From a virus, in the IMG/VR virus record IMGVR_UViG_3300044977_000009, positions 1 through 23,056 of that record: 23,056 nt of DNA; one strand, 5' to 3'. The notes beneath the pieces were generated by a model. The model was not told the DNA's origin. It made no database searches and was given only the letters and a program-made list of their open reading frames with translations. The position numbers were made by a program, and so were the translations under genes. Positions 1 to 23,056 of the stretch are shown here, piece by piece; position 1 is the stretch's first letter, and every line of letters starts with the position of its first letter.

Positions 1-395
1 CCACGAAGAATTGCCCCGGACTCGGTTTGCCAGACGATGAAGTCGCTGCTCGGCCTGTGATAATAATGCATCGAAATCGATTGACCAATCACGCTTCCCC
101 CGGCGATCACATCGAACATCCACGTCGCGATCTGCTGCGCCCCGCCCAGCGAGAAGGACGCCATCGCCGAATGCTGCCCAACGGCAAAGCCCGCTCCCAG
201 AAAGAGTGGCAAGCGGAATAGGCCGACGTCGATCTGCTTATCCATGATCGGCATGCCTCCGGCAAAGACGACATGGCCATCGGAAGCACGGAAGATCTTG
301 AGCCAGGGAACATCATCGGGCATGGCGGGAGGCGTGGGCTGCAAGTAGAAGTTGAGCCACGTTCCGAGCTGGCAGCGGCCGAGATAGGATGGCAT
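1..395 (-). CDS. Partial phage virion-type protein, 5' end only
   Basis: The reading frame starts at ATG 393-395 and stays open to the window edge (131 codons visible), so its stop lies outside. The visible protein begins MPSYLGRCQLGTWLNFYLQP and later contains the segments FVVFAGGMPIMDK-like beta strands, MHYYHRPSSDFIVWQT and ESGAILRG. The start overlaps the stop of the upstream gene as TGATG, which indicates translational coupling. The alternating hydrophobic pattern suggests an all-beta fold. I recall similar short proteins (a YLG start, then a YxYHRP...FIVxQ end) downstream of connector and fibre genes in environmental phages, and this is memory rather than a search. A virion-associated role is inferred from the neighbours. 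No catalytic motif is seen. Confidence 0.7.
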   Translation of the reverse strand, partial: MPSYLGRCQLGTWLNFYLQPTPPAMPDDVPWLKIFRASDGHVVFAGGMPIMDKQIDVGLFRLPLFLGAGFAVGQHSAMASFSLGGAQQIATWMFDVIAGGSVIGQSISMHYYHRPSSDFIVWQTESGAILR

Positions 396-907
396 CAGAC
401 CACTCCCAGGCGAGCAATTGAAGTTTGTGGAACTCCACTCACCAATGCCGTTATTAGGATGTCATAGAAAAGCCCCTGGGCATACCCAGAGCCAGTCGTG
501 GGCGTCAGCACCACATCGTAGAGTCCGCTCGTATTCCAGGTTCCCCCAGACGTGTACGCCCCATTCCCTGCCGAGCCGTTCAGCGAGAACGTGTTCGGAT
601 CAATCACTGTGATCGTCCATGTCCCATTGGCTGCCGTGTTGCCGACAACCCCCGAGATCGTGACCTTCATGCCAGTCTGGAGATTGTGGCCGACCGACGC
701 GATAACGATTGGGGAGGCGTTCGTGGCTCCCGTGATCCCGAGCGAGTCCTTGATGACGCAGCTTCCCGTTCCGCCCGGAAGAAGCCCCTGGTCGCCGTAG
801 ACGCGATAGATCGGCAAGGAGTCGGCGTTGACCGGCAAGCCCTCGATGTCAACGAGGACCGGGATTCTGATCGGAGTTCCAATGGCGACGAATCCTGAGA
901 ACATCAT
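395..907 (-). CDS. Virion-associated protein with FCCH-like beta domain
   Basis: This 170-residue protein starts MMFSGF, with two adjacent ATGs at 907 and 904. It has three parts. Residues 1-50 are beta-rich (GTPIRIPVLVDIEGLPVNAD). Residues about 56-126 match the pattern ITGATNASPIVIASVGHNL, then GMKVTISGVVGN, NGTWTITVID and FSLNG. That is the arrangement of the small beta-barrel called the E1 FCCH-like domain, which is widespread in phage structural proteins. Residues 127-170 return to a beta-sandwich-like tail (GLYDVVLTP, GLFYDILITALVSG). The FCCH-like unit therefore appears inserted in an Ig-like domain. The gene is coupled to the upstream ORF by an overlap and to the downstream ORF by TGATG. 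A structural role is inferred and no enzyme activity is expected. Confidence 0.8.
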   Translation of the reverse strand: MMFSGFVAIGTPIRIPVLVDIEGLPVNADSLPIYRVYGDQGLLPGGTGSCVIKDSLGITGATNASPIVIASVGHNLQTGMKVTISGVVGNTAANGTWTITVIDPNTFSLNGSAGNGAYTSGGTWNTSGLYDVVLTPTTGSGYAQGLFYDILITALVSGVPQTSIARLGVV

Positions 908-1083
908 TCATCCTCGAATGTAACAGCCTGGATTCCGAGACGAACTCGCATCTCCCCCTGAATGTGCGTCGAGAGGTTTATTTGCTCCTCGGCAGCACCG
1001 GGGGGAATGTCGCGAGGATCGGCGTTGCTAACCATTCCGGCAAAATCTTGGGCCAGCGCCACGGGGCGTGCGGGTTCTGCCAT
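904..1083 (-). CDS. Small phage protein, 59 aa, function unknown
   Basis: The ATG at 1081-1083 opens a 59-residue protein, MAEPARPVALAQDFAGMV..., ending QGEMRVRLGIQAVTFEDE. It starts four bases after the stop of the DUF2158-type gene, and its TGA is embedded in the ATGATG start of the next gene, so it sits tightly in the operon. There is no signal peptide, membrane segment or cysteine. The ending (xRxGxxxVxFE) resembles short proteins I associate with virion operons of environmental phages, but I cannot name a family. The tight fit between two coupled neighbours is the main reason to call it real. Confidence 0.7.
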   Translation of the reverse strand: MAEPARPVALAQDFAGMVSNADPRDIPPGAAEEQINLSTHIQGEMRVRLGIQAVTFEDE

Positions 1084-1087
1084 TGTG

Positions 1088-1276
1088 TCACCATTTTTTC
1101 AGCGCCACCGGATCGAATTTCGCGCGAATGATTTCTCGATCTTCATTCATCCAGCAGCAATATACAAGGCTTTCTTGGCTGTTAATAGCCTCTACGGTCA
1201 TGGGGCTGCTAGATGATTTCAGTTGAACGACATCGCCTTTTTTGAAAGGGCATTCACTCGTCTTTTCGTCGATCAT
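1088..1276 (-). CDS. DUF2158 / YodC-like small protein
   Basis: The chosen start is ATG 1274-1276, preceded by GGAG with a 7-base spacer. An upstream in-frame start at 1336 would lie deep inside the preceding ORF and lacks support. The 62-residue product contains FKKGDVVQLKSSSSPMTVEA, then YCCWMNEDREI, then AKFDPVALKKW. This matches the DUF2158 (YodC) pattern: GDVVxLKSG-S-PMTV, a central CxW and a final F...L. The family is small, SH3-like and uncharacterised, and is known from bacteria and phages. The function is unknown. Its place among virion genes may simply mark it as an accessory gene in the same transcript. Family assignment is fairly sure, role is not. Confidence 0.82.
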   Translation of the reverse strand: MIDEKTSECPFKKGDVVQLKSSSSPMTVEAINSQESLVYCCWMNEDREIIRAKFDPVALKKW

Positions 1277-1544
1277 TGTGCTTCTCCAATCGTCCGCCGA
1301 TATTTGGACATGCCGCCATCGTTGATTCTCGTTCAAGTCCGCGCTTCATGGATTCGTGGCATTCGTCAAAACCTCGCCTCAGCGCGTTAGTGAACCAGCA
1401 AGTCATCACGGCCATGTCGGTGGCCATGGAAGGATTGATCTCTACTCTGCTGAGGAATTCCCTTGCCCACTCAAGGCCCCCGATTGATGCCGTGAGGTTT
1501 TCTTGGCTTTCGTCTTCTTTCGGCTATGTTACTTTGTCAGTCAC
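1254..1544 (-). pseudogene. Small ORF interrupted by an in-frame amber codon
   Basis: A GTG at 1542-1544 follows a good Shine-Dalgarno (GGGAG, 6-base spacer) and overlaps the stop of the upstream gene. The frame reads VTDKVT, then TAG at 1524-1526, then PKEDESQENLTASIGG and a further coding-like stretch (EWAREFLSRVEI, AVMTCWFTNALRRGFDE, HESMKRGLERES) to a TGA at 1254-1256. One C-to-T change (CAG to TAG) would explain the break. Without the amber it would encode 96 residues. The alternative is an internal start at ATG 1425-1427 (57 residues) with no obvious Shine-Dalgarno. TAG ends two other genes here, one right before a terminator, so general amber recoding is not supported. The 3' end overlaps the start of the DUF2158-type gene. 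Confidence 0.55.
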
Positions 1545-1728
1545 GACATTCTCCCATCAGGACTTTCATTGCCGCTCTGGCAGCATCTCCAGTGCGACAA
1601 ACGTCAACGCCAAGTTTTTGCAGATCGGCCTCGGAAGTTGCCGCATCTTCACTTGACAGCGCCTCGCTAATTGCTTTGCTCAGATCATCGAACAAATGCC
1701 TAGACGCTGAACTCATTTCGTCAATCAT
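1537..1728 (-). CDS. Small acidic helical protein, 63 aa, unknown
   Basis: ATG 1726-1728 is preceded by a perfect GGAGG with a 6-base spacer, two bases after the stop of the 393-residue gene. The product begins MIDEMSSASRHLFDDLSKAI and is acidic and predicted helical, with two cysteines near the C-terminus (VCRTGD, GECRD). It has no membrane segment or signal peptide. The stop TGA overlaps the GTG of the amber-interrupted ORF. I do not recognise a family. The strong ribosome site and the tight packing support it as a real gene. Confidence 0.7.
   Translation of the reverse strand: MIDEMSSASRHLFDDLSKAISEALSSEDAATSEADLQKLGVDVCRTGDAARAAMKVLMGECRD
1551..1555 (-). promoter_or_regulatory. Shine-Dalgarno for the amber-interrupted ORF
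   Basis: GGGAG on the minus strand lies six bases ahead of the GTG at 1544. It is the reason to believe that translation was meant to start upstream of the amber codon and not at the internal ATG at 1427. Confidence 0.5.
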
Positions 1729-1730
1729 CG

Positions 1731-2912
1731 TTAGCCTCCAAGATTCGGTCCGGTCGGCATCGTTGCGATCCTCACTCGGTCAAGCCCGCTCGATCCCGTG
1801 CTTCTCGATTCGTAGTGCCGGGCGTCCGCTTCGAACGCACTCATGAGCGCCTTCTGGTAGTGCTGCTCTTCGAACTTCGTCGATTCGATCCTGCGAATGA
1901 TCCGGAACTGCATCTCGATCTCCCGGAGGAAGTAGTTCGACATCGCTCCCGGCTCAAGGTCCACCGGATCACTGATAATGTACGGACAATTGGGGATCGT
2001 GTTCTGCGGATCTTGATCTACCGCAATGTGCGTTGAGTCCGTGAATCCGACAACGCTCCTCTGAAGGAAGAACGGGGAAGCCCCTCCTGGGCCCGTGGGT
2101 ATCTTCTGCCCGGACTGCTGAGCGAAGCGGATAATGCAGCCGACCATTTTGGGCGTGAAGATCGTCCCATTGCCAGAAATGATCGTTGATCCGTTCGTCG
2201 TGTTTACCGAGCCTGTCGAATATCCCAGGATCGTCAAGGCCCGTGACTGACGCCGATAGGAGGCATCCATGTTGTAGACCTGATCCGGAGGAGGCCAGAA
2301 CGAGAGCATCAGCGCCCCGTACCTGCGAGGGTCGGCCTGGATCGTGTACATGAACGGATTGGCCGGACCGATGTAGACGCGCTGTTGGGCTACGAAGTTC
2401 CCTGGCGTCTGATAGAGGAGCGATCTTGCGAAGCCCATGTTTACGAGTTCGTCCATCGCCCCGAAGTCTGCCGGGAGTGTGTAGTCCGGCTGCGAAAGTA
2501 CGTACGACGTGGGCGTGGTGATGTCCGCATTGGGAGCCATGTTCGAAGCAAGCTGAAGGGCCGTGGGAGAAATCACTCCGGAGACCTGGTATGGAATCTG
2601 GCCGAGGCCGAGCTGCCCATTCGCTGCCCACGATGGCCACGTTCCGCCGATCAGGGTGACTTGCCGCGGGACCGCCCCGGCCGAGACAAGGTACGTGATG
2701 AGACTTCCATCAACCCCTGTTGAGTACGGAATGTTCGTGATGACCCGAAGGCGCTTGTAGAAGTATGACCACTGACGTTGAGACCAGAAGGCATTGACAG
2801 CCCCCTGCACAGCGCGGCGAGCAAGTCTCTGCGTCTCGGCATCCGTGGCGCTGCCAAGATAGTCCAAGGCATGACTGACAACATCATCGTAGGTCGAGAC
2901 GGTGACTTGCAT
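1731..2912 (-). CDS. Putative head-tail connector / neck protein
   Basis: This 393-residue protein has an AGGA Shine-Dalgarno eight bases before its ATG. The N-terminus (residues 1-55) is helical: DDVVSHALDYLG, ETQRLARRAVQGAVNAFWSQ, then RQWSYFYKRLRV. This resembles the start of neck or connector proteins in podovirus-like and metagenomic phages, where a helical bundle with a WxxY signature precedes a beta domain. The middle (about 225-300) has a beta barrel-like unit (GSVNTTNGSTIISGNG, FTPKMVGCIIRF) and the C-terminus is a long helix (REIEMQFRIIRRIESTKFEE) rich in charged residues. The role is inferred from this pattern and from co-location with portal and fibre genes. It could instead be another baseplate or tail-tube protein. 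Confidence 0.65.
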   Translation of the reverse strand: MQVTVSTYDDVVSHALDYLGSATDAETQRLARRAVQGAVNAFWSQRQWSYFYKRLRVITNIPYSTGVDGSLITYLVSAGAVPRQVTLIGGTWPSWAANGQLGLGQIPYQVSGVISPTALQLASNMAPNADITTPTSYVLSQPDYTLPADFGAMDELVNMGFARSLLYQTPGNFVAQQRVYIGPANPFMYTIQADPRRYGALMLSFWPPPDQVYNMDASYRRQSRALTILGYSTGSVNTTNGSTIISGNGTIFTPKMVGCIIRFAQQSGQKIPTGPGGASPFFLQRSVVGFTDSTHIAVDQDPQNTIPNCPYIISDPVDLEPGAMSNYFLREIEMQFRIIRRIESTKFEEQHYQKALMSAFEADARHYESRSTGSSGLDRVRIATMPTGPNLGG

Positions 2913-2937
2913 TCGATCATCCTACCCGAAGACAGGC

Positions 2938-3120
2938 TTAGCAGCAATCAGGACCGCGCGACGGGAAGCTATTGCTCGTATCGCTTGTTGACGGGAAGTA
3001 CGGGCATGGGATCGGATTGACGACGGGAGGAGGAGGCGTAGATGGCGGCGCGAAGCCAAGAACAAAAGCGCCGAGCATCCCTTGGCCTAGAACCCCAGAG
3101 AAGTTTCCGATGATTGGCAT
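2938..3120 (-). CDS. Small hydrophobic/Pro-rich protein, 60 aa, unknown
   Basis: ATG 3118-3120 lies two bases after the upstream stop. The product starts MPIIGNFSGVLGQGMLGAFV, with a Gly-rich hydrophobic stretch (residues 1-24), continues with a proline cluster (APPSTPPPPVV) and ends with PDCC. The hydrophobic N-terminus could insert in a membrane, but it lacks the basic start of a signal peptide. There is no recognised family. It is supported mainly by its position, filling an otherwise empty space between two coupled genes. Confidence 0.5.
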   Translation of the reverse strand: MPIIGNFSGVLGQGMLGAFVLGFAPPSTPPPPVVNPIPCPYFPSTSDTSNSFPSRGPDCC

Positions 3121-3122
3121 GC

Positions 3123-3422
3123 TTAACTCTGTTGTTCCGCCATTGCCGCGAATGCCGCCGCGATAGCTGCGTTGTTGGCCAGCACGAGAGCGGAGATCGC
3201 CTGGGCCTGTGTCATGAAATTCGCGAACACGACGGGATTGAATCCTTGATGCACGCCGGAGTCTGTTGTCGAGAAATCGGCCGTTGCGATTCCCGGAGCT
3301 GATGGACTAACCGCCATCAGCGCGACAAACCCTTGCAGGTCCATCAGTGCTTGCAGTCCAGCGCCGGCAGCTTTTGCCGCGTTGCTCACGATGTCCAGTT
3401 GTTGTCGAGTTGGGGTTGACAC
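3123..3422 (-). CDS. Small Ala-rich helical protein, 99 aa, unknown
   Basis: The start is GTG 3420-3422 with a strong AAGGAG eight bases upstream. That ribosome site lies within the last codons of the 34-residue ORF, so the two are likely co-translated. The product MSTPTRQQLDIVSNAAKAAG... is mostly helical and alanine-rich, ending NNAAIAAAFAAMAEQQS. It has no cysteine, signal peptide or known motif. The clustering next to a fibre gene suggests a chaperone or minor virion protein, but this is only context. Confidence 0.68.
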   Translation of the reverse strand: MSTPTRQQLDIVSNAAKAAGAGLQALMDLQGFVALMAVSPSAPGIATADFSTTDSGVHQGFNPVVFANFMTQAQAISALVLANNAAIAAAFAAMAEQQS

Positions 3423-3424
3423 GG

Positions 3425-3529
3425 TTATTGCTCCTTGTGGTATCCGAGAAGAAGTTCGTTGATAGTCATCGGGCGCACCAAATTGCAGTTAGCATCTCTT
3501 ACCATCGGCAATCCGAAAAATGCGATCAT
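3425..3529 (-). CDS. Micro-ORF, 34 aa, strong RBS
   Basis: ATG 3527-3529 follows AAGGAG with an 8-base spacer, the best Shine-Dalgarno in this part of the window. The product begins MIAFFGLPMVRDANCNLVRP and ends ELLLGYHKEQ. It has one cysteine and a hydrophobic N-terminus but no clear membrane helix. The ORF exactly fills the 118-base space between the fibre gene and the 99-residue gene, and its 3' end carries the ribosome site of the next gene. It could be a real small protein or a leader that couples translation. Confidence 0.5.
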   Translation of the reverse strand: MIAFFGLPMVRDANCNLVRPMTINELLLGYHKEQ

Positions 3530-3537
3530 AATGAAAT

Positions 3538-3543
3538 CTCCTT
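3538..3543 (-). promoter_or_regulatory. Shine-Dalgarno deciding the 34-aa micro-ORF
   Basis: AAGGAG on the minus strand overlaps the TAA stop of the fibre gene and sits eight bases before the ATG at 3529. It suggests reinitiation after the fibre gene and is the main evidence for the small ORF. Confidence 0.5.
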
Positions 3544-6166
3544 AGTTTAACTGTTGTATTCGTCCGCCTGCATCATACGCCACCGAAACACCGGAGAAAG
3601 TTGCGACCATTGTAATCGCCGTGTTCGCCTTCACTCGGATCGTGGCAGAAGAAAACGCGCTGAATCCAGTTGTCGAAATTGCGGCCGTCGTCAGGCCCAT
3701 CGGGAAGAAAGTCAACGTTCTACTTGCATTAGTCTCGTCCGTGAAGGTGTACGTAACCGTCACTGTCCCCGCCGAGATAGCCGTCACGTTAACGTAGGCC
3801 CCAACCTCATATTGATGGGGATTCCCGTCGTTCGGAGAAGTCACTGTTACCACGGATGCTGCCGTACCTGTTTGCCCGGTCAAGTCGGCAGTGGCAATGA
3901 TGGATGACGGGAGAAGCTTGCCGGTCAAATTTGCGGCGGCGAATGTCGGCGTCCCGCTCATCAGGCCGAACGTGACCATCGCTGTTCCGGCATCGCCCGT
4001 CTGTTGTAGTACCGGCGTTGAGCCAAGGAAGCCGATCGCTGCCCCGCCACTGACCCCCCTTCCCCGCAAAAACTCATTCGCTGTCGTTGTGTACCATGCC
4101 CGCAGAACAAGATCTGCCGATCTAGTAGCATCCGTGCTGACGTTCCAGGCGGTATCGATGTCTGCTTGGGGTCGTCCGGCGGTTGTCGATGACGTCCCTT
4201 GAAGTTGTAATAAAACCGCTGTCTGTGATGCCAGTCCCTGAATTACTTGGCCGATAATTCCAACAGCAGAACACACCACGCTCAGAGCGCCGAACCATCC
4301 TTTGGCGAATTGGTTAGACGTATTACCTAAGCTTACCACGTTGTTATTTAGCGCCGCCGTTGTTGCCGATCCAACGGTGGGATTTATCGACGTCGTGTTA
4401 AAGCACAACCCTGACCCGCCGCCTCGGATGCTGCCTCCAATAGTCCCATCATTCTGCATCACCATACTTATAGACGGTATGTTTGACGTTTGCAGTTGAA
4501 CGTAAATGACGCCTGTATTGTCCGAGTGCTGCTTTATGAAATTATTGCCCGCTGTCGAATTCGGAGAATACAGGATATTTTCTGTTACGCCAGAAATTGC
4601 ACTGAGCGAACCCAAGACGTTCCCGCCTGAATCCTGAAACTGCCAAGCAGGAACAGACTCAGTAACTCCATTTTTAACTATATACTTTACCGTGCCCGCC
4701 ACGGCATTGAACGTCTGCTGCCCAGTCCATGTATTCGCATTCCCCAGAGCCAATGACGCAATTATCGTTCCCGTCGTCGGAGAGACTGTGAGCGTGCCAT
4801 CGCTATTACTGACTGAAGAAACAGCGCCACCTGCCGCATTCAAAACGCTTCCAGTGAATGACAAATTCGTGCCAAGCGTAATTTCTGACGGCCCAGCACT
4901 AGATCCGGTGGGGTTACCTAGCAGTGTTGCAGCCGTCTCTGATTGAATCTTGGTGTAGGTTACGGCATTGGCTGCGATTGTGGTTGTTGTTACTGCGTTC
5001 GCCGCTATGGTCGTGGCATTGCCAACACTCGTTATTGGTCCGGTCAAGTTGGCGTTGGTCGTGACTGTCGCGGCATTCCCGGTTACACTTCCTGCGATAG
5101 CGGCCGTCACTGTCAAGGTCGCAAGAGTGCCGACACTCGTCAGCGAAGATGCCGTAACGCCCGATGCAAGCGTGCCGCCAGTCAAGGTTCCTGCCGCTGC
5201 CGGAACGGTTATGTTTGCCGTCCCATCGAAAGAGACTCCGTTTATTGTTCGCGCTGTCTGAAGAGCAGTTGCTGTGCCTGCATTGCCACTCACGAACGTC
5301 TGATCACCAGTATTTGTCCCGCTCACTGACGCCGTGCCAGAAACGGTCAAGGTAAATGTCGATAGCGTAAGCGTGCCGGTTCCTGTCGTGATCGTGTTGC
5401 CATTGACTGTTGATGGCGTGATGGATCCGAGCGAGATGGTTAGTGATGGCGTGGACCCGCCGCTGCTTGTTCCGCTGACTCCGTTGGCCGTGGTGATGCC
5501 TACCGAGACAACTGTTCCGTTGCCTGTTCCAGGAGTGTACCCCAGCGCTCCGGTTACGTCGCCGCTTGAAAGAGTCACAGCTCCGGTGCGTGTATTGAAG
5601 CTTGAAACTCCAGATGATGATCCGCTTGCCGCTGCCGTTAATCTCCCCTTGGAGTCAACCGTCAAGTTCGTGTTCGTGTATACGCCAGGAGTGACCGCCG
5701 TATTTGCCAGGGTCAACGCAATAGCCGTAGCTCCGCTCCCCGTGGCATCCCCCGATACCGTGATGTTCTGGTTGCCCGAGATCGGGGTGAAGCCAAGAGC
5801 CGTCGTCACGTCTCCGCTGGTAAGCGTAACGACTCCTGTTCGAGTGTTGAAGCTAGCGACGGCACCCGAAGCGATCAATGCCAAGATGATATTGATGAGG
5901 GATTGTTCGGTTAGGACGCCAGTCACCGTAGCGCCAGCGTTATGAGAGACGGCCGTCTGCACTCCACCATAGGACTCAATGGCGCGAGTGACGGTCCATG
6001 TCGTTCCAGAAATTGCCGTGACAAGCATCAACTCTTGATCGATTACAATCCTGAAGTTTCCGCTTCCAGGAAAACCCGTATTCGACGCAACGGTGAGCGT
6101 CGTTGCCGAGTTCGACAATGGGGACGCGAGAGTTGTTTGTGCTGCGTTTTCAAGTAACTCAGCCAT
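3542..6166 (-). CDS. Tail-fibre-like protein, 874 aa
   Basis: The chosen start is ATG 6166 (MAELLENAAQTTLASPLSNS), with AGG upstream. An in-frame ATG at 6190 lies inside the preceding micro-ORF. Residues 1-90 form an N-terminal beta domain (SNSATTLTVASNTGFPGSG, ELMLVTAISGTTWTVTRAIE, typical of virion attachment). The shaft is Thr/Ser/Gly-rich with the fibre motif SFNTRTGxVTLxSGDVTxAL at residues 105-128 and 189-212, plus NTNLTVDSKGRLTAAASG and SGNAGTATALQTARTINGVS. All of these are common in long fibres of tailed phages. The C-terminal part (about 600-874) is less repetitive and ends in a beta domain (ATIRVKANTAITMVATFSG). No S74 autoprotease signature is seen. It probably forms a trimeric host-binding fibre. 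Confidence 0.88.
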   Translation of the reverse strand: MAELLENAAQTTLASPLSNSATTLTVASNTGFPGSGNFRIVIDQELMLVTAISGTTWTVTRAIESYGGVQTAVSHNAGATVTGVLTEQSLINIILALIASGAVASFNTRTGVVTLTSGDVTTALGFTPISGNQNITVSGDATGSGATAIALTLANTAVTPGVYTNTNLTVDSKGRLTAAASGSSSGVSSFNTRTGAVTLSSGDVTGALGYTPGTGNGTVVSVGITTANGVSGTSSGGSTPSLTISLGSITPSTVNGNTITTGTGTLTLSTFTLTVSGTASVSGTNTGDQTFVSGNAGTATALQTARTINGVSFDGTANITVPAAAGTLTGGTLASGVTASSLTSVGTLATLTVTAAIAGSVTGNAATVTTNANLTGPITSVGNATTIAANAVTTTTIAANAVTYTKIQSETAATLLGNPTGSSAGPSEITLGTNLSFTGSVLNAAGGAVSSVSNSDGTLTVSPTTGTIIASLALGNANTWTGQQTFNAVAGTVKYIVKNGVTESVPAWQFQDSGGNVLGSLSAISGVTENILYSPNSTAGNNFIKQHSDNTGVIYVQLQTSNIPSISMVMQNDGTIGGSIRGGGSGLCFNTTSINPTVGSATTAALNNNVVSLGNTSNQFAKGWFGALSVVCSAVGIIGQVIQGLASQTAVLLQLQGTSSTTAGRPQADIDTAWNVSTDATRSADLVLRAWYTTTANEFLRGRGVSGGAAIGFLGSTPVLQQTGDAGTAMVTFGLMSGTPTFAAANLTGKLLPSSIIATADLTGQTGTAASVVTVTSPNDGNPHQYEVGAYVNVTAISAGTVTVTYTFTDETNASRTLTFFPMGLTTAAISTTGFSAFSSATIRVKANTAITMVATFSGVSVAYDAGGRIQQLN
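5531..5854 (-). repeat. Two copies of a fibre-shaft repeat
   Basis: Two 72-base segments (5783-5854 and 5531-5602) encode nearly the same 24 residues, SFNTRTG-V/A-VTL-T/S-SGDVT-T/G-ALG-F/Y-TP. They lie 252 bases apart within the fibre gene. This is the usual building repeat of phage fibre shafts and could recombine to change shaft length. Confidence 0.85.
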
Positions 6167-6236
6167 GTCGCCTGTCCAAAAAAACAGCAATCAGCCAGAA
6201 CAAAAATATGCAGAACGCGGTGATAAATTCGATCAT
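6159..6236 (-). CDS. 25-residue single-span membrane peptide
   Basis: ATG 6234-6236 follows AGAGGA closely and overlaps the TGA of the upstream gene as ATGA. Its own TGA overlaps the start of the fibre gene by eight bases. The peptide is MIEFITAFCIFLFWLIAVFL followed by DRRHG, one strongly hydrophobic helix with a positive C-terminal tail (inside-positive if the N-terminus is out). It is too short for a known family. It could be a small holin-like or membrane-docking peptide, or a coupling leader for the fibre gene. The strong ribosome site plus overlaps on both sides favour real translation. Confidence 0.55.
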   Translation of the reverse strand: MIEFITAFCIFLFWLIAVFLDRRHG

Positions 6237-6841
6237 TTCTTCCTCTTTGAGATTGGCGTGATCCTGTCGGCGATCTTCTCTCGCGTGTCAAGGTACTCTT
6301 TGCGGCTCACGGTTCGCCCGGAGAGCTCTTCGGCAACGTGCCGATCAACAATATGCTCGGCTATCGGGATGGGCGGGGGCGGCGCTTCCGTCTGGCCTCG
6401 CGCCTTGACAGTCACTGCCCCCTCGCTTCCCCATCCGCGTTTCTCAAGGATCTTTTGCACGTCTCCGCGTCCTGAAACCCACGCTTCTTCATCTCCGGGA
6501 TAGCGGGCAAGTTGAGAGATGTACTTGCGCCCCTTTGTTGTTCCGCCTCGCTTCTCGCATTCCTTGCGGTAGAATTCGCCCTGTGCTGGATTTCTCTCGA
6601 ATTGATTTCCATTGCAACTCCCCGAAAGTAACTCGACGTCAGTGTTTGATTTTGGTGGCACGCCGTTCGCCAACATCTCGTTGACGCGCTCGATGGAATG
6701 GAATGTCGGTGGACTGAGATTGATCCAGAGGCCACGGATCATGACGCCCGTCAACTTGGGGTGATCGTGCTTCCTCTGGGCAAGTTCTTGCGCCTCGTCC
6801 AGAGTGAGCCCCTGTTCCATGAGGTAGTTGATGAAGTCCAT
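6233..6841 (-). CDS. Unknown phage protein, 202 aa
   Basis: ATG 6839-6841 (MDFINYLMEQGLTLDEAQEL) lies one base after the upstream stop. An ATG at 6853 would overlap the preceding gene. The N-terminal 30 residues look like a short helical UBA-like or adaptor segment. The centre contains EFYRKECEKRGGTTKGRKYI and ARYPGDEEAWVSGRGDVQ followed by KILEKRGWGSEG. A Pro-rich linker (TEAPPPPIPIAE) leads to a charged C-terminus (KIADRITPISKRKK). No signal peptide or catalytic motif is recognised. It sits between a beta-rich virion protein and the fibre. Minor virion protein or assembly factor are both possible, and I cannot choose. Confidence 0.7.
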   Translation of the reverse strand: MDFINYLMEQGLTLDEAQELAQRKHDHPKLTGVMIRGLWINLSPPTFHSIERVNEMLANGVPPKSNTDVELLSGSCNGNQFERNPAQGEFYRKECEKRGGTTKGRKYISQLARYPGDEEAWVSGRGDVQKILEKRGWGSEGAVTVKARGQTEAPPPPIPIAEHIVDRHVAEELSGRTVSRKEYLDTREKIADRITPISKRKK

Positions 6842-6842
6842 G

Positions 6843-7637
6843 TTATTGCCCAAAAGCGATCCACGATACCGATTCAGCGGCAGTAGCCGCGATGAGGGTC
6901 GGGTTCGACACTGAGGTTGCTTTCCAGACCGCGATATTGACCGAGCCTGCCGCCGGCGCGCCCGTTTGGTTTCCGATGGTCGCGGACACGGCGGCTATCG
7001 TTACCCCATCCATCGGTCCAACGGGAGAGACAATAACGGCCGTGACCGTGCTCAATCCTGTGACGACCGTTCCGGTCCCCGTGATTGACGCCACCCCGGA
7101 AGCGATCCGTGATCCCGCCGTTGGAGAACCCACCGGAGATGACGAAGCAAGGTTCGCTTCCCATAGACCAGCCGCGGTGCAAGAGTACGTCACGACCGCC
7201 TTAACCGCCTGGGCAATTCCCGTCGCCGTGGCGATGCCGTTGATCGTGTCAGTCCCGGAGCCGAACACTTGCATCGAGTTTGCCCCGTCGTTGATGACGG
7301 TAACGCGGAGCCCTGGAACTGCGGCCGGAAGCGCAACGGAATCGCCTGGAGCGGCAACCGTCGTGATGCGGTTGGTCATCGCTGCCAATTGAAGTGCCGC
7401 GGCTTGCGTTCCTCCCGAGTGAGCGGTCAGGGCGTCGGCGTAGGACTCGATGACAAGCCCCGTTCCGAGCGTTATCGTTCCCGTTGCCGCCAGGTTGATG
7501 TTCCCCGATCCGTCCGGGCTAACGGTGCCAGCCGCCCCGCCAGAGTTCGCCACTGCCTCAGCGATGAGCGCAGCCCCGGCCGGGGAGTGGCAAGCTTGTC
7601 CCAAAGCGTACACGACTTCTGGATCAAGAACAGCCAT
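6843..7637 (-). CDS. Beta-rich virion protein, 264 aa, paralogue of the 147-aa gene
   Basis: ATG 7637 has an AAGGAAG ribosome site. Residues 1-34 (MAVLDPEVVYALGQACHSPA, then GAALIAEAVANS) are a helical segment shared with the 147-residue protein at 9497-9940. Residues 88-165 carry the common beta unit TNRITTVAAPGDSVALP, VINDGANSMQVFGSG and AVVTYSCTAAGLWEANL. Residues 170-264 are a second beta domain (SGVASITGTGTVVTGLSTVT, ending AESVSWIAFGQ), a pattern often seen in tail-associated proteins. A structural or host-contact role is inferred. The pair probably arose by duplication on either side of the 605-residue gene. Confidence 0.78.
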   Translation of the reverse strand: MAVLDPEVVYALGQACHSPAGAALIAEAVANSGGAAGTVSPDGSGNINLAATGTITLGTGLVIESYADALTAHSGGTQAAALQLAAMTNRITTVAAPGDSVALPAAVPGLRVTVINDGANSMQVFGSGTDTINGIATATGIAQAVKAVVTYSCTAAGLWEANLASSSPVGSPTAGSRIASGVASITGTGTVVTGLSTVTAVIVSPVGPMDGVTIAAVSATIGNQTGAPAAGSVNIAVWKATSVSNPTLIAATAAESVSWIAFGQ

Positions 7638-7672
7638 AGAGACTTCCTTTCGTTTCTCTTAATGATACAGGT

Positions 7673-9490
7673 TTACGTCTGCTGTTGTCCTGCCAGAGCT
7701 GCGAGCAAGGCGCTTCCGCCAGTAGCACCGCCGAGGCCCATCAATGGCTGGCCGCGAAAAGCGCGGCGGCGAACTTCGTCTGTGATTGGCATGTAGGCCG
7801 AGACTGGAAGCATATCCTTGGCGTCAATCGCCGTATCTGGAGAAATATACGAAACCTCCCCAGGCTTCACTTCCACGCCCATTGTCTTGGCATACTTCTT
7901 GAGATAGTTCGGGAGCGTCTTGTCATACCACTGCTGCTGCCCGGAGAGTTTGCCGCCCGTGATTGCCTGCGCTTGCTCTCCCGTGTTGAGCGTGATCGCG
8001 TCGTAGCCGTTATCGGCAGCGTAGCGGATCATGCGCTTCAAGGCGAGTTCGTGAGAGGAGTCCTTGAAGGGGAGGTCGGGAACCACGTCTCCAGGCTTCG
8101 AGGTTGTTTGCAACTCGTGGATTCTTGCTTCCAGAGAAGCGTGAGCAGTAATATCGGTCTCGGGAGTCCTGTTGCTCTCCGCGAGAAGCTGCATCAATTC
8201 ATTGTCCTTGGCGTAGATTTCATTCGCCTTGGGAGTACCTTCGTAGGCCCCCTTCTTCCCTTGTTGGTGCAAGTCGCTCTGAACTTCCTCGATGTGCAGG
8301 ATTCTCTCTCCGTTCGCTCCTGTGCGGTCATTGAAGCGGACGTGGACCACGGGATTCTCAACTCCTGGCCAATGCTCGGTTTCGTAGGATGGTTGTTTTC
8401 TTGGATAATTAGCTGCGCTTTCACGATTAAACAAGTCCTGATACCTTGCCCTTTCATCTGGGCTTAGCGTTCCTATTCTTTTGTCAGCATTTTTCATCCA
8501 TGCCATTTCTTCTGATGTCAAAGATGGAGGTGACTTTCTCGGCATGGTCATGATGAGTTCGTGGTGATTCTCCCCGCCCGGAGTGTTGCGGTCCATGTAC
8601 TGCACACGCTTGAATTCCTGATCGGCGGGAACGTCACCGTGCATCACTTCCTCGACTTTGATCTGGTTCTGCCGGAAGTGGTTCAGCAACTCATCCTTCG
8701 TCACGGTATCGCCAGGCTTCTTTGATTCGAGGAGATCACCAAGAGTGTGCTGGAGTTCTTCCGAGGAGAAGCCTTCCTTCGCTACCTTTTGCAAGCGGTT
8801 TTCCAGGGCTGGAACGCCGATAGGTTTGTTGCCCAATCGCTCAATGGCGCGCTCAAGTCGGGAGTAGAAAGGGGCCTGAACGCGCTCCGCGGTTGGGACA
8901 GCTTGCTCCAACTGCGCAGGGGGGGTGCGCAGTTGAGCGGCTTCTGCGATTGGCTTCGCTTCCTGCGCGATCGGCTCTGCAAGTTTAGCCACGGGTATAG
9001 CTGATTCCGCAGCCTTTGCCGTGGATAGGGCCTCGCCGCCAGCCAAAGCGCCCTTTGCCCCTCGCCACGCTTGCCCGAGGCCCGCGAACGTAAGCGGATC
9101 TGTTAAAACGCCTGCGGCCATGTTAGGAAGGAAGTCTTCCGTTCCCGTCAAATCAGACACCGATGGAGCGTTGAACTCAGGACGCCCGGAAGCCTCTCCA
9201 GCCCCGTACAGCGCCCCTCCAAGAGCCGAGCCAGCCAATACCCCAAGTGGGCCACCCACGAGGCCTCCCAGAGCGCCACCGGCGATTCCTGGGATCATCC
9301 CGATTAGATCGGAGGCGTTCCCTGATTGCATGGCCCGGAAAGGAGATGCGACGGTGTTATACAACGCCTTGCGAGGGTAATCCAACGGAGCAAGAACATC
9401 ACCCCATCCCATCCCGTGAAGCGCAGCCCCACCTCCGATGGTTGCTCCACCGATCCCGAGGGCCTTCAAAAGCTCGCTTCCGGTTGACAT
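7673..9490 (-). CDS. Large polyvalent virion protein, 605 aa
   Basis: Residues 60-100 are a Gly/Ala-rich hydrophobic stretch (MIPGIAGGALGGLVGGPLGV) that could insert in a membrane. Residues 150-300 are helical and charged. The C-terminal part holds HVRFNDRT (383-390), ILHIEEVQSDLHQQGKK (397-413), VPDLPFKDSSHELALKRMIR (470-489) and WYDKTLPNYLKKYAKTMG (521-538). I recognise this set as a domain of large polyvalent phage proteins, usually found near portal and tail genes, whose activity is not known to me. The hydrophobic N-terminus suggests an internal virion protein delivered during entry. Neither a membrane channel nor an enzyme role can be shown from sequence. It starts six bases after the upstream stop. 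Confidence 0.8.
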   Translation of the reverse strand: MSTGSELLKALGIGGATIGGGAALHGMGWGDVLAPLDYPRKALYNTVASPFRAMQSGNASDLIGMIPGIAGGALGGLVGGPLGVLAGSALGGALYGAGEASGRPEFNAPSVSDLTGTEDFLPNMAAGVLTDPLTFAGLGQAWRGAKGALAGGEALSTAKAAESAIPVAKLAEPIAQEAKPIAEAAQLRTPPAQLEQAVPTAERVQAPFYSRLERAIERLGNKPIGVPALENRLQKVAKEGFSSEELQHTLGDLLESKKPGDTVTKDELLNHFRQNQIKVEEVMHGDVPADQEFKRVQYMDRNTPGGENHHELIMTMPRKSPPSLTSEEMAWMKNADKRIGTLSPDERARYQDLFNRESAANYPRKQPSYETEHWPGVENPVVHVRFNDRTGANGERILHIEEVQSDLHQQGKKGAYEGTPKANEIYAKDNELMQLLAESNRTPETDITAHASLEARIHELQTTSKPGDVVPDLPFKDSSHELALKRMIRYAADNGYDAITLNTGEQAQAITGGKLSGQQQWYDKTLPNYLKKYAKTMGVEVKPGEVSYISPDTAIDAKDMLPVSAYMPITDEVRRRAFRGQPLMGLGGATGGSALLAALAGQQQT

Positions 9491-9496
9491 GATTCA

Positions 9497-9940
9497 TCAC
9501 GGGAAGAGGGAAGATGTCCACGCCCCAGCCACGGCGCAGTTGAGCGACACGGTTTTTCCGGCAGCCAGAGCGTAGGCCGCGTTTGTCCCGAGCGAGTCGA
9601 TCTGCTCACCCAGGGCCGGGAAGATATTCATCGAGTTGGACCCGTGGTTCATCACGATCAAGTCAGAGACCCCGCCAGCATTCCCAGGAAGTAGAGCGCT
9701 ATCTCCAGTCGTGGCCACGGTCCCGAAGTCACTGATCTTTGTGGTGATCGGGAATCCGCCAGATTGACCGCCACCAGCGTGGGCGATTAGGCCATGCGCC
9801 AGGACAAGGCCGTTGGCGAAGCTGTATTGCTGAATCACGCTGTTTGAATTAGACACGGCATCAGCAAGTAACTGCGCGTCCGCTGGCGAGTGCAGCATGT
9901 TTCCGAGTGCATGCAAAGAAGCTGGTGAAAGTTGGTTCAT
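9497..9940 (-). CDS. Beta-rich virion protein, 147 aa, paralogue of the 264-aa gene
   Basis: The start is ATG 9938-9940, preceded by GAGG with a 6-base spacer. A TTG at 9952 is possible but has no such site. The protein begins MNQLSPASLHALGNMLHSPA, which aligns residue by residue with the N-terminus of the 264-residue protein (ALG...HSPA.A.L.A.AV.NS). The second half also aligns: TGDSALLP, VMNHGSNSMNIFPA, GKTVSLNCAVAGAWTSSL. It lacks the extra C-terminal beta domain of its paralogue. It lies between the Gly-rich protein and the 605-residue protein, so a role in the virion is likely. It is probably a beta-sandwich, exact function unknown. Confidence 0.78.
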   Translation of the reverse strand: MNQLSPASLHALGNMLHSPADAQLLADAVSNSNSVIQQYSFANGLVLAHGLIAHAGGGQSGGFPITTKISDFGTVATTGDSALLPGNAGGVSDLIVMNHGSNSMNIFPALGEQIDSLGTNAAYALAAGKTVSLNCAVAGAWTSSLFP

Positions 9941-9946
9941 AGTAGA

Positions 9947-9950
9947 CCTC
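9947..9950 (-). promoter_or_regulatory. Shine-Dalgarno choosing ATG 9940 over TTG 9952
   Basis: GAGG on the minus strand lies six bases before the ATG at 9940. It falls inside the TTG-initiated alternative, so the shorter start is preferred. It overlaps the TGA stop of the Gly-rich gene. Confidence 0.55.
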
Positions 9951-12633
9951 AAGCGTAAACGTAGACCCCATCTCCATTATCGGCAAATGTGTCATCGCTT
10001 GGAAACGCACCAAATGTCTGGGTATTGGAGCCCGTATAGGAGGCATTCATCAATACCCCATAGGCTTCCGTTGCAAGGAAAGCATTGATGACGTTAACTG
10101 CTGAACTTCCGTCATCGGAATACCCAGATATCACATTTGCAAAGACCGAGGTATTTATGTTTACGGAGTTTCCATCGGAAATCGAGAACAAGCATTGGAT
10201 TGAACTTGCGACAATCAACCGTGGTGTCTGTGGTGTCTGTAGTCCAGCGCCTGGGCCTTGCGGAGGAGGAGGGCCTTGCGGAGCCGGAGGCAATGGGCCG
10301 GTTATTGGGGGATTTGGGGGATACTCTAGCGGCACTCCCGTGAAAGCGTTTACAAACGTTGGGAGTCCGGTTAGCGGGTTAATTACCAATACGTACCTAA
10401 ATCCAGGAGGCCTCCATAGCGCATAAATGCGATGATTCGGGTGCCCTCCAGGAGGCTGGGGAACTAGCCCCAACACTCCTGCCAAAAGTTTTCCATGCCA
10501 AGTTTGCCATCTACCATCAGGAACGATAGGCGCTGTTGCTGGCGGAGTAGGAGGAGCCGGAGGCGACGGCGCAATTGGAACATATTGAGGAGCCGGAGGC
10601 GACGGCGGAGCCGGTGGTGACGGGGGATAAACCGACGGTGGGTAACTTGCACAACTTATTGGTATTCCAAGTACTGGAGGAGGCACCGAAGGTGGAGGGT
10701 TAACGGGAGGTATTCCAACAACTACTCCTCCACTAACTCCGCTTCCACCGCCAGAAACACCAATCCACATCTGGCCGCCTCCACCTCCACCGCATCCGCT
10801 AACGAAAGCGCTAGCACCTGCGGTTCCGTTAATTCCAGGAGGATTCAACGTGCTTCTTGACGTTCCCCCATACCCGCCACCAGGTATTCCGCCTTGCCCT
10901 CCAAGAAACTGACTTGTGGGAACGGTGTTATTTGTGCTTCCTCCCAAAGAGCCGACGCCAGTTCCTGTTCCTACGCCGCCTCCTCCTCCTCCAGATTGTG
11001 GAGCTCCCCCCGTAACAGTTCCTCCATCTCCACCAACGTTAGCAGTCACAGATGTACACCATGCGCTACATCCTTCGGATGATGCGGTCGAATCACCAAA
11101 CGAATACGTCACTAACCCTCCAGGGCCGCCAAGCGAACCTAATCCAGAGTTCCCGTCTTCGGCAGCAAGGATCAGGCTTGGGCCAACCTGGACAACTCCC
11201 TCTCCGTCAAGGAACTGAATAGACATAGTAGTTCCTGATCCGCCGCTTCCAGGGAACGACGTTCCAGTTCCGGATGTTGTTTGGTACGACCATCCGGCAG
11301 GCATGATAATGTTTACGGTTGCGCTTATATACGCCCCGCCACCGCCACCTCCGCCAGCGCCGCTTGTTGAACCGGATGCGCCAAGACCTCCGCTTCCAGC
11401 AACGGCAGCGACAAATGACGTTTGTGTTGGGAGAGGAGGAAGAGTGACGTTCGACACAGGAAGCGGAAGTGATGACGGTGGAGGGAAAGCGACAAATGTA
11501 TTACCTGGAGGAAGTGGAGGTATTGGGTCTCCGGGAGTTGCTGTTGGTGGAGTTGATGAAAAAAGATTCAGAAGCTGCGTTTGCAACGTCAGGCTAAACA
11601 TCGACGCCGACTTATTTGGGTCGGCAACAATCGTGAATCTTCCATCAGCGCCTTTACCTCCTTGGATATCAACGCCAGTGAATCCAGCCCAACTCATGCC
11701 GGCAGCTCCGCCTCCACCACCAGGAAATGACCCATCAATTCCAGGTCCAGCCTCGGCGCCAGGATAATTCAATCCCCTGCTTGCGCCGCCAGCACCTCCG
11801 CTTCCGCCGCCTCCGGAGCCTGCGCCACCAGCGCCGCCTGGAAAGCTTCCAATTGGAACTTCGTTGTCAGTTCCAGCACCGATAGCGCCATCACCTCCAG
11901 TCCCGGCCGCGGCACCACCTCCTCCACCACCGAAAGGCTCAAAGCCTCCTCCATTTCCTCCAACCTCACTTGAGCCGGAAGATCCGCCCTTTCCGCCGCT
12001 GTGGGTTACGACGTTTGTGCAATAAACCAATGGCAAGCTTGGCTGCGGAATTGTCAAAGCAAAGCATTGACTTCCATTGCCACCTCCGCCACCGTGGTAT
12101 TGAAGTCCCCCAAAAGCCTCTGCGGGATCTTGCGCGCCAAGGATATCAATAGGGAAATCCCAGGGAGTTCCGTCTTGCTGAAAAAACTTAATGGAGACGC
12201 GTGTTCCTATAGCTCCGTTCGGAAAGTCGGATCTAAGAGCTGATTGGAACAAGTAAGACCATCCAGAAGGTATAGCAATAAGCACCGACGCCTGAATGAA
12301 AGCCCCTCCCCCTCCGGAGTTGTAGTCGAGTCCATCAGCACCGCTTCCCCACACGTTGATTTGCATCGAGGCCAGCGTTATGGCCACTGAGCTTGACGAT
12401 TGTGCCCATGCCGTGCCAAATCCATTGGCCATCGAGTATCCTACCGTTGCGCCTGGAGTGACCGCCTGGAAGTTTTGCGTGTTTCCGTTCGCGTCAGCCT
12501 GGTGGTGGTTTCCTGTTCCGTCTGATTGCGACGTGCCGGGATCAGGCGGGCTCATCAATTGGTTGACGATGCCCTGATAAAGATCAGGGGGGATAAGTGG
12601 AGTAACAAGTCCAAGCGCCGAGTTGTCAGGCAT
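9949..12633 (-). CDS. Gly-rich, Pro-rich adhesin-like virion protein, 894 aa
   Basis: The order is: N-terminal region (1-84), Gly-rich module A (85-336), linker with a short helix (MFSLTLQTQLLNLF, 345-358), Gly-rich module B (405-641), Pro-rich linker (642-705, SPPAPPSPPAP repeats), a short folded segment (706-770, RWQTWHGKLL, YALWRPPGFRYVLV), a second Pro-rich stretch (771-804) and a C-terminal domain (805-894). Runs of glycine up to seven residues occur, with conserved Tyr/Trp-Cys-Thr and aromatic turns between them. Such Gly-rich modules in phage adhesins can fold as stacked polyglycine II helices. That fold is my inference. A host-recognition role is likely. The gene follows a small Pro-rich protein and precedes the 147-residue protein. 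Confidence 0.78.
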   Translation of the reverse strand: MPDNSALGLVTPLIPPDLYQGIVNQLMSPPDPGTSQSDGTGNHHQADANGNTQNFQAVTPGATVGYSMANGFGTAWAQSSSSVAITLASMQINVWGSGADGLDYNSGGGGAFIQASVLIAIPSGWSYLFQSALRSDFPNGAIGTRVSIKFFQQDGTPWDFPIDILGAQDPAEAFGGLQYHGGGGGNGSQCFALTIPQPSLPLVYCTNVVTHSGGKGGSSGSSEVGGNGGGFEPFGGGGGGAAAGTGGDGAIGAGTDNEVPIGSFPGGAGGAGSGGGGSGGAGGASRGLNYPGAEAGPGIDGSFPGGGGGAAGMSWAGFTGVDIQGGKGADGRFTIVADPNKSASMFSLTLQTQLLNLFSSTPPTATPGDPIPPLPPGNTFVAFPPPSSLPLPVSNVTLPPLPTQTSFVAAVAGSGGLGASGSTSGAGGGGGGGAYISATVNIIMPAGWSYQTTSGTGTSFPGSGGSGTTMSIQFLDGEGVVQVGPSLILAAEDGNSGLGSLGGPGGLVTYSFGDSTASSEGCSAWCTSVTANVGGDGGTVTGGAPQSGGGGGGVGTGTGVGSLGGSTNNTVPTSQFLGGQGGIPGGGYGGTSRSTLNPPGINGTAGASAFVSGCGGGGGGQMWIGVSGGGSGVSGGVVVGIPPVNPPPSVPPPVLGIPISCASYPPSVYPPSPPAPPSPPAPQYVPIAPSPPAPPTPPATAPIVPDGRWQTWHGKLLAGVLGLVPQPPGGHPNHRIYALWRPPGFRYVLVINPLTGLPTFVNAFTGVPLEYPPNPPITGPLPPAPQGPPPPQGPGAGLQTPQTPRLIVASSIQCLFSISDGNSVNINTSVFANVISGYSDDGSSAVNVINAFLATEAYGVLMNASYTGSNTQTFGAFPSDDTFADNGDGVYVYA
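10711..12381 (-). repeat. Internal duplication of a Gly-rich module
   Basis: Module A (11626-12381) and module B (10711-11421) of the 894-residue protein follow the same plan. Matching landmarks in order are GGGGAFIQASVLIAIPSGWSY and GGGGAYISATVNIIMPAGWSY; SIKFFQQDG and SIQFLDGEG; YCTNVVTHSGGKGG and WCTSVTANVGGDGG; DNEVPIGSFPGG and NNTVPTSQFLGG; GLNYPG and TLNPPG; GGGGAAGMSWAG and GGGGGGQMWIGV. The pair is diverged and so is likely old. Confidence 0.82.
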
Positions 12634-12637
12634 ATCG

Positions 12638-12925
12638 TTACCGCCCCATTCCGCCGCTCATCAACGCCGCGAGAAGTTCCGAGTTGCCTCCTTGCTCCCC
12701 TTGCTCGGGCGCGAATTGTCCATCGAGAGGAGCGTTCGGTTGCTGCCCAGGAAGGTTGTTGGGCATTAATATTTGTTGCCCGCATAAAGGGCAAACAGGA
12801 ACGCTCCCTTGGCCTCCAAGCATCGCAGGATCAGGAGGAATCTGAGGGCTTCCTGCACCAGCCTGCATTCCTGACGGACCCTGCGGAGGCATCGTTGGAG
12901 GCCGAGGAGGCATTTGCGGGACCAT
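12638..12925 (-). CDS. Small Pro/Gly/Gln-rich protein, 95 aa
   Basis: The ATG at 12925 is preceded by AAAGG eight bases upstream. The product starts MVPQMPPRPPTMPPQGPSGM, has a single VCPLCGQQI knuckle at about residues 43-51 and ends ELLAALMSGGMGR. The CxxC could be half of a zinc site, but no second pair follows, so metal binding by one chain is doubtful and a dimer would be needed. Most of it looks disordered. It could be a minor head protein or scaffold-like factor given its distance from the portal, though this is only context. Confidence 0.6.
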   Translation of the reverse strand: MVPQMPPRPPTMPPQGPSGMQAGAGSPQIPPDPAMLGGQGSVPVCPLCGQQILMPNNLPGQQPNAPLDGQFAPEQGEQGGNSELLAALMSGGMGR

Positions 12926-12947
12926 TGGACTAGCCTTTCAAAGAGGA

Positions 12948-13001
12948 ACCGGCGGGAAAGAATGATCGCCTGCGGATTTCACGATACTCGCCCCCGCCGG
13001 T
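12948..13001 (-). other. Inverted repeat in intergenic gap (possible RNA hairpin)
   Basis: The only real gap in the left block (12926-13007) holds a perfect 9-base inverted repeat: ACCGGCGGG at 13001-12993 and CCCGCCGGT at 12956-12948, minus strand, separated by 36 bases. It starts six bases after a TAG stop and is followed by TCCTCTTT, not by a run of U. It could be a weak or factor-assisted terminator, or an RNA processing or stability element between the head and tail blocks. Confidence 0.5.
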
Positions 13002-13007
13002 GTTTGC

Positions 13008-13340
13008 CTACGATTTCAAAACAATGTCCACTGTTCCGGCAGCGTTCACGACGATCTTGATGCAATCGCCTCCAAAGAGCGCCGCCGGGATCGGATAGGC
13101 GTTCGGCCCGGAAACCGTCTGCACAATCACCGCTGGCGTTGAGTCGTTTGCCGGGACGTACACCCCGCCGCCTCCAGCAGGACACGGAGAGGCGTAGTAC
13201 GTGAGCGTTGTGATGGACGATCCGCTCGGGATGTATATCTCTCCGGACGTGTAGTGGCCTATGTCGATCTCGGCCGTCGTCGTCAGAGAAGTCGTGAGTG
13301 CCTGCGCTGCGAATCTCTTGGAGTATTTTGTAATGAGCAT
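13008..13340 (-). CDS. Small beta-rich protein, 110 aa, possible virion component
   Basis: The preferred start is ATG 13338-13340 (MLITKYSKRFAAQALTTSLT). A longer frame to 13394 would overlap the upstream gene. The product is beta-rich (AEIDIGHYTSGEIYIPSGSS, YYASPCPAGGGGVYVPAND) and ends AGTVDIVLKS. The pattern of short strands separated by Gly/Pro/Asn turns suits a small decoration or spike-type protein. It ends in TAG, one of only two such stops here. Two cysteines lie far apart (PCPAG, GDCIK). Function not established. Confidence 0.68.
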   Translation of the reverse strand: MLITKYSKRFAAQALTTSLTTTAEIDIGHYTSGEIYIPSGSSITTLTYYASPCPAGGGGVYVPANDSTPAVIVQTVSGPNAYPIPAALFGGDCIKIVVNAAGTVDIVLKS

Positions 13341-13354
13341 AATGGAGTCCCTGT

Positions 13355-13600
13355 TTACAGAAGTCGCTCGTAGATGCGGTTCGTCAAACTCCACAAAAGC
13401 TCTTCGAGAGGAGATCCGTTCTCGATTTTGTCGGCGATCTTCTGGAGTTGCTCAAGAGCCTGAAGCTCCTTGCGCTTTTGAGCGACGACATTCGCCATGC
13501 GCGTTTGGAACGTCTCGCGCATTGGGCTATTGCAATTACCTCCCGCGAAACGCACAGGGCTTTCGCAGTCTCCGGCGCTGATTGGCTTGTTTTCGTTCAC
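13355..13600 (-). CDS. Small helical protein, 81 aa, unknown
   Basis: It starts with GTG 13598-13600 (MNENKPISAGDCESPVRFAG) after an AGAGAG-type ribosome site. The N-terminus has two cysteines (GDCESP, GNCNSP). The rest is a long charged helix (VVAQKRKELQALEQLQKIAD, then KIENGSPLEELLWSLTNRIY), likely a coiled coil. It lies directly downstream of the portal. A scaffold-like or head-completion role is conceivable but unproven. Confidence 0.62.
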   Translation of the reverse strand: MNENKPISAGDCESPVRFAGGNCNSPMRETFQTRMANVVAQKRKELQALEQLQKIADKIENGSPLEELLWSLTNRIYERLL

Positions 13601-13639
13601 GATTAATCTCTCTGTTTGAAAAGTGTCCTTTGCGTCATC

Positions 13640-15658
13640 TTATCGCATCGCCGGCATTGGTGAAGGAGGAGGCTGCGGAATGCCTTGTGGTGGCGATTGT
13701 CCGTTGGCGTGCGGCGGCTGTCCATTTCCTGTCGGCGGGTGCGCGCCGGGTGCGCTCGTTGGATGCGGAGGGTGCCCTGGCTGACCAGGAACCGGTGGTC
13801 CCATCGGTGGTGGAGGCGGCGCCGGAAGAAGCATTTTGCTGACGTCCTTGTCGAGAGCTTCGCCCCAAAAGAGCAACAAGGCATTGAACGGCTGCACGTT
13901 CCCTGTCTGCATCGCGAATTGAGACAGGAGCGGGAAGAGCATCTGCACCAGCGAGTTGGCGTCCTGAACGTCCTTGTCCTTGTTCGGCTTCCGCGTGCTT
14001 CCTGCCTCGATCCGATATTCGAGCTGGTTAATGACCTCGTCGATGTCTGCCGTCTCGACGAACTTCGCCCACAACTGGCCGATCACTGGCCCGTAGAGTT
14101 GCGCCAGGTCTTCTCCGGTCATGTGCCAGCGCGCCATGAGCGCCATCTTGCGGAACACGCCAGTCATCCACGCCTCTACCGTAGTGGCCATGTCGTCGAT
14201 GCGGACGTTGGCCTGACCTTGCTTGAGGCTGGCCTCTTCTGCTGAGCGGAAAGCATGGGCGGTCTCCCCGTACAGAATCTCCGGGAGGTTGACGCGCTTC
14301 TCGAAGTTCAGTTCAACTTTCTCGATGACCTTGAAAATCCCCTCGGAGAAGTCGGGATGCTTGATGAAGCCGACGAGTTGATCGATAGGCATCCCCATTG
14401 CCTGAGACATCTCGATCAGTTCCAGGTCATTGCCTTCAAGGATCTTCGTCTTCGTCTCTTCGTCGAGACCCTTGGCGCACACGATGAAGTCCCTGCACCT
14501 CTTCTGGATCGCTGAGATGAGGAACGAGTACCCCCAATTGATGAACTTTAGTTCGCCAAGCCCGGGCCGGAAGTGGCTCATGGGCCATACTTGCCGCGGA
14601 ACCTTGTGGAAGGCCAGAACCTCGATTGGCCAGCCCATCGTCGAGGGAACATCCCTCCAGAATGGAGTCTCCCACTGCATTCGTCTCTTGCATTCCTCTT
14701 CGCTGTCCCAGATTTCAGGGGGACAGTTCAACATGTACTCGTAGCCATCGCAGATTTCGAAGTACACGTAGCGACCGAACCGATCTGCTTCAGCGGCTTC
14801 CTTCGGGATGCCCCTCAGAAGACCTCCAAGACCCATCTTTGACCACACGCGCCAGTAAACCAGAAGATCGTTCGTCTTTCCATTGCGCTTCTGATACTCG
14901 TTTCCGGCCCCTGCCACGGATGCGATTGAGGAATGAGACTCATAGTTTCCTTTCAGTGTTTCTGGTGGAAGACCGCGACGTGCCTCGACTTCCCATGTAG
15001 GCTCGATCATCCGGACGGCCATCCAGCGAGCGTCCTTCATCGTCTCGTGATCTGGATCGAAGATCAGATCATCGACAGTCTTCCAGATCGGGTAGGGCAT
15101 CTTGCGCCCCTGGGATGGATCGGACATATCGAATAAGAGGAAAGCTGCCCCCTTGATGATCCCCTCGTCAATTGCGTCTCTGGAAGACTCGCGGAGATTT
15201 ATGGCTGTCGGCAGGTAATGGAGCAATCCTTGAAGCAGGATGGCCCGCACAGAGTCGGTGAGTTGCTGCTGGCTCATCTGCTGCATCATCGGCTGCACTT
15301 GCATCTGCACCATCGGGTCGTTCATGTCCCCGAAGACTTGCAGTGGAATGTCCGGTGGCTTGCGTGGCGTGACCGTGCAGTCGGGGTTGTCGTGATAGAG
15401 CGTCGGCCCGAAGAGTTGAACCCCTTCAGCGACCTTGTTGACTGTGCAGACGATGGACGGACGTGGGAGGCGCTTCATGCCGACGTACATGAAGTCGCCA
15501 CGCTGAGGCCCTTCCGATAGGCCGTACAGGAAATCATAAGGTCCGTTGAAGAACCGCATGCACTCGTCGGCGTCTTGCTGAAAAGACTGCTTGGAGCGAG
15601 TGCCCAGGTCGATCATTCCCCGCCACGCCGAGCGGAGTTGTACCATCGCGGTTCGCAA
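13640..15658 (-). CDS. Portal protein (putative)
   Basis: The start is a TTG at 15656-15658 with GGGAG six bases upstream. ATG 15646 is the alternative. The 672-residue size suits a portal with an extra C-terminal tail. Seen motifs include PRPSIVCTVNKVAEGVQLFG near residue 65, an acidic beta/helix core (IWKTVDDLIFDPDHE, DARWMAVRMIEP), and the stem/clip helix region KVIEKVELNFEKRVNLPEIL, then RSAEEASLKQGQANVRIDDM, typical of portals. A Pro-rich tail of about 65 residues (PAPPPPPMGPPVPGQPG...) ends the protein. Portals form a dodecamer at one capsid vertex through which DNA is packaged. The assignment rests on this pattern, size and position after the large terminase. Confidence 0.78.
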   Translation of the reverse strand: MRTAMVQLRSAWRGMIDLGTRSKQSFQQDADECMRFFNGPYDFLYGLSEGPQRGDFMYVGMKRLPRPSIVCTVNKVAEGVQLFGPTLYHDNPDCTVTPRKPPDIPLQVFGDMNDPMVQMQVQPMMQQMSQQQLTDSVRAILLQGLLHYLPTAINLRESSRDAIDEGIIKGAAFLLFDMSDPSQGRKMPYPIWKTVDDLIFDPDHETMKDARWMAVRMIEPTWEVEARRGLPPETLKGNYESHSSIASVAGAGNEYQKRNGKTNDLLVYWRVWSKMGLGGLLRGIPKEAAEADRFGRYVYFEICDGYEYMLNCPPEIWDSEEECKRRMQWETPFWRDVPSTMGWPIEVLAFHKVPRQVWPMSHFRPGLGELKFINWGYSFLISAIQKRCRDFIVCAKGLDEETKTKILEGNDLELIEMSQAMGMPIDQLVGFIKHPDFSEGIFKVIEKVELNFEKRVNLPEILYGETAHAFRSAEEASLKQGQANVRIDDMATTVEAWMTGVFRKMALMARWHMTGEDLAQLYGPVIGQLWAKFVETADIDEVINQLEYRIEAGSTRKPNKDKDVQDANSLVQMLFPLLSQFAMQTGNVQPFNALLLFWGEALDKDVSKMLLPAPPPPPMGPPVPGQPGHPPHPTSAPGAHPPTGNGQPPHANGQSPPQGIPQPPPSPMPAMR

Positions 15659-15664
15659 TTAACG

Positions 15665-15669
15665 CTCCC
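15665..15669 (-). promoter_or_regulatory. Shine-Dalgarno supporting the TTG portal start
   Basis: GGGAG on the minus strand sits six bases ahead of TTG 15658 and overlaps the region between the two genes. The ATG at 15646 has no comparable site. Confidence 0.45.
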
Positions 15670-15671
15670 GG

Positions 15672-16013
15672 TCAAATGTCGGAGTGCGGATTGACGCCCA
15701 TGTCGATCATCATGGACGCGATCTTCTTTGTCTCGGGCGTGTGGTCCCACGAGCCGGACGCTCGGAACTCGACTTCCCTGGCTTCTGGATCGTCGCAATG
15801 CCTCACCCCACTCTTCGGGACAAGGGCCTGGTAGTTGGGAGCAATTAAGGACAGCTCGATTGACTTTGTGCCGAGCCCGGTCACGATTGCTGGGCAAGGA
15901 GTCTGGCGCCGGTTGCCTTCAACGAACCAGTGGACGATCTGGCCAATCGAGACGGTTGGCGGGATATAGGTCTTCGCCTCGGACTTCTGAGTCTGGGTCA
16001 TGGTCGCGGTCAT
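15672..16013 (-). CDS. Small phage protein, 113 aa, unknown
   Basis: ATG 16011-16013 lies one base after the upstream stop and follows AAAGGAT. The product has a disordered start (MTATMTQTQKSEAKTYIPPT), then a compact beta unit: SIGQIVHWFVEGNRRQTPCP, AIVTGLGTKSIELSLIAPN. The second half contains SGVRHCDDPEAREVEFRASG and ends with a helix. The unit with IGQIVHW...PCPAIVT looks like a small SH3-like fold, which I have seen in phage operons near the terminase and portal, but I cannot name the family. No membrane segment. Confidence 0.65.
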   Translation of the reverse strand: MTATMTQTQKSEAKTYIPPTVSIGQIVHWFVEGNRRQTPCPAIVTGLGTKSIELSLIAPNYQALVPKSGVRHCDDPEAREVEFRASGSWDHTPETKKIASMMIDMGVNPHSDI

Positions 16014-16014
16014 G

Positions 16015-16806
16015 TTATCCTTTCATTATTTCAGAGAAAATGTCAGCCAACGCTTCGTCGGCGTCGTCGGGGATCAGTTCAAGGAAGCGAGTAAGCGCCT
16101 GGGCCTTCCTCATGTGGTCAGTGATCTTCAGGCGGATGACATGACGAAAGCCTGCCGTGGCCTGGCGTGTCGGCTCAGGAATTTCCTTCGCTTCGTAGAA
16201 TCGAGAAACAGGCTCCGTTGGCTGATTTCGCAGTCCGTACTTTTCCGGCACATCGTAAAGAGAAGTGCTGACCGCTTCCTTTGGTGGAACCGCCATTGAT
16301 TGCGTCGAAACATGCTTCCCATTACGCTCAACCTTCGCGGCATTCACCTGCTCGACCATCTCGTCGAGAGTTGCCGCTGCTGAAGTGCTGGCAGGGTGGT
16401 TACCTGCGATCTTGCGATTCGCCCACAAGATCATCGCATCCTCAGACGCCTTGGCATCTGCGGTTCCGCTCTCTGAGTGCAGGAGGTTAGAGAAGTGCCT
16501 TCCGACTGCTTCCCATGCTATCTTGTCGGCGTCCGGAAGATTTGCGAAGAATGTGTGGTCACCGGTGGATTGCTGAAGCGTGATCGCCAGAGCTTTGGAG
16601 TTCATCGGTGCTTCCGCGGCAATGGCTTCGTCGATCATCCGAATTGCCGTGCAAGCCATAACGAAGAACGGCTCTTGGCTCTCGTTCCATTGCTTCGCAG
16701 ATGCGGCCCCGCACCTCACGAAGACACTGTGGCCGGTCTTGGCCAACTCTTCTGCGCTCAGGCCGTTCTTCGATTTACCGTGGTTGGTCTGCTCGTGCGG
16801 AACCAT
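16015..16806 (-). CDS. Unknown phage protein, 263 aa
   Basis: The frame opens at ATG 16806 (MVPHEQTNHGKSKNGLSAEE) and overlaps the terminase stop by 32 bases. It is predicted largely helical (AIRMIDEAIAAEAPMNSKAL, DADKIAWEAVGRHFSNLLHS). A low-complexity middle (ASTSAAATLDEMVEQVNAAK) precedes a C-terminal helical segment (HMRKAQALTRFLELIPDDAD). No catalytic or DNA-binding motif is seen. A role in head assembly is possible from its place between terminase and portal. I do not recognise a family. Confidence 0.65.
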   Translation of the reverse strand: MVPHEQTNHGKSKNGLSAEELAKTGHSVFVRCGAASAKQWNESQEPFFVMACTAIRMIDEAIAAEAPMNSKALAITLQQSTGDHTFFANLPDADKIAWEAVGRHFSNLLHSESGTADAKASEDAMILWANRKIAGNHPASTSAAATLDEMVEQVNAAKVERNGKHVSTQSMAVPPKEAVSTSLYDVPEKYGLRNQPTEPVSRFYEAKEIPEPTRQATAGFRHVIRLKITDHMRKAQALTRFLELIPDDADEALADIFSEIMKG

Positions 16807-18391
16807 CGCCAGGCCCCATCATGTAAGAGTTTCCGCTCTTTTTCGCTTCCTTCGCCTTTTGCTCAATGTACCACTTATACGCCCCAGATGCCACTACTTG
16901 AGCGGCCTTGGCGGGAATCCACTGCGGCCTGTGCTGCGCCAGGTAGCGAAGCGCGTCGATGGTGTGGTTATTTTTCGCGTCTGGAGTGTCGATGAAAGTC
17001 CCGTCTGGTTTCTTCTTGTAACGGTAGTGCTTGATCTCCTTGATGAAGTTGAAGCAGCTCTTCATCACCAGGAGTTTTGGCGTGCCGTTCGACCTGATGC
17101 GCAGCCACAACCGAATCTCTTCCAGGGATGGACGAATGGCCCCAGGACTTCCGTCGCTCAGAAGGAAATCGCTCCCGGTGATCTCGCTCTTGATCTTGTT
17201 CGCTTCCAGGGCGTCGGCATAGTGCCAGCCGATTGTCTTCCCGTCGCCGGCCGACTTCTTCTTGTACTCGTGGACATCGATCAAGAATGCCCGGAAGTTT
17301 CTTCCTTGGCATTTCTGCTTCATCTCAAGGCCGTACCGGGTGGCATCGCAGCATTTCAGATAAAGCTCATCGTAGATATAGATGTGGTCTTCTTTCTCCG
17401 GGGGAGGTATCGCTAGGAATAGGACTGCGGCAACCTGCCTTCCTGGGTCCGTCGCGCAATAGAGGGTCCAGTCGTTCGGGATTGGGAACGGGTCTATCTC
17501 GTGGACTTTCGGGGCGTACTCTGGGAACACGCGCCCGGCGACAAGGGCAAACTCACCCTTCACGCGAACATCGTAGGAGATGTCGTCTCCGAGCAGCTTC
17601 CCCTTGAATGCTTCCTTGGCCTCCTCATTAACATGCTTGTTGTCGTCCATCGTGCAGAAGAACTCCTCGACTGTGCGAGGAGTCACGTTCTTCTCGATTT
17701 GCTCAAGGGCCCTCTCGTGGAGAGCGTACAGCCTCTCGGAGCCGGCCTGGGGTGTAGCTGACCAGATGAAGATTCCGTCTCGGTCCAGGAGGCGGGCAGC
17801 GATTTCGATGTACCAATCCCTGTCCGCGTCGGCCTCTTCGTCGAACCACGCACCGTCAATATCCGCTCCACGGGCCGGGGAAGCGTTCGACGAGTAGAAG
17901 TGGATCTTCGTCCCGTTGATGAGCGTGACGATCTTTGGCAAGTCCTCCTTTTTGCTCTCGTAAGCGATGTCCTTTATCATTCGCCTCGGGATTAATGGAA
18001 GCGACGGCCTCTTGTCCTTGGATCGGTGCGCGTCCGTGTCAGGATCGTAGGCGCGCCATCGCTTATTTACTTCATCGCGGATCATGCAGAAGGCACCTGG
18101 GCGACCGAGCTTCTTCCACAAGACCTGAGCAAGCTCCCTTCCGTCCTTCCCGACCACGTACCAGACTTGATTCTTTTTCGACGTGACGGCGCGCGCTACC
18201 TCAACAGCCGCGGCAACCGTCTTCCCGGCTCGGTTGCCGCCACGGATGATCCTCTCAAGAGTCTTGCTGTTGTGGAAAGCTGTCTGGTACGGGAGGGGAT
18301 TGTAGATTTGCAGGGCCTCGGCCTTGCGAATGGCGATCTCGGCAAGGACTCTCTTGAGTTGCCGGGCCGCCTCTTTAGATGCCGTCGCCAT
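16775..18391 (-). CDS. terL: Terminase large subunit
   Basis: The 538-residue protein has the terminase ATPase-nuclease order. Walker A is GGNRAGKT at residues 51-58, Walker B ends in IDGAWFDEEA (178-187) and the coupling motif is SATPQ (211-215). The nuclease half begins with YCATDPGRQVAAVLF (catalytic-type Asp 315), continues with YDELYL (340-345) and FLIDVHEY (369-376), and ends with the typical NHTIDALRYL (475-484, Asp 479). It pumps DNA into the prohead through the portal and cuts concatemers. The start ATG 18391 overlaps the upstream gene by 17 bases. Length and motifs are complete, with no sign of decay. Confidence in the family is high, and the packaging strategy (cos, pac or other) is not deducible here. 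Confidence 0.96.
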   Translation of the reverse strand: MATASKEAARQLKRVLAEIAIRKAEALQIYNPLPYQTAFHNSKTLERIIRGGNRAGKTVAAAVEVARAVTSKKNQVWYVVGKDGRELAQVLWKKLGRPGAFCMIRDEVNKRWRAYDPDTDAHRSKDKRPSLPLIPRRMIKDIAYESKKEDLPKIVTLINGTKIHFYSSNASPARGADIDGAWFDEEADADRDWYIEIAARLLDRDGIFIWSATPQAGSERLYALHERALEQIEKNVTPRTVEEFFCTMDDNKHVNEEAKEAFKGKLLGDDISYDVRVKGEFALVAGRVFPEYAPKVHEIDPFPIPNDWTLYCATDPGRQVAAVLFLAIPPPEKEDHIYIYDELYLKCCDATRYGLEMKQKCQGRNFRAFLIDVHEYKKKSAGDGKTIGWHYADALEANKIKSEITGSDFLLSDGSPGAIRPSLEEIRLWLRIRSNGTPKLLVMKSCFNFIKEIKHYRYKKKPDGTFIDTPDAKNNHTIDALRYLAQHRPQWIPAKAAQVVASGAYKWYIEQKAKEAKKSGNSYMMGPGDGSARADQPR

Positions 18392-18776
18392 CTGAGCATT
18401 CCCTCCACGTGAGAAGCGACATTTTCATCCTGCCGACCAACCTTGACGCGCTCTCCATGAGATCATCGTCGGTCATCGCTCCAAGGTCTCCATCAACCTG
18501 GCTGCTAGATACGTCCTTGATAAGCCGGAAGCCAATGTCGAACAGGCGCGCCCGTGAAGCACTCCCGGCCTTGGCCGTTCTGAGATCCCTGATGAGCATC
18601 TTGGCGAATCCTGACGGGCCTCCAACGATTCGCATGAAGTGATCGGCGATCTCCCTGATGTCAACGGAGTCCTTCTTGTTCTTGATGACCTCTGCGTAGA
18701 TCTCCGCAACAGTCGAGCCTTGCTTCTCCTTCTTGGCTGCGGCCTGCCTTGCCTTGGGTGTCTTTACGGCAGCCAT
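18375..18776 (-). CDS. Candidate terminase small subunit
   Basis: This 133-residue protein begins with a Lys/Ala-rich, probably DNA-contacting tail (MAAVKTPKARQAAAKKEKQG), followed by helices (TVAEIYAEVIKNKKDSVDIR, ADHFMRIVGGPSGFAKMLI, RARLFDIGFRLIKDVSS) and an acidic end. It lies immediately upstream of the large terminase and overlaps it by 17 bases, the usual place of the DNA-recognition subunit. I see no clear helix-turn-helix signature, so the call rests on position, size and basic N-terminus. Its own start lies inside the last codons of the small membrane protein upstream. Confidence 0.5.
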   Translation of the reverse strand: MAAVKTPKARQAAAKKEKQGSTVAEIYAEVIKNKKDSVDIREIADHFMRIVGGPSGFAKMLIRDLRTAKAGSASRARLFDIGFRLIKDVSSSQVDGDLGAMTDDDLMESASRLVGRMKMSLLTWRECSDGDGI

Positions 18777-18895
18777 TCGTCATCCTCCTCGAAATGCTCG
18801 CGGCTCTGCGCTTCATTCTGCTGAAGCCAGATAAACCGGCACACCATGGCGCCGATGAAGAACCCGAACCAGAACATGATAACCACTTCCATCAT
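18764..18895 (-). CDS. 43-residue single-span membrane protein
   Basis: The start overlaps the stop of the upstream gene in CCATGATGG, and the 3' end overlaps the candidate small terminase by 13 bases. The protein has a hydrophobic helix at residues 3-24 (EVVIMFWFGFFIGAMVCRFI) and a charged acidic tail (EAQSREHFEEDDEWLP). This is the layout of many small phage membrane proteins, including some holin or spanin components, but nothing more specific can be read. Overlaps on both ends with real genes support translation. Confidence 0.6.
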   Translation of the reverse strand: MMEVVIMFWFGFFIGAMVCRFIWLQQNEAQSREHFEEDDEWLP

Positions 18896-19323
18896 GGAAA
18901 CTCCACGGTTCCTTCGGCGTAAACGGCCTCTGCCTGGAACTCCCCGATGCCGATCCAGGAAGTCTTGGCTGCTGGAAGCCTCAAGGCTATCGTGCCGATA
19001 CCACGCGAGGCTATCGCCACCGTTCCCGTCGTCAAGATCGGCTGGGCGGTTCCGTTCAGGACAGGCTCGGGAGGAAGAAGCCAGACTATCTCACCGCTCC
19101 CGTCATCAAACATCCCTGTTCCTGTGCATGCCGACACTTTCTGATCCGGGAAGATGCCAAGGACTGACGTCGGCGGGATGACGCACTCAGAACACCGCTT
19201 GATCGTCCCGTCAGGGAACTCGACCTCGACCTCGCATGGCTCGCGCGCTGTCTCAAACTTGCCAAAGCCGATCCGGTAGACTGGCATCGGCGGGCAGAAG
19301 ACGCGGATAATGGCTGTCGTCAT
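18892..19323 (-). CDS. Beta-rich protein with internal 20-aa repeat, 143 aa
   Basis: The preferred start is ATG 19321-19323. A TTG at 19359 would run through the terminator hairpin. There is no good Shine-Dalgarno before the ATG. The protein is beta-rich with five cysteines (FCPP, EPCEV, KRCSEC, SACTG) and contains two related 20-residue units: IGFGKFETAREPCEVEVEFP at 18-37 and IGIGEFQAEAVYAEGTVEFP at 124-143. No signal peptide is evident. It is the first gene after the terminator and leads the packaging block, coupled to the next ORF by a stop/start overlap. Function unknown. Confidence 0.65.
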   Translation of the reverse strand: MTTAIIRVFCPPMPVYRIGFGKFETAREPCEVEVEFPDGTIKRCSECVIPPTSVLGIFPDQKVSACTGTGMFDDGSGEIVWLLPPEPVLNGTAQPILTTGTVAIASRGIGTIALRLPAAKTSWIGIGEFQAEAVYAEGTVEFP

Positions 19324-19332
19324 AAATGGCCC

Positions 19333-19374
19333 AAAAGAAAACCGTCCGGCCGCTGGCAAGGACGACCGGACGGC
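19333..19374 (-). terminator. Intrinsic transcription terminator
   Basis: On the minus strand, CCGTCCGG (19373-19366) pairs perfectly with CCGGACGG (19349-19342) across a 16-base loop, extended by one G-U pair. TTTTCTTTT (19341-19333) follows. This is a textbook Rho-independent terminator for transcription arriving from the envelope block. It lies 23 bases beyond the TAG stop of the 78-residue gene and ends 10 bases before the ATG of the next gene. Confidence 0.88.
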
Positions 19375-19396
19375 GGCACCAAGAGAGACACGCTTG

Positions 19397-19633
19397 CTAT
19401 TTCTTTTGATCGCATGCGGCAGGCGCTTGGCACGCGCCTGCGCTTTGCCGGATCACCGTGACGGTTGTCGTTGAATACGTCATGGTCGCCGATCCACACG
19501 AAGACGCGCCACGCCCATTGAGTGGATGGAGTAACTTATGGACGAGTGCCTTGATGCGTCCTTTGCCGCATGCGGCTTCCGTGGAGCCGACTATGCAGAG
19601 AAACATCGAGAAAACGAGAATTAGCCTGAGCAT
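19397..19633 (-). CDS. Small secreted Cys-containing protein, 78 aa
   Basis: ATG 19633 has an excellent AAAGGAAG ribosome site. Residues 1-21 are a classical signal peptide (MLRLILVFSMFLCIVGSTEA, then A) with a plausible cleavage after SxxA. The mature part is small and basic (GKGRIKALVHKLLHPLNGRG), followed by a Thr/Ser stretch (CGSATMTYSTTTVTVIR) and four cysteines that could make two disulfides outside the cytoplasm. I know no family. Such short secreted proteins are common in Planctomycetes, which is part of the host guess. It is the last gene before the terminator. Confidence 0.75.
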   Translation of the reverse strand: MLRLILVFSMFLCIVGSTEAACGKGRIKALVHKLLHPLNGRGASSCGSATMTYSTTTVTVIRQSAGACQAPAACDQKK

Positions 19634-19636
19634 AGA

Positions 19637-19954
19637 TCACTTCCTTTTGAAGATCGGGAAACAGGTCCAAAGTTCTGCGCCATCCATCTCTTTGCTGTTC
19701 ATGTACTTCACGTACGACTTGGCGTATTCCTCCGCTGTCATTTCTTCCTTGTATTCCGGCATGTCCTTCAAATGAGTCGAAGGCTTCCATTTTAAACGAC
19801 CATCAACGAACATCAAGTGCTCTGGAAATCCACCGTGCGGCTTGCGGACAATCAACCAGAAGACCTCTTCGTACAGAGGTTGTTGGATTGATAATCCAGC
19901 GAGAGGAATCAGAGCAAGAGGCTTGCCAGCTTTTAGGAATTCACGCCTGTTCAT
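19637..19954 (-). CDS. Protein with Tat-like signal, 105 aa, unknown
   Basis: ATG 19952-19954 overlaps the upstream TGA as ATGA. The N-terminus MNRREFLKAGKPLALIPLAG matches the twin-arginine consensus (RRxFLK) followed by a modest hydrophobic stretch. No clear Ala-x-Ala cleavage site follows, so it may stay anchored or the match may be coincidental. The rest contains EEVFWLIVRKPHGGFPEHLM, LKWKPSTHLKDMPEYKEEM and ends AELWTCFPIFKRK. No cofactor site is visible that would explain Tat export of a folded protein. Function unknown. Confidence 0.68.
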   Translation of the reverse strand: MNRREFLKAGKPLALIPLAGLSIQQPLYEEVFWLIVRKPHGGFPEHLMFVDGRLKWKPSTHLKDMPEYKEEMTAEEYAKSYVKYMNSKEMDGAELWTCFPIFKRK

Positions 19955-20328
19955 TTTTCCTTCTTCCTGGCTTCGAACATCTCAAGCACAACAGCCTGAA
20001 TCGCCGCTACCCTGGCATTGTATGCCGTTACCTTTGCCGTGAACTCCGTTGCGAGTCCGGCGTTGATGACGTCCTGCCCTGGATTGTACGTGTACGTCGG
20101 CATTGATTGGCCCCACGGTCCAGCGCTCGAATACCCTGTTACCTCCATTTGACCTCCAGGATCGAACGCTGGAGGCTCGGGAAGTGGACCAATCGCCTGT
20201 AGCATGGACGACAGAAGTTCTTCCGGCCTGTTGCTCCACAACTTTATGACCGTCCCATCGGGAAGAGGAATCTCCCCGACAGGAGGCGTTGTGTGCGGGC
20301 CATTGATGATCGTGAAGTCGTCGGCCAT
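19951..20328 (-). CDS. Unknown protein, 125 aa
   Basis: The ATG at 20326-20328 follows GAGGA closely, and the GTG three bases upstream is less well placed. The product starts MADDFTIINGPHTTPPVGEI, includes LPDGTVIKLWSNRPEELLSS and GYSSAGPWGQSMPTYTYNPG, and ends in a long helix (LATEFTAKVTAYNARVAAIQ). No signal peptide or membrane helix is seen, unlike its neighbours. It is coupled to the Tat-like gene by an ATGA overlap. No family is recognised. Confidence 0.65.
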   Translation of the reverse strand: MADDFTIINGPHTTPPVGEIPLPDGTVIKLWSNRPEELLSSMLQAIGPLPEPPAFDPGGQMEVTGYSSAGPWGQSMPTYTYNPGQDVINAGLATEFTAKVTAYNARVAAIQAVVLEMFEARKKEK

Positions 20329-20335
20329 CACTTCC

Positions 20336-20698
20336 TCACGCGCTTTGGACCATCATCGCCGTGGCGTCCGCGATGGACGCCTTCTTTCCCGAGGCGAGCA
20401 TGGAAAGGTAGATAGGCTTGCCCATTGAGTGGAACATCACAGGATCGTCCATCTGTGTCCGGATCGTCCGGAGAAGATACCACTTCTCGGCAACGCTTGG
20501 GTTGTTCAGTTTCAGCAGCAAGTCTTCCGGCTTTCCGATGGGGACGCACGCCGAGAGCATCGGCAGAAGATTGGTCAGAAGCTGCTCGATGAACGCGATG
20601 AACGGGCCAGGCGTGGTCATCAGGTCGGCAGGCGCGCCGTTGGCCAATAGCGTCCCAGCTATTTCGGTCGCCTTGATGGTGAATATCGAAGAAGACAT
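20336..20698 (-). CDS. Unknown protein, 120 aa
   Basis: ATG 20698 has AAGGA six bases upstream. The protein is helical: FTIKATEIAGTLLANGAPAD, PFIAFIEQLLTNLLPMLSAC, then VAEKWYLLRTIRTQMDDPVM and a C-terminal ASIADATAMMVQSA. The segment around residues 33-50 is hydrophobic but contains polar residues and is not a clear membrane span. It lies between the protease and the 125-residue gene, and no function can be assigned. Confidence 0.65.
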   Translation of the reverse strand: MSSSIFTIKATEIAGTLLANGAPADLMTTPGPFIAFIEQLLTNLLPMLSACVPIGKPEDLLLKLNNPSVAEKWYLLRTIRTQMDDPVMFHSMGKPIYLSMLASGKKASIADATAMMVQSA

Positions 20699-20713
20699 TA
20701 GTTTTCCTTTTGG

Positions 20714-21886
20714 TTATCGTGATGTCGGAGAAAGTAGTTTGTACAGGTCCATGACCTTTGCCGTGGTCCCGGCCGGCACAACTTCCGTTGTTCCTGTCGG
20801 GGCAAGCTGGTAAGTCCCAGCCGGAAGGCTTGCGGAGATTGATATTGTCGGGAAATTCGTCGGCACAGGTGGCAGTGGCGGAACCGGTGGAACAGGCGGC
20901 ACTGGAGGAACAGGAGGGGTTGGCGGGTCCGGTGGAGTTGGAGGTGTAGGAGGGGCTGTTCCTGCCGTGATCCAGATTGCCTCGGTCCCGAACGAGTCAG
21001 CGCCATACTTGATCCAGAACGATCCGTCTCCGTTGATGCCCCAAGTTCCCCATTGATTCAGACCCAAGAAGGCACCCTTGCTGCCATCTCCATTGTCGTG
21101 GTTGTCATCCCAGCCGATGCAAAGAACAGCGTGGTCAACGCCAGTCCCATTTCCTGTCATCGTTCCGTTGGTGTAGTTGTCGCACTCAGAGGCGTCGAAG
21201 GCTACCGAGATCGGGCCAAACTGCACCATGCAGTTCTTGATGTCCTGGGTCGCCGCCACCCCGCTCTCTTGCGCTGGAGTGCAATAGCCCCAGTTGCCGA
21301 CCTTGTAAATCTTCATGCCCGATAGGTCTTTGCACCTGCCAGCAGATGCCGTGTAAGGCCCGTAGGCCGATGCGAGAGGAAGGCCAGCCGTGCGGATATA
21401 CTCGATGACTTGGGCTTCATCTCCTCCATCGCACCCGCCTTGATAGCCACCGCAGTCCAGGCCGCATTGGGTCGATAGCCTGTCGGTGATCTGGATTATT
21501 CCCGCCTTGGCCAGAGCCATCGAAGCCCCGTCCGACGTGGACACACCAAAGCAGTCCCCGCATGATCCTTGATCGTCAGTCGGGAGAACAACGAAGCCTG
21601 GGGCCGTTCGGCAGTTGAAGGCTACGGGAGTGGCCTTTGGAAGCAGCTTGACGCGATGCCGGTTGCGAGCGAAAGCTTCAGCGTGTAGCTTGTCGCGCAC
21701 TTCCTTTGGCGCTGGCTTGTGGCCCCTGTGGTGCTTGCGAATCCTGGCAGGGTCTTTTGGGTCATCGAAGACAAGCTTCGCCTCTTGGCGAGATTCGGCA
21801 TAATCAGGCGCGAACACGGTTCCAAGGAACCACGCCAAAGCCGACACCATGAGCGCTGGTATCCAGTTGTCCCTTACATACTTCAT
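20714..21886 (-). CDS. Papain-family (C1A) cysteine protease, membrane-anchored
   Basis: This 390-residue protein has AAAGGA seven bases before its ATG. Residues 7-27 (NWIPALMVSALAWFLGTVFA) form a signal anchor, so the protease acts outside the cytoplasmic membrane. The catalytic domain spans about 85-308. DQGSCGDCFG at 105-114 supplies oxyanion Gln 106 and nucleophile Cys 112. GCDGGD at 151-156 matches the GCNGG motif of C1A enzymes. His 252 lies in VDHAVLCIGW and Asn 277 in LNQWGTWGINGDG. All key residues are present. A Pro-rich linker (TPPTPPDPPTPPVPPVPP, 313-343) and a small beta tail (345-390) follow. Family members hydrolyse peptide bonds. Substrates could be host envelope proteins or virion parts. 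Confidence 0.93.
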   Translation of the reverse strand: MKYVRDNWIPALMVSALAWFLGTVFAPDYAESRQEAKLVFDDPKDPARIRKHHRGHKPAPKEVRDKLHAEAFARNRHRVKLLPKATPVAFNCRTAPGFVVLPTDDQGSCGDCFGVSTSDGASMALAKAGIIQITDRLSTQCGLDCGGYQGGCDGGDEAQVIEYIRTAGLPLASAYGPYTASAGRCKDLSGMKIYKVGNWGYCTPAQESGVAATQDIKNCMVQFGPISVAFDASECDNYTNGTMTGNGTGVDHAVLCIGWDDNHDNGDGSKGAFLGLNQWGTWGINGDGSFWIKYGADSFGTEAIWITAGTAPPTPPTPPDPPTPPVPPVPPVPPVPPLPPVPTNFPTISISASLPAGTYQLAPTGTTEVVPAGTTAKVMDLYKLLSPTSR

Positions 21887-21913
21887 CTATCAGTCCTTTC
21901 GAAATTGTGTATT

Positions 21914-22906
21914 TTACCTACCGAACATTCTATTGCCTGATCGCTCCAAGTCGCCAAATTCGTCGGAGAGAACGGTATCGCCGCCAGGCACCAGGCCAGT
22001 GGCGTACCCTCCCGTGCCGGCTTCTGCGTGACATGACGCACATTGGTGACTCTTCAAAGGAACGTACCCAAGCGGCCTCTGCTCGGGATCGCGGAAAGCC
22101 ACGTACCTCTCCCACGTCCCGTCTTCGTTCTTCTCGGCGATCCGATGCTCGAAGACCTTCCCTGTCTCCGTGTTACTCAGGATATCCATAAACACAGTTC
22201 CGGTAGGATACCTACGAACGTGGCCTCTGTTGTTCTGGAAGCTTGACCCATTCCAAACTGCGATGTTCGCGATTCCCTGGACGCCACCTTCAGGAATGTA
22301 CCTTCTCAGATCGCTCTTCCATCCGGTCAATCCTACCAACCCTCCGGGAACCTGCCACTTCGCTTCGAGTTGGGATCGTGGAACCGGCGTGATCGAATCT
22401 CTATTATCGGTCACGGCGATTCTCTGGGTATATCGCGCCGGCCTATACCTTCGAATGCCCTTCATGAACGTAATTGACTCAGGCCACGGACCCGCGGCAT
22501 CTTGGTCATCGTCAGCAGCTTCCGCTTGCCTGCCGGATGGCACGAAAGGGGTCGCCGCACGGCTCACCTGCCTTTGTCTCATCAAATTGATCGTCTCGCC
22601 GATCTTTGCGTTGTCAGCGTCCGGCCCAAGACGACGGCCGGCCTGAAGCCAACCCGCCCCATCAGGGATGTAGACCATGATTGACGGCCTTCCTTGGACC
22701 TCCGGGACGTTCTCGCGGTAGGAGGTGATGACTCCGATGATCGCTCTCGCCTTGCAGTCACAGAAGACGACGAGAGGCTTCTTCTGATCGACCGCCGACT
22801 GGCAAATGTCTTGGTACGATCCCCACTTCGGAGCCATATTGGAGTAGTCCGGCTGCGCGTAGGCCACGGAAGCAAGAAGGAGCATGAGCGTGATTGATGT
22901 TTTCAT
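21914..22906 (-). CDS. Exported single-haem c-type cytochrome-like protein
   Basis: The start at ATG 22906 gives a clean signal peptide (MKTSITLMLLLASVAYAQ). ATG 22918 adds four residues. Residues 27-105 look like a thioredoxin-like fold (WGSYQDICQSAVDQKKPLVV, then FCDCKA and MVYIPDGAGW) lacking a CxxC active site, followed by an acidic linker (125-140). The last 100 residues hold TGTVFMDILSNTETGKVFEH, WERYVAFRDP, then CASCH at 289-293, the covalent haem-c site. Met 327 is the nearest candidate second ligand. The haem domain is C-terminal and short. Homologues that I recall are exported planctomycete cytochromes. It needs the host haem-attachment machinery outside the membrane. Electron partner unknown. 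Confidence 0.82.
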   Translation of the reverse strand: MKTSITLMLLLASVAYAQPDYSNMAPKWGSYQDICQSAVDQKKPLVVFCDCKARAIIGVITSYRENVPEVQGRPSIMVYIPDGAGWLQAGRRLGPDADNAKIGETINLMRQRQVSRAATPFVPSGRQAEAADDDQDAAGPWPESITFMKGIRRYRPARYTQRIAVTDNRDSITPVPRSQLEAKWQVPGGLVGLTGWKSDLRRYIPEGGVQGIANIAVWNGSSFQNNRGHVRRYPTGTVFMDILSNTETGKVFEHRIAEKNEDGTWERYVAFRDPEQRPLGYVPLKSHQCASCHAEAGTGGYATGLVPGGDTVLSDEFGDLERSGNRMFGR

Positions 22907-23019
22907 TGCCTGAACCATTTCACGATCTTGTCTATGGAGTCAACGATAAACCAAACCATGCCGAATGACATGAAGGCGATGAACGTTAGGCTGACGGTAA
23001 CGTAGAAAGGATCATCCAT
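22903..23019 (-). CDS. 38-residue single-span membrane peptide
   Basis: ATG 23017-23019 opens MDDPFYVTVSLTFIAFMSFG, followed by MVWFIVDSIDKIVKWFRQ. The hydrophobic helix covers residues 6-27, with an amphipathic basic end. The stop overlaps the ATG of the cytochrome gene as ATGA, suggesting coupled translation. The Shine-Dalgarno is weak. It could help export or anchor the cytochrome, or be a holin-like peptide, and neither can be shown. Confidence 0.6.
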   Translation of the reverse strand: MDDPFYVTVSLTFIAFMSFGMVWFIVDSIDKIVKWFRQ

Positions 23020-23026
23020 TGATCGC

Positions 23027-23056
23027 TCACTGAAGGATTGGGCCGAACACGCGCCA
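23027..23056 (-). CDS. 3' end of an upstream gene (10 codons visible)
   Basis: The frame WRVFGPILQ followed by TGA is open to the window edge and ends eight bases before the ATG of the 38-residue peptide, as expected from the packing of this region. Too short to identify. Confidence 0.35.
   Translation of the reverse strand, partial: WRVFGPILQ

Follow-up and report, generated by a model that had tools for sequence, protein, structure and literature searches.

Seven consecutive genes on the minus strand of a tailed phage, tightly packed and reading toward the packaging genes, raise the question of what a virus gains from carrying an exported haem protein, a papain-like protease and several small membrane or secreted proteins side by side. 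The genes occupy positions 19397-23019 of a 23,056-base linear virus fragment, which was analysed in full and is called the window here; the fragment is cut just beyond the first gene, so that the upstream end of the block lies outside view. All seven open reading frames reported in the initial annotation are present and co-directional, and the junctions between them range from −16 to +27 bp. In reading order, they encode g38 (22903..23019), a 38-residue peptide with one membrane span by hydropathy; a haem-c protein (21914..22918) with a signal peptide, an N-terminal domain and then the haem-c domain; a C1A papain-family protease (20714..21886) with an N-terminal signal or anchor, a proline-rich linker and a C-terminal tail; the hypothetical protein o120 (20336..20698); the conserved cassette protein o126 (19951..20331); tat105 (19637..19954), with the twin-arginine-like start MNRREFLK; and cys78 (19397..19633), a small protein with five cysteines, predicted to be secreted from its signal peptide as seen by reading and hydropathy.

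The block is closed by an intrinsic terminator on the same strand (19341..19374), a 13-bp stem followed by a T-run, which is the strongest in the region and looks real, in agreement with the initial annotation. For the next downstream reading frame, the listed start, a TTG at 19359, would fall inside the terminator, so that the ATG at 19323 is the likelier one. Farther downstream on the minus strand, and outside the cassette, lie the terminase large subunit (16775..18391; PHROG_2, E 1e-27; Pfam Terminase_6N, 8e-14) and o133 (18375..18776), which showed no significant match in family searches and is a possible small terminase subunit only by its position before the large one. Promoter-like sites at the block, the upstream end of which is outside the fragment, were no commoner than expected by chance.

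Export signals were read from the sequence and hydropathy, and for the counts a simple N-terminal hydrophobicity rule was used. This rule was passed by 4 of the 7 cassette genes compared to 3 of the 21 other genes in the window (Fisher p 0.043) and, in the related cassettes, by 26 of 64 genes inside compared to 9 of 100 outside (p 2e-6), with boundaries drawn after the genes had been seen. Thus, the enrichment stands, whereas the original count of five signal-bearing genes drops to four under the rule: tat105 does not pass, and its Tat-like label comes from the MNRREFLK motif alone, recognized by eye.

By its sequence, the protease is clearly a C1A (papain) peptidase and is predicted to be active. 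It matches PF00112 with an E value of 1e-25 (91.5 bits, against a curated cut-off of 20.7), its relatives in the PDB are papain and cathepsin structures, and the catalytic tetrad is intact (Gln106, Cys112, His252, Asn277). The phage proteins share with papain and the cathepsins the sequence family and the Gln-Cys-His-Asn tetrad, which is invariant across six phage members; in the L092 protein, an intein splits the catalytic Cys. Unlike other C1A peptidases, the phage proteins comprise a clade of their own (SH-aLRT 99) and reside in phage cassettes, and one lineage has the protease fused to a haem-c domain. The C1A proteases of cellular Planctomycetota lie outside this clade, as do the candidates L093 and L094, the latter on a long branch. 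Two further papain-like reading frames (L095, 7394-8359; L098, 6551-7564) have motifs that look catalytic by eye and were not confirmed by profiles. The membrane anchoring originally ascribed to the protease holds for the window protein, which has an N-terminal signal or anchor, but is not a general feature of the group: N-terminal signals were found also on the L002 and L087 members, the latter having a likely signal peptide when started at GTG 7938, whereas four of the seven phage members lack a signal peptide by reading (L003, L090, L091 and L092).

In the haem-c protein, the haem motif, CASCH, begins at residue 293, and the domain matched no Pfam or PHROG family. When the single sequence was searched against phage records and against contigs from viruses and genomes, there was no match, and relatives were recovered through a profile only. 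These homologues, in L095, in L087/L088 (fused to the C1A protease) and in L098, share with the window protein an invariant CxxCH near the C-terminus. Models of the domain, of low to moderate confidence, are all-beta and end in a CxxCH helix. Foldseek searches with these models returned no significant match; on a second look, 7s5o was the top fold match for both (Z 4.4 and 4.5). The predicted all-beta domain with a terminal CxxCH helix may be what the phage proteins have in common with cytochrome c'-beta/P460 (PF16694), and the models suggest a weak resemblance of fold. In sequence, in contrast, only the CxxCH is shared, and the phage domain is protease-linked: the window protein did not match PF16694, the best relative (L095) scored 14.4 bits (E 0.052) under a cut-off of 27, and the P460 profile scored the phage proteins no better than shuffled sequences that keep CxxCH. 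Accordingly, we rejected P460 membership by sequence. A thioredoxin-like N-terminal domain, suggested by VVFCDC, was likewise unsupported when checked. Our literature search for a phage P460 found no report, and no profile or paper among those searched describes a haem-c domain beside or fused to a phage papain protease.

Comparison of the neighbourhood with other viral contigs showed that the block is not a one-off. Six further phages or phage-like fragments have a member of the C1A clade, and for the haem-c domain the number is three; protease and haem-c domain are neighbours in the window and a single polypeptide, presumably exported, in one lineage represented by two records (L087/L088). 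Among the 28 window proteins, only the haem-c protein, the protease and o126 have relatives in these other phages at E 1e-3, and the window terminase and portal have no match in phages that carry relatives of the protease or the haem-c protein; this pattern of sequence matches shows the block to be a module that moves between unrelated phages. Placement next to the packaging genes, a part of the initial claim, applies to the window and does not extend to the relatives, which are not tied to terL. The cassette follows the tail genes in L087, L092, L095 and L098, the protease gene of L002 lies between portal and scaffold/coat, and that of L091 is among DNA-metabolism genes.

The small proteins show a looser kind of recurrence. 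The o126 protein has a homologue in the L092 C1A cassette (45% identity, E 4e-30), and a similar-looking, truncated protein is encoded at the end of L090. Proteins similar in appearance to cys78, secreted by prediction and Cys-rich, occur in related cassettes, with a weak match to L098 (E 0.009). The similarity of o120 to other small cassette reading frames was marginal, too weak a match for homology, and tat105 had no homologue in the searches made. By hydropathy, the related cassettes hold small membrane proteins with one or two spans, two of which, in L098 and L003, match PHROG holin families weakly (5e-4 and 0.03). The g38 peptide has no significant family match and is holin- or antiholin-like in size only. 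In L087, a Class 3 lipase adjoins the protease/haem-c fusion.

The best reading of the block is a cell-envelope module. Superinfection exclusion, support of respiration and protein-directed lysis had all been proposed as possible roles. The version that we favour, with somewhat less than an even chance of being correct, is a mobile tailed-phage module for late envelope attack, with the phage-specific protease in the place of an endolysin and the exported single-haem c-type protein as the other half of the core. The inner membrane would be opened or weakened by small membrane proteins as infection ends. The protease, exported in advance in some phages and signal-less in others, hence let out by the membrane proteins, would cut envelope proteins, the job done by a peptidoglycan hydrolase in other phages. 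The target might perhaps be wall proteins instead of peptidoglycan. The haem-c protein, which we tie to the protease because the two are adjacent and fused, probably would gate or protect the active-site thiol, or else serve as a sensor of redox state or of gases in the envelope, although this role for the haem is a guess. The more specific scenario, in which a protein-walled host is lysed by the papain-like protease, the haem-c partner checks or protects the protease and the module is exchanged between unrelated genomes, strikes us as rather doubtful.

Lysis is favoured by the location of the cassettes near the packaging genes (in the window) or after the tail genes, by the small membrane proteins and by the lipase gene next to the fusion. 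Family searches found no peptidoglycan hydrolase domain in the block, and no strong canonical peptidoglycan hydrolase was among the matches for the window or among those listed for six related contigs, which are fragments or of completeness not established and for two of which the Pfam matches cover the best 25 of 36 and the best 25 of 34 families. A candidate endolysin at 7673-9490 of the window was rejected: its PHROG match spans 144 of 2564 profile columns, and Pfam finds no family. An endolysin of a novel type could escape hydrolase searches of these contigs. Weighing against lysis are the four proteases without a signal peptide and the location of the gene elsewhere in the genomes of L002 and L091.

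Morons also are found at positions between phage modules. Such a moron or superinfection-exclusion cassette, the exported proteins of which, made early or from a prophage, would alter the host surface and thus block other phages or change host fitness, is the likeliest of the alternatives, though itself rather doubtful. The exported and Cys-rich secreted proteins, the terminator that bounds the block and its position between modules fit this possibility, and the contig set including L098 (phage G401) holds an integrase. However, a promoter of the moron type was not found in the part of the block within the fragment, intact catalytic residues in hydrolases are unusual for exclusion proteins, and tail genes precede most of the cassettes. 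We consider it improbable that the protease is instead packaged in the virion or associated with the tail and cuts surface proteins at entry, with the other proteins aiding penetration: the missing signal peptides and the adjacency to tail or structural genes would be explained, but the N-terminal signals of the other three members would not, and secreted haem-c and Cys-rich partners misfit a virion part. An auxiliary metabolic module, serving the host through the handling of NO, hydroxylamine or electrons by the haem-c protein, with the protease as a loosely linked companion, appears quite improbable; the conserved CxxCH and the weak P460/c'-beta-like fold matches are in its favour, whereas the fusion to a protease, the lack of a sequence link to P460 beyond CxxCH and a block without any other metabolic gene argue against it. 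Processing of head or tail proteins by a maturation protease, suggested by the gene order in L002, is highly improbable given the three members with export signals and the fusion to a domain whose maturation must occur outside the cytoplasm. Finally, C1A proteases are common in bacteria, but a host insertion or assembly artefact is already contradicted by the phage-only clade, the repeated linkage and fusion, the overlapping gene junctions and a composition without a clear break across the block, and is hardly credible.

Envelope attack by a protease would depart from the known lysis systems. With the lambda-type holin-endolysin-spanin cassette, the block and its relatives share the position by packaging or after tail genes and small membrane proteins beside a hydrolase; here, however, a papain-like protease is the hydrolase, exported haem-c and Cys-rich proteins are added, and the matches listed include no canonical endolysin. 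Mycobacteriophages with LysA/LysB-type lysis are reported to employ extra hydrolases, including a lipolytic enzyme, against an unusual envelope (PMC6116114); to that extent, the lipase of L087 is a common element, whereas the phages analysed here combine a protease with a haem-c protein and have no peptidoglycan hydrolase among the matches listed. For archaea with an S-layer, a review has hypothesised lysis by a holin plus a protease, calling such enzymes unknown (PMC4456609). The shared idea is membrane opening combined with proteolysis of a protein wall; in contrast to that proposal, a concrete candidate enzyme is at hand here, and it comes from tailed phages.

The appearance of the secreted proteins had prompted the guess that Planctomycetes are the hosts. 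Genome searches, the C1A tree and tetranucleotide signatures, which do not favour Planctomycetota, leave this guess unsupported. In searches run without a positive control, neither the haem-c domain nor the exported Ig-like protein was detected in any of 392 Planctomycetota genomes (0/392 for each), and a literature search for a papain protease in a planctomycete phage found no report.

Should the module prove lytic, it would reveal how tailed phages get out of bacteria with an envelope not built on peptidoglycan, a problem raised before for protein-walled cells (PMC4456609), and it would provide a defined enzyme for testing. Even with another role, this is a mobile phage module built of exported haem and protease parts that are linked twice, once as neighbours and once by fusion.

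The block of seven co-directional genes that the initial annotation described as a phage-borne cell-envelope cassette (19397-23019) stands as a whole: all seven genes are present on the minus strand, with -16 to +27 bp between neighbours, and the comparison of its neighbourhood with other phage contigs favours a real, recurrent phage module. In this linear virus fragment, an entire IMG/VR record of 23,056 bases, the block is transcribed from the contig end towards the terminase genes and closes, as had been noted, at a terminator, a 13-bp hairpin followed by a T-run (19374-19341). Because the contig stops just past the 38-residue peptide (22903-23019), the block may be longer upstream. Export signals are commoner in the block than among the other phage genes under a crude rule (4/7 vs 3/21, p = 0.043), in agreement with the earlier claim, of which the twin-arginine call (19637-19954) remains a motif reading. 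Base composition did not distinguish the whole block from the remaining window, which is that of a tailed phage, its terminase recognisable and most of its proteins uncharacterised. The listed TTG start (19359) of the frame at 18892-19359 falls within the terminator, and translation more likely begins at ATG 19323 (143 aa). The 605-residue protein at 7673-9490 belongs to no Pfam family and partially matches a 2564-column PHROG labelled endolysin (4e-13); the protein is probably of the large polyvalent type rather than an endolysin.

Each of the 28 window proteins was compared with six full related contigs and with L091 and L003; relatives at E 1e-3 were found only for the haem-c protein (21914-22918), the C1A protease (20714-21886) and o126 (19951-20331), and therefore the block moves among phages that, at this sensitivity, have packaging genes unrelated to those of the window. 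The related contigs themselves hold few other proteins in common, the exceptions being three in L090 and L098 and one in L002 and L098. In L092, the C1A cassette contains a homologue of o126 (45%, E 4e-30), and a separate scan returned no other contig; by eye, a look-alike is also found at the cut end of L090. A small DUF2158-like protein of the window (1088-1336, E 9e-7) resembles L095:11783-12010 (E 9e-4) and may be one more gene in common, located outside the cassette.

The 390-residue protease belongs to the C1A papain family (PF00112, E 1e-25; PDB relatives are papains and cathepsins), with the catalytic Gln106, Cys112, His252 and Asn277 all present. A profile built from the window, L002 (a second viral contig) and L003 (a phage-like fragment) newly matched L087, L088, L090, L091 and L092 among viral contigs and, more weakly, L093 and L094; L087 and L088 are near-identical. 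In a tree made by a quick method, the proteins of the window, L002, L003, L087, L090, L091 and L092 form a single clade separate from cellular homologues (SH-aLRT 99); against a phage profile, cellular proteins reach no more than 152 bits, compared to 406-511 for the phage members, which were in its training set. By sequence, both signal-bearing and signal-less forms exist among phages. In L092 (6804-8642), an intein bearing a LAGLIDADG-like domain interrupts the protease directly before the catalytic Cys (CGS|CHSENTEV...LISSN|CWDFSG; Peptidase_C1, 5e-31 across two stretches; LAGLIDADG_3, 3e-4). L003 (1-6991), with its own C1A cassette, is assigned to the GTDB MAG Actinobacteria BOG, and its composition fits that MAG at 0.58-0.69, vs 0.80-0.89 among the MAG's own pieces.

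The 334-residue haem-c protein carries a signal peptide, by reading, and one CASCH; searches of Pfam, PHROG and PDB gave no significant relative. A profile that combined the window and L087 sequences matched L095 at 47% identity and L098 at 35%, besides the L087/L088 contigs once more, and the domain appears to be a family new to the libraries searched. AlphaFold models were made with the window protein and with L095 in the lead; both, at low to moderate confidence (pLDDT 47 and 64), show a mainly all-beta haem-c domain with a terminal CxxCH helix. Neither gave a significant Foldseek match; a second-look aligner placed cytochrome c'-beta 7s5o on top for both (Z 4.4 and 4.5, where values below 8 may mean merely a common arrangement), and the P460 entries 9hrk, 6hiu and 8gar and c'-beta 6hih also ranked high for the first model. 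A P460-like fold is thus possible as modelled; because of the low Z and a sequence link limited to CxxCH, we did not assign the protein to P460.

In L087/L088, C1A and, after it, the haem-c domain share a single open frame (phmmer, 2.5e-66 and 2e-32, respectively). The likely start is GTG 7938, preceded by AAGGAG, from which the fusion reads with a clear signal peptide. In the window the two genes adjoin with a 27 bp gap, in the reverse order. Because they are fused, the haem-c domain would work with the protease; the fusion shows no more than that, and the role of haem is the least certain step of the mechanism. The two IMG/VR records (97,311 and 46,739 bases) have near-identical cassettes; as the longer has roughly double the length of the other, it may represent a concatemer, or else a second genome of the same phage.

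In L087, L092, L095 and L098, the block comes after tail, baseplate or fibre-like genes. Related cassettes contain small one- or two-span membrane proteins, coiled-coil proteins and secreted Cys-rich proteins, and exported proteins with Pro-rich linkers are common to L090, L092, L095 and L003. N-terminal hydrophobic segments occur in 26/64 called genes in seven cassettes, with boundaries drawn by us, vs 9/100 outside. Just downstream of the fusion, L087:10633-11319 encodes a class 3 lipase, shared with L088 (PHROG esterase/lipase, 1e-14; Pfam Lipase_3, E 2e-21). No C1A adjoins the haem-c gene in L095 or L098; there, on reading, L095:7394-8359 and L098:6551-7564 show Cys, His and Asn motifs of the papain type, for which profile tests gave no confirmation. 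The former ends in VLDWFV, similar to the tails LDWAQL, IDWAP and LNWIP in C1As that lack a signal. L091 is an AT-rich phage (36% G+C), with its C1A (7980-8990) among DNA-metabolism genes rather than in an envelope cassette.

Endolysins occur as exported and as holin-dependent forms. We favour, tentatively and at somewhat below an even chance, lysis or envelope disruption, whereby the module would attack the envelope in the service of phage release. The lambda-like position, adjoining packaging genes in the window and following tail genes elsewhere, argues for such a role, as do the membrane peptides that adjoin a hydrolase, the lipase of one lineage, and protease forms with and without a signal, which parallel endolysins. 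Against it, the contigs are incomplete and two positions are contrary, namely L002, where C1A lies between portal and scaffold/coat genes, and L091, where by reading it lies beside a UvsX-like recombinase gene; surface conversion or exclusion is the main rival. Also in favour of release, no strong canonical peptidoglycan hydrolase was found among the Pfam families listed for six related contigs, two of the lists giving 25 of 36 and 25 of 34 families, or for the window. The logic of release would suit hosts whose walls are rich in protein, for instance Gemmataceae, in which peptidoglycan genes are reported to be mostly absent and the wall contains Cys-rich YTV proteins (PMC8567305; see also PMC10632474), but the tests of a planctomycete host came out empty or neutral.
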